A DNA stretch of 64,000 bases. Origin: Pseudomonadota bacterium. Lineage in GTDB: Bacteria > Pseudomonadota > Gammaproteobacteria > Steroidobacterales > Steroidobacteraceae. Of the stretch, positions 1 through 64,000 are shown one piece after another. The notes under the pieces were generated by a model, which searched no databases, had not been told where the DNA came from, and worked only from the letters and a program-made list of their open reading frames with translations. Every line of letters starts with the position of its first letter. The stretch's first letter is position 1. The translations under genes were made by a program, and so were the position numbers. Location of the stretch: assembly GCA_021785405.1 (NCBI GenBank), contig JAJYFF010000003.1, forward strand, positions 43,434 through 107,433, in the 5' to 3' direction.

Positions 1-60
1 CTCGGACACCGCGACGACGAACTCGATCGGCGGCGCGGCGGCGATCACGCGTCCCGGCAT
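1..60 (-). CDS. Possible N-terminus of a downstream gene (partial, runs off left edge)
   Basis: Reverse strand reads ATG at 58-60 (MPGRVIAAAPPIEFVVAVSE...), open to the window edge, with a short overlap with the end of the LysR CDS. Too short to identify. Confidence 0.25.
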   Translation of the reverse strand, partial: MPGRVIAAAPPIEFVVAVSE

Positions 61-935
61 TGCGCGACGATCCATTCGGTCAGCTCCCGCAGATCCGCCC
101 GATCGCCGTCCTCGGGCCGCTGCAGGATCACGTAGTTCTCGTTCGTCTCGAGCTCCGCATCGAACAGCTTGACGAGGCCTCCGGCCGAGAACCGGTCGGC
201 GCTGAGCCGCGCCGGCACGAGTCCGACCCCGATCCCCTGCTCGGCGGCGAGCACGACCGCCGACATCGTGTCGAGTCGGACCAGGCGATTCGGCTGGATC
301 GGCTCGATCCCGAGTCCGTGGGCCCACCGCTCCCAGGCTTCGCGCCGCTCCTCGTGGACGAGCAGGGTCTTGCCGTTCAAGTCCGCGTATCGGGTGATCG
401 GATTGTCGATCAGGAACGCCGGCGAACAGGCGACGATGAAGCTCTGCGCGAACAGTTCGTGCACGGTGAGCCCCTCCCACGGTCCGGCGCCGACGACGAT
501 CGACAGATCGGCCTCCGCCGGGTGGGTCCTCGCCGCCGACAGGCTCGTCTCGATGCGGATATCGGTGTGTTCGTGCGCCTGCGAGAACGACGCGAGCCGC
601 GGTAGCAGCATCTCGTTCGCGAAGAACGGCGGTACGTTCAGGCGGATGATGGTCCGTCCGTACCGCATCTGCAGCTGCTCGGTGACCGACTCCAGCTTCG
701 CGAAGATCTCGTTCAAGTGCTCGAGGTAATGCGCGCCGGCGTCGGTGAGATCGAGGGTGCGCACGCCGCGTGCGCCGCGCTCGAACAAGGTCACCCCGAG
801 TTGCTGCTCGAGGGCCTTGATCTGGTGGCTGACCGCGGACGGCGTCACGTACAGTTCCTCGGCCGCGGCCTTGAAGCTCTGGAGCTTCGCGGCGACCTGG
901 AAGGTCTTCAGGAATTTCAGCGACGGCAGGCGCAT
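45..935 (-). CDS. LysR-family transcriptional regulator (GcvA-like)
   Basis: MRLPSLKFLKTFQVAAKLQSFKAAAEELYVTPSAVSHQIKALEQQLGVTLFER is a LysR HTH. Start trimmed from the 396-aa ORF to the ATG at 935. Confidence 0.9.
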   Translation of the reverse strand: MRLPSLKFLKTFQVAAKLQSFKAAAEELYVTPSAVSHQIKALEQQLGVTLFERGARGVRTLDLTDAGAHYLEHLNEIFAKLESVTEQLQMRYGRTIIRLNVPPFFANEMLLPRLASFSQAHEHTDIRIETSLSAARTHPAEADLSIVVGAGPWEGLTVHELFAQSFIVACSPAFLIDNPITRYADLNGKTLLVHEERREAWERWAHGLGIEPIQPNRLVRLDTMSAVVLAAEQGIGVGLVPARLSADRFSAGGLVKLFDAELETNENYVILQRPEDGDRADLRELTEWIVAQCRDA

Positions 936-966
936 CGTCCGGTCCTTCGGCGCGCGGTCGCGCGCC

Positions 967-1467
967 TCAGCGCCGCCGCGTCTTGGCGGCCTGGCGCGGC
1001 CGGCGCGCGGGACGCTTGCGTGCGCGCGGCGGGGGCGGGGGCACGAGCATCGTGCCTCGGCAGCCTTCGGCTCCGCAACGACACGCGAAGATCTCGTCGA
1101 CGTTCGGCGCATCGTCCGGGTCGCGCTCGATCTGATAGTCGTAGCTGAGCTCCTCGCCCGCGGCGATCGTCCGGATCGCCTCGATGAAGATGCGGCCACG
1201 TTCGACGGAGCTCTCGCAGTTCGGCTCGCAGGCATGATTGATGTACCGCGCCTCGTTGCCGCCGACGCCGCCGTCGATCACCGTGCGCGAGTCGACCGTG
1301 AACAGGAACGTATGGTTGTCGTCGTCGGCCTTGTGCGCGTAGCGCGCGTCGGCCTCGGCGTGCGAGACGCGTTCGCCGATGTATTCCATGACCTTGGTGC
1401 CCTTGCGGATCCGGCGCAGCGCGAACACGCCGCGGCCGTGGATCGGCGAATCGCGCACGACGACCAT
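967..1467 (-). CDS. SET domain-containing protein (putative protein lysine methyltransferase)
   Basis: MVVVRDSPIHGRGVFALRRIRKGTKVMEYIGERV, YINHACEPNCESSV, GEELSYDYQ and post-SET CRCGAEGCRGTM. Start chosen at internal Met to avoid overlap with thyA. Confidence 0.9.
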   Translation of the reverse strand: MVVVRDSPIHGRGVFALRRIRKGTKVMEYIGERVSHAEADARYAHKADDDNHTFLFTVDSRTVIDGGVGGNEARYINHACEPNCESSVERGRIFIEAIRTIAAGEELSYDYQIERDPDDAPNVDEIFACRCGAEGCRGTMLVPPPPPRARKRPARRPRQAAKTRRR

Positions 1468-1481
1468 CGGGGCGCGCCGCG

Positions 1482-2276
1482 TCAAACGGCGATCGGCGCT
1501 GGGATCGCGGGGTGGCATTGGTAATCCGACACGGAAAAATCCTCGAACTCATAATCGAACAACGTCGCCGGCTTGCGGTTCAACCGCAGGCGCGGCAATG
1601 GATACGGCTCCCGGCGCAGCTGCTCCTCGACGCCGGCGACGTGGTTCAGGTAGACGTGGCAATCACCGCCGGTCCAGATGAACTCGCCGGGCTCGAAGCC
1701 GCACTGCGCCGCGACCATGTGCGTGAGCAACGCGTAGGACGCGATGTTGAAGGGCACGCCGAGGAACGCGTCGGCGCTGCGCTGATAGAGCTGGCACGAC
1801 AGCCGGCCGCGCGCGACGTGGAACTGGAACAACGCGTGGCACGGCGCGAGCGCCATCGCCTCGAGTTCGCCGACGTTCCAGGCGCTCACGAGGATGCGTC
1901 GCGAATCCGGATCGGTACGCAGCGTGTCCACGACCCGCGCGATCTGGTCGACGTGGCGGCCGTCCGCGGTCGGCCAGCTGCGCCACTGGCGTCCGTAGAC
2001 CGGCCCGAGGTTGCCTTGCGCGTCGGCCCATTCGTCCCAGATCGTGACGCCGTGATCGTGCAGGTATTGCACGTTCGTGTCGCCGCGCAGGAACCACAGC
2101 AGCTCGTGGATGATCGAGCGCAGGTGCAATCGCTTCGTGGTCACCAGCGGAAAGCCCGCGCCGAGATCGAACCGCATCTGATAACCGAACACGCTCAGCG
2201 TGCCGGTCCCCGTCCGGTCGGATTTACGGGCGCCCGTCTGCAGGATGTGGCGCAGGAAGTCGAGGTATTGCCGCAT
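1482..2276 (-). CDS. thyA: Thymidylate synthase
   Basis: [38 protein letters not shown] and [12 protein letters not shown] active site; 264 aa. Confidence 0.98.
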
Positions 2277-2289
2277 CGGCCGACGGCGG

Positions 2290-3147
2290 CTATCGGCCGT
2301 CGACCGGGACGAGATTGCCGCTCGGCGTGTTGCGCCGATACGCGTAGATCATCAACGCGGTACCGATCAAGAACATCGGGAACGTCAACACCATCCCCAT
2401 GGTGAGCCAGCCGCCGTACAGGTATCCGAGTTGCGGATCGGGCAGACGCACCCACTCGACCGAAAATCTGGCGATCCCGTAGACGATCAGGAACAGCGCG
2501 CTCGGCGCGAGCCGCGGGCGCGGTTTCTTCGTGTAATTCCACAGGATCAGGAACAACACGAGCCCTTCGAGCAGCGCCTCGTACAGTTGCGACGGATGGC
2601 GGCCGATCAATACGCCCTGCGCGTTCGGCACGCCGAAGGCCCAGGGCAGATTGGTCGGCTTGCCCCACAACTCGCCGTTGATGAAATTGCCGAGACGGCC
2701 GGCCATCAACCCGATCCCGGGGAGCGGCGCGAGGAAGTCGAACACGTCGATGGCGCGCTTCGCCTTCGCGCGAGCGAACAGGATCGCGGCGACCATCACG
2801 CCGGTGAGCCCGCCGTGGAACGACATGCCGCCGTCCCAGATGCGGAACACGTTGATCCAGTCCCGCGGCGTCGTGCCGCGTCCGTAGATCACTTCGTTCC
2901 CGTAGAAGATGCACCAGCCGAGACGGCCGCCGACGATCACGCCGATCGCGCAGTAGAAGATCAGATCGTCGATGTCGATCGCCTTCCAGGTCGAGCCCGG
3001 CCGGCTCGCACGATAGCGGGCGAGGCCCCACGCGGCGGCGAAGCCGACGAGGTACATGATGCCGTACCAATGCACCTGCAGCGGCCCGATGCCGTCGATG
3101 GGCCCGATCGAGAATGCGATCGGGTCGATGTGCGGGTAGATGATCAT
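2290..3147 (-). CDS. lgt: Prolipoprotein diacylglyceryl transferase
   Basis: [27 protein letters not shown]; multi-TM; adjacent to thyA as is common. Confidence 0.97.
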
Positions 3148-3193
3148 GGGGCCGCAGTGTACCCCAGGGCGAGTGCTCCGGAGAACCGGTGCT

Positions 3194-4405
3194 TCAGTCG
3201 AACGGCGCGTCGACCCGGCAGAAGAACGCCTTCAGATAGCGGGTCTCCGGGATCGCCGGATGCACCGGGTGATCGGGCCCCTGCCCGCCCGACTCGAGCA
3301 CTTGCAGGCGCCGACCGCTTCCCCGGGCCGCCTTCGCGATCGCCTCCTGCAGGTCGCCGGCGCCGAGGTGATGCGAGCAGGAGCACGACACCAGCACGCC
3401 GTCGGGCGCGAGCACGCCGATCGCGGCCTGGTTCAGCCGGCGGTAGGCGGCTTGGGCCTTCGGGAGATCCTTCTTGCGCTTCGCGAACGCCGGCGGATCG
3501 ACGATGACCACGTCGAAGCGCTCGCGATCGGCGGCGAGCGCCGCGAGCACGTCGAACGCGTCGCCTTTGAGCGTGCGCACCCGATGGCCGTTGCGTTCGG
3601 CGTTCTCTGCGGCGAACCGCAACGCGTCCGCCGATGCGTCGACGCACAGCACGTCCGCGGCGCCGGCGCGCGCGGCCCTCACGCCCCAGGCGCCGACGTA
3701 GCTGAACACGTCGAGGACCCGCGCGCCCGGGCGCACGTACTTGGCGAGCGCGGCGCGATTCGCCGCCTGATCGTAGAACCAGCCCGTCTTCTGCCCCTCG
3801 CGCACGGGCGTCCGGAACTCGAGCCCCGCCTCGATCACGCGCGCGACCTCCGGGAACGCCGTGCCGGCCGACTCGACGTAGAGCGGCAAGCCCTCGAGTT
3901 CTCGCGTCGCGCCGTCGTTCTTGTAGAGCACCGTCTCGATGCCGACCGCCGCGAACAACGCCGCTTGCAGCGCCGGACGCAGCCGCTCCATCCCCGCGGT
4001 GCCGATCTGCACGACGCAGGCGGCACCGAATCGGTCGATCACGACGCCGGGCAGGCCGTCGGCTTCGCCGTGCACCCATCGATAATACGGGCCGTCGTAC
4101 AGGCGCTCGCGCAGCGCGAGCGCACGGCGCAGCCGCTGCGCGAACCAGGCTTCGTCCGGCACGGTCACGGTCTCGAGGAGCCGCGCGCAGATCAGCGAGC
4201 GCGGATTCACGTAGGCGAGCCCGAGGGGCCGATCGTTGTGCGCGAGCACGCGCGCGAGATCGCCGGGTGCGAATCGCGACAGCGGCGTCTGCCCGGTGTC
4301 GACTTCGTTGCTGAACACCCACAGGTGGCCGGCGTGCAGGCGTCGATCCTCGCCGCGCTTCAGGCGCAAGACGGGCAGTGGGGCGGCGCGTTCGGTCGTG
4401 GGCAT
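3194..4405 (-). CDS. rlmI: Class I SAM-dependent rRNA methyltransferase, RlmI-like (PUA + methyltransferase)
   Basis: LRLKRGEDRRLHAGHLWVFSNEV, GWFYDQAANR, VLDVFSYVGAWGVRAA, DVVIVDPPAFAKRKKD. ATG at 4405. Confidence 0.9.
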   Translation of the reverse strand: MPTTERAAPLPVLRLKRGEDRRLHAGHLWVFSNEVDTGQTPLSRFAPGDLARVLAHNDRPLGLAYVNPRSLICARLLETVTVPDEAWFAQRLRRALALRERLYDGPYYRWVHGEADGLPGVVIDRFGAACVVQIGTAGMERLRPALQAALFAAVGIETVLYKNDGATRELEGLPLYVESAGTAFPEVARVIEAGLEFRTPVREGQKTGWFYDQAANRAALAKYVRPGARVLDVFSYVGAWGVRAARAGAADVLCVDASADALRFAAENAERNGHRVRTLKGDAFDVLAALAADRERFDVVIVDPPAFAKRKKDLPKAQAAYRRLNQAAIGVLAPDGVLVSCSCSHHLGAGDLQEAIAKAARGSGRRLQVLESGGQGPDHPVHPAIPETRYLKAFFCRVDAPFD

Positions 4406-4459
4406 CGAGGGCGATTCGGCTATAGTGGGAGGGCATTCTAACCGACACGGACCCGCGCG

Positions 4460-6595
4460 ATGCGCCGCAACCGGCTGCAGACGGAGACGAGCCCTTATCT
4501 GCTGCAGCATGCCGGCCATCCGGTCGACTGGTTCCCATGGGGCGACGAGGCGTTCGCGAAGGCGCTCGCCGAGGACAAGCCGGTGCTCCTGTCGGTCGGG
4601 TATTCGGCCTGCCATTGGTGTCACGTGATGGCGCACGAGTCGTTCGCGGATCCCGCGGTCGCCGCGGTGATGAACGCGCGATTCGTCAACGTGAAGGTGG
4701 ACCGGGAGGAACGCCCGGACGTCGACCGCGCGTATCAACTCGCGCTGCAACTGCTCACGCGCAGCCCCGGCGGGTGGCCGCTGACGATGTTCCTCGCGCC
4801 CGAGGATCGGCGGCCGTTCTTCGGCGGCACGTATTTCCCGCGCGAGCCCGGCCGGGGCGCGCCGGGCATTCTCGACCTGCTGGATCGCGTCGCCGATTAC
4901 TTCGCGATGAACCGCGCCCAGATCCGCGCGCAGCGCGACGTCCTCGACGCGGCGATCGCCGCGGTGCAGCCCGCGGGCGGACCGCCGGACGCGGACCTCG
5001 ACGCCGCACCGATCGACGCCGCGCGGGCGGCGCTCGCCGAGGCGTTCGATCCCGACTACGGCGGATTCGGCACGGCGCCCAAGTTCCCGCACCCGGCGAT
5101 GATCGAACGCGCGCTGCGGCACTGGCGGGCGACCTCGCCGTCGGACGCGCCGGACCTGCACGCGCTGTTCATGGCGGCGCTCAGCCTGACGCGCATCGCC
5201 GAAGGTGGCATTCGCGATGCGATCGGTGGCGGTTTCCACCGGTATTCGGTGGACCGCGCGTGGCGGATCCCGCACTTCGAGAAGATGCTCTACGACAATG
5301 CCGCCTTGCTCGCGCTGTACGCCCAGGCCTACGCCGCGACCGGCGAGACGCTGTACGCGCAGGTCGCCGCGGAGACGGCCGAATGGGCGCTGCGCGAGAT
5401 GCGCGCGCCCGGCGGCGGGTTCTACTCGAGCCTCGACGCGGATTCGGACGGCCGCGAGGGCGCGTACTACCTGTGGGATCGCGAGGAGGTCGCCGCCGCG
5501 CTCGAGCCCGCGGACTATGCGGTGTTCGCCGCGCGCTTCGGGCTGGACCACGAGCCGAACGTCGATGGCCGCTGGCATCTGGTGGCGTCCGAGTCCGTGC
5601 CGCGGATCGCGGAGCGGCTCGGTCGCGGCGAGACCGAGGTCGAGGCGGCGCTCGCCCGAGCGTGCCGGGTACTCGCGGCGCAGCGGACCCGTCGCGCACG
5701 ACCCGCACGCGACGAGAAGGTCCTGACCGCGTGGAACGCGCTGATGATCAAGGGTCTCGCGCTCGCCGCGCGCACCCTCGGTCGCCCGGATCTCGCGCAA
5801 GCGGCGACGGCAGCCGCGGATTTCCTCGAGGATCGCCTGTGGGTCGACGGACGCCTCCACGCGGTCCACGCCGGCGGTCGCACGCGGTTTGCCGCGACGC
5901 TCGACGACCACGCGTTCCTCGCCGATGCACTGTTCGAGCTGCTGCAGACCCGCTGGCGCACTCGTGACTACGATCGCCTGATCGGGCTCGCCGAGATCCT
6001 GCTCGAGCGCTTCGAGGACGCGTCGAACGGCGGATTCTTCTTCACCGCGGCCGGCGAGGAAGCGCCGCTCGGCCGGCTGAAGTCGTTCGGCGACGATGCG
6101 ACCCCGGCCGGCAACGCGATCGCCGCCGAGACCCTGCTGCGAATCGGCTACCTGGCCGGCGAGCCCCGCTACCTGCGCGCCGCGCACCGCGCGCTCGCCG
6201 CGGCGATGCCGTCGATGCGGGCGCAGCCCGCGGCGCACATGGGCCTGGTGAACGCGCTGCAATGTGAGCGGCGCGTGCCGACGACCGTGGTGATTCGCGG
6301 CTCCGACGAGGAGGCCGAGCGCTGGGCGCGCGAGCTGCACCGGGGGTACGCGCCCGAGCGCAGCGTGTTCCGGATTCCGACGGAGGAGCCCGCGCTGCCC
6401 GCGGCGCTCGCTGACAAACGGGCCGACCGCGCGACGCTCGCCTATCGCTGCGTCGGCACCACCTGCTTCGCGCCGGTTCGCGACTTCGGCGCGCTGTTGA
6501 CCGCGCTCGGCGTCCAGAACGCGCCCGCCGATCCGGGGAACTCGACCGGGCTCGCGAAGCCGTCGGCCGACACGGACGAGACACCGAAGAAATAA
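4460..6595 (+). CDS. Thioredoxin domain-containing protein, DUF255/YyaL family
   Basis: [58 protein letters not shown]. Confidence 0.95.
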
Positions 6596-7368
6596 TCGTC
6601 GATCACGACCCCGGGGAGGCGCATCCTCGTCCGGTTGCCCGCCCACCGGCGATACCGCCACTGCGGATCGGTCGTGTCGCGCCACCAAACGCGGTAGCCG
6701 ACGGCCGACGGCACGGCCGACCATTGCACGACCGCATCCGGCGTCACCGCGCCCGAGATCCGCACCACGGTCGGCGGCGGTGGCGCCCACGCGAGGCTCG
6801 CGAGCGTGATCGCATTGAGGCGCGTGACCTGCGCGAGGTACGCAAAGTCGACGCCGGCGAGCACGTCGCCGTAGGCGATGCCGTTCGCGACCCGCACGTC
6901 CTGATGCTGGCGATGATAGTTCTCGGCGGCTTCGGTGAAGCGTACCGCCGGGAAGCCCGCCGCGAGCATCGGCATCTGATCGCCGCCGCGGTCGAACCGG
7001 TCCGTCCGGTCAATCATCCGGACGTGGAAGTTCCACAGCACCCGCGGCGCGAGCCGGGCGATGTAGCGGGCGAGATTGCGCGCGGGGCTGTCCACCTCGC
7101 CGCCGTTGTAGCGGATCTCGCGGAGGCCGCGCGCGAGCGCGGTCGCCGCGAGGAGCTTGCCGCCGTACAGACCCTGTTCTTCGCCGGACAGCACGGCGTA
7201 GACGATCGTCGCGGGAAAGCGGTAGCACGACAACACGCGGGCGGCTTCGAGCACCGCGGCGACACCCGAGCCGTCGTCGTCCGCGCCCGGCGCCGGCAGT
7301 GCGGCGAGCGTCACGAGGCTCGCGACCGTGACCAGGAAGAACCTTCGGACGAGCGCAGGGGTAGGCAT
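6442..7368 (-). CDS. M28-family peptidase-like protein with C-terminal Fn3-like domain; lacks expected catalytic segments (probably degenerate)
   Basis: [47 protein letters not shown]...[16 protein letters not shown]...[15 protein letters not shown]...; signal peptide runs directly into the middle of an M28 domain. Confidence 0.75.
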
Positions 7369-7391
7369 CGGAGCCGCCTCCTCGAGTTCGT

Positions 7392-7844
7392 CTAGGCCAG
7401 CGGCATCGAACCGCGCTGCAGCTGCGCGTGGAGGCGCCGCCGAATCTCGCCGTGTGCCGCCTCGCTGAACGCCGGTGCGGCAGTCCAGTCGAGCGCCCAG
7501 GGCTGCAGCTCGCGCGTGCCCGCCGGTTCGTCGCCGAGTCGCGGAAACAGGTGCGCGTGCAGCGCGGGTTCGGCATTCCCGAACATCGCATAATTGACGC
7601 GGATCGCGCCGGTCGCCGCGATCAACGCGTCCCCGAGCGTCGCCATGTCGTCGAGGAACGTCGCGCGCGCGTCGCGCGCGAGCGCGTTCAAGTGTGGCAC
7701 GACCGGATCCGGCAACAGCAGGCAATAGCCGGCGAACACCTGCCGCTCGCCGAGCACCGCCCAGCCTGAGCGCAGCCGGGCGACGACCGCCGGATGATCC
7801 GCCGTACGGCATCGGTCGACGAGGCGGTGGATCGCGGTCGTCAC
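7392..7844 (-). CDS. HIT-like (histidine triad) family protein
   Basis: VTTAIHRLVDRCRTADHPAVV...GERQVFAGYCLLLPDPVVPHLNAL...NAEPALHAHLFPR; GTG start with GTGA overlap of the upstream stop codon. Confidence 0.8.
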   Translation of the reverse strand: MTTAIHRLVDRCRTADHPAVVARLRSGWAVLGERQVFAGYCLLLPDPVVPHLNALARDARATFLDDMATLGDALIAATGAIRVNYAMFGNAEPALHAHLFPRLGDEPAGTRELQPWALDWTAAPAFSEAAHGEIRRRLHAQLQRGSMPLA

Positions 7845-9022
7845 GACGGGTCCTCTCCGACGAGAATTCGTCCCCGATCGACGACCAGCACGGTCGCTTT
7901 CGGGAAGAAATTGAATTCCGAAGCCGACGCCCAGGTATATGCGCCCATCGAGCGTCCGACGACCCGATCGCCGATCGCGAGCACGGGCAGCGCGATGTCT
8001 TCCTCGATCACGTCGATGCTGTCGCAGGTCGGCCCCGCGAGCACCGACGGCAGCCGCTCGCCGCCGCCGTTCAACGCCTCGATCGGATAGCTCGCGTGAT
8101 CGTACAACCGGCCGCTGTACGAACCATACAGGCCGTCGTCGAGGTAGTACCACCAGCGGTCGCCGCGCCGCGCGCGCCCCATCACGGTCGAGACCCCGAC
8201 CGCGGCCGGCGCGACGATGGTCCGGCCGGGCTCCGCGATCGCCCGCACCCCGGGCGGCAGCGCGGCGAGCGCCGCGCGGATCGGCGCGCAGAACGGCTCG
8301 ATCGGCAGCATCGGCTCGCAATAATCCGCGGGAAACCCGCCGCCGATGTCGAGGATCTCGAGAGCGGTGCCGCGCGCCGCCGTGCGCGCGATCAAGCCGG
8401 CGCAGGCCTCGATCGCCTCGACGTGCATCGCCGGATCCGGCGCCTGCGAACCGACGTGGAACGACAGCCCGCGGATGCGCACGTCGAGCGACTCGGCGAG
8501 CCCGATCAACTCCTCGACCTCGGCGGGATCGCAGCCGAACTTGCGCGAGAGGTCGCAGACCGCGCCGGGGTTGCGGAACGCGACCCGGATCAGCAGGCCG
8601 GCCTGCCGCCGGTATTTCGCGAACTTGCGCACCTCGTCCGGATTGTCGACGACGAACGTGTCGATCCCGGCCGCGAGCGCGGTGCGGATGTCGGCGTCGC
8701 GCTTGATCGGGTGCGTATGGATGCAGCGCTCGGGGGCGACCTGCGCGCGGCGCACCAGTTCGACTTCGCCGTTGGTCGCGAGGTCGAACGACGCGCCTTC
8801 GTCCCGCAGGACCTCGACGACCGCGCGGTGCGGCAGCGGCTTCAGCGCGAAGTGCAGCCGCACCTCGGGCAGCGCGTCCGCGAGGCGTCGATAGCGATCG
8901 CGCAAGCGCTCGGCATCGACGACCAGCAGCGGCGAGCCGTACAGATCCGCGAGCCGATGGATCGCCTCCGCCGCGAACGGATCCCAGGACGGGTCCAATA
9001 CCATCGGTGGATTCCTCTGCAT
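7841..9022 (-). CDS. Type III PLP-dependent decarboxylase (ornithine/diaminopimelate decarboxylase-like)
   Basis: LHFALKPLPHRAVVEVLRDEGASFDLATNGEVELV, GLSFHVGSQAPDP, LDIGGGFPADY, GPTCDSIDVIEEDIALP. Confidence 0.92.
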   Translation of the reverse strand: MQRNPPMVLDPSWDPFAAEAIHRLADLYGSPLLVVDAERLRDRYRRLADALPEVRLHFALKPLPHRAVVEVLRDEGASFDLATNGEVELVRRAQVAPERCIHTHPIKRDADIRTALAAGIDTFVVDNPDEVRKFAKYRRQAGLLIRVAFRNPGAVCDLSRKFGCDPAEVEELIGLAESLDVRIRGLSFHVGSQAPDPAMHVEAIEACAGLIARTAARGTALEILDIGGGFPADYCEPMLPIEPFCAPIRAALAALPPGVRAIAEPGRTIVAPAAVGVSTVMGRARRGDRWWYYLDDGLYGSYSGRLYDHASYPIEALNGGGERLPSVLAGPTCDSIDVIEEDIALPVLAIGDRVVGRSMGAYTWASASEFNFFPKATVLVVDRGRILVGEDPS

Positions 9023-10014
9023 CAGTCGGCTCCGGGTTCGATTGCGCGACCGCCGAGTCCGCAGGCGCGCCGCAAACGGTCGTTGACCGCGCTCCAGGAT
9101 TCCTCCCGAGGCGGCGTCTCGACCAGGATCCGCGCGCAGCCGGCATGATCGAGCGTGCGCAAGCGGTCGTAGAGATCGTGGGCATAGACCCGTGCGTCGG
9201 CGGCGGCCTCGAGCCAGACGACGCCCGGGTGGCGGTCCGGCGGCGCGGGGGCGCGCGCCAGCACGCCGACGCGCTCGCCGTGCGTCGCGATCGCTGCGAT
9301 GCGCGCCGTCAGCCGCGAAGCCGGCACGAGTTCGAGCGGCGTGCGCGGTGCGTAGTGCAGACTGCGATCACCCGGCGCGCGCGGCGCCTCCCCGCTCTCG
9401 ACGAGTTCGCCCGCGACCGCCTCGATCTGCGATCGGGTGATGTGTCCGGGCCGCAGCAGCCGCACCGCATGGTCGAGACACGCGACGATCGTCGATTCGA
9501 GGCCGATTTGCGACTCCCCGCCGTCGAGCACGATCGGGACCGCGTCGCCGAACTCCTCGCGCACGTGCGCCGCGCGGGTCGGGCTCAAGTGCCCGTAACG
9601 GTTCGCCGACGGCGCCGCGACGCCGCCGCCGAACGCCCGCAGCAAGCGCTGCGCGACCGGATGCGACGGCACGCGGATCCCGACGCTGTCCTGGCCGCCG
9701 GTGACGACCTCGTCGACCTCGTCCGACTTCGGCAGGATCAAGGTGAGCGGTCCGGGCCAGAACCGCGCCGCGAGCGCTCGCGCCGGCGCCGGCACCTCGC
9801 GTGCCCACCGCGACAGGCGCCGCGGGTCGTCGATGTGCACGATCACCGGATGATCGGTCGGACGACCTTTCAAGGAGAAGATCCGCGCAACCGCGGCACG
9901 ATCCGCGGCGTTCGCGCCGAGCCCGTACACGGTCTCGGTCGGGAACGCGACGAGACCGCCGGCGCGCAGCGTCGCGACGGCCGCGTCGATGTCCTCGGAC
10001 GTCGCCGGGTTCAT
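9022..10014 (-). CDS. L-threonylcarbamoyladenylate synthase (Sua5/YrdC family)
   Basis: ALRAGGLVAFPTETVYGLGANA, KGRPTDHPVIVHI, SANRYGHLSPT, RSLHYAPRTPLEL (Sua5 C-terminal domain). Confidence 0.95.
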   Translation of the reverse strand: MNPATSEDIDAAVATLRAGGLVAFPTETVYGLGANAADRAAVARIFSLKGRPTDHPVIVHIDDPRRLSRWAREVPAPARALAARFWPGPLTLILPKSDEVDEVVTGGQDSVGIRVPSHPVAQRLLRAFGGGVAAPSANRYGHLSPTRAAHVREEFGDAVPIVLDGGESQIGLESTIVACLDHAVRLLRPGHITRSQIEAVAGELVESGEAPRAPGDRSLHYAPRTPLELVPASRLTARIAAIATHGERVGVLARAPAPPDRHPGVVWLEAAADARVYAHDLYDRLRTLDHAGCARILVETPPREESWSAVNDRLRRACGLGGRAIEPGAD

Positions 10015-10024
10015 CGCGCGCGGC

Positions 10025-12895
10025 TCAACCCGGCGGCCGCGGGGCGGCACCCGCGCCCAGTGCGTCGAGATCGATCCGCCGCCACGTTCCGTCGGCCTGG
10101 CGGATCAGTTCGTACGCCGGCCAGTAGTGATCGTCGCGCTTCAAGGTGATCACGGCGACCTCGCCGTTCCAGGACACCGTCTTCAGCCGCACCGACGAGC
10201 GGTCCGGCTTGCCGACGACCGCACGGACGAACGCGTCGAGGTTCGCGACCGGACGGCCGTCGACCTCGGTGATCCGCCGCCCCGGGAACAGGCCGTAGTG
10301 CGCGGCGGGCGAGCCGAAATAGAAGAACGACACGAAGACCCCGCGGCGCGCAATGCCCCGTTGTATCGCGAGGGCGCGGTACGGCGACTGGATCGTCGCG
10401 CCCGCCCAGAGCAGCACCCGGCCGATTCCCCGGCCCCACAGCGCGACCGGGGCCATCGGCAGCGTCTTGGCAGCGCCGTCGCGCCAGATCGTGACCTGGA
10501 CTTGCGTTTTCTGCACCGCGCGTTCGACCTCGCGGAACCGGTTCACGACTCGCCCGTCGATCGCGAGCAGCAAGTCGCCGGGCTGCAATTGGCTCGCCTC
10601 GGGCGATCCGGCGGCGACGCGCTGGACCACGAGGACCTGGCGCCGCTGCTGCGCGTGCGCCTCGAACCGCCGCACCCACCGCGCCGTGAGGCCGAGCTTG
10701 CGGGCGTCGGCGAGCGAATCGACCCCGAATTCGGTGTCCAGGGAATAGATCGGCCGATGCTGCTCGATGTCGTGGATCATCTCGTCGACGAACCCCGCGG
10801 GGATCCCATGATTCGCCTGCGCGATGCCCTGCGGCGTGTCGTAGGCGAAGCTCGACCACAGCGCGCGCACGTCACCGCGCCGGTCGACGATCACGCCGTC
10901 GTAATCGTTCGGCGGATTCACGAGATTCACGACCTCGATGTCGCTGTCGCGGAAGCGCAGCGTCCGGGACAGGGGGAACGACAGCACGTCGCGACCCGAC
11001 ACCTCGGTCTCCTGGGACAGGATCCGCGAATCGCCGCGCTGGCCGACGACCCAGACGTGATCGCCCGCCTTCAGCGGCCGGCGGTCGAAGTGCGCGGCCC
11101 GCACCGGCGTGTGGCCGATCAGCTTCGGGTCGTAGGAGATCACCGCGAGGTCGTGCAGTGGATGGATGAACACGACCTTGCCCGGCACCTCGACCGTGTT
11201 CGCGAACGTGATGCGGACGTCGCCGAGTGCGACCGGTACCGTATTGCGGTCGGTGACGATCAGGCCACGCTTCGCGTCGACGATCACGCCGGTCCCGTGA
11301 TAGTGGCGCTCGGTGACGCCCGACACCGAGTACGGCATGTCGAAATTCACCGCGACCAGTGACGGCGCGAGCCGGTCGATCAGGGGATTGCCGCTGCGGA
11401 CGAACCGGGTCGACGCCGGACGCAACGGCGGCGGCGGCGGTCCCGGCGCGAGCCGTCGGCACACCCAGGTCCCCAATCGGTCGTCGCGGGTGCAGTCGCG
11501 CGACGGAAACCATCGCCGGTCCATCCGAATCACCCCGAGTTCGGACGCGCGGGGGTTTTGCAAGGTCACGTAGCGCACCGTCGCCCGCTGGCCGTCGGCG
11601 AGTTTCGCGAGCACGGCGGTGAACTGCGCGAGGTTGTCGACGCGCTGACCGTCGAACCGGGTGATCAAGGCCGCTCGCGGGATGCCCGCGCTCGCGAACA
11701 CGTAGCCCGGATCGGCGACGAAGATCCCCCGGATCGGTAGATGGAAGCTGCGGGCCTCTTGGTAGGACAACGGGTTCACGACCGCGTCGCCGAATTCCAC
11801 GTACTCGTCCGGCGTGATCGAGTTCAGGTCGACGACTGTGAGCCGATGCTCGAGACGCGCGCCACCGCGCTCCACGGCGACGCGAACGGGCCGGCCGACG
11901 TGGTCGTCGAGCATCTTCTCCAACGAGAAGAACTCGGGGATCGGCTGGCCGTCGATCGACAACAGGATGTCGCCCGGCTGCAGGAAACGTGCCGCGGGCG
12001 AGCCGGGTTGCACGTCGTGGACGACCAGCATCCCGGTCAGGTGCGGAAATTCGCGGCGGATGCGCGTTTCGGTCGTCGTATCGAGGCCGAGTCGGGTCAG
12101 TTCGTCGTACGGCGTGTACTGGAACACGGTCTCGAGGGTCCCGCGCGGCACGGGTTCGCCCGCGTCGATGAACTTCAGCGCACGCACCACCGCCGGCAAC
12201 GGAAAATAGAAGCTGGCCGCGGTGCCGGTCGCGCCGCCCGCGTTCAAGGCGACGACGCGCCCGTGGATGTCGATCACCGGAGAGCCGGAGGAGCCGCCCG
12301 ACGTGCTCGACGCGGCCTGATAGTAGAACGTGTTGAAGTCGTTGTACTTCCCGTAACCGTAGTCCGGCGCCGACCGATCGAGCCGCGCGAGCGTACCGGC
12401 GAGGATCGACAGCTGCTCGCCCGCGTCGTTGCCGACGACCCGGATCTCGCGACCGATGACCGCGCCGGCCGGGTCGAGCGGCAGTTGCGCCGGGGTGATG
12501 TAGTGCAGCTTCTTCGGGTCGTAGCGGAAGATCCCGAAGTCGTGCACGGGATCGCGGTAGACCGGGTAGAGCGGCACTTCCTCGCGATTCTCGAAGATGG
12601 CTTGGGCGACGACCGGCCCCGGCGTCACGACGTGGCGGTTCGTGAGGATCAGGCCGCGCTTCGCATCGATCACGAAACCCGTGGCCTGCGCGGTCTCGTT
12701 CCATTCGGTGTCGAACGCGCGCGGCACGTCGATCTGGATCGACACGACGCCCGAGGAGATCCGCGCGAGTGTCCGCGCCCACCGATCCTCGGCGTCGCCG
12801 GTCGGCGCAGCGCACCCGCATCGCGGAGCGGCGTGCGCGGCGAAGGCGATCGCGGCGCAGGCCGCGATCGCGAGCGCTCCCACGGCGTGCCTCAT
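10025..12895 (-). CDS. Tandem HtrA-type trypsin-like serine protease with PDZ domains, Nma111-like
   Basis: First half has TNRHVV, DPVHDFGIFRYDP and SSTSGGSSGSPVID; second half has GTGVIVDAKRGLIVTDRNTVP (His lost). Several PDZ-like repeats including GVFVSFFYFGSPAAHYGLFPGRRITEVDGRPVANLDAFV. Confidence 0.9.
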   Translation of the reverse strand: MRHAVGALAIAACAAIAFAAHAAPRCGCAAPTGDAEDRWARTLARISSGVVSIQIDVPRAFDTEWNETAQATGFVIDAKRGLILTNRHVVTPGPVVAQAIFENREEVPLYPVYRDPVHDFGIFRYDPKKLHYITPAQLPLDPAGAVIGREIRVVGNDAGEQLSILAGTLARLDRSAPDYGYGKYNDFNTFYYQAASSTSGGSSGSPVIDIHGRVVALNAGGATGTAASFYFPLPAVVRALKFIDAGEPVPRGTLETVFQYTPYDELTRLGLDTTTETRIRREFPHLTGMLVVHDVQPGSPAARFLQPGDILLSIDGQPIPEFFSLEKMLDDHVGRPVRVAVERGGARLEHRLTVVDLNSITPDEYVEFGDAVVNPLSYQEARSFHLPIRGIFVADPGYVFASAGIPRAALITRFDGQRVDNLAQFTAVLAKLADGQRATVRYVTLQNPRASELGVIRMDRRWFPSRDCTRDDRLGTWVCRRLAPGPPPPPLRPASTRFVRSGNPLIDRLAPSLVAVNFDMPYSVSGVTERHYHGTGVIVDAKRGLIVTDRNTVPVALGDVRITFANTVEVPGKVVFIHPLHDLAVISYDPKLIGHTPVRAAHFDRRPLKAGDHVWVVGQRGDSRILSQETEVSGRDVLSFPLSRTLRFRDSDIEVVNLVNPPNDYDGVIVDRRGDVRALWSSFAYDTPQGIAQANHGIPAGFVDEMIHDIEQHRPIYSLDTEFGVDSLADARKLGLTARWVRRFEAHAQQRRQVLVVQRVAAGSPEASQLQPGDLLLAIDGRVVNRFREVERAVQKTQVQVTIWRDGAAKTLPMAPVALWGRGIGRVLLWAGATIQSPYRALAIQRGIARRGVFVSFFYFGSPAAHYGLFPGRRITEVDGRPVANLDAFVRAVVGKPDRSSVRLKTVSWNGEVAVITLKRDDHYWPAYELIRQADGTWRRIDLDALGAGAAPRPPG

Positions 12896-12899
12896 GCGC

Positions 12900-13256
12900 T
12901 CATCCGCCGGACCGCTTCGCGGGCCAGCCGCGCTTCACGAGCTCGGCGACGATGCGTTCCCGGTGTTCGCCCTGGATCTCGATCACCCCGTCGCGCACGG
13001 TGCCGCCCGAACCGCAGCACTTCTTGAGCTGCGCGGCGAGCGCATCGAGTTCGGCCGCCGACAACGGCAGGCCGCTGACGGTGGTCACCCCCTTGCCGGC
13101 GCGGCCCTGGGTGGCCCGGCCGACCCGCGGCCGCGGCGGTTCGGCGGCGCCCGGGGCCCCCCGCGGGCAAACGCAGTCCCGTACCGGCCGGCGGCAGTTC
13201 GAGCACAGGGCACCGATCGTGGTCGAATGGACGGGCCTGGCGTTCATCGCGCGCAT
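12900..13256 (-). CDS. yciH: Translation initiation factor Sui1/YciH family
   Basis: GRAGKGVTTVSGLPLSAAELDALAAQLKKCCGSGGTVRDGVIEIQGEHRERIVAELVKRGW. Confidence 0.95.
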   Translation of the reverse strand: MRAMNARPVHSTTIGALCSNCRRPVRDCVCPRGAPGAAEPPRPRVGRATQGRAGKGVTTVSGLPLSAAELDALAAQLKKCCGSGGTVRDGVIEIQGEHRERIVAELVKRGWPAKRSGG

Positions 13257-13346
13257 TATGCCGCGTAACGGTTCGCCGTCATACCGAAACGCGGCGCGCT
13301 AGAATAGGCGCCGGGGCAAGCTCGCCCTGAATCGAACTCTCCGAAC

Positions 13347-14567
13347 ATGATCGCGCGCAGACACTCCCGCAGCGTCAAAGTGGGCCCCGTGACCATCGGT
13401 GGCGGCGCCCCGATCGTCGTGCAGTCGATGACCAATACCGATACCGCCGACGTCGAGGCGACCGTCGCGCAGGTCGCCCTGCTGGCGCGCTCCGGCTCGG
13501 AGATCGTCCGCGTCACGGTGAACAACGAAGCGGCGGCCGCGGCCGTGCCGCGGATCCGCGAACGCCTGGATGCGCAGGGCATCGCGGTGCCGCTGGTCGG
13601 CGATTTCCACTTCAACGGGCACCGCTTGCTCAAGGCGCACCCGGCCTGTGCCGAGGCGCTCGCGAAGCTGCGGATCAATCCGGGCAACGTCGGCCGCGGC
13701 AGCAAGCGCGATCCGCAGTTCGCCGAGATGATCGAGGTCGCGTGCCGCTACGAGAAACCGGTGCGCATCGGCGTCAACTGGGGGAGCCTCGACCAGGATC
13801 TGCTCACGCGGATGATGGACGAGAACTCGCAGCGGCCCACGCCGCGCACGGCGCTCGACGTGATGCGCGAGGCGATCGTCGTGTCCGCGCTCGCGAGCGC
13901 CGAACGGGCCGAATCGCTCGGTCTCCCGGGCGATCGGATCGTGATCAGCGCGAAAGTCAGCGGCGTGCAGGACCTGATCGCCGTGTACCGCGACCTCGCG
14001 AAGCGCTGCGACTATCCCCTGCACCTCGGATTGACCGAAGCCGGGATGGGCAGCAAGGGCATCGTCGCGTCGACCGCCGGGATCGGCGTCTTGCTGCAAG
14101 ACGGCATCGGCGACACGATCCGGGTGTCGTTGACGCCGGAGCCGGGCGGCGACCGCACCCAGGAGGTGATCGTCGCGCAGGAGATCCTGCAGACGATGGG
14201 CCTGCGCGCGTTCACCCCGATGGTCGTCGCGTGCCCGGGCTGCGGACGCACGACGAGCACTTATTTCCAGGAACTCGCGCAGAAGATCCAGAGCCATCTG
14301 CGGCATCGGATGCCGCAGTGGCGCAAGGAGCGCGTCGGGGTCGAGGAGATGACGGTCGCGGTGATGGGCTGTGTCGTCAACGGCCCGGGCGAGAGCAAGC
14401 ACGCGAACATCGGCATCAGCCTCCCGGGCACGGGCGAAGTGCCGGTCGCGCCGGTCTACGAGGACGGCGCGAAGACCGTGACGCTGAAGGGGCAACGGAT
14501 CGCCGAGGAATTCCAGGATCTCGTCGAACACTATGTCGAGCGGCGTTTCGCCCGGAGAGCCGAATGA
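13347..14567 (+). CDS. ispG: (E)-4-hydroxy-3-methylbut-2-enyl-diphosphate synthase
   Basis: [58 protein letters not shown]. Confidence 0.97.
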
Positions 14568-14911
14568 ACGAACGTGAACACGCGCAGGATCTCGCGGAAC
14601 GCAAGTGCGTGCCCTGCGAAGGCGGCGTCGAGCCCTTGTCGCGCGCGCAGGCCGAGACCTTGCTCGCGCGCCTGCACCCCGACTGGGCGCTCGATCACGA
14701 GGCGAAGAGCATCGTCCGCTCGTTCCGGTTTCGCGATTTCTACCGGACGATGAGCTTCGTGAATGCGATCGCGCACATCGCGAACACCGAGGACCACCAT
14801 CCGGATCTCGAGGTCGGATACGATCGCTGCCAGGTCCGTTACCGGACCCACTCGATTCGCGGCCTGTCCGACAACGACTTCATCTGCGCGGCGAAGATCG
14901 ATCGCCTGTGA
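14564..14911 (+). CDS. phhB: 4a-hydroxytetrahydrobiopterin dehydratase (PCD/PhhB)
   Basis: [64 protein letters not shown] overlap with ispG stop. Confidence 0.93.
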
Positions 14912-16139
14912 TCTCGTCGTGACCGTCGATGAAGGGCGGCAGATCGCCCGCCGTGCCGAGTGCCTGCGCGGCGAACCAGCGTTTCGCGAGCGGCGTACGG
15001 CCGACCAGCCCGAGCCCGGTGGAGCGTAGCGCCGCGAGCACCGGATCGGCGTTCGAGAACAGCCGGTCTAACGCGTCGAATCCAGCGGCCGCGGGCAGCA
15101 CCTCGCTCTTGCGCCAGCGTTCGTAGCGCCGCAGCACGCGCCGATCGCCGAACGCGCGCGGATCGGCGGCCGCCTCGAGCACGGCGACCAGCGCGCCGCA
15201 ATCCAGCAGGCCGAGGTTCAAGCCCTGTCCGGCGAGCGGGTGCACCGCATGCGCCGCGTCGCCGAGCAGCGCGACGCGCTCGCCGACGAATCGCTCCGCG
15301 GTCCGCAGCCGCAAGGGATAGCGGCCGATGGCCGAGTCGAGTCGCGTCTTGCCGAGCACCCCCGCGCTCGCCGATTCCAGCGCGTCGCCGAACGACGCCG
15401 GATCGAGGGCGCACAGGCGGTCCGCTTCGTCGCGGACCAGGCTCCAGACGATCGACGAGCGCCCGTCGCTGAGCGGCAGGAACGCGAGCGGGCCGGTCGG
15501 CAGGAACCGCTGCCAGGCCGTGTTCCGATGGGCGATCGCGGTCGCGACGTGCGCGACCAGTGCGTCCGACGCGTAGCCGTGACCCGCGGTGCCGATGCCG
15601 AGTCGCCGGCGGGTCGGGGAATCCGAGCCGTCGGCGACCGCGATCAGTCCGGTCGCGAGATCGCGCCCGTCGCCGAGCCGAATGCGCGCCGTGGCCTCGT
15701 CGATCGACACCGCGCGCACGTCCGCCTCGACGACGACGACGCCGAGCTGGCGCGCGCTCTGCAGGCCGTGCCACTTCAAGGACCGCCCGTCGACGATGCT
15801 GCCGAGGTCCGGCTCGCCGATCTCGGCGCAGTCGAAGGTCAGCGATCCCGACCCTCCGGCCGACCCCGCCGCGTCCCAGACGCACAGGCGTTCGTACGGC
15901 TGGATACGCGACCGCGGCAGGCGCGCCCAGACGCCGCTCGCCGCGAGCAGACGTTGCGAGGCGCGGTTGATCGCAAAGACCCGCAGGTCCCAGTCCGCAC
16001 CGTCGCCGTCTCGTGCGAGCTTCGGGTCGATCAGCGCGATTCGTCCGGGCGCGCACACCCGCCGGGTGACGAGCAGCGCCGCGAGCACCGATCCGACGGG
16101 TCCCGCGCCGACGATCGCGACGTCGAACTCCAGGCTCAT
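14880..16139 (-). CDS. FAD-dependent monooxygenase, UbiH/UbiF/VisC/COQ6 family
   Basis: MSLEFDVAIVGAGPVGSVLAALL, GLIAVADGSDSPTRRRLGI, VALLGDAAHAVHPLAGQGLNLGLLDC. Convergent ~32 bp overlap with phhB. Confidence 0.93.
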   Translation of the reverse strand: MSLEFDVAIVGAGPVGSVLAALLVTRRVCAPGRIALIDPKLARDGDGADWDLRVFAINRASQRLLAASGVWARLPRSRIQPYERLCVWDAAGSAGGSGSLTFDCAEIGEPDLGSIVDGRSLKWHGLQSARQLGVVVVEADVRAVSIDEATARIRLGDGRDLATGLIAVADGSDSPTRRRLGIGTAGHGYASDALVAHVATAIAHRNTAWQRFLPTGPLAFLPLSDGRSSIVWSLVRDEADRLCALDPASFGDALESASAGVLGKTRLDSAIGRYPLRLRTAERFVGERVALLGDAAHAVHPLAGQGLNLGLLDCGALVAVLEAAADPRAFGDRRVLRRYERWRKSEVLPAAAGFDALDRLFSNADPVLAALRSTGLGLVGRTPLAKRWFAAQALGTAGDLPPFIDGHDEITGDRSSPRR

Positions 16140-17365
16140 CGCAGCGCGACCCCGCGCGCGAGCTTCGGCACCCGGCCGAGCGCGCCGGTGCTGAGCGCGG
16201 ACAGCGCGCGCTTCGCCGGCGGCAGGAGGTCGAAGGCCAGCAGCCCGAGATTGCGCGCCTGTCGCACGAACGGCGCCGGATTCGCGAACAGCCGGACGAG
16301 GCCGTCGGTGAACCACGTGATCGCGCGGCGGTCGCTGCGCCGCCACGCATCGTAGTTCGCGAGCAGCTCCGATTCGCCGAAGTCGCGGTGATCCGCGGTG
16401 CGCCGCTCCGCGACGAGTTCGGCGAGGGTCGCGACGTCGCGCAGGCCGAGGTTGAATCCCATGCCCGCGACGGGGTGCAGACTCTGCGCGGCGTTGCCGA
16501 CGATCGCGCAGCGCGCGCCGCTGGTCGCGCGCGCCTGGGTGAGCGCGAGCGGATAGGCGACGCGGCGGCCCACCTTGAGCAACCGCCCGAGCCGGAATCC
16601 GAACCGATCCTGCACTTCCCGCAGGAACTCGGCGTCGGACGCCTCGAGCAGCGCGTCGACGGCGGCGCGGCGCACGGTCAACACCAAGGTGCAGCGTCCA
16701 TCGGCGAGCGGCAACAGCGCGAGCGGGCCCGTTTCGGTGAAGCGTTCGTACGCGACCTGTTCGTGGTAGCGCTGCGGCAGCACGGTGGTGATGATCGCGC
16801 TCTGGTCGTAGTCGCGAGTCTCGATGCCGATGCCGGCCGCCTGCCGCACGGCCGAGTGCGCCCCGTCGGCCGCGACCACCAGCTGCGCCTCGATCCGCGC
16901 CTGCGCGCCGTCTGCCGTCGACAGCTGCAGCTCCACCGCATCGGGCCGGCAGACCGCGTGGTCCAGCTTCGCCGGACAGTACACCTGCGGCGACGGCCCC
17001 CGTTCGATCGCCTTCCACAACGCCGCGCCGAGCGCGCGATTCGGGACGACGAATCCGAGCGCGGCGAGGCCGAGCTCGGCCGAATCGATGCGCGCGAAGC
17101 CGAATCGACCCCGGTCCGAGACGTGGATCTTGCGAATCGGCATCGCCGCCGCCTCGACGTCGGCCCAGACCCCGATCGCATCGAGGATCCGCCGGCTGCC
17201 GTTCGACAGCGCGGTCGTGCGTTCGTCGAAGCTCGGCTGCGCGGCACCGTCGTACGGCACCGCCTCGATCAACGCAACGGACAGCTCGAGCGGTAGCAAC
17301 GCGGCGGCGAGACTCGCGCCGACCATGCCTCCGCCCACGATCGCGATGTCGACTTTCCGCGTCAC
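16136..17365 (-). CDS. ubiH: 2-octaprenyl-6-methoxyphenol hydroxylase
   Basis: VDIAIVGGGMVGASLAAALLPL, VVAADGAHSAVRQAAGI, CAIVGNAAQSLHPVAGMGFNLGLRDV; directly downstream of pepP, the canonical order. Confidence 0.93.
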   Translation of the reverse strand: MTRKVDIAIVGGGMVGASLAAALLPLELSVALIEAVPYDGAAQPSFDERTTALSNGSRRILDAIGVWADVEAAAMPIRKIHVSDRGRFGFARIDSAELGLAALGFVVPNRALGAALWKAIERGPSPQVYCPAKLDHAVCRPDAVELQLSTADGAQARIEAQLVVAADGAHSAVRQAAGIGIETRDYDQSAIITTVLPQRYHEQVAYERFTETGPLALLPLADGRCTLVLTVRRAAVDALLEASDAEFLREVQDRFGFRLGRLLKVGRRVAYPLALTQARATSGARCAIVGNAAQSLHPVAGMGFNLGLRDVATLAELVAERRTADHRDFGESELLANYDAWRRSDRRAITWFTDGLVRLFANPAPFVRQARNLGLLAFDLLPPAKRALSALSTGALGRVPKLARGVALR

Positions 17366-18666
17366 GATGATTGCACCAGGCGTTCCACGGCGTCAGGGTC
17401 CTTCTCGAGGGCGGCCGTCAATACCTCCGGGCCCTCCGCACCGATCCACAGGTCGTCCTCGATGCGCACGCCGACGTTCCAGAATTCCTTGGGGACCTTT
17501 GGGGACGGGCGCACGTAGATGCCTGGTTCGACCGTGATGACCATCCCGGGTTCCAGCAGGCGCCACTCGCCGTCGACCTTGTAGTCGCCGACGTCGTGGA
17601 CGTCGAGGCCGAGCCAATGCCCGGTGCGGTGCCCGAAGAACTCCCGATAAGCGCCTTCCTTGATCAGCCGGGCCGGACGACCCTTCAGCAAGCCGATCTC
17701 GACGAGGCCCTGCGTGATCGCGCGCACCGCGGCCTCGTGGGGATCGTTCCAATCGTTCCCGGGGCGCGCCTTGTCGATCGCCGCCGCCTGCGCGCGCAAC
17801 ACGACCTCGTATACGGCCCGCTGCGCCGGCGCGAAGCGCCCGCCGACGGGGAACGTCCGCGTCACGTCGGCCGCATAGCAGTCGAATTCGCAACCCGCGT
17901 CGATCAGCAGCAAATCCCCGTCGCGCAGCACCTGATCGTTGTTCCGGTAATGCAGGATGCAGGCGTTCGCGCCACCGCCGATCACCGGATGATAGGCGTG
18001 TTCGGCGTTGTGCCGCCGGAACTCGTGCGCGAGCTCGGCGGCGACCTCGTACTCGGTGACGCCGGGGCGCGCGAAGCGCATCGCCCGCCGGTGGGCGCCG
18101 ACCGTGATCTCGGCCGCCCGGCGCAGCGCGGCGAGTTCCCCACGGCTCTTGCACAGACGCAGATCGTCGATGAGGTGCGACAGCGCGGCGATCTCCTGCG
18201 GCGCGCAGATCCCATGGCGCGCCTCCACCCGCAGCGCGTTGACCCAGCCGAGGACGCGCGGATCGAATTCTTCGTTGATGCCCATCGTGTAGTAGATCCG
18301 CGGGCGCCCTTCCATCAGACCGAAGAGGATCTCGTCGAGGTCGGCGATCGGGAACGCGTCGTCCGCGCCGTAGGTGGCGACGGCGCCTTCCGGTCCGGCG
18401 CGCGGCCCGTCCCAATCCTCGCGCTCGCGGTCGCGCTCGCGCACGAACAGCAAGTACTCGCCCTGCGCTCGGCCGGGCGCGAGCACCGCGACCGCGTCGG
18501 GCTCCGGGAAGCCGGTGAGGTAGTGGAAATAGCTGTCCTGCCGGTACGCGTACTCGATGTCGCCGTTACGGGTGCGCACCGGCGCGGCCGGCAGGATCGC
18601 GATCGCGTCGCGCCCGAGCGAGCGCATCAAATGCGCGCGACGGCGGCTGAATTCCTTACGCTCCAC
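17362..18666 (-). CDS. pepP: Xaa-Pro aminopeptidase
   Basis: EFSRRRAHLMRSLGRDAIAILPAAPVRTRNGDIEYAYRQDSYFHYLTGFPEPDAV, HRTGHWLGLDVHDVG, LEPGMVITVEPGIY; GTG start at 18666. Confidence 0.96.
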   Translation of the reverse strand: MERKEFSRRRAHLMRSLGRDAIAILPAAPVRTRNGDIEYAYRQDSYFHYLTGFPEPDAVAVLAPGRAQGEYLLFVRERDREREDWDGPRAGPEGAVATYGADDAFPIADLDEILFGLMEGRPRIYYTMGINEEFDPRVLGWVNALRVEARHGICAPQEIAALSHLIDDLRLCKSRGELAALRRAAEITVGAHRRAMRFARPGVTEYEVAAELAHEFRRHNAEHAYHPVIGGGANACILHYRNNDQVLRDGDLLLIDAGCEFDCYAADVTRTFPVGGRFAPAQRAVYEVVLRAQAAAIDKARPGNDWNDPHEAAVRAITQGLVEIGLLKGRPARLIKEGAYREFFGHRTGHWLGLDVHDVGDYKVDGEWRLLEPGMVITVEPGIYVRPSPKVPKEFWNVGVRIEDDLWIGAEGPEVLTAALEKDPDAVERLVQSS

Positions 18667-18683
18667 GCCGGCACCCGCTACGT

Positions 18684-19247
18684 TCAGTGCAATTGCCGGC
18701 TCGGCGAAAACACCTGCGCCCGCAGCGGATGCAGTTCCTCGAAGACCACCTGCGCGGCCACGCGAATGAACTCCACCAGCTCCGCGTAGGCTTGCTCGTT
18801 CGCTTCGTCGCCGTCGGCGTCGTCGCCGCTCGCGCGGGCGATCTCGGTGAAGTCCCGGACGATCTCGCCGACGTGGCCGGACAAGGCGCCGAGGTCGGCG
18901 ATCCGGCCGGCGCCGAGCCCGTACAGGAAGCCGGTGCACCACAGGGCCAGCGCATTCGTCCGGCCCGTCAACGGCTGCTCGTCGTCGGGCAGCAGGGGTG
19001 CGAACGCCATGCCCTGGTCGCCGAACGCGGCGGCGGTCGCGCTGAATACCCGCTCGATCATCGCGACGTCTTCCGGCGACAGCGACGAGCGGTCGGGCAG
19101 GATCTCGTTCACCCAGTCGTCGATCCGGTACGGCGACGTCGCGCACAATGCGCCGCACAAGGACCCATGGGCCTCGGCCGCGTCGGCGTGGCTGCCCGCC
19201 GCCGACAGAACGTCCTCGAAGTCTTTGAACCGGATGCCCGAGACCAT
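18684..19247 (-). CDS. ygfB: UPF0149 family protein (YgfB-like)
   Basis: Position upstream of pepP plus AHGSLCGALCA, LWCTGFLYGLG, EANEQAYAELVEFIRVAAQVVFEEL. Confidence 0.92.
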   Translation of the reverse strand: MVSGIRFKDFEDVLSAAGSHADAAEAHGSLCGALCATSPYRIDDWVNEILPDRSSLSPEDVAMIERVFSATAAAFGDQGMAFAPLLPDDEQPLTGRTNALALWCTGFLYGLGAGRIADLGALSGHVGEIVRDFTEIARASGDDADGDEANEQAYAELVEFIRVAAQVVFEELHPLRAQVFSPSRQLH

Positions 19248-19282
19248 GGCCGAATGATACCCGATGGCACGCACGACGCCCT

Positions 19283-19311
19283 TTGCATTGCGGGAGGCGG
19301 GGCTCTATATT
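19283..19311 (+). promoter_or_regulatory. Sigma70-like promoter for zapB-like/zapA
   Basis: TTGCAT (19283-19288), 17 bp spacer, TATATT (19306-19311). Confidence 0.7.
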
Positions 19312-19319
19312 CCCGTTCC

Positions 19320-19550
19320 ATGGGCGATCCCGCAGCGAAATCCGCCGTCGAACTCGAACTCAAGCGGCTCGAAAAGCGCCTGGACGACTTGATTGCGACG
19401 GTGGGCCAGATCAAGGAAGAGAATCGTGCGCTGCGCCAGCGCCAGGAAGCGCTCACCAGCGAGCGCGCGAGCCTGCTGCAAAAGAACGAGCAGGTACGCG
19501 CCCGGGTGGAAGCGATGATCGGACGACTGAAGTCGATGGAACAACAATGA
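19320..19550 (+). CDS. ZapB-like coiled-coil protein (TIGR02449-type)
   Basis: MGDPAAKSAVELELKRLEKRLDDLIATVGQIKEENRALRQRQEALTSERASLLQKNEQVRARVEAMIGRLKSMEQQ; between ygfB and zapA. Confidence 0.88.
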   Translation: MGDPAAKSAVELELKRLEKRLDDLIATVGQIKEENRALRQRQEALTSERASLLQKNEQVRARVEAMIGRLKSMEQQ

Positions 19551-19861
19551 GCGACACACCGGCCCGGGTCTCGGTTCGGATCCTCGAAAAGGAGTACCAG
19601 ATCAGTTGCCCCCCCGAGGAACGCTCGGCGCTGCTGGATTCGGCGGAATTCCTGAATGCGCGGATGCGCGAGATCCGCGATGGCGGCAAGGTGGTCGGCC
19701 TCGATCGCATCGCCGTGATCGCGGCCTTGAACATGGCGAACGAGCTGCTGCGGATCCGGCAAAGCGACACGCATCTGGAATCCGAGGTCGGTGGACGCTT
19801 GCGTATCCTGCGCGAGCGCGTAGAGTCGGCATTGGAGAAGGGTCAGCAGCTCGAGCTTTGA
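19547..19861 (+). CDS. zapA: Cell division protein ZapA
   Basis: VSVRILEKEYQISCPPEERSALLDSAEFLNARMREIRDGGKVVGLDRIAVIAALNMANELL. Confidence 0.95.
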   Translation: MSDTPARVSVRILEKEYQISCPPEERSALLDSAEFLNARMREIRDGGKVVGLDRIAVIAALNMANELLRIRQSDTHLESEVGGRLRILRERVESALEKGQQLEL

Positions 19862-19884
19862 GACGCCCTTCTCCCAGTTTCAGG

Positions 19885-20080
19885 TTTGGCGCCGCCTGCG
19901 GTGTTCGATGCGGATCGGGTTACCTCTCGACCCTAATTCGTAAACCCCAGGGACTCAGGCTTGCTGGCAACATTGTGCAAGTCCGCCTCGAGCGGAAAGC
20001 CTTAATTGCCGCAGTCGGTCCCACCTGTTGCTCAGGTCGGGAGCAAAGGTCCAAAACGGCACAGGCGGGTGGCGCCATCC
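19885..20080 (+). ncRNA. ssrS: 6S RNA (SsrS), approximate boundaries
   Basis: Canonical location between zapA and fau; noncoding ~200 nt with a terminal stem pairing GGCGCCGCCTG (~19888-19898) with CAGGCGGGTGGCGCC (~20062-20076). Confidence 0.78.
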
Positions 20081-20099
20081 ATTCCACGACCACGAGACG

Positions 20100-20696
20100 A
20101 TGAAGACCGGCAAAACGGCCTTGCGCTCCGAATTGCGCGCGCGGCGGCGCGCGTTGACCCCTGAGGAACGTGCGGCGCGCTCACGCGCCGCGGCACTCGT
20201 GATCACCCGACTGCCGCGCTTCGCGGCGGGTTCGACCGTCGCGATCTACGTGCCGATGCACAGCGAACTCGACACCTCGTTGCTGATCGCGAGTGCGCGC
20301 CGGCGCGGCATCCGCCTGTTCCTGCCGGTCGTCGTGGACCGGCGGCGGCGCGCGCTGCGCTTCTATCCGCTCGACGGGCAGATGCGTCCGGGGGCATACG
20401 GGATTCCCGAGCCGCGGCGAGCCGGACGCCCGGTCGGTGCGCGGTGGCTGAACCTCGTCGTCGTACCCCTGGTCGGGATCGATCGTCACGGCCATCGGCT
20501 CGGGATGGGTGGTGGGTATTACGATCGGGCGTTCGCGTTCCGCGCGCGGCGCCGCACCTGGCGGGGACCGCGCTTGATCGGCATCGCGTTCGATTGCCAA
20601 TGCGTCGAGGCGATCCAGGCCGAGCGCTGGGATCTGCAGCTCGATGCGCTCGCGACCGAGAGCGGCTTGACCACGTTCGCAAGGGCGCACCGATGA
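20100..20696 (+). CDS. fau: 5-formyltetrahydrofolate cyclo-ligase
   Basis: KTALRSELRARRRALTPEERAARS, VVVPLVGIDRHGHRLGMGGGYYDRAF. Confidence 0.95.
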   Translation: MKTGKTALRSELRARRRALTPEERAARSRAAALVITRLPRFAAGSTVAIYVPMHSELDTSLLIASARRRGIRLFLPVVVDRRRRALRFYPLDGQMRPGAYGIPEPRRAGRPVGARWLNLVVVPLVGIDRHGHRLGMGGGYYDRAFAFRARRRTWRGPRLIGIAFDCQCVEAIQAERWDLQLDALATESGLTTFARAHR

Positions 20697-21157
20697 ATCA
20701 TTGGCTGCTGAAATCGGAGCCGGGAACCTTCGGGATCGACGACCTCGCGGCCCGGCCTCGCAAGGTCACCGCGTGGGATGGCGTGCGCAACTTTCAGGCG
20801 CGCAACATGCTGCGCGACGATTTCCGCAAGGGCGATCGGGCGTTCTTCTACCACTCCGGCTGCGCCGAGCCGGGCATCGTCGGCATCGTCGAGGTGGCTC
20901 GAGAAGCCTACCCGGACCCGACCGCATTCGATCCGCAGGACGCGCACTACGATCCGATCGGCACGCCCGATGCGCCGCGCTGGTACGTCGTCGACGTGCG
21001 CCTCGTCCGCAAGCTCGATCGCGTGATCACGCTGCAGGAGCTGCGTTCGCACGCGCGGGGCAAACTTCGGGATCTGTTGATCCTGAGACGCGGCAACCGA
21101 TTGTCGGTGACGCCGGTGACGAAGGCCGAGTGGGACTTCATCCTCTCGCTCGAGTGA
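20693..21157 (+). CDS. EVE domain-containing protein
   Basis: MNHWLLKSEPGTFGIDDLAARPRKVTAWDGVRNFQARNMLRDDFRKGDRAFFYHSGCAEPGIVGIVEV; ATGA overlap with fau stop. Confidence 0.95.
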   Translation: MNHWLLKSEPGTFGIDDLAARPRKVTAWDGVRNFQARNMLRDDFRKGDRAFFYHSGCAEPGIVGIVEVAREAYPDPTAFDPQDAHYDPIGTPDAPRWYVVDVRLVRKLDRVITLQELRSHARGKLRDLLILRRGNRLSVTPVTKAEWDFILSLE

Positions 21158-21199
21158 ACGCGGCTACCACATCCGCGCGGGTTACATGTGACGTATTGC

Positions 21200-21227
21200 T
21201 TGTAATTTGATGATTCGTGTATATACT
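21200..21227 (+). promoter_or_regulatory. Sigma70-like promoter upstream of the Lys/Ala micropeptide gene
   Basis: TTGTAA (21200-21205), 16 bp spacer, TATACT (21222-21227), in a locally AT-rich stretch of otherwise very GC-rich DNA. Confidence 0.7.
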
Positions 21228-21263
21228 CGGTCCCCGGACTAACCCGACAACGGAGTTTTCAAC

Positions 21264-21329
21264 ATGGCAGCGAAAGCGAAGAAGGCCAAGAAAAAGGTAG
21301 CCAAGAAGAAGGCGGCCAAGAAGAAGTAA
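21264..21329 (+). CDS. 21-aa Lys/Ala-rich basic micropeptide MAAKAKKAKKKVAKKKAAKKK
   Basis: ATG at 21264, TAA at 21327-21329, CGGAG ribosome-binding site about 10 nt upstream, own promoter and terminator. Shorter than the ORF-track cut-off. Confidence 0.75.
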   Translation: MAAKAKKAKKKVAKKKAAKKK

Positions 21330-21345
21330 GCCTTCGAATTGAACC

Positions 21346-21378
21346 GACTGTGCCCGCGAAAGCGGGCACAGTCGTTTC
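21346..21378 (+). terminator. Intrinsic terminator after the micropeptide ORF
   Basis: GACTGTGCCCGC-GAAA-GCGGGCACAGTC perfect 12 bp stem (21346-21373) followed by GTTTCTG. Confidence 0.75.
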
Positions 21379-21395
21379 TGAGGATCGGAAAACTC

Positions 21396-22064
21396 GTGGA
21401 CACACGCGCGAAGAAGCGAGCGGCGGCCGAAGCGGCGCTGCGTTACGTCGAGGACGACATGGTCCTCGGGATCGGTACCGGCTCGACCGTTGACGAGTTC
21501 ATCGGCGCGCTCGGGGCGAGCCGATTGCGATTGCGCGGCGCGGTCGCCAGCTCCAACGCGACCTCCGCGCGCCTGAAGGCAGCCGGGATTCCGGAACTCG
21601 ACTTGAACAGCGCCGGCGACCTCCCGCTGTACGTCGACGGCGCCGACCAGGCGACGCCGCAAGGCGCGTTGATCAAGGGCGGCGGCGGCGCGCTGACCCG
21701 CGAGAAGATCGTCGCGGCCGCATCGGTTCGGTTCGTCTGCATCATCGACGACGGGAAGCTGGTCGACGTGCTCGGCGCGTTCCCGCTGCCGATCGAAGTG
21801 ATTCCGATGGCCCGCTCCTACGTCGCGCGGCGCGTGGTCGCGCTCGGCGGCGAGCCGGTGTGGCGGCAGGACGTCGTGACCGACAACGGCAACGTGATCC
21901 TCGACGTGCACAACCTGCGGATCGAGGACCCGGTCGAACTGGAGGCCCGCATCGACGCGATCGCGGGGGTCGTCACCGTGGGCTTGTTCGCGCGACGCGG
22001 CGCCGACGAACTGCTGATCGCGGGGGACGACGGCGTCCGCCGGATTACGACCGCGACGCCCTGA
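21396..22064 (+). CDS. rpiA: Ribose-5-phosphate isomerase A
   Basis: [66 protein letters not shown] start. Confidence 0.96.
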
Positions 22065-22071
22065 GCGCCGC

Positions 22072-23946
22072 TCAGATCTCGACGCGGGTACCGATCTCGA
22101 CGACCCGTCCGGGCGGCAGCCCGTAGAAGTCGGCGACCACCTGGGCGTTGCGCGCCATTTGAATGAACGCGCGGCGCCGCAGCGGCGGCAGATCGGATCG
22201 GCGTCCCGGAATCAATTCCTCCCGGCTCAGGAAGAAGGTGGTCTTCTCCGGTTCGTACGGCACCCCATGGTTCTCCGCGAGCCGCAGGATCTCGGCGATG
22301 TTCGGCGACTCCATGAAGCCGAAATGCGCGACGAACCGCAGGATGCCGGCACCGACCTCGGTCACGTTGAGCCGCTTCGCGGTCGGGATCCGGGGTTCCT
22401 CGCGCGTGACGATCGTGAGCAGCACGACCCGCTCGTGCATCACCCGGTTGAACTTGATGTTGTTGAGCAGCGCACGCGGGATGCCCGAGGCCTTGGCATC
22501 CAGGAAGATCGCGGTCCCGGGAACGCGCACGGGCGGATCGCGCTTGAGGTCCTCGAGAAAGTCGCGAACCGGCTTCTGCTCGCGCAGCAACCGGGTCAGC
22601 ACGCTCGAGCGACCCCGTTGCCAGGTCTGCATCAACCAGTAGATCGTCAAGCCGGCGGACAGCGGCAGCCAGCCACCGTCCTCGAGTTTCGTGAGGTTCG
22701 CGAACAGGAACGCCAGATCGACGATGAACAGCAAGGAGATGCCCGCGCGCAACGGCAAGCTCTCGCGACCGTAGCGCGACTTGATCAAGCTGAGCGTGAG
22801 CGGCGTGACGATCGTCATCGCGCCGGAGACCGCGAGCCCGTACGCGCCGGCGAGCGCCGCGGAGCTGCCGAAGCCGACGATCAGCGCGAGCGCCGCGACC
22901 ATCAGCACCCAATTCATCGTCGGCACGTAGATCTGCCCGACGTTCTCGGCGGAGGAATGCTCGATGTGCAGGCGGGGGAACAGCCCGAGACTCACCGCGG
23001 TGCTGGTCACCGAGAACACGCCGGAAATCACCGCCTGGGAAGCGATCACGGTGGCCGCGGTCGCGAGCAGCACGAGCGGGAGCAGCGCCCAGGACGGCGC
23101 CATCAGATAGAAGGGGTTGCTGATCGCCTGCGGATGCTCGATCAGCATCGCGCCCTGGCCGAAATAGTTCAGCAGCAGCGCGGGCATCACCACGGTGACC
23201 CAGGCGTAGCGGATCGGCGTCTTGCCGAAATGTCCCATGTCCGCGTACAGCGCCTCGCCGCCGGTCACCGTCAGGAACACGCCCGCGATCACCGCCAGCG
23301 ACTCGAATCGATGCTGGCTGAGCAACCACAGCGCGTCGAGCGGGTTGACCGCAAGCAGCACGCGCGGATCCCGCACGATCCAGGAGGCCCCCATCGCGCC
23401 GATCACCGCGAACCAGCCGAGCATCACGGGTCCGAACACGCTGCCGACCGACGCGGTGCCGTGCTTCTGGATCATGAACAGGCCGACCATCACCAGCAGG
23501 GTGATCGGCAGGACCGGTATCTGCGAGGTCGGCGCCGCGACCTGCAGGCCTTCGACCGCGCTCAGCACCGAGATCGCCGGCGTGATCGCGCCGTCGGCAA
23601 AGAACAGCGCCGCCCCCAGGATGCCGAGCATCGCGTACAGCTTCTTCCGCGGGCTTTCCCGGTCGGTGTTCACGACCAGCGCCGTCAGCGCGAGCACGCC
23701 GCCCTCGCCCTTGTTGTCCGCGTTCAGGACGACCGAGACGTATTTCACCAGGACGACGAGCGTGAGCGACCAGAAGATCAGCGACAGCACGCCGAAGACG
23801 TCGTTCGGCGAAACGGCGAGATGCGCGCCGGTGAAGCAACCCGACAACGCGTAGAGCGGGCTCGTGCCGATGTCACCGAACACGACGCCGAGCGCACCGA
23901 GCGCGAGCAACGCCCCTTGGCCACCCGAGTTGCGTTCAACCGACAT
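22072..23946 (-). CDS. kup: Low-affinity potassium transporter Kup
   Basis: ALGVVFGDIGTSPLYAL, FFADGAITPAISVLSAVEGL, MGHFGKTPIRYAW; 624 aa. Confidence 0.97.
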   Translation of the reverse strand: MSVERNSGGQGALLALGALGVVFGDIGTSPLYALSGCFTGAHLAVSPNDVFGVLSLIFWSLTLVVLVKYVSVVLNADNKGEGGVLALTALVVNTDRESPRKKLYAMLGILGAALFFADGAITPAISVLSAVEGLQVAAPTSQIPVLPITLLVMVGLFMIQKHGTASVGSVFGPVMLGWFAVIGAMGASWIVRDPRVLLAVNPLDALWLLSQHRFESLAVIAGVFLTVTGGEALYADMGHFGKTPIRYAWVTVVMPALLLNYFGQGAMLIEHPQAISNPFYLMAPSWALLPLVLLATAATVIASQAVISGVFSVTSTAVSLGLFPRLHIEHSSAENVGQIYVPTMNWVLMVAALALIVGFGSSAALAGAYGLAVSGAMTIVTPLTLSLIKSRYGRESLPLRAGISLLFIVDLAFLFANLTKLEDGGWLPLSAGLTIYWLMQTWQRGRSSVLTRLLREQKPVRDFLEDLKRDPPVRVPGTAIFLDAKASGIPRALLNNIKFNRVMHERVVLLTIVTREEPRIPTAKRLNVTEVGAGILRFVAHFGFMESPNIAEILRLAENHGVPYEPEKTTFFLSREELIPGRRSDLPPLRRRAFIQMARNAQVVADFYGLPPGRVVEIGTRVEI

Positions 23947-23970
23947 GCCGAGTCGCGCTCCGAAGGGCGA

Positions 23971-23996
23971 GGGGGCCGGCGAACGCGGGCCCCCTG
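23971..23996 (-). terminator. Possible terminator hairpin downstream of tRNA-Gln
   Basis: GGGGGCC...GGCCCCC inverted repeat; no clear T-run. Confidence 0.35.
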
Positions 23997-24001
23997 GAAT
24001 T

Positions 24002-24075
24002 TGGCTGGGGGACTAGGATTCGAACCTAGGTAAACGGAGTCAGAGTCCGTTGTCCTACCGCTAGACGATCCCCCA
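24002..24075 (-). tRNA. tRNA-Gln (anticodon CUG)
   Basis: Reverse complement TGGGGGATCGTCTAGCGGTAGGACAACGGACTCTGACTCCGTTTACCTAGGTTCGAATCCTAGTCCCCCAGCCA; 7 bp acceptor, CTCTGAC anticodon loop, GGTTCGAATCC arm, encoded CCA. Confidence 0.97.
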
Positions 24076-24107
24076 AGAAGAATCGCATACCGGGGCCGTG
24101 CACACGC

Positions 24108-24512
24108 TCAGCGCTTGGAGAACTGGGTTCCGCGCCGCGCCTTGCGCCGCCCGACTTTCTTGCGTTCGACCTCGCGCGCATCGCGCGTGACGAACCCCGC
24201 CTTGCGCAAGCCCGCGCGCAGGGTCTCGTCGTAGGCCATCAACGCCCGGGTGATGCCGAGGCGGATCGCACCGGCCTGGCCGGTGATGCCGCCACCGGTC
24301 ACGTGCGCGTCGATGTCGAACTTGCCATCCATGTCCACCGCTTGAAACGGCTGCCGGATGATCATGCGGCCGGTCTCGCGACCGAAGAACTCGTCGAGCG
24401 ATCGGCCGTTGATGTCCACCCGGCCCGTGCCCGGCTTGAGATAGACCCGCGCACTGGAGGTCTTGCGTCGTCCGGTACCGTAATAGGACTGGGAGGCTGC
24501 GTTCTGTGCCAT
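24108..24512 (-). CDS. rpsI: 30S ribosomal protein S9
   Basis: [40 protein letters not shown]...[18 protein letters not shown]. Confidence 0.98.
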
Positions 24513-24558
24513 GACTTGAGGTTCCTGAGATCTTTGACCGGCTGCTGGCCCGGACTGA

Positions 24559-24990
24559 CTAGTTGAGCTCGAGCGCCTTGGGCTGCTGCGCCTGGTGCGG
24601 ATGCTCGCTGCCGCCGAAGACGTGCAACTTGCGGTACATGCGGCGTCCCAGCGGGCCCTTCGGCAACATCCCCTTGACCGCGAACTCGATCGCGCGTTCG
24701 GGGTGCTGTTGCAGGAGCTTCTCGAGCGCGATGCTCTTCAGGTTACCGACGTAACCCGTATGGCGATGGTAGAACTTGTCCTGCAACTTGGACCCCGTGA
24801 CGTGCACCGCGCCGGCGTTGATCACGATGATGTGGTCGCCGAGATCTTGATGCGGCGCATAACTCGGCTTGTGCTTGCCCTTCAGGCGCAGCGCGAGCTG
24901 CGAGGCGAGCCGGCCAAGGGTCTTACCGGCGGCGTCGACGACGAACCAGTCGCCGCGGGTTTCTTCGGGTTTCGCAAATTCCGTGTACAT
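24559..24990 (-). CDS. rplM: 50S ribosomal protein L13
   Basis: [48 protein letters not shown] at 24990. Confidence 0.98.
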
Positions 24991-25141
24991 GGACCCACTT
25001 CTGTTGAAGAGCGCTTCGAGGAGCGCGTCGAAAGGCGCGAGAGTGTACAGAAGGCTGCGCGCGGTTGCCAGTCCCCATCGACACCGCCCCCCGCCGCCCC
25101 CGGGCCACCGCCCGCGAACCACTCATTATATAATTACCCGG

Positions 25142-25786
25142 ATGGAACAACGCGATTACCGCCCGATCGATCGCGTGATCGGCGAAATAGATAAAGCAAT
25201 CAAGGTGTTAGCATCTTCCGCCGACGCCCGCATCGGCCGTGCGGCGCCCGCGGCCAACGACGCCGCGCCGCTCAGCGAGCCCGAGCGCCGCGAATCGGCC
25301 CGTCTGATGCGCGTGAATCACGCCGGTGAAGTGGCGGCCCAAGCGCTGTATCAGGGCCAGGCGCTGGTCGCGCGCGATCCGGCGATCGCCGCGGCGATGC
25401 GCCAGGCGGCAGCCGAGGAAAACGACCATCTGGTGTGGTGCGAGCAGCGGCTGGCCGAGCTCGGCGGCGAGCCGAGCCGCCTCAATCCCCTGTGGTATCT
25501 GGGCTCGTTCGCGATCGGCGCGCTCGCCGGCGCGTTCGGCGATCGGACGAGCCTCGGGTTCGTTCGCGAGACCGAGCGCCAGGTCGAGACGCATCTTGGC
25601 GATCACCTCGATCGTTTGCCGACGGCGGACCGGCGCAGCCGCGCGATACTCGAAAAGATGCGCGACGAGGAGTCGCGGCACGGACGCACCGCCGAGACGC
25701 TCGGCGGCATCGACCTGCCGTTACCCGTGCGCGCCGCGATGCATCTCGTGTCGCGGGTGATGACGCGCACCGCCTATTTCGGCTGA
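25142..25786 (+). CDS. coq7: 2-polyprenyl-3-methyl-6-methoxy-1,4-benzoquinone monooxygenase (Coq7)
   Basis: [64 protein letters not shown]. Confidence 0.97.
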
Positions 25787-25893
25787 ACGTCCCGGGATCG
25801 GCTTGCGATTCCGGGACTTATGTAATAAAACTCCGGCGGGCACCGCCGCAACCCGGGGCGTCGGGGCAATCCAGGGAGACACAGGGAGACGAT

Positions 25894-26655
25894 ATGGAAG
25901 ACGGTGCAAAAACCTTGAGCGACATTCCGGCGATCAATCGTTTCCTGAGTTATTGCCGGATTCGATCGGTCCCGTCGAAGACCGTGATCATCCACGCCGG
26001 CGACCTGCCCGATATCCTCTACTACATCATCAGCGGCTCGGTCGAGGTGATGATCGAGGACGAGGACGGCAACGAAATGGTCCTCGCGTACCTCAACAAG
26101 GGGCAGTTCTTCGGGGAAATGGGTCTGTTCTACGAGCAGCCGACCCGCAGCGCCTGGGTGCGCACGCGACAGCAATCCGAGCTCGCGGAGATGACCTATC
26201 CGCGTTTCCGGCAAATCGCCGCGGAGAGCCCCGGTTTGATCTTCGAGCTCGCGACCCAGCTCGCGACCCGGCTGGACCGAACCAACCGCAAGCTCGGCGA
26301 CCTCGCGTTCGTCGACGTCACCGGTCGCGTCGCGCACGCGATCATGGACCTTTGCGGTGAGCCGGATGCGATGACCCACCCGGAAGGGATGCAGATCAAG
26401 GTGAGCCGCCAGGAACTCTCCCGGCTCGTCGGCTGCTCCCGGGAGATGGCGGGCCGGGTGCTCAAGGTCCTCGAGGATCAGGGCCTGCTGCGCGCCACCG
26501 GCAAGACGATCGTGGTGTTCAACGCCCGGCCGAAGGTCAAGACCCGCCCGCTGGTCGTACCGGTCAACAAGGGCGCTGCGGCGGTGTCGAAGAACGCGCC
26601 CGCGACCCGGGTCGTGGCCGATGACGACGACGAGGACGAGGACGACGAGGACTAG
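25894..26655 (+). CDS. crp: cAMP-activated global transcriptional regulator Crp with C-terminal acidic tail
   Basis: [73 protein letters not shown]; tail [14 protein letters not shown]. Confidence 0.95.
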
Positions 26656-27332
26656 AGGTTCGGCGGCGACGCGCCGGCGATCTCGCGGCGCATCGCGGCG
26701 ATCGTGGCCGCGTAGTCCGGGCTGCCGAAGATCGACGTCCCGGCGACGAACGTATCGGCGCCGGCGCGCGCGATCTGCGCGATGTTGTCGATCTTGACGC
26801 CGCCGTCGATCTCCAGCCGAATCGATCGACCACTGTCGCGGATGAGCCGACGGGCGTCGGCGAGCTTGGTGAGCGCCGACGGGATGAACCGCTGCCCCCC
26901 GAAGCCCGGGTTCACCGACATCACCAGGATCAGATCGATTCGATCCATCACGTAACGCAGCCAGTCGAGCGGCGTCGCCGGATTGAACACGAGTCCGGCC
27001 TTGCAGCCCGCGTCGCGGATCAGCTGGATCGTCCGGTCCGGATGCTGCGAGGCCTCCGGATGGAAGCTGATGTAGGTCGCGCCGGCCTTCGCGAACTCCG
27101 CGGCGAGCGCGTCGACCGGCGACACCATCAAGTGCGCGTCGATCGGCGCATCGATGCCCGCTTTGCGCAAGGACGCGCACACCAACGGTCCGACGCTCAG
27201 GTTCGGCACGTAGTGATTGTCCATCACGTCGAAGTGGATCCAGTCGGCGCCACCGCGCAGCACCGCCCGTACCTCGTCACCGAGACGGGCGAAGTCCGCC
27301 GACAGGAGCGAGGGCGCGATGATCGGGTCCAC
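26652..27332 (-). CDS. rpe: Ribulose-phosphate 3-epimerase
   Basis: [60 protein letters not shown]. Confidence 0.97.
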
Positions 27333-27345
27333 GGCGTTCAGTCTA

Positions 27346-28125
27346 TCATCGCATCCCGCGCGCCGCGCGGATCTGCTCGTACGCCTCCTGGATCCGCTGG
27401 GTCTTTTCCTTGGCCATCTGCGCCATCGACTCCGGCAAGCCGCGCGCGACCAGCTTGTCCGGATGATGGCGGCTCATTTGCCGGCGGTAGGCCTTCGTGA
27501 CCTCGCGATCACTCGCGTTCGCCTCGATGCCGAGCGCGGCGTAGCAGCTCGCGAGCGACGCGGACGGCCTCGTGCCTTGCGCCCGTGAGCCGCCGTTGCC
27601 GCGACCACGCAGCGCGGCTTCCATCCGCACGAACTCGAGCGCCGAGATCCCGAGCTGCCCGGCGACGCGGGTCAGGATCGCGCGCGCCGGCGGCGACAGA
27701 TCGTTGCCGGCGAGTGCCGCGCGCAGCTGCAATTCCATGAAGGCCGCGAAGAGATCGCGGCGCGGCCCGCAGGTCGCGCGCAGACGCGCGACCGCGCCGT
27801 CGATGTCGTAGCGGGGCGCCTTGCCGACACCGAAGCTCGCGATCGCCGCCGACACCTGGTCGGGGCCGAGGCCCAACTCGCGCATCGTGCGGCGCGCCGC
27901 GTCGATCTCCGCCTCCGAGACGCGGCCGTCGGATTTCGCGACGTGCCCCATCACCTCGAACGTGGTCCGAAAGAACACCGCGGGCAGCGACGGCTGCGGT
28001 CGCGCCGTGGCGCGGCGCTCCTGGTCGAAGACCTGGCCGATGAATGCGCCGATCACGGCGCCCCAGACGCTGCGCGTGACCAGCCAACCGATCAACGCGC
28101 CGAATGCCTTGCCCTCCCATCCCAT
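27346..28125 (-). CDS. djlA: Co-chaperone DjlA (TerB + J domain)
   Basis: N-terminal [27 protein letters not shown]-terminal J-domain [32 protein letters not shown]. Confidence 0.93.
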
Positions 28126-28234
28126 CTGCGTTGACCTGTCGATTCGCCGCCGCCAGAATGTCCGCTCCGCGATCAGTCCATGTTATCAGCCGCCGGACGC
28201 CACGCACTTGCAACCGATAGCCGAATCGCCGCCG

Positions 28235-29107
28235 ATGTTCGCATCCGACCTGCGGGGACTGAAGAGGGTCCACCAGGGCAAGGTCCGTGACATCTACGAG
28301 GTCGACGCGGAACACTGGCTGATCGTGACGACCGACCGCCTCTCCGCATTCGACGTCGTGCTGCCCGACCCGATCCCGGACAAGGGCCGGGTCCTGAACG
28401 GCATATCGCTGTTCTGGTTCGGCAAGACCCGGCACATCGTGCCGAATCACTTGTCGACCCTCGCGGTCGCGGACGTCGTCGACGATCCGCAGGAGCGGCG
28501 CCAGCTCGCGGGCCGCGCGGTGGTCGTCAAGCGCTTGTCCGCGCTGCCGGTCGAAGCGGTCGTCCGCGGCTACCTGATCGGCTCGGGATATCGCGACTAC
28601 GCCGCCACCGGGGCGGTCTGTGGCGTCGCCCTGCCGCCGGGCCTGCGGATCGCCGACGCCCTGCCGGAGCCGATCTTCACCCCGGCGGCGAAGGCCCCGG
28701 CGGGCGAACACGACGAGAACGTCGATTTCGAGACGATCGCGCAGCGGATCGGCCGCGAGCTCGCCGACGAGATCCGGCGCATCGCGCTCGAGATCTACCG
28801 CTTCGCCGCCGCGCATGCGCGCGAGCGCCGCATCATCGTCGCCGACACCAAGTTCGAGTTCGGTGTCGACGCCGACGGGCGGCTGACCTTGATGGACGAG
28901 GTCCTGACGCCCGACTCCTCGCGCTTCTGGCCGGTCGAATCCTATCGTCCGGGCGTGAACCCGCCGAGCTTCGACAAGCAGCTGGTCCGCGATTATCTCG
29001 AGTCCCTGCCCTGGGACAAGCAGCCCCCGGCACCGCACCTACCGGCCGAGATCATCGCGCGCACCAGCGACAATTACCGCCGGGCGCTCGCGATGCTGAC
29101 CGCTTGA
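28235..29107 (+). CDS. purC: Phosphoribosylaminoimidazolesuccinocarboxamide synthase
   Basis: VHQGKVRDIYEVDAEHWLIVTTDRLSAFDVVLPDPIPDKGRVLNGIS, GSGYRDYAATG. Confidence 0.96.
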   Translation: MFASDLRGLKRVHQGKVRDIYEVDAEHWLIVTTDRLSAFDVVLPDPIPDKGRVLNGISLFWFGKTRHIVPNHLSTLAVADVVDDPQERRQLAGRAVVVKRLSALPVEAVVRGYLIGSGYRDYAATGAVCGVALPPGLRIADALPEPIFTPAAKAPAGEHDENVDFETIAQRIGRELADEIRRIALEIYRFAAAHARERRIIVADTKFEFGVDADGRLTLMDEVLTPDSSRFWPVESYRPGVNPPSFDKQLVRDYLESLPWDKQPPAPHLPAEIIARTSDNYRRALAMLTA

Positions 29108-29177
29108 CGCGGGCCGGCGCGACCGGCGCGCAAGCCGTGTCTTGCCAACCGCGGAACCCCCGTGTAACGCTCGGCGC

Positions 29178-30470
29178 ATGGCGCCTCTGCTGAAGCGCAT
29201 CGAGCACGGACTGTTCGTTCGCTCGCGAACGCTCCCGCCACCCTGGGGGCCGGTGCTGCGGGCGCTGCGGTTCCCGGCGGCCGTGGCCCGGGATTGGCTC
29301 GGCACGGAACTCAATGTGCGGGCGATGAGCCTCGCGTACTCGACGCTGCTGTCGATCGTGCCGTTGATCGCGTTCAGCATCGCGATCCTGAAGGGCCTCG
29401 GCGCGCATCCGAACGTCGCCGCGTTCCTCTACGAATTCTTCCGCCCGATCGGGCGGGCGGCGCCCGAGCTCGCGCGCCACGTGATGCGCTTCGTCGGCAA
29501 CCTGCGCGGCGACGTCCTCGGCACGATCGGTCTCGCGTTCCTCACGATCGCGGTCGTCTCGACGATGCACAAGGTCGAGGCGAGCTTCAACGCGATCTGG
29601 CGGATCACGAAGCCGCGGGGCGCGTTGCGGCGCCTCGCGGAGTACCTCGGCGTCGTGATCGTCAGTCCGGTGCTGCTCGCGGCGGCGCTCGGCCTGCTCG
29701 CAGCCGCGCACGACAGCCCGTTCGCGCGCGGCTTGCACGCGTTGCTGCCGATGCAATGGACGTTCTCCCTGGTCGGCAAGACCGTGCCCTACGTCGTCGT
29801 GATGGTCGTGTTCACCACGATGTACGTGCTGATTCCGAACACCCGCGTGAAGCCCGTCGCGGCGATCGCCGGCGGCGTCGGCGCCGGCGTGCTGTGGGCG
29901 CTGATCGGGCGGATCTACACGGCGTTCATCGTCGGCTCCTCAGGGATCGTCGCGATCTACACGAGCTTCGCGGTCGTGCTGACCACGCTGATCTGGCTGT
30001 ACCTCAGCTGGCTGATCCTGTTGGTCGGCGCCCAGCTCGCGTTCTACGTGCAGAATCCGCAGTACTTGCGCGCCGGCCGGCGCGTGCTCGCGGCGGGCGC
30101 GCGCGAGCGTGCCGCGTTCTCGATCATGTACTGTCTCGGCCGGGATCATCGGGACGGCGGCAGCGGTTGGTCGCCGGCTCGGCTCGCGGACACGCTCGAT
30201 CTCGGCGGCGCGGCGCTCGATCCCCTGCTCGCGGATCTCGAGCGCGCCGGATTGCTGATGGCGGGCGATGGCGGGGTGCGGCTCGGGCGCGACCCGCGCG
30301 CGATCCAACTGGTCGAGGTGCTCGAGGCGGTCCGCGAACCGCGGTCCACGCCAGGCGGCGCGGCGGTCCGGGCCGTCGCGCCGGCCGAGGCGCTCACGCG
30401 GGCGGTCGAGCGCGCGGCGAGCGACGTGCTCGCCAACCGCAATCTCGCGGAGTGGATTGCCTCGTCCTGA
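29178..30470 (+). CDS. YihY family inner membrane protein (formerly annotated RNase BN)
   Basis: AMSLAYSTLLSIVPLIAFSIAILKG, KVEASFNAIWRI, YTSFAVVLTTLIWLYLSWLILLVGAQLAFYVQNP. Confidence 0.93.
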   Translation: MAPLLKRIEHGLFVRSRTLPPPWGPVLRALRFPAAVARDWLGTELNVRAMSLAYSTLLSIVPLIAFSIAILKGLGAHPNVAAFLYEFFRPIGRAAPELARHVMRFVGNLRGDVLGTIGLAFLTIAVVSTMHKVEASFNAIWRITKPRGALRRLAEYLGVVIVSPVLLAAALGLLAAAHDSPFARGLHALLPMQWTFSLVGKTVPYVVVMVVFTTMYVLIPNTRVKPVAAIAGGVGAGVLWALIGRIYTAFIVGSSGIVAIYTSFAVVLTTLIWLYLSWLILLVGAQLAFYVQNPQYLRAGRRVLAAGARERAAFSIMYCLGRDHRDGGSGWSPARLADTLDLGGAALDPLLADLERAGLLMAGDGGVRLGRDPRAIQLVEVLEAVREPRSTPGGAAVRAVAPAEALTRAVERAASDVLANRNLAEWIASS

Positions 30471-30491
30471 CCCGGAGAGTGCCGACGGCGC

Positions 30492-31844
30492 TCAGTCGCC
30501 CGCGATCGTCATCTCCGTGATCAACAGCGACCCGACGCGCACGCCGCCCCGATCGTCGACGTCGTCGCCGGCGGCGGCGATGCCGGCCAGCATCGTCGAC
30601 AGCTGGCCCGCGATCGTGATCTCGGCGACCGGGTGCTGGATCTGCCCGTTCTCGACCCAGAAGCCGGCGGCACCGCGCGAGTAGTCGCCGGTCACGGTAT
30701 TCACGCCCTGGCCCATCAGTTCCGTGACGAACAGGCCGCGACCGAGCGCCCGCAGCAGCGACTCGAGCCCGCCGCTGACCGTCGGCGCGACGACCAGGTT
30801 GTGCGCCCCGCCCGCGTTGCCGGTCGACACGAGCCCGAGCTTGCGCGCCCAGTAACTCGACAACAGGTATCCCGTGAGGACGCCGTCGTCGATCAGTTCG
30901 CGATCCTTCGTGGCCACGCCCTCGTCGTCGAACGGCGCGCTCGCGACCCCCTTGCGGATGTGAGGGCGTTCGGCGATCGAGAACCCGCGCGGGAACACGG
31001 GTCGGCCGACCGCATCGAGCAGGAACGAGGCGCGGCGATACTGGCTCGCGCCGCTGATCGCCGCGGCGAAGTGGCCGATGAGGCCCCGCGCGATCTCCGC
31101 GGCGAACAGCACGGGCGCCCGCCGGGTCGTGAGCTTGCGCGGGCCGAGGCGCGCGATCGTGCGGCGCGCGCTCTCGCGGCCGACGTCGGCGCCGTCCTGC
31201 AGATCGCGCCAGTCGCGCGCGGTCGTGTACCAGTAGTCGCGCTGCATCTGCTCGCCCGTGCCGGCGAGGACCGCGCAACTCAGACTGTGCATCGTCGTCG
31301 GATAGCCGCCGATGAACCCGTGCGAATTGCCGTAGACGTGCAACCCGCGGTGGGTACCGAGCGACGCGCCCTCGGAATTGTTGATCCTCGGGTCGTAGGC
31401 GAGCGCGGCCGCCTCGCAGGCGCGTGCGAGCTCGATCGCTTCTTCGGCCGTGAGATTCCACGGATGGGCGAGATCGAGGTCCGGGATCGCGGTCGCCATC
31501 AGCGCCTCGTCGGCGAGGCCGGCGTAGGCGTCCTCGGCGGTGAATCGGGCGATGCTGCAAGCCTTCGCGACCGTCTCGCGAACCGCGTCACGGCCGAGGT
31601 CCGCGGTGCTCGCCGAGCCCTTGCGACCCCCGAAAAACACCGTGACGCCGAGGCTGCGGTCGCGCTGGTGCTCGAGCGTCTCGACCTCGCCGAGCCGCAC
31701 CCCGACCGATAGCCCGGCGGTTTGGCCGACCGAGGCTTCGGCTTGCGACGCGCCGCGTTGCGCAGCCTCCGCGAGCGCGTGCGCGATGATCGACTCGAGG
31801 TCTTGCTCGTTCAAGGGGGTCCGCCCGTGGGCTGCGATCGCCAT
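30492..31844 (-). CDS. pmbA: Metalloprotease PmbA (TldD/PmbA family)
   Basis: VETLEHQRDRSLGVTVFFGGRKGSASTADL, GFIGGYPTTMHSLSCAVLA, TGNAGGAHNLVV, VTGDYSRGAAGFWVENGQIQHPVAEITIA. Confidence 0.96.
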   Translation of the reverse strand: MAIAAHGRTPLNEQDLESIIAHALAEAAQRGASQAEASVGQTAGLSVGVRLGEVETLEHQRDRSLGVTVFFGGRKGSASTADLGRDAVRETVAKACSIARFTAEDAYAGLADEALMATAIPDLDLAHPWNLTAEEAIELARACEAAALAYDPRINNSEGASLGTHRGLHVYGNSHGFIGGYPTTMHSLSCAVLAGTGEQMQRDYWYTTARDWRDLQDGADVGRESARRTIARLGPRKLTTRRAPVLFAAEIARGLIGHFAAAISGASQYRRASFLLDAVGRPVFPRGFSIAERPHIRKGVASAPFDDEGVATKDRELIDDGVLTGYLLSSYWARKLGLVSTGNAGGAHNLVVAPTVSGGLESLLRALGRGLFVTELMGQGVNTVTGDYSRGAAGFWVENGQIQHPVAEITIAGQLSTMLAGIAAAGDDVDDRGGVRVGSLLITEMTIAGD

Positions 31845-31933
31845 CGCTGTCTCCTGCTCGCCCAGGCATCCGGGCGTGCCGGCATTGTACCGGGGCCGGA
31901 TTGCATCGGCTGCAGGGATGTCCGGGTGATAGC

Positions 31934-32461
31934 ATGCTGCGCATGACGAGCAGCGAGGAACCGGCGGACGCGACCGACCCCGACAGCGGGCGTCCGAGCA
32001 AGAGCGCGCGCAAGCGCGCCGCCGCGTCGCTCCAGGATCTCGGCGTCGAACTCGCCGACTGGCCGGACGCGGAGCTCGAGGCGGTCGGCCTGCCGGAGGG
32101 ACTGATCGCGGCGATTCGGGAGCTGCGCCGCCTGCGCGCGCGCGGCGCCCAGCTGCGCCAGCGCCAGTACATCGGCAAGCTGATGCGCCGCATCGACCCG
32201 GCGCCGGTGATCGCACGCATCGACGCCCGCAAGCGCGAGCACGACCGTCAGGTGCGCGCGTTCCAGCAAATCGAGCGCTGGCGCGACCGGCTGCTCGGCG
32301 CCGAGGCGACCGCGATCGACGATTTTCTCGCCGCGTTTCCGGCCGCGGAGCGCGCGACCCTGCTGCGCTTGGTCGACGCGGCACATGCCGAGCGCGCCGC
32401 GGACCGGCCGCCAGCGGCGGCGCGCGAACTCTTCGCCCAGCTGAAACAGTGGATCCGTTGA
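31934..32461 (+). CDS. yjgA: DUF615 ribosome-associated protein (YjgA/DarP)
   Basis: RPSKSARKRAAASLQDLGVELADWPDAEL...LRQRQYIGKLMRRIDPAPVIARID; divergent from pmbA, a conserved neighbourhood. Confidence 0.93.
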   Translation: MLRMTSSEEPADATDPDSGRPSKSARKRAAASLQDLGVELADWPDAELEAVGLPEGLIAAIRELRRLRARGAQLRQRQYIGKLMRRIDPAPVIARIDARKREHDRQVRAFQQIERWRDRLLGAEATAIDDFLAAFPAAERATLLRLVDAAHAERAADRPPAAARELFAQLKQWIR

Positions 32462-32485
32462 GCGTTTTGGTACACTGGAACGCTT

Positions 32486-32977
32486 ATGAACGCGCTGATC
32501 GGCATCATCATGGGATCCTCTTCCGATTGGGAGACGATGCAGCCCGCCGCCCAGATGCTCACCGCCCTCGGGATACCGCACGAGGTCCGGGTCGTATCCG
32601 CGCACCGGACGCCGGACCTGCTGTTCGAGTACGCGGCCACCGCACGCGGTAGGGGTCTGAAGGCGATCATCGCCGGCGCCGGCGGCGCGGCGCATCTGCC
32701 GGGCATGACGGCCGCGAAGACCACGGTGCCGGTGCTCGGGGTCCCGGTGCAGTCCAAGGCGCTGAACGGACTCGATTCCTTGCTGTCGATCGTGCAGATG
32801 CCGGCCGGGGTCCCCGTCGCGACCTTCGCGATCGGCAGCGCCGGCGCGAAGAACGCGGCCTTGTTCGCGGCGGCGATCGTCGCGAACGAGTCCCCCGAGG
32901 TTCGCGTCGCGTTGGACGCGTTCCGGGAATCGCAAACCGCAGCGGTGCTGTCGCGGCCCGATCCCCGGACTCCGTGA
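32486..32977 (+). CDS. purE: N5-carboxyaminoimidazole ribonucleotide mutase
   Basis: [63 protein letters not shown]. Confidence 0.98.
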
Positions 32978-34080
32978 CCGGATCGATTCCCAGCCGAGTC
33001 GGGATCATCGGCGCCGGGCAGCTCGGCCGCATGCTCGCCCTCGCGGCGGCGCCGCTCGGGCTGCACTGCCTGTTCCTCGACCGCAGCGCCGCCGCGCCCG
33101 CTGCGCAGCTCGCGCCCATTCTCGTCGGCGAACTCACCGATCCCGCGTTGCTCGCGGATCTCGCGAAGCGCAGCGACGTCTTGACCTTCGATTGGGAGAA
33201 CGTGCCCGCAGCGGCGCTCGCGCCGCTCGCGCAGCGGCTGCCGATCCGGCCCGGTCCCGCCGCACTCGAGGTCTCCCAGGATCGACTGGCGGAGAAGTCG
33301 CTGTTCACCCGATTGCGGATCCCGGTCACGCCGCACGCCGCGGTCGACGGCCGCGTGGATCTCGAACGTGCAGCGCGGCGGCTCGGCTTGCCCGGCGTGC
33401 TGAAAACCCGTCGCCTGGGCTACGACGGCAAGGGGCAAGCGCTGCTGCGCGACCGTGCCGACTTCGATCACGCGCTCGCAACGCTCGGCGAGCGCGATCT
33501 GATCTACGAGAAGCACCAGCCGTTCTCGATCGAGGTATCGGCCATCGGGGCGCGCGGGATCGACGGCGAGATCGCGCTCTACCCATTGTCGGCGAACACG
33601 CATCGCGACGGGATCCTGCGCTACGGGATCGCGCCATACCACGACGAGTCGCTCGAGCGTCTCGCGGCCTCCTACCTCCGCCGGGTGATGCGCAGCCTCG
33701 ATTACGTCGGGGTGCTCGCGATCGAGTTCTTCGTGGTGAACGGCCGATTGCTGGCCAATGAAATGGCGCCCCGAGTGCACAATTCCGGACATTGGACCAT
33801 CGACGGCTGCGTGACGAGCCAGTTCGAGAATCACCTGCGGGCGATCTGCGGGCTGCCGCTCGGCAGCACCCGGGCCTTGGGACACACCGCGATGATCAAC
33901 TTCCTCGGCACGATGCCGGACCGGCAAGCCCTGTTGCAGATCGAGGGGCTCGCGTACCACGATTACGGCAAGGAGCCGCGCCCGGGCCGCAAGCTCGGCC
34001 ACTGCACGATCGTCAGCGCGCGGGCGAAGGACCGCGATGCCGCGATGCAAAATGCCCTAAAATCGATTCGCTGGACCTAG
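32974..34080 (+). CDS. purK: N5-carboxyaminoimidazole ribonucleotide synthase
   Basis: [63 protein letters not shown]. Confidence 0.97.
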
Positions 34081-34133
34081 GCGGAACGGTCGATGCCGTT
34101 CGCCAAGGACTCGAAACCCAAGCGGTTGGCGCG

Positions 34134-35375
34134 ATGTATCTAGAACTCTTCAGGCTTCGTGAACTCCCGTTTCGGCTGAGCCCGGATCCTCAGTTTCTCT
34201 ACCTGAGCAAGCAGCACGCCCGGGCGAAGGCGTACATGGAGTCGACGATCTGGTTCACGGACGGCTTCGTCGTGATCACCGGCGAGATCGGCGCGGGCAA
34301 GACCACGTTGATCGAGACCTTCCTGCGAGAGCTGCAGCCGGACACCGTGGTGGCGCAGATCAATCAGACCCAGCTGTCGCCGACGGCGTTCCTGCAGTCG
34401 GTCCTGGTGCAGTTCGGCTTTTCCCCGTTCAGCATGAAGAAGGCCGAGGTCCTCGCGACGCTGAACAACTTCCTCATCGAGCAGCATGCCGCGGGCCGCC
34501 GGGTGCTGTTGATCGTCGACGAAGCACAGAACCTGAACAACAAGGTGCTCGAGGAAGTCCGGATGTTGTCCGGTATCGAGACCACCAAGGACAAGGCGAT
34601 GCGCATCATCCTCGCCGGCCAACCGGAGCTCAACGACAAGCTGAACGCCCGGGAATTCGTGCAGCTCGCGCAGCGCGTGCGGTTGCGGTTCCACTTGACG
34701 GCGCTGACGCCGGAGGAGACCACGGCGTACGTCGATCACCGTCTCGAGGTCGCCGGCGCCGAAGGCCGCAGGATCTTCGCCGAGGAGATCTATCCGACGA
34801 TCTTCCGTTACACCGGGGGCGTGCCACGCTTGATCAACACCCTGTGCGACACCGCGATGATGGCCGCGTTCGCGCGGGAATCCGATCGGGTGCTGCAGGA
34901 GGATCTCGACGCGGCGATCCACGAACTGCAATGGGTCGAATACGCGTCGCGGACGAACCGGATGCACGCGCCGAACCTCGCGGAGGCGGCCTCGCTCGAC
35001 TCGGCGGCGGCCGGGCCCGCGGTCGGACGGATCCTGATCGCACACCGCGGCGCGACCATGATCGAGCGCGAGTTGCGGCCGGGTCGGCTGGTGATCGGGC
35101 GCACACCGGACAACGACCTGGCGATCGACAGCAAATTCGTGAGCCGACACCACTGTCAGATCCTCACCAGCGCCGACTCCTGCCTGATCGAGGATCTGAA
35201 CAGCACGAACGGGATCTACCTGCGCTCCAAGCGCATCCGGCGCCACAACTTGAACGACGGCGACGTCGTGGTCATCGGCGAGCACGAGATCACCTATATC
35301 GACGAGCGATCGACGCGCACCCGGCCCCGGACCGACGTCGTCGGCGCCGACACCGTGGTGCTCGACAAAGCCTAG
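34134..35375 (+). CDS. ExeA-like AAA ATPase fused to a C-terminal FHA domain
   Basis: MYLELFRLRELPFRLSPDPQFLYLSKQHARAKAYMES, GEIGAGKTTLIETFL (Walker A), VLLIVDEAQNL (Walker B); FHA GRLVIGRTPDNDLAIDSKFVSRHHCQI...LIEDLNSTNGIYL. Confidence 0.93.
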   Translation: MYLELFRLRELPFRLSPDPQFLYLSKQHARAKAYMESTIWFTDGFVVITGEIGAGKTTLIETFLRELQPDTVVAQINQTQLSPTAFLQSVLVQFGFSPFSMKKAEVLATLNNFLIEQHAAGRRVLLIVDEAQNLNNKVLEEVRMLSGIETTKDKAMRIILAGQPELNDKLNAREFVQLAQRVRLRFHLTALTPEETTAYVDHRLEVAGAEGRRIFAEEIYPTIFRYTGGVPRLINTLCDTAMMAAFARESDRVLQEDLDAAIHELQWVEYASRTNRMHAPNLAEAASLDSAAAGPAVGRILIAHRGATMIERELRPGRLVIGRTPDNDLAIDSKFVSRHHCQILTSADSCLIEDLNSTNGIYLRSKRIRRHNLNDGDVVVIGEHEITYIDERSTRTRPRTDVVGADTVVLDKA

Positions 35376-35725
35376 CGCCGGGACGATCGGGCCGTCGTCG
35401 GCGGCAGCGGTCCACCGCTGTAGCGCCGGCGCATTTCCCGCCAACCCCGGCGGCGCAGGTAGATCGTCAACGCGGCGATCAGCGCCGCGATCCCGATCGC
35501 GAACGTCGCAGCCACCCGCCAATCACGCGTATCGATGGCGGACAGACCCAGCGCGAAGGCGCCGATCACCGCATAGGCGGTCGGCAGGGATTCGTAGACA
35601 GGGCCCGGCAATCGCACATCCGTCTCCGTTGACGGTTCGCAGTTCACCGGGGCCGATCCTAGCGCGAGGACGGCGAGCGTCGGGGCCCATTTGACTAAAG
35701 CCGCGCCGCCGGCGCTGCGCGGCAA
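35372..35725 (-). CDS. Hypothetical small membrane protein
   Basis: 117 aa with two hydrophobic segments (YAVIGAFALGLSAI, VAATFAIGIAALIAALTIYL) and basic C-terminus; fills the gap between two + strand genes. Confidence 0.5.
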   Translation of the reverse strand: MPRSAGGAALVKWAPTLAVLALGSAPVNCEPSTETDVRLPGPVYESLPTAYAVIGAFALGLSAIDTRDWRVAATFAIGIAALIAALTIYLRRRGWREMRRRYSGGPLPPTTARSSRR

Positions 35726-35853
35726 CGACGGGTCCCGCGGGGTAGACGCGATCGGCGGCGGCTCTTATGCTTTTGCGTTTGACGCGGCCCCGGCGCCGCG
35801 ACCTCGACCATCGCAATCGGTGTTCGCGCCCCGGACACCGCAGGGAGTCGTGC

Positions 35854-37497
35854 ATGCGAATGAAGCCATCCTGCGTCGCCGGCCTCCCGGTCCTCTGCGC
35901 CGCGCTGTGCGCCGCGGGCGCGATGCCGGCGAACGCCCGGTCCGGTTCCCCGCAGGCCGCCGCGGCGAGCGCCTCGACCGCGGCGGCGCTGCCGCCGGGG
36001 ACGCGCCAGTCCCTGCGCAACGCGCACAGCATCACCCACGGCAGCGTGACCATCGGCGGACATCCGATCCGCTACGAGGCCGAGGCCGGGGTGATGGTCG
36101 TGCATCCCACCGCGCCGCTCGACCCGGCCGCGCCGTCGCCCGGTCCGGGCGCCGCGGCCGTCAAGCCGCCGCCCGCCGCGAGCATGTCGTACGTCGCGTA
36201 TTTCAAGGGCGATCACGAGGACCCGCGTCGACCGATCACGTTCCTCTATAACGGCGGTCCCGGATCCTCGACGATCTGGCTGCACATGGGGGCTTTTGGC
36301 CCGGTGCGCGTCGTGGTCGCGGGCGACCGGCACGTGCCGCCCGCGCCGTACGCGGTGGTGAACAACCAGTACAGCCTGCTCGATGCGAGCGACCTCGTGT
36401 TCGTCGATGCGCCCGGGACCGGCTTCGGCCGCCTGCGCGGCAAGGACGCGGCGAAGGCGTTCTGGGGCGTCGATCAGGATGCCCACGCCTTTGCGAACTT
36501 CATCGTGCAGTTCCTCTCGGCCCACGATCGCTGGAATTCGCCGAAATTCCTGTTCGGCGAGAGCTACGGGACCACCCGCTCGGCCGCCCTGATCAACGTG
36601 CTGGAGACCGACAAATCGGTCGACTTCAACGGCGTGATCCTGCTCTCGCAGATCCTGAATTACGACGACAGCATCGATGCGCCGCAGTTCAACCCCGGCA
36701 TGGACCTCCCGTACGAACTCGCACTGCCGACGTACGCGGCGACCGCCTGGTACCACCACCAGCTGCCCAACGCGCCGGCGACGCTCGACGAACTGCTGCC
36801 CGCGGTGGAGAAGTTCGCGCTCGGCGCCTACGCCCAGGCGCTCGACGCGGGCAACGCGCTCGGCGCCGACCGCAAGGCCGCGATCGCGCAGCAGTTGCAC
36901 GACGACACGGGTCTGCCCGTCGCGACCATCGAGCGGGCGAACCTGCGAATCAACGGCGGCGAGTTCGAGAAGAACCTGCTCGGTCCCGACACGACCACCG
37001 GCCGCCTCGATACGCGCTTCAGCGGACCCTCGCTCGACCCGATGAGCGAGGAAGCCGGCTATGACCCGCAATCCTCGGCGATCTCGTCCGCGTACGTGTC
37101 GGCGTTCAACGACTACGTGCGGACCCGGCTGAAGTTCGGCATCGGCATGACCTACAAGCCCGAGATCGACCTGTGGAAGACCTGGGACTACACCCATCGG
37201 CCGCCGGGCGCGCCGGCGAAACTACCCGGCCCGACGAACGTGATGCCGGATCTGGCGGCGGCGATGCAGCAGGATCCGACCCTCAAGGTGCAACTCAACG
37301 GCGGATATTACGATCTCGCGACGCCCTTCTTCGCGGCGATGTTCGAGATGCAGCACCTGCCGATGGAGGCCTCTCTGGAGAAGAACATCGAAATGCATTT
37401 CTATCCCTCGGGCCACATGGTGTACGTCTACGAGCCGGCCCTGAAGACCCTGCACGCGAACGTCGCGGCGTTCATCGAACGCAACAGCCGGCGCTAG
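35854..37497 (+). CDS. S10 family serine carboxypeptidase-like peptidase
   Basis: RPITFLYNGGPGSSTIWLHMGAFGPVRV, FLFGESYGTTRSAAL, LNGGYYDLATPFFA, YPSGHMVYV; signal peptide. Confidence 0.94.
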   Translation: MRMKPSCVAGLPVLCAALCAAGAMPANARSGSPQAAAASASTAAALPPGTRQSLRNAHSITHGSVTIGGHPIRYEAEAGVMVVHPTAPLDPAAPSPGPGAAAVKPPPAASMSYVAYFKGDHEDPRRPITFLYNGGPGSSTIWLHMGAFGPVRVVVAGDRHVPPAPYAVVNNQYSLLDASDLVFVDAPGTGFGRLRGKDAAKAFWGVDQDAHAFANFIVQFLSAHDRWNSPKFLFGESYGTTRSAALINVLETDKSVDFNGVILLSQILNYDDSIDAPQFNPGMDLPYELALPTYAATAWYHHQLPNAPATLDELLPAVEKFALGAYAQALDAGNALGADRKAAIAQQLHDDTGLPVATIERANLRINGGEFEKNLLGPDTTTGRLDTRFSGPSLDPMSEEAGYDPQSSAISSAYVSAFNDYVRTRLKFGIGMTYKPEIDLWKTWDYTHRPPGAPAKLPGPTNVMPDLAAAMQQDPTLKVQLNGGYYDLATPFFAAMFEMQHLPMEASLEKNIEMHFYPSGHMVYVYEPALKTLHANVAAFIERNSRR

Positions 37498-37546
37498 TGT
37501 CGGCCTGGCGAACCACCGCCTTGCGCCCGGTTGGCGGGACGCGGCG

Positions 37547-38803
37547 ATGAAAGAAGACGCAACGACCCGGTCGCGGCCGCACCGGCTGCCGACCCCGGGG
37601 TGGCGGACGTTCCTGGCGGTGATGGGCCCGGGACTCGTCGTGATGCTCGCCGACACCGACGTCGGCAGCATCATCACCGCCGCGCAAAGCGGCGTGCAGT
37701 GGGGCTACCGGCTGCTGCTGCTGCAAGCCCTGCTGATCCCGGTGCTGTTCGTCGTCCAGGAGCTCACGGTGCGACTCGGGCTGTTCACCGGCAAGGGCCA
37801 CGGCGAGCTCATCCGCGAGACCTTCGGGCGCGGCTGGGCGTGGCTGTCGGTCACCAGCCTCGGCGTCGCGGCGATCGGCGCACTGCTGACCGAGTTCTCC
37901 GGCGTGGCCGCCGTCGGCGAGCTGTACGGGATCCCGAAGATCGCGAGCCTCGGATTCAGCACGGTGTTCTTGCTGGTGGTCGTGTTGACCGGCACCTATC
38001 GCCGTGTCGAGCGCGTCGCGATCGCGCTCGGGCTGTTCGAGTTCGCTTTCTTCCTCGTCGCGTACGAGGCTCATCCGGACCCCGGTGCGCTCGTCCGCGG
38101 CCTGACGCAGCTGCCGCTCGGGGATCGCGGCTACCTGTACCTCGTGGCCGCGAACATCGGCGCGGTGATCATGCCGTGGATGATCTTCTACCAACAGTCC
38201 GCCGTCGCGGACAAGAAGCTCGGCCCCGAGCACTACACCTACGCTCGCTGGGATACGGCGATCGGCTCGGTGATCACGCAGGCGGTGATGGCGGCGATCC
38301 TGGTCGCGGCGGCCGCGACGATCGGCCGGACCGGCGCGAAGTCGAGCCTCGAGAGCATCGGTGACATCACCGCCGCGCTGTCGCCGATCCTCGGGTCGAG
38401 CGCCGGACGCATGGTCTTCGCGCTCGGCACCCTCGGCGCCGCAATGGTCGCCGCGATCGTCGTATCGCTCGCGGCCGCCTGGGGATTCGGCGAGGTGACC
38501 GGCTACCGCCATTCGCTCGAGCATCATCCGCTCGAGGCCCCGTGGTTCTACGGCGTCTACGCGGTCGCGGTGATCGGCGGGGCCATCGGGGTCGCGCTCG
38601 CGCCCAACCTGGTCAAGCTGAACATCGGGGTCGAGGTGATGAACGCGTTGATGCTGCCGATCGTCCTCGGATTTCTGGTGCTGCTCGCGTTCCGGGCCTT
38701 GCCGGCCGCGCACCGCCCGCGCGGCGTCTATGCGTGGATCGTCGTGGGCGTGTCGGTGCTGATCTCCGGGCTCGGTCTATTCGCGGGGATCGCCGGCATC
38801 TGA
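37547..38803 (+). CDS. Nramp family divalent metal transporter
   Basis: GPGLVVMLADTDVGSIITAAQSGVQWGYRLLLLQALLIPVLFVVQELTVRLG, MPWMIFYQQSAVADK. Confidence 0.9.
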   Translation: MKEDATTRSRPHRLPTPGWRTFLAVMGPGLVVMLADTDVGSIITAAQSGVQWGYRLLLLQALLIPVLFVVQELTVRLGLFTGKGHGELIRETFGRGWAWLSVTSLGVAAIGALLTEFSGVAAVGELYGIPKIASLGFSTVFLLVVVLTGTYRRVERVAIALGLFEFAFFLVAYEAHPDPGALVRGLTQLPLGDRGYLYLVAANIGAVIMPWMIFYQQSAVADKKLGPEHYTYARWDTAIGSVITQAVMAAILVAAAATIGRTGAKSSLESIGDITAALSPILGSSAGRMVFALGTLGAAMVAAIVVSLAAAWGFGEVTGYRHSLEHHPLEAPWFYGVYAVAVIGGAIGVALAPNLVKLNIGVEVMNALMLPIVLGFLVLLAFRALPAAHRPRGVYAWIVVGVSVLISGLGLFAGIAGI

Positions 38804-39997
38804 GGAGCGTCGCTGCGCGGCGATCGCGAGCACGATCGTCGCCAGCGCGGCCGACACGCAAGCGTAGAAATAGGGCACCGCCGGACCGACGATGAACAGC
38901 GCGCCCATCGCGAGGTTCGACAGGAATTGGCCGAAACTGCGCGAGACCGACAGGAATCCCATCCCGCGCGTCAGCCGGCGGTGCTCGACCAGGGACGACA
39001 CCAGGGTCGGTTCGAAGGTCTCGACGGCGCCCATGCCGAAGCCGAGCACTCCCACCGCGAGATACAGCGCGACTTCCGGCGCGCGCCACAGCACGCACAG
39101 GCCGATCAGGCACGAGCCGAGCGCCGACGGGAAATAACCGAGCGACCACAGCGATCGCGCCCCGGCGCCGCGGCGCCGTCCGAGCACGTACCCACTGAGC
39201 GCGGAGACGCCGAGATAGATCATGAACGCGAACACGCCTGCCTCGAAGCCCGAGCGCGTCGCATGCCCTCCGGTCGCGGTCAGGATCGGGTATCCGAGGT
39301 TGTAGAAACTGAAGCCGTACAGCGTTGCCGCGGCGAGCAGCGCCTTGAGCAACACGCGGCCCCCGCCGGCCGAACCGCCGGGCCCGGCGCTCGGCGTCGG
39401 CGCGGCGTACACCGTCTCACGCCGCACGAACAGCAGCAAGGCGGTCGACACCAGCAGGGGCACGATCGCGAACAGCAGGACCGCGTGGATCGGGATTCGC
39501 GCCGCGAGGAACGCCAACACCGCGAGCGCGGACAGCATCCCGCCCGCGATGTCGAGCGCGTGCAGCGTCCCGAACGCCCGCGCGCGGCTCTCGGGCGACG
39601 TGACTTCGACGAGCATCGCGCGGCGCGCGGGACTGCGGAAGTAGCGCGCCCACCAGCCGAGCACGAACAGCAGCGCGGCCGCGGCGGGAGCACGCGCGAG
39701 GCCGGACAACGCCATCAACGGGATCAGCGCATTGCCGATGATCGCGATGCGCTTCTTGTCGAAGCGGTCGCCGGCCAGGCCGCCGAGGTAGGAAAAGAAC
39801 GCGCCGCCGCCGAACGCCACCGCGGTCGCCAGGCCGTACGCGACGATCGTCGCGTGCAGGCGCATCACCAGCAGCAACGGAAACAGCGCGGCAACGCCTT
39901 GATAGCCGAGATCCGCGAAGAACGCGGAGAAGCACAGCAGGTACGCGTCGCGGCCGAGGCTGCCGGCGCCGCCGGGCTCGGCCGTCGCGCCCATCAA
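38777..39997 (-). CDS. MFS transporter
   Basis: 12-TM pattern, [43 protein letters not shown]. Confidence 0.9.
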
Positions 39998-41436
39998 CCC
40001 GTGCCGCCGACGGTCAGCGCGTCGACCCGCAAGGTCGGCTGACCGACGCCCACCGGCACCGACTGGCCCTCCTTGCCGCAGGTGCCGACGCCGGCGTCGA
40101 GCTTCAGGTCATCGCCGACCATGCTCACCCGCGTGAGCACGTCGGGCCCGTTGCCGATCAAGGTCGCCCCCTTGACCGGCGCGCCGATCCGGCCATGCTC
40201 GATCAGGTACGCCTCGCTCGCCGAGAACACGAACTTCCCCGAAGTGATGTCGACTTGACCGCCGCCGAAGTTGACCGCGTACAGGCCCCGTTCGACCGAC
40301 GCGACGATTTCCTCGGGCGCGTGGCGGCCGGCGCGCATGTAGGTGTTCGTCATCCGCGGCATCGTCATGTGCGCGAACGACTCGCGGCGACCGTTCCCGG
40401 TCGCCGGCAGTTTCATCAAGCGCGCATTCAGCTTGTCCTGCAGGTAGCCCCTGAGGATTCCGTTCTCGATCAGCACCGTGCACTGGGTCGGCGTGCCCTC
40501 GTCGTCGACGTTGAGCGAACCGCGCCTTCGCTCGAGCGTGCCGTCGTCGACGACGGTGATCGATTCGGCGGCGACGCGTTCGCCGATCCGATTCGAGAAC
40601 GCCGAGGTGCCCTTGCGATTGAAATCCCCCTCGAGGCCGTGGCCGATCGCCTCGTGCAACAGGATCCCGGGCCAGCCGGGGCCGAGCACGACGGTCATCG
40701 GACCCGCCGGCGCCGCGATCGCGTCGAGGTTCACGAGGGCTTGGCGCACGGCCTCGCGCGCGTGAACGAGCGGCAGATCGTCGCGCAACAATTCGTCGAT
40801 CCCGAACCGGCCGCCGCCGCCGCTGTACCCCTGCTCGCGCCGGCCACCGTGCTCGGCGATCACCGAGACGTTCACGCGCACCAGCGGGCGTACGTCGGCG
40901 ACGAAGGTGCCGTCGCTCGCGGCGATCAGGACGACCTCGTGGACCGCGGCGAGCGAGGCCATCACCTGCTTCACGCGCGGATCGATCCGCCGTGCTTCCG
41001 CGTCGATCCGCAGGAGCCAGGCGACCTTGTCCTCGTCGCGGACCGTCTCCAGCGGATCGATCGGCGCGTACAGTTGCCGGCCCGGTTCGCGCGACCACGC
41101 CTTCAGCGCCTGCGCACCGCCGCTGCGGGCGATCGCGCGCGCCGCGCGCGCAGCCTCCTCGATCGCGAGCGGCGCCAGCTCGTCGGTATACGCAAAGCCG
41201 GTACGCTCACCGCTGACCGCGCGCACGCCGACGCCCTGTTCGATACTGTGCGCGCCCTCCTTGACGATGCCGTCGTCGAGCGACCAGGACTCCTCGCGCG
41301 AGGACTGGAAATACAGGTCGGCATAGTCGATCCCGCGGCTCATCAGGCTGCCGAGCGCGGCCTCGATCCGCTGCTCGTCGAGACCCGCCGGAGAGAGGAT
41401 CGAGCGTGCGGCGATCTCGAGATTGGTATCGGTCAT
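39994..41436 (-). CDS. tldD: Metalloprotease TldD
   Basis: [57 protein letters not shown] (HExxxH), [17 protein letters not shown]. Confidence 0.98.
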
Positions 41437-42272
41437 ACGGGCTCCATCGCGACTCGCGGGGACTCGAGTCGCCGGTTCTGCAAGACGGGGAATCGGGCTC
41501 GCGTCTGCGCGAGTTGGTCGAGATCGAGGTCGGCGACGACGAACCCGACGTCCCGCTCGCGGCGCGCGAGCACCTGCCCCCAATAGTCGACGATCAGGGT
41601 ATCTCCATAGGTCTCCCGGCCATTGCTGTGCAGTCCCGCCTGCGCCGGCGCGACGACGTAACACAGGTTCTCGATCGCGCGCGCACGCAGCAGCACCTCC
41701 CAATGCGCGCGGCCGGTCGGCACCGTGAACGCGGACGGCACTGCCAGCCATTCGGCGCCCTGGGCGACGAGTTCGCGGTAGAGTTCGGGGAATCGGACGT
41801 CGTAACACACCGACAACCCGGCACGGCCGACCGGCGTATCGACGACCACGATCCGGCGGCCCGGCATCACGGTCCGCGACTCCCGGTATTGCTCGTCGCG
41901 CCCCGGGATCGCGACGTCGAACAGATGGATCTTGTCGTAGCGCGCGACGCGCCGCCCCTGCGCGTCGAACAGGAGCGATGCGTTCGCGACCCGATCCGTC
42001 GCGTCGACGCGCAGGTTCACGGTGCCGGCGAGTATCCACAAACCGAGTTCGCGCGCGGTCGCGCCGAGGAACGACTGCACGCGGCCCACGCCGTCCGCCT
42101 CGGCGACCGCGAGCTTGTCCTGGTCCCGCAACCCGAGCAACGCGAAGTTCTCCGGCAAGCAGGCGAGTTCGGCGCCCGCGTCCTTCGCGGCGCGCAGCAA
42201 GTCGCCGGCCACCGTCAGATTCTCCTCGACACCATGACTCGAGGTCATTTGAATGGCCGCGATCCGTCCCAT
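41433..42272 (-). CDS. Carbon-nitrogen hydrolase (Nit2/amidase-like)
   Basis: [60 protein letters not shown]. Confidence 0.96.
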
Positions 42273-45200
42273 CTAGTGCTTCCCGTCCTTCGCGATCGCG
42301 GCGGCGGCTGCCGCGTGATCGATGCGCTTCACCTTCGGATTGACCCAACTGCCGCTGATCCGATAATAACCTCTCTCCAAGCCCTGGAGCGGGTGCTTGA
42401 ACACCTCCGTGAACAGCAGGACCGCGGCGCCGACGACCGGCCCGCCGGCGAGCGCGCCGGCGAGCGGCAACGTGCTGCCGACCCGGTTGGTGACGACCGC
42501 GATCTGATCGTAGTCCTGCGCCCGCAAGCCGATCCGTCCGACCACGCCGATCTGCGCCGCCGGCCCTTTGAGCAACACGTCGTTGGTGTAGGCGTTGCCG
42601 CCGCGCAGCTGGAACGTGCCGTCCACACGGTCGAACGCGAGTCCCTTGTCGGTCACGTCGCTGAAGTCGAGCGCGAGCCGGCGCGGCAGCGCCGCGACGC
42701 TCGCGAGGCCGAGCACCCGCCCCGCGCCCGGCTTGATGCCGAAGACTTGTCCGTGCACGAGCGCGATCTTCACCTGGCCGACGGCCTCGCGAAACGCGTC
42801 CACCGTCGGCACGCCGTCCCAGCGCAGATCGACATCGACCCGGCCGGTCTTGCCCGCGATCACGCGGGCATAGCCGAGGTCGGCCATCGTCTGCTCGACG
42901 TTGCCGCTCGCCAGGGTGCCGATGAGGTGCCCGGCGCCGGTGCCGGTCCCGCGCCAGTCGCCGCGCAGGTGGGCGGTGAAACTGGGTCGGGCGAACGTCA
43001 GGTCGTCGAGCACCAAGCCATCACCGACCGCGGCGACGCGTGCGTGCACCGCACCGAGCCGACGCCCCGCCCAGATCAGCCGGCCGACCCGGATCCGCGC
43101 CGCCGGCAGGCTCGACGGATCGACGTGCGGCGCCGCGGTCGGCGCGCTCCGCGACGGGGCTCTCGTCGTCGGCTCGAGCACGTCGATCTTCGAGAAGTCG
43201 AAGTCCCACGGCGGCGTGCGGGTGCCCCCGGCGGGAATTCGCAAGCGCCCGTCCGTGCCCGGACCCGCGAACGTGACCTGCCAGCCCGCGTCGCTCGCCG
43301 CAAGGTCGAGATCGACGTCACGCAGCGCCAGTGCGGCGTAATCGGCCTCGCCGATCCGCAGGTGCGCGCCGACCCGCACGGTCGGCAGCGCCGCGCCGTG
43401 CCCACCCCGCGCGAGGAAGCGGCTCCAGCCGCGAAGATCGACGCGGCCGATGCGGCCGCGCAGATCGAGCGCCTCGTCCGTAGCGAATTGCGGAACCTCG
43501 CCACCGAACCCGATCGCGGCGCGCGCGAACTGCAGGCCGGTGGCGTTCGCCCGCCACTCGAGCGCGCCCCGGGCGATCGTGCCGATCACAAAGTCGATCC
43601 GGGGGGCGGCGGCGCGGGCCCAGCGGACCTCGATCGAGGACGGCATCCGGCGGTCCGCGGTCTTGTCGAGCGGTGCCGGCAGATCGATCGCGAGCCCCGC
43701 GAGATCCGACGCGAGTCGCAAGCGACGCTCGCGCGCCGGCGCAGCGAGGATCGTGAGTTGCGCATGCCACGCGGCCGCGCCGCTCAGTCGACCCACCGGC
43801 GGCAGGCCGATCGCGCTCGCGAGCGCCGCGCCATGCGCGACCCCGTCGAAGTCGAGTCGCGTCCCGCGCGACCGGGCCCGCGCCGGCCGCGCAACGATCT
43901 TCAAGGGTCCGCCGAGCATGCGCCCCGTGACGTCGGCCGCGACCACGCTCGATCGGTTCACGGTGAAGCGACCGCTCAGGTCGCGTGCGACAACGGCCAC
44001 GTCCCGTCGGCCGATCGTGACGCCCCGGAGCCGCGCCTGCACGACGACGCGGCGATGCGCGAAATCCTTGAACGGAAACCTCAAATGCACGCGGGCACCG
44101 ATCGTCCCGGTCGCGTGCCAACCGGTGAAGCCGCCGTGCGCGAACCGGTTGATCGGGCTGTCGCGCAGGAATCGCAACGCCGTCGCGGCATCACTCGACA
44201 CCTCGGCGCGTGCGGTCAACACCGCATCGCGAAAATCCGCGATCCGTACCCGCGCGGCGGGGACCGTCACCTGGTCGATCGTCGCGTGCCGGACGCGCAC
44301 CGTGAGTCCCTGGTCGCGGAAGCGAACGTCGGCCGCGGCATCCCGCATCGCCGGCCAGCCCGGTGCGAACCGCAGCGTCGCCCCCTCGACCTGCAACCGC
44401 GCGAGGAACTCGCCGCTGCCGTCGCGGAACGGAAAATGGCGCACCGGGCCACGCCAGACGACTTCGGCCGACGGCACCCGTCCGCCCTGGAACGCTTGCT
44501 CGAGCCACGCGAGCGGCTTCGGGTGCAGGATCGCCCGGGGCAGGTACGAAGCGGCGTCGACGAGTTCGCCATTCTGCAGGTGGCCGACGAGATCGAGTCT
44601 CGGCGAGCGACCGGCGCCGGGCAACCGGAGCGCGGCGAGCAGCGCGAGCCGGCCGTCGGCGTTGCCGATCTCGATGTGGGGCGTCGCGATCAGCAGCCCC
44701 GTCGGCGTGCGGCTCCAGTACACGGTTCCGTCGAGCCCGTCGAAGCCGATCGGTCGTGGCCATTGCGCGGGCCAGTCGACGATCAGCGACCGCGCCGCGA
44801 ATGCGACGTGGCCGGCGTTCTGGTCGCCCGCCAGGACGCCGCTCAGCCCGTGAACGCCCGGGGAACGGCCGAACGCCGCGAAGCCCGCATTGCGGAAGCG
44901 GGCGCTCACCCGGAACCGCCAGGGCGCGCGCGAATTCGCTCGCTCGAGCGCCAAGCTCGCGTCGCGCCACTCGCCGGTCGGCGCCAACGCGATCAGCCGC
45001 GCCCGCGTGGAGTTCTTCGGCAGCAGCGCGGCCAGGGGCAACAGGTTGTCGGCGCGCAGGTAACTCGCGCTCGCGCGCAAATCGAGGCCGCCACCGCGGA
45101 TCCCGCGCCAGGTCACTTCGAAGCGCGACGGGGGGTCGGTTCGGCCGTCGCGTTGTGCCTGCACGCGCCGACCGGCGAGCGTCCAGCGATCCCCCGCGTG

Positions 45201-46106
45201 GGTCAATTGCAGGTGGCCGGCGATGCGATCGAAGCGCGCGAGCGTGCCGCCGCTCGCGCGCGCGACGATCCGGGTCGCGGCGAAGTCGAAACTCGCGTCC
45301 TGCAGATCGCGGCCGGCGCCGCTCGCGGCGAGACGAAAGGCGCCGCGGCCGGATCGCAGATGCCCGAGATAGTCCGGCAGCAACCGCCGCCAGCCCGCGA
45401 ACAACACGCCGCGGGTCGCGAGCGTCGCGTGCCAGCGCGGCGCAGCGGACTCGCCGAGGCCGGCGGCGCGCCCCCTGAAGCGCAATGCGCCACCGAGTTC
45501 GGCGGGCAGGCGCGCGTCGAGGCGGATCTGTACGGCATCCGCATCGCGACGTGCGAGCAAATCGACGTGATCGAGGACCAACCGCGGCAAGCGGCGATTC
45601 CAGCCGGTCACCGTCAGCCGGCCGTCACGGATCGACAGGATCCCCGGGGGCAGATCGCTCGAACGGAACGCCGCCGCCGTCGAACGCGCGTCGTGCAACC
45701 CGATCCCCGTCGTCAGCGAGAACCGGGCCGGGCCGGTGCGCGCGATCACGATCGTCGGCGCAACGAGATCGATCCGCGGCGTGAACAATCGCCCGCTCGT
45801 CAACACCCGCCAGACGTCGATGCCGATCCGGCCGCGGGCCGCCCGCGCGAGCACGCGCCGGTCGTCCCCGGTCCGCAGCTCGAGATCGCGGAACGAGAGT
45901 TCCGGACCGTACCATCGCAGCGCCGGAGAAACCCGGCTGAAGCGTACGTGCAAGCCCGTCTGTTGGTGGACCCAGGCGCGGATCTCGGCCTGATATCGCG
46001 GCACCCGGTCGATCGCGATCTTCAGCGCGAGCATCGCCGCGAGGAGCAGTGACAGCGCGATCAGTGCGCCGATACCGAGGGCTTTCGCGAGTCGGCGCCA
46101 GAGCAT
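42273..46106 (-). CDS. yhdP: YhdP family AsmA-like protein (TIGR02099-type)
   Basis: 1277 aa, N-terminal TM, location between rng and nitrilase/tldD; C-terminal [49 protein letters not shown]. Confidence 0.94.
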
Positions 46107-47575
46107 TACATCAGGACGACGTCGTACTGATCGACCGCGTAGAGGGCTTCCGTCTGCAAGCGAATGGGTTTACCGACCGTAATCTCGATTTCCCCGAGAC
46201 CGGCGGACTCCTCGTCGAGCAACCGCTCGATCACGTCCTGGTGCGCGAGGACCATGAGTTCCTGGCACTCGAACTGACGCGATTGGCGAAGGATTTCCCG
46301 AAATATCTCGTAACACACCGTCTCGGCCGTCTTCACGAAGCCCCGGCCCTCACACGTGGGACACGCTTGGCACAGCAAATGTTCCAGACTCTCGCGAGTG
46401 CGCTTGCGGGTCATCTCGACGAGGCCGAGCGGCGAGACCGAGGAGATGCTGGTCTTCACGTGGTCGGTCGCGAGCGCGCGTTCGAGCGCCTGGATCACCT
46501 GCCGGCGATGCTCCACCTCCTCCATGTCGATGAAATCGATGATGATGATGCCCCCGAGGTTGCGCAACCGCATCTGTCGGGCGATCGCGACCGCGGCCTC
46601 CAGGTTCGTCCGGAAGATCGTCTCCTCCAGATTGCGGTGCCCGACGAACGCGCCGGTATTCACGTCGATCGTCGTCATGGCCTCGGTCTGATCGATGATC
46701 AGGTAGCCGCCGGATTTCAACGGTACCTTGCGATCGAGCGCCTTCTGGATCTCCTCCTCGACGTGGTGCAGGTCGAACACCGGTCGCGGCGCCGCGTGAA
46801 ACTCGATCCGCGCCGATGCTTCGGGCATGAACGTCTCGGCGAACTCGTGCATCTCGCGGTACGCCGTCGCCTGATCGATCAGCACCCGCTCGACGTCCGG
46901 TCGCAGGAGATCCCGCAGGACGCGCAGGTGCAGCGGCAAGTCGGCGTGCACCAAGCCCCCGGCGGGTGTGCGCAGACCCTTGTGCCGTACCACTTCCCAG
47001 AGCTTGCGCAGGTAGCTCATGTCGCGACGCAGTGCCTCGACCTCGGCATCCTCCGCGGCCGTGCGCACGATGAATCCCCCGCCGTCGTTCGGCTCCACCA
47101 GGCCTTGCACCCCCGTGCGCAGCCGTTCGCGCTCCGCCTCGTCCTCGATCCGCGCGGACACGCCGACGCCGTGCCCCTGCGGCATGTAGACGAGATACCG
47201 CGACGGCAGCGTGATGAAGGTGGTGAGCCGAGCGCCCTTGGTGCCGAGCGGGTCCTTGACGACCTGCACCAGGATCTCGTCGCCCTCCGCGAGCAGCGAG
47301 CGGATCCCCTCCGGTCGCGACGGCTCGATGCCGGTGTCGGTATGGCGCGGATCGAGGATGTCCGAGGCGTGCAGGAACGCGGTGCGCTCCAGGCCGATCT
47401 CGACGAACGCGGCCTGCATTCCGGGCAGCACCCGGGACACGCGTCCCTTGTAGATGTTGCTGATCAGGCCGCGGCGACTCGCCCGCTCGAGGAACAGCTC
47501 CTGCAGCACGCCGCCCTCGACGACCGCCGCGCGCGCCTCGTGGGCGTTCGCGTTGATCAGGACTTCGACGCTCAT
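46106..47575 (-). CDS. rng: Ribonuclease G
   Basis: NIYKGRVSRVLPGMQAAFVEIGLERTAFLHASDI, GGYLIIDQTEAMTTIDVNTGAFVG, LGGIIIIDFIDM, LCQACPTCEGRGFVKTAET. Confidence 0.98.
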   Translation of the reverse strand: MSVEVLINANAHEARAAVVEGGVLQELFLERASRRGLISNIYKGRVSRVLPGMQAAFVEIGLERTAFLHASDILDPRHTDTGIEPSRPEGIRSLLAEGDEILVQVVKDPLGTKGARLTTFITLPSRYLVYMPQGHGVGVSARIEDEAERERLRTGVQGLVEPNDGGGFIVRTAAEDAEVEALRRDMSYLRKLWEVVRHKGLRTPAGGLVHADLPLHLRVLRDLLRPDVERVLIDQATAYREMHEFAETFMPEASARIEFHAAPRPVFDLHHVEEEIQKALDRKVPLKSGGYLIIDQTEAMTTIDVNTGAFVGHRNLEETIFRTNLEAAVAIARQMRLRNLGGIIIIDFIDMEEVEHRRQVIQALERALATDHVKTSISSVSPLGLVEMTRKRTRESLEHLLCQACPTCEGRGFVKTAETVCYEIFREILRQSRQFECQELMVLAHQDVIERLLDEESAGLGEIEITVGKPIRLQTEALYAVDQYDVVLM

Positions 47576-48156
47576 CGCGGGCACCACCGCGGCACGCCGA
47601 CCGCCATCAGCAACGCCGCGGTCTCGAACAGCGGCAGCCCGACCACGCCCGAATAGCTCCCCTTCAGGTCGCTGACGAACACCGCCGCGTAGCCCTGGAT
47701 CGCGTAACCGCCCGCCTTGCCGCGCGGTTCGCCGGTCCGCCAGTAGGAGCGACGCTCGGCGTCCTCGATCGGTCGGAACGAGACTTCGCTGCGGCTGAGC
47801 TGCGAGCGCAACCCCGCGCTCGAGCGCACCGCGGCCGCGGTGTACACGCGATGCGTCCGGCCGGAGAGCAGCTCGAGCATCGCGACGCCATCGGCCTCGT
47901 CGACCGGCTTGCCGAGGATCCGACCGTCGATCTCGACGGTCGTGTCGGCCCCGAGCACGGGCGCGTCGCCGGTCCGCGCCCAGACGGCATCGGCCTTGTG
48001 CTCGGCGAGTCGGCGCACGTAGGACTCCGGCGACTCCGCGGCGCGTGGCGATTCGTCGACGTCCGCCTCGACCGTGCGGAACGGCACGCCGATCTGCGCG
48101 AGCAGTTCACGACGCCGCGGCGACGCCGAGGCCAGGTAGATGTATTCCGCGAGCAT
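47572..48156 (-). CDS. maf: Maf family nucleoside triphosphate pyrophosphatase
   Basis: IYLASASPRRRELLAQIGVPF, VLGADTTVEIDGRILGKPVDEADGVAML. Confidence 0.97.
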   Translation of the reverse strand: MLAEYIYLASASPRRRELLAQIGVPFRTVEADVDESPRAAESPESYVRRLAEHKADAVWARTGDAPVLGADTTVEIDGRILGKPVDEADGVAMLELLSGRTHRVYTAAAVRSSAGLRSQLSRSEVSFRPIEDAERRSYWRTGEPRGKAGGYAIQGYAAVFVSDLKGSYSGVVGLPLFETAALLMAVGVPRWCPR

Positions 48157-48199
48157 CGCGGTCAGGATAGCCGAAACGGGCCCGCGCCCGCGACGGCGC

Positions 48200-48670
48200 T
48201 CACGCGCGATGGTAAGGATGGCCCGCGAGGATGCTCGCCGCGCGGTAGAGCTGCTCGGCGACCAGCACCCGCACCAAGCCGTGCGGGAAGGTGAGCGGCG
48301 ACAGCGACCAGCGAAACTCCGCGCGACCGAGGCACGCCGGCGCCAACCCGTCCGGGCCGCCGATCAGCAACGCGAGCGACCGGCCCGCCTGCAACCGCCG
48401 CGCGAGCCACTCGGCGAGCTGCGCGGTACCGAGCGCGGTCCCCGCGACGTCCAGCGCGACGACGTGGTCGTCCGCGCGCAAGGCCGCGAGCATCGCCGCC
48501 CCTTCGCGGGCGACCGCCGAGTGCGCCGGTTCGCCGTCGCGCCGTGGCGCGACCGGAATCTCGACGAGTTCGAGGGTGAGCGGCCGGCGCAGCCGTCGCT
48601 GGTAGTCATGGAACCCGGCGCCCACCCACTCCGGCAGACGCGTGCCGGCGGCGATGAGCCGGCACCTCAT
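48200..48670 (-). CDS. rlmH: 23S rRNA (pseudouridine1915-N3)-methyltransferase RlmH
   Basis: SLALLIGGPDGLAPACLGRAEFRWSLSPLTFPHGLVRVLVAEQLYRAASILAGHPYHR. Confidence 0.97.
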   Translation of the reverse strand: MRCRLIAAGTRLPEWVGAGFHDYQRRLRRPLTLELVEIPVAPRRDGEPAHSAVAREGAAMLAALRADDHVVALDVAGTALGTAQLAEWLARRLQAGRSLALLIGGPDGLAPACLGRAEFRWSLSPLTFPHGLVRVLVAEQLYRAASILAGHPYHRA

Positions 48671-48692
48671 GGGTCGCGATGCGCGCGGTCGC

Positions 48693-49136
48693 TCAGCCGT
48701 GACCGCCCGGGCGCTTCACCGATTTGATGTCCCACAGCTTCTCCAGGCCGTAGAACTCCCGCACGCGCGGCAGCATCACGTGCACGATCGTGTCGTCGAG
48801 ATCGATCAAGACCCATTCGCCGTCACGCAGCCCCTCGACGCCGTGCGGCCGGAAACCGGCCTCCTTCGCCTTCTGGACGACGCGCTCGGCGATGGAGCGC
48901 ACATGGCGATCCGAATTCCCGCTCGCGATCACCATCCGATCGGCGATGTCCGTGACGCCGCGCACGTCGAGCTCGGTGATCGACTGCGCCTTCATGTCGA
49001 CCAGCGCGTCGCGGATCACCGCATCGATCGTCGGTCTCGCGGGAGCAGGCTTCACGGCGACGCGGCGACGCGGCGACGCGGTCCTCTTCTTCACCGGCCG
49101 CTTCTTTGCGGCCACCGTCTTCTTCTTGGAACTCAC
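48693..49136 (-). CDS. rsfS: Ribosome silencing factor RsfS with Lys/Arg-rich N-terminal extension
   Basis: Core DVRGVTDIADRMVIASGNSDRHVRSIAERVVQKAKEAG...GEWVLIDLDDTIVHVMLPRVREFYGLEKLW; N-terminus MSSKKKTVAAKKRPVKKRTASPRRRVAVKPAPARP from a GTG overlapping the nadD stop. Confidence 0.95.
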   Translation of the reverse strand: MSSKKKTVAAKKRPVKKRTASPRRRVAVKPAPARPTIDAVIRDALVDMKAQSITELDVRGVTDIADRMVIASGNSDRHVRSIAERVVQKAKEAGFRPHGVEGLRDGEWVLIDLDDTIVHVMLPRVREFYGLEKLWDIKSVKRPGGHG

Positions 49137-49783
49137 TGATTGACCCGTGTTTTGGAGTAACAGTTCGCCTCGATGATCAGCTGCCGCACCGCATCGGGCA
49201 TCAAATAACGCGGATCGCGTCCCATCGCGATCGACTGTCGAACGTCGGTCGAGGAGATTTCGAGTTGCGTGACCGCGTGGACGAAGATGCAGCCGGCGCG
49301 CGATTCGTGCAGGTCGCCGATGCGTCCCGTCCCGTGGTCGACAAGCAATTCGCCGAGCGGACCCATGCCCGGCGCACGCCAGCCCGGGCGGTGGGCGACC
49401 ACCAGGTGCGCGAGCTGCAGGAGCTCGCGCCACTGGTACCACTTCGGCAGGCTGAGGAACGCGTCCATCCCGACGATCATGCACAGGCTCCGGTCGGGGT
49501 TTTCGTGACGCAGCTCCGCGAGCGTCTCGACCGAGTACGACGGTCCCGACTTGCGTATCTCGCGATCGTCGACGACGAACCCCGGCTGACCCTCGATCGC
49601 CGCCTCGACCATGCGCAATCGCAGCGCCGGCTCGGCGAGGGGCCGCTCGCGGTGCGGTGGATTGCCCGCCGGCACGAAGCGGATCTCGCGCAAGCGCAAC
49701 GCTTGCTGTAGCTCGAAGGCGGTGCGCAGGTGCGCGTAGTGGATCGGATCGAACGTGCCGCCGAAGATGCCCATCGGGTTCAT
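49133..49783 (-). CDS. nadD: Nicotinate-nucleotide adenylyltransferase
   Basis: MNPMGIFGGTFDPIHYAHLRTAFEL, FVPAGNPPHR, SSTDVRQSIAMGRDPRYLMPDAV. Confidence 0.97.
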   Translation of the reverse strand: MNPMGIFGGTFDPIHYAHLRTAFELQQALRLREIRFVPAGNPPHRERPLAEPALRLRMVEAAIEGQPGFVVDDREIRKSGPSYSVETLAELRHENPDRSLCMIVGMDAFLSLPKWYQWRELLQLAHLVVAHRPGWRAPGMGPLGELLVDHGTGRIGDLHESRAGCIFVHAVTQLEISSTDVRQSIAMGRDPRYLMPDAVRQLIIEANCYSKTRVNQ

Positions 49784-50799
49784 CCGGCTACCCTGCCTGA
49801 AACGCGCGGCGGTTGCAAAACGCCGGCGAGCGCCGCGGTGAGCCCCGCGAGCTCGGTCCACGGATCGCCCGACGCGACGCCTTTCACGACCCGGTCCGCG
49901 CGCGCAGCGGCCATGAGCAACGCGGGCAGCGACAACGCGTCGAGCCGCGCGAGCGCCCGCTCGGACGGCGTCCCCGCCTGGCTCCAGCCGCCACGCTCGG
50001 GCGCGCGTTGGCCGCGCCGCTCACGCGCTTGCCACAAGCCGCGCAGTTCGCGGACCAACGCCCATAGAACGAGCGCGGGCTCCCGGCCTTCGCTACGCAA
50101 TCCCTCCAGGATGCGCAACGCGCGAGCCGCATCGCCGTCGGCCGCGGAGGCGGCGAGCTGGAACACGTCGTAGCGAGCGCTGTCGGCGACCACGCGTCGC
50201 GCAAGCTCGAGATCGATGCGCTCACCGTTCGCGAGCAACACCAGATTGTCGAGCTCCTGCTTCGCGGCGAGCAAATTGCCTTCGACGCGATCGGCGATCA
50301 ACCGCGCCGCCTCGACGTCGAGATCGTGACCGAGCCGCCGCGCGCGCCCGCGCAGCCAGTTCGGCAGTTGGTCGATGCCGACCGCCTTGGCGGTGACCCA
50401 GACGCCGTGCTCGCCGATCCCGCGAACCCACGCAGCGTCGGCCGTCTTGCGGTCGAGCTTGCCGGTCACCAGCAGCAGCACCAGATCCGGGGGCGGATGC
50501 GCGACGAACTCGGCGATCAGCGCCGCACCCTTGTCTGGCTTGCCGCTCGGCAGGCGCAGTTCGAAGAGGCGCCGATCGGCGAACAGCGAAGGGGAGCGGA
50601 TCTCCTCGCGCAGGTCGTCCCAGGCGAAGCTGCGATCGACGTCGAACACCCGCCGATCCGTGAACCCGGCGGCGCGGACCGCCGCGCGAATCGCGTCCGC
50701 CGCCTCCCCGACCAGCAGCGGCTCGTCACCGGACACCAGGTACGCGGGCGCGGGACCGCGCGCGAGCGCGCGGTCCAATTGCTCGACGGTCAGGCGCAT
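49780..50799 (-). CDS. holA: DNA polymerase III subunit delta
   Basis: MRLTVEQLDRALARGPAPAYLVSGDEPLLVGEAADAIRAA; upstream of nadD as in the conserved operon. Confidence 0.95.
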   Translation of the reverse strand: MRLTVEQLDRALARGPAPAYLVSGDEPLLVGEAADAIRAAVRAAGFTDRRVFDVDRSFAWDDLREEIRSPSLFADRRLFELRLPSGKPDKGAALIAEFVAHPPPDLVLLLVTGKLDRKTADAAWVRGIGEHGVWVTAKAVGIDQLPNWLRGRARRLGHDLDVEAARLIADRVEGNLLAAKQELDNLVLLANGERIDLELARRVVADSARYDVFQLAASAADGDAARALRILEGLRSEGREPALVLWALVRELRGLWQARERRGQRAPERGGWSQAGTPSERALARLDALSLPALLMAAARADRVVKGVASGDPWTELAGLTAALAGVLQPPRVSGRVAG

Positions 50800-51009
50800 G
50801 GCGTGCCGGGCACCCGTCGGGCGCGGATCACCGTCTCTGTCGATGCCGTTTCCGCCACGGCCCGCAGTGTAGCCGGATCGAAGTCCGCCTGCGCGGGGCA
50901 CCGGCTACGGCGTGGATGTTGCTATGCAGCAATGCGGCGATCGAACGGGCCCGCCGCGGTTCCTGATAATCTTCGCTGGAGCGCTCCTTCGCACAACGAG
51001 GTTCTGCGG

Positions 51010-51357
51010 ATGCCGACGATATTCGAGAAGATCATCGCCGGAGAGCTGCCCGCGACGATCGTGCATCGCGACGACCAGGTGGTCGCGTTCCACGACATCC
51101 GGCCGGCGGCACCGGTCCACGTGTTGATCGTCCCCCACAAGCCGATCCCGACGCTCGACGACGTCGCCGACGAGGATCAGGGACTGATGGGGCACATGGT
51201 GCTCGTCGCACGCGACCTCGCCCGCCGGTTCGGCATCGCGCAAAGCGGCTACCGGCTGATCTTCAACTGCAACGCGCACGGCGGTCAGGAAGTCTACCAC
51301 CTGCACCTGCACCTGATCGGCGGCCGACCGCTCGGACGGATGGTCGCGCAGCCTTAA
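51010..51357 (+). CDS. Histidine triad nucleotide-binding protein (HinT-like)
   Basis: TIFEKIIAGELPATIVHRDDQVVAFHDIRPAAPVHVLIVPHKPI, GGQEVYHLHLHLIGG. Confidence 0.96.
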   Translation: MPTIFEKIIAGELPATIVHRDDQVVAFHDIRPAAPVHVLIVPHKPIPTLDDVADEDQGLMGHMVLVARDLARRFGIAQSGYRLIFNCNAHGGQEVYHLHLHLIGGRPLGRMVAQP

Positions 51358-51379
51358 GATTGCTCTCGAGGAACAGCCG

Positions 51380-52504
51380 ATGTCGAACAAGAAGAAGACG
51401 GCCACCCGACGATCCACGACCCCGAAGAGCGCCGTGCGCAAGGCGCCGCGCGCCGCAGCGCGCGCCGTCGCGAAACCGACGCCGACGCGCAAGGCGCGGG
51501 TCCACAGGCCGGCCGCCGTTGCACCGACGACGCGTGCGCCCGGCGACGCGGTCGCGCGCCGCGGCCTGTACCCCGCGATCGAACCCTATCGGCGTGGGTA
51601 CCTGCGGGTCTCGGAGCTGCACGAACTCTATTTCGAGGAAAGCGGCAACCCGGCCGGCAAACCCGCGGTGTTCCTGCACGGTGGCCCGGGGGCGGGCGCG
51701 GACGCCCGTGCGCGCCAGTTCTTCGATCCGCGCCACTATCGCATCGTCGTGTTCGATCAGCGCGGCTGTGGGCGGAGCCGGCCGAGCGCGAACCTCGTCG
51801 AGAACACGACCTGGCACCTGGTCGCCGACGTCGAGCGCTTGCGCAAGCACCTCGGCATCGATCGGTGGCTGGTGTTCGGAGGCTCCTGGGGCAGCACCCT
51901 CGCGCTCGCGTACGCCGAGACCCACCCGGAACGGGTCAGCGAGCTCGTGCTGCGCGGGATCTTCCTGCTGCGCCAGGCGGAGATCCGCTGGATGTACCAG
52001 CAAGGGGCCTCGGCGATCTATCCCGACCGCTGGGAGGCGTATCGGGACGCGATCCCCGCGGACGAACGCGACGACTTCCTCGGCGCCTATCATCGTCGCC
52101 TGACCGGCACCGATCATCGCGCGGCGGTCGCGGCGGCCCGCGCTTGGTCGGTCTGGGAAGCCTCGACGAGCTTCCTGCGCAGCAACGCCGACAACATTGC
52201 CCGCTGGTCGGAGGCCGAGTTCGCGCTCGCGATCGCACGGATCGAGTGTCATTATTTCGTCAATCGCGGCTTTCTGCGCAGCGAGACGCAGTTGCTCGAC
52301 GACGTGACGCGGATTCGGCACGTCCCGGCGACGATCGTGCAAGGCCGTTACGACGTCGTCTGCCCCGCGACGAGCGCGTGGGACCTGCATCGCGCCTGGC
52401 CCGAAGCGGAAATGCGCCTCGTCGCGGATGCCGGTCACTCCGCGTTCGAGCCGGGGATCACGCACGAACTGGTGCTGGCGACGGATCGCTATCGCAGCCG
52501 CTGA
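51380..52504 (+). CDS. pip: Prolyl aminopeptidase (proline iminopeptidase) with Lys/Arg-rich N-terminal extension
   Basis: LYPAIEPYRRGYLRVSELHELYFEESGNPAGKPAVFLHGGPGAGAD, FGGSWGSTLALAYAETHPERV; ~60 aa basic N-terminus MSNKKKTATRRSTTPKSAVRKAPRAAARAVAKPTPTRKARV. Confidence 0.95.
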   Translation: MSNKKKTATRRSTTPKSAVRKAPRAAARAVAKPTPTRKARVHRPAAVAPTTRAPGDAVARRGLYPAIEPYRRGYLRVSELHELYFEESGNPAGKPAVFLHGGPGAGADARARQFFDPRHYRIVVFDQRGCGRSRPSANLVENTTWHLVADVERLRKHLGIDRWLVFGGSWGSTLALAYAETHPERVSELVLRGIFLLRQAEIRWMYQQGASAIYPDRWEAYRDAIPADERDDFLGAYHRRLTGTDHRAAVAAARAWSVWEASTSFLRSNADNIARWSEAEFALAIARIECHYFVNRGFLRSETQLLDDVTRIRHVPATIVQGRYDVVCPATSAWDLHRAWPEAEMRLVADAGHSAFEPGITHELVLATDRYRSR

Positions 52505-52605
52505 GGCCCGCGCGTCGCCCTCGCCGCGCGTCCTGCGAATCTCGTATGATCCTCGCGCGAACCGCACTGCCGTAGGGGAGAGGCCGTCTGGAAATCGGGG
52601 ATGGA

Positions 52606-54075
52606 ATGCGCCAGTCCGACCGGGATGACGCTCAGCTTCGCGCCCTGGGCTACGAGTCGCACTTCGACCGAACCATGTCGAAGTGGGAGAACTTCTCGCT
52701 CGGGTTCACCTACCTGTCGCCGGTCGTCGGCGTGTACACGATCTTCGCGAGCGCGTTCGCGGCGGGTGGACCGCCGATGTGGTGGACCTACGTGATCGTC
52801 GGTGTCGGTCAGTGGCTCGTGAGCCTCGTGTTCGGCGAGATCGTCTCGCAGTTCCCGATCTCCGGCGGCCTGTACCCGTGGGCGCGCCGGCTGGTGGGCA
52901 AGCGCTGGGCGTGGATGGCCGGCTGGGTGTACGGCTGGGCGCTGTGTTGCACGATGGCGGGCGTCGCGACCGGCGCGGCGCCGTTCGTGGCGCAAGCGTT
53001 CGGCCTCGAGGTCACGCCGGTCGCCGCGACCGCGATCGCGCTCGTGCTGCTCGCGGCGACGACCGCGCTGAACTTGAGTGGCACCCGCCTGCTCGCGCGC
53101 GTGGCGCTGGTGGGGTTCGTCTGCGAACTGGTCGGCGCGCTCGTGGTCGGCGGCTATTTGCTGCTGTTCGCACGTCACCAGCCGCTGTCGATCCTGCTCG
53201 ACACGCACTTCGTCGCGCCGCACGGCGCGTACTGGCCCGCGTTCCTCGCGTCCTCGCTCGCGGCGATGTTCTGTTACTACGGCTTCGAGGCCTGCGGCGA
53301 CGTCGCCGAGGAGACGCCCGACGCGAGTCGGATGATCCCGAAGGCGATGCGCATGACGATCTACATCGGCGGTGCGGCGGCTTGCTGGGTCTGCCTCGCG
53401 TTCGTGCTCGCGATCCCGAACGTGCCGGCCGCGATCTCGGGCGCGGATCCGGATCCGATCACGACCTTGCTGCGGCTCGCGATGGGCGACGCGGGTTTCC
53501 GCGCGGTGATCGGCGTGGTGCTGATCTCGTTCGTGTCCTGCCTGCTGAGCCTGCAGGCGGCGGCGAGCCGCTTGATCTATGCGTACGCGCGCGACCAGAT
53601 GATCGCCGGTAGCGGCTTCCTCGGTCGACTCTCGCCCGGGAGACACGTGCCCTCGAACGCGCTGCTCGTGATGGGTGCGATCCCGGCGTTGATCGCGCTC
53701 ACCGGGCTCTGGCTGCAGGACGCGATCGCGACGATCATCAGCTTCGCGGCGATCGGCATCTACGTCGCGTTCCAGATGATCGTGCTCGGCGCCCTGTACG
53801 CACGCACCCGCGGCTGGCGGCCCTCGGGTCCATTCCGCCTCGGACGCAAGGGCTGGATCGTGAACGCGCTCGCGCTCGCCTACGGCGTCTCGGCGATCGC
53901 GAACATCCTGTGGCCGCGCAATCCTGGGCAACCGTGGTACGCGAACTACGCGATGATCGTCACCACGATCGGCGTGCTCGCGTTCGGGCTCCTGTACATG
54001 ATCGCCGCCCGTCCGTACGAACGAGGCACGGCCCCGGCCGGCGACGCCCATCGCTTGAGTTCGGAGAGCGCCTGA
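52606..54075 (+). CDS. APC family amino acid permease
   Basis: SKWENFSLGFTYLSPVVGVYTIFASAFAAGGPPMWWTY, FPISGGLYPWARRLVG; multi-TM. Confidence 0.93.
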   Translation: MRQSDRDDAQLRALGYESHFDRTMSKWENFSLGFTYLSPVVGVYTIFASAFAAGGPPMWWTYVIVGVGQWLVSLVFGEIVSQFPISGGLYPWARRLVGKRWAWMAGWVYGWALCCTMAGVATGAAPFVAQAFGLEVTPVAATAIALVLLAATTALNLSGTRLLARVALVGFVCELVGALVVGGYLLLFARHQPLSILLDTHFVAPHGAYWPAFLASSLAAMFCYYGFEACGDVAEETPDASRMIPKAMRMTIYIGGAAACWVCLAFVLAIPNVPAAISGADPDPITTLLRLAMGDAGFRAVIGVVLISFVSCLLSLQAAASRLIYAYARDQMIAGSGFLGRLSPGRHVPSNALLVMGAIPALIALTGLWLQDAIATIISFAAIGIYVAFQMIVLGALYARTRGWRPSGPFRLGRKGWIVNALALAYGVSAIANILWPRNPGQPWYANYAMIVTTIGVLAFGLLYMIAARPYERGTAPAGDAHRLSSESA

Positions 54076-54076
54076 G

Positions 54077-55510
54077 ATGGACCTGCACGACCCGGCGGTC
54101 ACCGCGAACGCCGTCGCCGGCGGATCGTCGCCGTCGTCACCGCACGGCGGCCTGAGCCGTACGCTGAAGGCGCGCCATCTCACGATGATCTCGATCGGCG
54201 GGATCATCGGTGCGGGGCTGTTCGTCGGCAGCAGCACCGCGATCATCGCCGCCGGTCCCGCGAGCTTCCTGAGCTACCTGATCACCGGCGTGCTGATCCT
54301 CGTGATGATGCGCATGCTCGGCGAGATGGCGACCAGCTTGCCGAACGTGCGCAGCTTCACGGAGTTCGCGCGGGCCGGCCTCGGCGACGGCGCCGGCTTC
54401 GTGGTCGGCTGGCTCTACTGGTACTTCTGGGTGCTGGTGGTCCCCGTCGAGGCGATCGCGGGCGCGAAGATCCTGCAACATTGGTTGCCGTTCTCCCCGC
54501 TCGAGATCGGCGTCGGCCTGATGGCGATCATGACCGGCGTGAACCTGATGTCGGCCCGCTCGTACGCGGAATTCGAGTTCTGGTTCGCGTCGATCAAGGT
54601 CGCCGCGATCCTCGTGTTCATCGTGACCGCGGCCGCGTACGCGTTCGGCTGGACCTCGCCGGCCGGGCCGACGTTCGGCAACCTGGTCGCTCACGGCGGC
54701 TTCGCGCCACACGGCTGGATCGCGGTGGTCGCGACCGTGCCCACGGTGTTCTTCGCGATGACCGGGGCCGAGATCACGACGATCGCGGCCGCGGAGTCGT
54801 CGGAGCCGGGCAAGGCGGTCGCGAAGATGAGCGTCACGGTGATCTGGCGGATCCTCTTCTTCTACGTGCTGTCGATCTTCTTCATCGTGAGCGTGGCGTC
54901 CTGGACCCAGGTCCGCTCGGGCGAGTCCCCGTTCACGCTCGCGCTCGATGCGATGGGGATTCCGCTCGCCGGCACGCTGATGAGCATGGTCATACTCACC
55001 GCGGTGCTCTCCTGTCTGAATTCCGCGTTCTACGTGAGCTCGCGCGTACTGTTCGTGCTCGCCGAACGTGGTGACGCACCGCAGCGACTGGTGCGCCTCA
55101 ACCGGCGCCGGGTACCGACCGGATCGGTGCTGATCGGCGCGACCGCCGGATTCCTCGGGATCATCGCCGCGACCGAGACGCCGCAGGCGGTGTTCGACTT
55201 CCTGGTGAGTTCCTCGGGTGCGTTGATCGTCTTCGTCTACATGCTGACCGCGCTCGCGCAGATCCGCTTGCGCAAGCGGCGTGAGCGGGCGGGCGAACCG
55301 CGCCCGGTGATTCAGGTGTGGTTGTTCCCCTGGCTCAGCTTCGCCGCGCTCGGCGCGATGGCGGCCGTTCTGATCGCGATGGCGTTCACACCGGGGATGC
55401 AGCGCGACTTCTACACCAGCTGTCTGACGTTCGCGGTCGCGAGCGGTGCCTATGGGTTGATCCATGGACGCCGGCGGCGCATGCCGACTCGCCGCGGCGC
55501 CGGGGCCTGA
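54077..55510 (+). CDS. Amino acid permease (GabP/AnsP-like)
   Basis: LKARHLTMISIGGIIGAGLFVGSSTAIIAAGPASFLSYLITGVLILVMMRMLGEMA, FFAMTGAEITTIAAAESSEPGKAVAK. Confidence 0.94.
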   Translation: MDLHDPAVTANAVAGGSSPSSPHGGLSRTLKARHLTMISIGGIIGAGLFVGSSTAIIAAGPASFLSYLITGVLILVMMRMLGEMATSLPNVRSFTEFARAGLGDGAGFVVGWLYWYFWVLVVPVEAIAGAKILQHWLPFSPLEIGVGLMAIMTGVNLMSARSYAEFEFWFASIKVAAILVFIVTAAAYAFGWTSPAGPTFGNLVAHGGFAPHGWIAVVATVPTVFFAMTGAEITTIAAAESSEPGKAVAKMSVTVIWRILFFYVLSIFFIVSVASWTQVRSGESPFTLALDAMGIPLAGTLMSMVILTAVLSCLNSAFYVSSRVLFVLAERGDAPQRLVRLNRRRVPTGSVLIGATAGFLGIIAATETPQAVFDFLVSSSGALIVFVYMLTALAQIRLRKRRERAGEPRPVIQVWLFPWLSFAALGAMAAVLIAMAFTPGMQRDFYTSCLTFAVASGAYGLIHGRRRRMPTRRGAGA

Positions 55511-55690
55511 CCGGCCCCCTCGGTCGAGTTGAAAATTTCTTCATTGACCGTGAGAAAGAGTACGCCAGGGGGCGGAGGCGTTTTGGCATCATGGACCCCG
55601 TTCCCGAGGCCCATGCCGACCGGGGACGCGGTTTAGGATCCATTCGCCCCGGCAAGCCAGCCAACTCCCCCGTCGGCGCGAACATCCAAC

Positions 55691-55727
55691 GGCGCGAGCG
55701 ATCCATCGTCTCGCGCCGAATTTTTTT
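55691..55727 (+). terminator. Intrinsic terminator
   Basis: GGCGCGAG...CTCGCGCC perfect 8 bp inverted repeat followed by GAATTTTTTT. Confidence 0.85.
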
Positions 55728-55731
55728 CACC

Positions 55732-56940
55732 TCAGGCCGCGTGGACACCCCGGCGGAGCAACCCACCGGCGGGCCGCAGCCCCGCGCTGTCGGGGAAGAC
55801 CACCCGCGCGAGCACCTCTTCGGACATTCCGAGGTGGGTGGCGAGCACGCCCTTGAACACCACGCGCTGATCGGTCGTCGCATGGATGTCGCGGTGCTGA
55901 TAGAGATCTTCAGGTCGCATGCCGGGCCACTGGCCGCCGACCCGCCCGCCGTCGACGGCGCCACCGAGCAAGAACATCGCGCCACCGGTCCCATGATCGG
56001 TGCCCCCGGTGCCATTGACGCGCGCGGTCCGCCCGAACTCGGTGACGACGATCGCCACGGTGCGCGACCAGACCGGCAGGACCGCGTCGTGGAACGCGTG
56101 CACGGCGCGATCGAGTTCGGCGAGCTTGCGCGTCAGGATCGCCGCTTGATTCGCATGCGTGTCCCAACCGTAGTCCTCGACGAAGACGATCCGCGGACCG
56201 CCGCGGCGCGCGAGGAAGGCGCCCGCGGCGGCGAAGATCGTCGGCAGGCGTTGACCGATCGCGAGCTGCGCGCCGCGGATCCGCCCGTCGATTCCCGTCT
56301 CCTCACCCTGCTCGGCGATCGCGTCGGCGAAGGCCCCGGCGAGGGCCTCATCCTCGCCGTACAAGGGTTCGAGTCGCTGTAGCAATATGGGATTCACTCG
56401 ATTCGGCAGCGGGGGTGACCAGGCGTCGATCGGCGCGGGACCCCGCATGATCAATGGCGTCACGGCGGTGGCCGACAGGCCTTGCTGATGGCAGGCACCC
56501 ACGGCTCGGTTGAGCCAGCCGGTCTCGGCGCCGGACGGCGAGTTCGTGCCGTTCTCGACGCAATCCTGGGCTTCGAAATGCGACCGCCCCCAGTAAGGCG
56601 GCGCCGCCGCCACGATCGGCAGAAAGTCGCGTTGCGCGTACAGGCGCGCGCAGAACCCGAGCGACGGATGCAGCGCGAAGGTCCCATCGAGCGCGAACGC
56701 GGCGCCACCGGCGGCGGTCGGTCCCGCCGGCGACAACGCGAGCGCGCCGCGCAATGGCGCATAGCCGGGATCCCCCACCGGCGGGACCGCGTGCACGCCG
56801 TCGAGACCGCCCCGCAGCAACACGAACATCAGGCGGGGGCCGGCGGGATTCGCGGCCCAGCTCGGCGGCGCCCAGCCGGCGAACGAGGCGGCCCCCAGAC
56901 CGCAGCCGATCATCGTCAACAGATCGCGGCGAGTGGTCAT
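55732..56940 (-). CDS. DUF1501 domain-containing protein (probable Tat-exported)
   Basis: MTTRRDLLTMIGCGLGAASFAGWA, LMFVLLRGGLDGVHAVPP, VTEFGRTARVNGTGGTDHGTGGAMFLLGGAVDGG. Confidence 0.93.
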   Translation of the reverse strand: MTTRRDLLTMIGCGLGAASFAGWAPPSWAANPAGPRLMFVLLRGGLDGVHAVPPVGDPGYAPLRGALALSPAGPTAAGGAAFALDGTFALHPSLGFCARLYAQRDFLPIVAAAPPYWGRSHFEAQDCVENGTNSPSGAETGWLNRAVGACHQQGLSATAVTPLIMRGPAPIDAWSPPLPNRVNPILLQRLEPLYGEDEALAGAFADAIAEQGEETGIDGRIRGAQLAIGQRLPTIFAAAGAFLARRGGPRIVFVEDYGWDTHANQAAILTRKLAELDRAVHAFHDAVLPVWSRTVAIVVTEFGRTARVNGTGGTDHGTGGAMFLLGGAVDGGRVGGQWPGMRPEDLYQHRDIHATTDQRVVFKGVLATHLGMSEEVLARVVFPDSAGLRPAGGLLRRGVHAA

Positions 56941-58421
56941 CAGACTCTCCATTGGAACGCGGGACTCGCGAACAGCGTCGCGAGCGCCTGTTGGGGCGCT
57001 TCGGCGCGGCGGATCGCGGCCTGCGTCGGCGCATCGAATCGCGGTCCCAGCGTCGCGTGCGCGAGCATCGCGGGGTCGAGTCCGGCCCGTGGGACGCGCT
57101 GCGCGAGTCCTTCCGCGGCTTGGACGCGCTTCCACAGCGCGTCCGACCCGATCCAGTCGGTCGCCAGGTCGCTGAATCCAGCCGGCGAACGCGGCATGAA
57201 GGTCGGCTGGCCCAGCCGCGCCGCGAACCACTCGAACGGTTGGGGTCGGGACCCGAGCGCGATCGATCCCCCACGCAGCGCCGCGATCAGGAAGTCTTGC
57301 GGCGTGCGGAACTTGCGCGCGGCGGGCGCCCACGACGCCGGTGCCTCGATGAGCTGGGCATAGACCACGCCGAGATCGCCGTCGCTGTCCAGGTACGCCG
57401 CGGTCAAACGATCGACGAGCGCCCGCGGCGGCGCGTCGGCGACGAAGTGTCGCGCCAGTTCGAACGCCAGATGCCGCGCGGTCGCGCGACTCGCGGCCAG
57501 GTCGAGCAGTATCGCGCGCGCCTGGTCGAAGCCGGTGTCCGGGTACTGACGGCCGCGCACGCTGCGCATGCCCGGCTCGTGCGCGGCCGCGCGATAGAGG
57601 AACGGCCGGTCGACCCTGCCGCGCTCGAGCTGGGCCGGGAACGGGACGCTCCAGCCGGTCAACGCGCGCGCGAACTCGGTGACGTCGGCTTGCGTGTAGC
57701 CGGAGTCCGCGCCGAGCGTGTGCAGTTCCAGGATCTCGCGCGCAAGGTTCTCGTTGAGCCCGAGCCGTTGCGCCGGCCGATCGCCGCGCACGGCGCGCCG
57801 CGCCAGACGCCTGTCGACGCGCCGTGCAAGCGGCGAATCCGGTCCCACGGATTGCGCTTGGTCCAGGTAACGCAGCATGGCCGGGTGGGTTTCGACCGCG
57901 AGCAGCAGATCCGCGAATCGCCCCGCGAAGTGCGGACGGATCGCCTCGCGCTCGAGCGGTGCCGCGTACAAGCGCGCGGGCGCCTTGTCGACGGACACCG
58001 CGAAGTGGTTCGACCAGAAGCGCACCAAGCGCTCGGCGAACGGCGTCGTCGTCGTCGCCGCGATCTGCCACCGCGCGAGCGCCTCGCGCCGCAAGTCGTC
58101 GCCGAACGCTTGTCGGAACAAGCGGGCGAGCGGATTGCGCGCCGCGGCGGCCGAACCGGACGCTGCGGACGCCGCGCCGGTGCCGGTCGCGGTGGCCAGG
58201 CGGCGCAAGCGGCGACGCTCGCGGTTCAGCTCGGCCTCTCGGCGCAGGTACTCGAGGCTGCTCGGCAACCCGGCGAACGCCGCCGCGCCGTCCGGCGGGC
58301 GCCGGAGCTGCGCGAGCAACCAGGCCGCCGGGTCCTCGATGCCCGCGATCTCGTCGGGCCGGGCGCCGAGCCCGAACCGGTTCGCGGCACTCGCGGCCGC
58401 ACGCACTGCTTCCACGACCAT
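56940..58421 (-). CDS. DUF1800 domain-containing protein
   Basis: AANRFGLGARPDEIAGIEDPAAWLL, RLVRFWSNHFAVSVDK, LNENLAREILELHTLGADSGYTQADVTEFARALTGW. Confidence 0.95.
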   Translation of the reverse strand: MVVEAVRAAASAANRFGLGARPDEIAGIEDPAAWLLAQLRRPPDGAAAFAGLPSSLEYLRREAELNRERRRLRRLATATGTGAASAASGSAAAARNPLARLFRQAFGDDLRREALARWQIAATTTTPFAERLVRFWSNHFAVSVDKAPARLYAAPLEREAIRPHFAGRFADLLLAVETHPAMLRYLDQAQSVGPDSPLARRVDRRLARRAVRGDRPAQRLGLNENLAREILELHTLGADSGYTQADVTEFARALTGWSVPFPAQLERGRVDRPFLYRAAAHEPGMRSVRGRQYPDTGFDQARAILLDLAASRATARHLAFELARHFVADAPPRALVDRLTAAYLDSDGDLGVVYAQLIEAPASWAPAARKFRTPQDFLIAALRGGSIALGSRPQPFEWFAARLGQPTFMPRSPAGFSDLATDWIGSDALWKRVQAAEGLAQRVPRAGLDPAMLAHATLGPRFDAPTQAAIRRAEAPQQALATLFASPAFQWRV

Positions 58422-58561
58422 CGTCGCGCCTCCGCACCGTGTCCGTTTCCCGATCACAACGGGCGGGCGGAGCCCGGGTTGACCGCCGGGGCGCGGTTTT
58501 CTGCAATACTGGCCACGTCTCGGCCGCGTGGCGCGGCCGAATCGAACGATGGAGCGCAGCG

Positions 58562-59257
58562 ATGGCGAGATACCTGACGAGCCGGCGACGAGATCCAAGG
58601 GCGACACGCGATGGGTCGGTCTGCGCCGGCCTCACCGGCGCGTGGGCAGCGGTCGTGGTGATCGCGGCGTTCGCGGTCACCGGCACCGCGTCCGCGCAAG
58701 CTATTCGGCCCGTGACCCGGTCGGCCGAGATCGCGATCACGCGCGACCCGGGTCCCGCGCGGATCGGCGCGCGCGACCCCGCGGTGACGATCGTCGAGTA
58801 TTTCGACTACAACTGCCCGTTCTGCCGGCGCATCACGCCGATGCTGCGCCAGGTGGTCGCGGCCGGCCCGCGGCTCGCGTTGATCTACAAGGACTGGCCG
58901 GTGCTCGGACCGGCATCGGTGTACGCTGCGCGCTGCGCGCTCGCGGCCGGATACCAGGGCAAGTACCTGCAGGCGCACGACGCGCTGCTCGACGGCCCGC
59001 GCCTCACGAGCGACGCCGAGGTCCAGCAGGTCCTGGGCCGCGCCGGGATCGACGTCCCGAGGATGCTGGGCGACTTGGCGCGACACGCGACCGCGATCAA
59101 CCGCGTCCTCAACCGCAACGACGACGAGGCGCGGGCGCTCGAATTGCAGGGCACGCCCGGCTTGTTGATCGGACGCACGCTCGTCCCGGGGGTCGTCGGG
59201 CGCACCGAGCTGCTGCGCTTGATCGCGGCCGCCCGCGCGGATCGCGGCAAGCGCTAG
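58562..59257 (+). CDS. DsbA family thioredoxin-fold protein
   Basis: VTIVEYFDYNCPFCRRITPMLRQVV (CPFC), LELQGTPGLLIGRTLVPG; N-terminal signal/TM. Confidence 0.93.
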   Translation: MARYLTSRRRDPRATRDGSVCAGLTGAWAAVVVIAAFAVTGTASAQAIRPVTRSAEIAITRDPGPARIGARDPAVTIVEYFDYNCPFCRRITPMLRQVVAAGPRLALIYKDWPVLGPASVYAARCALAAGYQGKYLQAHDALLDGPRLTSDAEVQQVLGRAGIDVPRMLGDLARHATAINRVLNRNDDEARALELQGTPGLLIGRTLVPGVVGRTELLRLIAAARADRGKR

Positions 59258-59261
59258 GCGA

Positions 59262-59981
59262 TTAGATGTACTGCCCGGCGTCGACGCGCAGCACTTCCCC
59301 GGTGATCACCCGGGCCGCGTCGGACAGCAGGAACAGCACCGCGGCGGCGATGTCCTCCGGACCCGCGAGCGTCGGCAGCGCGGCTTCCGCGCGGGCACGA
59401 TCGGCGGCCTCCGGCGGCGCCGCGAGCGCCATGTCGGTGAGCACCATACCGGGCGCGACCGCGTTCACGGTGACACCCTTCCGGCCGAACTCCTTGGCCG
59501 CCGTCTTCGTGAGGCCGATCAACCCCGCCTTCGACGCCGCGTAGTTACCCTGCCCGAACTTGCCGCGCAGACCGTTGATCGACGTGATGTTCACGATCCG
59601 TCCGAAGCCTTGCGCCGCCATCCGCGGCGCGACCGCACGGATCATGTGGAATGCGCCGGTCAAGTTGACCGACAGCACCGCCGACCACTCCTCGTCGCTC
59701 ATCTTCGCGAGCGTGCGGTCACGGGTGATGCCCGCGTTGTTCACCAGCAGCGTCGGCACGCGCGGCAGGCCCGCGACCGCGGTCTCCACCGAGGCGGAGC
59801 GCGAGACGTCGACCGCGCTGAACGCGTGCGGCCCGCCCGTCGGCTCGCCGACGTCGAAGACGTGCACCGTCGCACCGGCGGCGGCGAGCGCGTCGGCGAT
59901 CGTCTTGCCGATGCCCCGCGACCCACCGGTCACGAGCGCGAGCTGGCCGCTGAAATCGCAATGGAATCGGGATTCGGTCAC
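59262..59981 (-). CDS. SDR family oxidoreductase (FabG/PhaB-like)
   Basis: ALVTGGSRGIGKTIADALAAAGATV, LLVNNAGITRD, NYAASKAGLIGLTKTAAKEFGRKGVTVNAVAPGMV. Confidence 0.93.
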   Translation of the reverse strand: MTESRFHCDFSGQLALVTGGSRGIGKTIADALAAAGATVHVFDVGEPTGGPHAFSAVDVSRSASVETAVAGLPRVPTLLVNNAGITRDRTLAKMSDEEWSAVLSVNLTGAFHMIRAVAPRMAAQGFGRIVNITSINGLRGKFGQGNYAASKAGLIGLTKTAAKEFGRKGVTVNAVAPGMVLTDMALAAPPEAADRARAEAALPTLAGPEDIAAAVLFLLSDAARVITGEVLRVDAGQYI

Positions 59982-60015
59982 GGTCGCTCCTGCGGGTTTG
60001 GCGGCGTCGCGGCGT

Positions 60016-60447
60016 TCAGCTCGCGAGCGCAGCCTGGACGGGCTGCCGGGTCGCCAGATCGCGCAAGGTGGCGATCGTGATCGAACCGAGCGTCGCCCTC
60101 ACGGTGTCGTCGATTTCGCGGAGCACCACGCCGAGGGCTGCCGCTTCCGCGGTATGCCGGCCGAGTTCCCCGGTCTCGGGGCCCCGCAGTCCGCGCGGCT
60201 CGAACAACTCGATGATGTCGAGCAGCGTCGTCCGGCGCGCGTTGCCGCTGAACTGGAATCCGCCGCCGGCACCGCGCACCGAGCGCACCAAGCCGGCGCG
60301 CCCGAGCACGTTCATCACCTTCGCGAGGTGGTTGGTCGATATCCCGTATTTCGCGCCGATGTCCGCGACCGTGATCTGCCGGTTCGGCTCGGCGACGAGT
60401 TCCAGGATCGAAAAGATCGCGAGTTGACTGGCAACCTGGAGTTTCAT
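60016..60447 (-). CDS. Rrf2 family transcriptional regulator (no cysteines)
   Basis: MKLQVASQLAIFSILELVAEPNRQITVADIGAKYGISTNHLAKVMNVLGRAGLVRSVRGAGGGFQFSG. Confidence 0.92.
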   Translation of the reverse strand: MKLQVASQLAIFSILELVAEPNRQITVADIGAKYGISTNHLAKVMNVLGRAGLVRSVRGAGGGFQFSGNARRTTLLDIIELFEPRGLRGPETGELGRHTAEAAALGVVLREIDDTVRATLGSITIATLRDLATRQPVQAALAS

Positions 60448-60448
60448 G

Positions 60449-60979
60449 CTAGAGGTCCTTCTCCAATTGGATGTACGGCCCCGCCATCAACCCCTCGCCA
60501 CGGAAGAATTGCATCGGCAAGATCGCGTCGCGCGCCACCATCGTGCGCATCTTGTCCATCCCGGCCTTGCGGAACGCCTCGGCGATCGCCTGGAGCAAGG
60601 CTTCGCCGACGCCGCGCTCGCGCGCTTCCGGACGGACCGATAGCGCGTACACCCAGCCGCAGGGATCGGAACCGAATTCCCACGCACGAATCTCGCCGAT
60701 GATGAAGCCGAGCACGCGCTCGGGCTCCGCGGCCGGACAGGCGACCAGGAAGATGCCGGCGGGTGCGCCGCCGACGGACCGCTGCCGACGGTACAACTCC
60801 ATCCAGTGCTCGGGCTTCGGCAATCCGGTGACTTGCGCGTCGAGCGCGGACACCTCCGCGACGTCGCGCCGCTCCGCGGCGCGGATCGCGATCGCCGACT
60901 CGCCCCCCGTCGGCGCGTCGGCCGGCGCCGGAGCGCGTCCGGGCCGTTTCTTTCGATGGTCGGTCGTAACGTGCTTCAC
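60449..60979 (-). CDS. GNAT family N-acetyltransferase
   Basis: IRAAERRDVAEVSALDAQVTG...VYALSVRPEARERGVGEALLQAIAEAFRKAG; GTG start assumed. Confidence 0.88.
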   Translation of the reverse strand: MKHVTTDHRKKRPGRAPAPADAPTGGESAIAIRAAERRDVAEVSALDAQVTGLPKPEHWMELYRRQRSVGGAPAGIFLVACPAAEPERVLGFIIGEIRAWEFGSDPCGWVYALSVRPEARERGVGEALLQAIAEAFRKAGMDKMRTMVARDAILPMQFFRGEGLMAGPYIQLEKDL

Positions 60980-61073
60980 ATCAGGCCCTGCCCTTCCTTG
61001 ATCGCCGCCTCGAGCGCCGCCGGCGGCCGAAAGCGGTCCGCAAGCGAAACGAGTCCCGGTGGACGTCAAACAA

Positions 61074-61093
61074 GTATTCCGGTACTATAATAC
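61074..61093. promoter_or_regulatory. Candidate promoter -10 (TATAAT, 61086-61091) with overlapping inverted repeat GTATT-N10-AATAC
   Basis: Seen directly in the GNAT/hcrC divergent intergenic region. Confidence 0.45.
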
Positions 61094-61156
61094 CCGAGAA
61101 GCGTGCGGGACGCCAATTTTCGCTGGACCGCACGCCGCTGGCTCGAGGTGCATCAT

Positions 61157-61648
61157 ATGTTCGACCCTGGCTCGATTCCAGGAAAACGCCTGCTGCGAAT
61201 TCGCCTGAATGGGCGATGGCGCGAGGACGCGGTCGCGGACGATCAACTGCTCGTCGACTACCTGCGCGAGACCGTCGGTTTGACCGGCACCAAGACGGGG
61301 TGCGACGGCGGCGAATGCGGGGCCTGCACCGTGCTGCTCGACGACGAACCGGTCCCCGCCTGTCTCACGCTCGCGGCCCGCTGCGAGGGTCGCTCGGTCG
61401 AGACGATCGAAGGGCTGACCGCCGGCGGGCGCTTGCATCGACTGCAGCAGGCTTTTCACGAGAAGCTCGGCGCCCAATGCGGCTTCTGCACGCCCGGCAT
61501 GATCATGGCGGCCGAAGGACTGCTGCGCAAGCAACCGGATCCGAGCGAGGCCGAGATCCGTGCGGCGCTCGCGGGCAATCTGTGCCGCTGCACCGGTTAC
61601 GTGAAGATCGTCGAGTCGGTGCGCGCCGCCGTGGCGGCCGATGCGTAG
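61157..61648 (+). CDS. hcrC: 4-hydroxybenzoyl-CoA reductase, (2Fe-2S) gamma subunit
   Basis: [82 protein letters not shown]. Confidence 0.9.
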
Positions 61649-61657
61649 GCGGCGCCG

Positions 61658-63979
61658 ATGACGACGCTCGCCGGCACCCGCAACGGCGTCCCGTTGATCG
61701 ATGGGATCGACAAGGTGAGCGGTCGCGCGCGCTACACCGCCGATCTCGATCATCGCGGCGCGTTCGTCGGGCGGCTCCTGCGCAGCCCCTACAGCCACGC
61801 GCAGATCACGCGCGTCGACGTGGAACGCGCGCGTCGGCTCCCCGGCGTCGTCGCGGTGCTCACCGGCGCGGACTGCCACGTACCCTACGGCGTGCTGCCG
61901 ATCGCAATGAACGAATACCCGCTCGCCCGCGACAAGGTCCGCTATCGCGGCGAGCCCGTCGCCGCGGTCGCCGCGGTCGACGCCGACACGGCCGCGCGCG
62001 CGCTCGCGTTGATCGAATTCGAGGCCCGCGAGCTGCCGGCGTACTACGAAGCGGACCAGGCGCGGGCGGCGGACGCGGTCCGGATCCACGACGACAAGCC
62101 CGGCAATCTCGAACGCGAGGTCCATCACACGTTCGGCGACGTCGCCGCCGGCTTCGCGAACGCCGATCTCGTGCGCGAAGAGGTCATCGACTGCGCGGAG
62201 GTCAATCACGCGCAGATCGAACCGCATGCGGCGCTGGCCGAATTCGACCCCTCCACCGGACGACTGACGATGCAGAGCGTCTCGCAGGTGACGTTCTACC
62301 TGCACATGATGCTCGCGCGCTGCCTGGAGATGGACGAGTCGCGGATCCGCGTGATCAAGCCGTTCGTCGGCGGTGGCTTCGGCGCCCGCGTCGAGGTCCT
62401 GAATTTCGAACTCGTGACCGCGATGCTCGCGCGGGCCGCCGGCGGCAAGGTCTCGATGGAGCTGTCGCGCGAGGAGACGTTCATCACGCACCGCGCGCGG
62501 CCGCAGACGCGGGTCCGCCTGAAGCTCGGCCTCGGCCGCGACGGCCGGCTGCGCGCCTGCGAGTGCGAGGTCGTGCAGCGCGGCGGCGCCTACGCCGGGT
62601 ACGGCGTGATCACGATCCTGTACGCCGGATCGCTGTTGCACGGGCTGTACGATCTGCCCGCGGTCAAGTACGACGGCTATCGCGTGTACGCGAACCTTCC
62701 GCCCTGCGGTGCGATGCGCGGCCACGGCAGCGTCGACACCCGTCACGCGTTCGAGGTGCTGCTCGATCGGATGGCCCGGGAGCTCGGACTCGATCCGTTC
62801 GAGGTGCGGCGCCGAAATCTGCTGCACGCGCCGACCCGAACCTTGAACGAACTCGCGATCAACAGCTACGGCCTCGCCGAATGCCTCGATCGGGTCGAGG
62901 CCGCGAGCGGATGGAAGACGCGCCACGGCCGGCTTCCGCGCGGCAAGGGCCTCGGCATGGCCTGCTCCCACTACGTGAGCGGCGCCGCGAAGCCGATCCA
63001 TTGGACCGGCGAGCCGCACGCGGTCGTGAACGTGAAGGTCGACTGGGACGGGTCGGTGACCGCGTTCACCGGCGCCGCCGACATCGGCCAGGGATCCTCG
63101 ACGATGGTCGCGATCGCGGTCGCGGAGACGCTCGGCCTGCCGATCGAGCAGGTGCGGGTGATCGCCGCCGACAGCGCGACCACGCCCAAGGACAACGGCG
63201 CGTACTCCTCGCGCATCACGTTCATGGTCGGCAACGCGGCGATCGACGCCGCGCGGCGTCTGCGGCACCTGTTGACCGAAGCCGCCGCGCGCCGTTTCGA
63301 GCGCGATCCGGCGGACATCGATTGCGCGGACGGTCGGTTCCGCTCGCGGAGCGCCGCCGGGCAGGAACTGTCGTTCGAGGAAGCGGTCAAGGCCGCGCTC
63401 GTCGACCAGGGCACGCTGACCGTGAAGGGCACCTTCACCTGTCCGCCGGAGGCGCAGGGCGGCAAGCATCGCGGCGGCGCGGTCGGCTCGACGATGGGCT
63501 TCAGCTACGCGGCCCAGGTCGTCGAGGTCAGCGTCGACGAGGACACCGGCCAGGTGTCGGTCGACAAGGTGTGGGTCGCGCTCGACTGCGGCTTCGCGAT
63601 CAACCCGCTCGCGGTGCGCGGCCAGATCGAAGGCGCGGTCTGGATGGGGATGGGCCAGGCGCTGATGGAGGAGACCCGCTACCTGAACGGGATGCCCGCG
63701 CACGCGAGCTTCCTGGAGTACCGCATGCCGACGAGCCTGGATTCGCCGCCGATCGACGCGCAGATCGTCGAGAGTATCGATCCGAACGGACCGTTCGGCG
63801 CGAAGGAAGCGAGCGAAGGCGCACTCGCCTCGTTCGCGCCGGCGCTCGTCGCCGCGATCGCGAACGCGGTCGGCGTCGATCTCGACGTGTTGCCGGCGAC
63901 CCCCGACCGGGTGCTCGACGCCGTGGTCGCCCGCCGTCGGCGGCAACGCCTCGACGCCCTGGCGAGTTACCGGCGATGA
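61658..63979 (+). CDS. hcrA: 4-hydroxybenzoyl-CoA reductase, molybdopterin alpha subunit
   Basis: GVPLIDGIDKVSGRARYTADL, GVLPIAMNEYPLARDKVRYRGEPVAAVAAV, FVGGGFGARVEVLNFELVTAMLAR, PPCGAMRGHGSVDTRHAFE, GAADIGQGSSTM, SMDPNG-like SIDPNGPFGAKEASEG. Confidence 0.9.
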   Translation: MTTLAGTRNGVPLIDGIDKVSGRARYTADLDHRGAFVGRLLRSPYSHAQITRVDVERARRLPGVVAVLTGADCHVPYGVLPIAMNEYPLARDKVRYRGEPVAAVAAVDADTAARALALIEFEARELPAYYEADQARAADAVRIHDDKPGNLEREVHHTFGDVAAGFANADLVREEVIDCAEVNHAQIEPHAALAEFDPSTGRLTMQSVSQVTFYLHMMLARCLEMDESRIRVIKPFVGGGFGARVEVLNFELVTAMLARAAGGKVSMELSREETFITHRARPQTRVRLKLGLGRDGRLRACECEVVQRGGAYAGYGVITILYAGSLLHGLYDLPAVKYDGYRVYANLPPCGAMRGHGSVDTRHAFEVLLDRMARELGLDPFEVRRRNLLHAPTRTLNELAINSYGLAECLDRVEAASGWKTRHGRLPRGKGLGMACSHYVSGAAKPIHWTGEPHAVVNVKVDWDGSVTAFTGAADIGQGSSTMVAIAVAETLGLPIEQVRVIAADSATTPKDNGAYSSRITFMVGNAAIDAARRLRHLLTEAAARRFERDPADIDCADGRFRSRSAAGQELSFEEAVKAALVDQGTLTVKGTFTCPPEAQGGKHRGGAVGSTMGFSYAAQVVEVSVDEDTGQVSVDKVWVALDCGFAINPLAVRGQIEGAVWMGMGQALMEETRYLNGMPAHASFLEYRMPTSLDSPPIDAQIVESIDPNGPFGAKEASEGALASFAPALVAAIANAVGVDLDVLPATPDRVLDAVVARRRRQRLDALASYRR

Positions 63980-64000
63980 CCGCGCCGTTGCCGCTGCCGC
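63976..64000 (+). CDS. Start of next gene, truncated by window edge (possibly the FAD-binding subunit hcrB)
   Basis: ATGA overlap with hcrA stop; reads MTAPLPLP...; identity only inferred from operon logic. Confidence 0.35.

Follow-up and report, generated by a model that had tools for sequence, protein, structure and literature searches.

The window analysed here, a 64,000-nucleotide stretch of a Steroidobacteraceae genome, contains between the genes for an EVE-domain protein and RpiA a micropeptide gene that is, as judged by sequence comparison, genuine and conserved, with selection acting on its protein product. With a probability that we put at roughly 0.6, the gene is translated into a minimal polycation of H1-tail type and is a miniaturised orthologue of the longer Lys-rich H1-like protein, probably a binder of DNA or polyphosphate, that many gammaproteobacteria encode at zapA-6S-fau-[EVE]-X-rpiA. 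The locus order in the window is zapA-6S-fau-EVE-X-rpiA, where X is the micropeptide gene, and its features are as follows.

19890-20075, + strand: 6S RNA (ssrS), Rfam RF00013, 70.8 bits.
20695-21157 (start approximate), + strand: gene for the EVE-domain protein, the upstream neighbour, syntenic.
21196-21227, + strand: promoter, with the probable -35 box TTGCTT (21196-21201), 18 nt and TATATA (21220-21225, within GTATATACT); conserved in relatives and matched by a scan.
21228-21263, + strand: 5' leader CGGACTAACCCGA...GGAG, with the Shine-Dalgarno at 21252-21255, 8 nt ahead of the ATG.
21264-21329, + strand: micropeptide ORF, ATG...TAA, 21 aa, MAAKAKKAKKKVAKKKAAKKK; frame kept, with an excess of synonymous changes.
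21346-21373, + strand: 12-bp GC-rich hairpin GACTGTGCCCGC-GAAA-GCGGGCACAGTC, once per genome, with compensatory changes and a poor T-tract.
21396-22064, + strand: rpiA, the downstream neighbour, GTG start, syntenic.

A preliminary description had proposed this ORF and characterised its product as a Lys/Ala-only peptide with 13 Lys. The ORF is present exactly as described; counted residue by residue, MAAKAKKAKKKVAKKKAAKKK comprises 12 Lys, 7 Ala, 1 Val and the Met, with no Pro, which corrects the Lys count and adds Val and Met to the composition. The same description had made its case depend on conservation of the reading frame in sister genomes, where the frame is indeed kept and changes are mostly synonymous. 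Minimum codon changes were counted within groups of equal length, for which the neutral expectation is about 26% synonymous. The 21-aa congener-type group has 19 synonymous versus 5 nonsynonymous changes (P = 1e-7), the 16-aa group 19 versus 3 (P = 4e-9) and the 17-aa group 5 versus 0 (P = 1e-3), while two further equal-length groups give synonymous to nonsynonymous ratios of 14:5 and 16:7; made without a tree, the counts are lower bounds and the P values (1e-3 to 4e-9) are approximate. These patterns show strong purifying selection on the peptide, and conservation excludes a chance origin of the ORF. Its being far shorter than its orthologues might suggest a non-functional relic of a decayed H1-like gene, which is extremely improbable, as frame, Shine-Dalgarno and promoter are intact in about 120 distinct loci and the strong purifying selection had already disfavoured it.

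The promoter named in the preliminary description, TTGTAA-16-TATACT, was recovered by a scan for sigma-70-like sites (1 site vs 0.3 expected in 2 kb), and the AT-rich island said to hold it is a real dip in the intergenic region (45-51% GC vs about 68%). Its -35 box stands less well, as TTGTAA is not kept in the alignment of relatives across the order, whereas TTGCT (21196) and GTATATACT are (almost) invariant in 16 members of the family and 26 members of the order. Because the relatives keep these two elements, the -35 box is probably TTGCTT, separated from TATATA by 18 nt, rather than TTGTAA. The order of elements in the family is TTGCT, GTATATACT, CGGACTAA, GGAG and ATGGC. GGAG is invariant in the order alignment, and 104 of 123 distinct loci have it 7-8 nt from the ATG (82 loci at 7 nt, 22 at 8 nt). 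The leader motif CGGACTAA is invariant in the family and is not kept in other families of the order. In the window, positions 21228-21247 after the -10 box are GC-rich (CGGTCCCCGG); this stretch, or CGGACTAA, possibly serves growth-rate control or as a regulator site.

Of 23 congeneric genomes examined by DNA search, 22 have promoter, leader, Shine-Dalgarno, ORF and hairpin at the same locus. Other genera of the family carry the unit too, and in nearly all cases its neighbours are EVE and/or fau and rpiA, as far as the contig extends. A leader sequence model, R1, used at a threshold of E <= 0.1, matched 221 of the 298 genomes sampled from the order, nearly always once per genome; within Steroidobacteraceae, 88 of the 89 sampled genomes match, as counted from the listing. 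When a promoter and leader pattern from which the ORF had been left out was run against public genomes, it returned 119 stretches, 112 of them with a complete Lys-rich ORF, 3 cut by the contig end, 2 with an interrupted ORF and 2 with none. Both matches without a Lys-rich ORF come from records labelled Clostridia and Bacteroidetes. Read from ATGGC, the family peptides are 14-26 aa long, mostly 16, 17, 21 and 22 aa, with a single exception of 61 aa; the peptide of Steroidobacter agaridevorans SA29-B, Peristeroidobacter soli and Peristeroidobacter agariperforans, named isolates that identify the family as Steroidobacteraceae, is MATKAKKSAKKKGGKKKAAKKK, and the first two of these species encode the 22-aa form. 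Two loci that apparently represent one chimeric or gapped assembly were excluded from the evidence. The 61-aa version has KAKAKVKT repeats behind a typical family leader and is either a re-expansion or a retained intermediate.

Downstream of the ORF, the preliminary description had seen a GAAA-loop terminator closing an autonomous transcription unit. The 12-bp hairpin is perfect and covaries: standard pairs fill 99.4% of pair cells across 13 distinct variants, compensatory change is seen at 5 of the 12 pairs, and none of 500 shuffles scores as high for covariation. A terminator scan found none, the T-tract GTTTCT being too poor to pass. The pattern GACTGTGCCCGC-NNNN-GCGGGCACAGTC (core TGTGCCCGC) occurs exactly once per genome in 24 of 25 scanned family genomes and was absent from all 15 scanned genomes of other families; a dispersed repeat was rejected on the basis of this single copy. 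The rpiA gene starts 22 nt past the hairpin, and a promoter of its own would not fit between the two in this genus. The unit, with its promoter, leader and hairpin, is therefore only partly autonomous. We read the micropeptide gene as the first cistron of an X-rpiA unit in which the hairpin is probably a leaky terminator or a protective 3'-end hairpin; most transcripts would end there and some read-through would supply rpiA.

The same arrangement, a short Lys-rich ORF, then a GC hairpin, then a gene that has no room for a separate promoter, would also suit a leader peptide rich in Lys that, as it is translated, governs read-through into rpiA by Lys-tRNA attenuation or poly-Lys stalling. We consider this very unlikely, as rpiA has no link to lysine, the predicted fold shows no competing antiterminator, and the stop codon lies at very different distances from the hairpin (across the family, the median to its core is 61 nt), with an extra hairpin in some members. 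Furthermore, orthologues reach full size (58-198 aa), and positions other than Lys (A/T/S/G/V) are also conserved. A small regulatory or dual-function RNA that acts through the leader CGGACTAA and the hairpin is quite unlikely as well. It would account for the nearly invariant leader in the family, for the covarying hairpin and for a predicted transcript that folds far better than its shuffles (z = -5.6, mainly owing to the hairpin), but not for the synonymous excess within the ORF. Rfam gave nothing credible over the ORF, and other families of the order keep the Lys-rich ORF and not CGGACTAA.

The preferred reading, a protein-coding gene descended from a longer one, draws on what occupies the same slot elsewhere. 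In most other families of the order (f3 to f7 and part of f10), the product of slot X, behind a homologous promoter and leader, is a Lys-rich H1-like protein of 61-195 aa. A second model, R2, run across the class, matched 23 genomes outside the order, and in 22 of these a Lys/Arg-rich ORF of 58-198 aa lies directly behind the leader, nearly always by fau and/or EVE; the single match without such an ORF was judged to be due to chance. For the fau/EVE-rpiA-linked H1-like gene, a class defined here, the micropeptide gene has the position, the promoter and leader (TTGCT...GTATATACT...GGAG...ATGGC) and the Lys-rich MA-start composition of the product, at 21 aa versus the usual 58-198 aa, a shortness that appears to have arisen twice. 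As low-complexity sequence alone cannot prove homology, orthology to the long forms is drawn from synteny and the common promoter and leader, which also back the resemblance to H1-like tails pointed out in the preliminary description. Most simply, an ancestral H1-tail-like protein would have given rise to the micropeptide as its miniaturised orthologue, the long forms being widespread and therefore most simply ancestral.

In a tree of RpiA, the short f10 forms (20-28 aa, 7 rows) group together (SH-aLRT 89) as a clade nested in f10 (96) and apart from family f1, although RpiA is a weak marker of species when used by itself, with f1 split and f5 placed inside part of f1 at low support. From this nested position away from f1 we infer that shrinkage to 14-28 aa has occurred at least twice, in the family of the window and in the f10 clade. 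It is possible, if somewhat short of probable, that the whole family and an independent second lineage each swapped an H1-like chromatin or granule protein of about 100-200 aa for a peptide of 14-28 aa while keeping promoter, locus and function. If so, no natural H1-like protein would be smaller, and the peptide, which has apparently not been described before, would serve as a genetically encoded counter-ion of polyamine type. The natural length variants, 14-198 aa under one promoter, bear on the question of how short a working H1-like tail can be.

The ZapA-6S-Fau-EVE-RpiA neighbourhood is known in gammaproteobacteria, where a published report connects it with a proliferation or stationary-phase switch (PMC7641849), and the window has the same gene neighbourhood. 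The Lys-rich, H1-like gene present here is unmentioned in the searched text of that report, and literature searches returned no report of the micropeptide or of a slot gene between fau/EVE and rpiA. The findings tie an overlooked micropeptide to an H1-like gene that is syntenic across the class and lies next to 6S RNA and EVE. Cut-offs on ORF length in annotation and tryptic proteomics, which cuts at every Lys, would be expected to miss such a nearly family-wide gene.

Several known proteins offer a comparison for what the peptide might do. AlgP (AlgR3) of Pseudomonas aeruginosa has a PhaF-like C-terminal tail that is Lys/Ala-rich, disordered and H1-like, as the micropeptide is, and varies in repeat number; DNA is bound both by the C-terminal domain and by KPAA peptides, and AlgP is found at polyphosphate granules, which it organises (PMC9239181). 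Of the 352 aa of AlgP, about 124 make up an N-terminal alpha-helical domain, and the protein has KPAA repeats, whereas the micropeptide is 21 aa in total, has no such domain and no Pro and sits at fau-EVE-X-rpiA. It was rejected as an AlgP member for want of the N-terminal domain and the KPAA repeats. Hc2 of Chlamydia (PF07382) and BpH1 of Bordetella share the almost pure Lys-rich short-repeat composition and vary naturally in length through repeat gain and loss (PMC2848022); Hc2 has 165-237 aa. Against the HC2 profile, only one long relative matched (13.7 bits vs a cut-off of 40), and against NF038053 (Burkholderia-type histone H1-like DNA-binding), the composition of which is akin to that of the long orthologues, one of these matched weakly (14.9 bits vs a cut-off of 80); the micropeptide matched neither. 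Scans of four micropeptides against Pfam and NCBIfam likewise gave no match, peptides of this size being too short for family libraries. By composition, the micropeptide would work like AlgP, HC2 and H1-like proteins, though it stays below the Pfam HC2 and NCBIfam cut-offs.

We favour a charge-driven binder of nucleic acid or polyphosphate, because tails of like composition bind DNA, AlgP organises polyphosphate granules and Hc2 and BpH1 vary in length. The peptide would be well expressed and, with Ala at position 2, would lose its initiator Met. A disordered chain with 12 Lys in 21 aa, and more than half Lys across the 14-22 aa forms, would be a polycation that binds polyanions, whether chromosomal DNA, RNA or polyphosphate, through its KKK blocks with small residues as spacers. 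By analogy with the C-terminal tails of AlgP, PhaF, Hc1 and Hc2, it could serve as a small peptidic counter-ion adjusting the compaction of nucleoid or granules, its length probably tuned down from that of a longer polyanion binder.

A polycation of 14-21 aa may have many binding partners. Small basic ribosome-associated peptides such as bTHX and eL41 may offer an analogy, and the peptide could act mainly on the ribosome or RNA, as a ribosome-associated or hibernation peptide, rather than on nucleoid or polyphosphate. Size, charge and single-copy, family-wide conservation fit such a role, and the 6S RNA neighbour and the GC-rich discriminator suggest growth-phase control. We nevertheless hold it to be unlikely, since a length that ranges from 14 to 198 aa among orthologues does not match a ribosomal protein seated in a fixed pocket.

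As for paralogues, a DNA search listed no second Lys-rich tract in the genome of the window, though such tracts are listed in some congeners; a protein search of the window's genome with a 147-aa long form gave no match, a result that is uninformative on paralogues because the query is of low complexity and a positive control was lacking. About one fifth of the distinct family loci carry an extra lineage-specific GC-rich hairpin after the ORF stop and ahead of the conserved one, mostly with 16-17 aa forms and with no T-tract (for example CTCGGCGGCCGC-TTCG-GCGGCCGCCGAG). Two loci typical of the family come from records that bear the names Candidatus Planktophila lacus and Janthinobacterium lividum, and these metagenome-assembled genomes are probably mislabelled. 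Six contigs end inside the unit, as is common for metagenome contigs, and the breaks probably stem from a conserved, repetitive stretch common to co-assembled strains.
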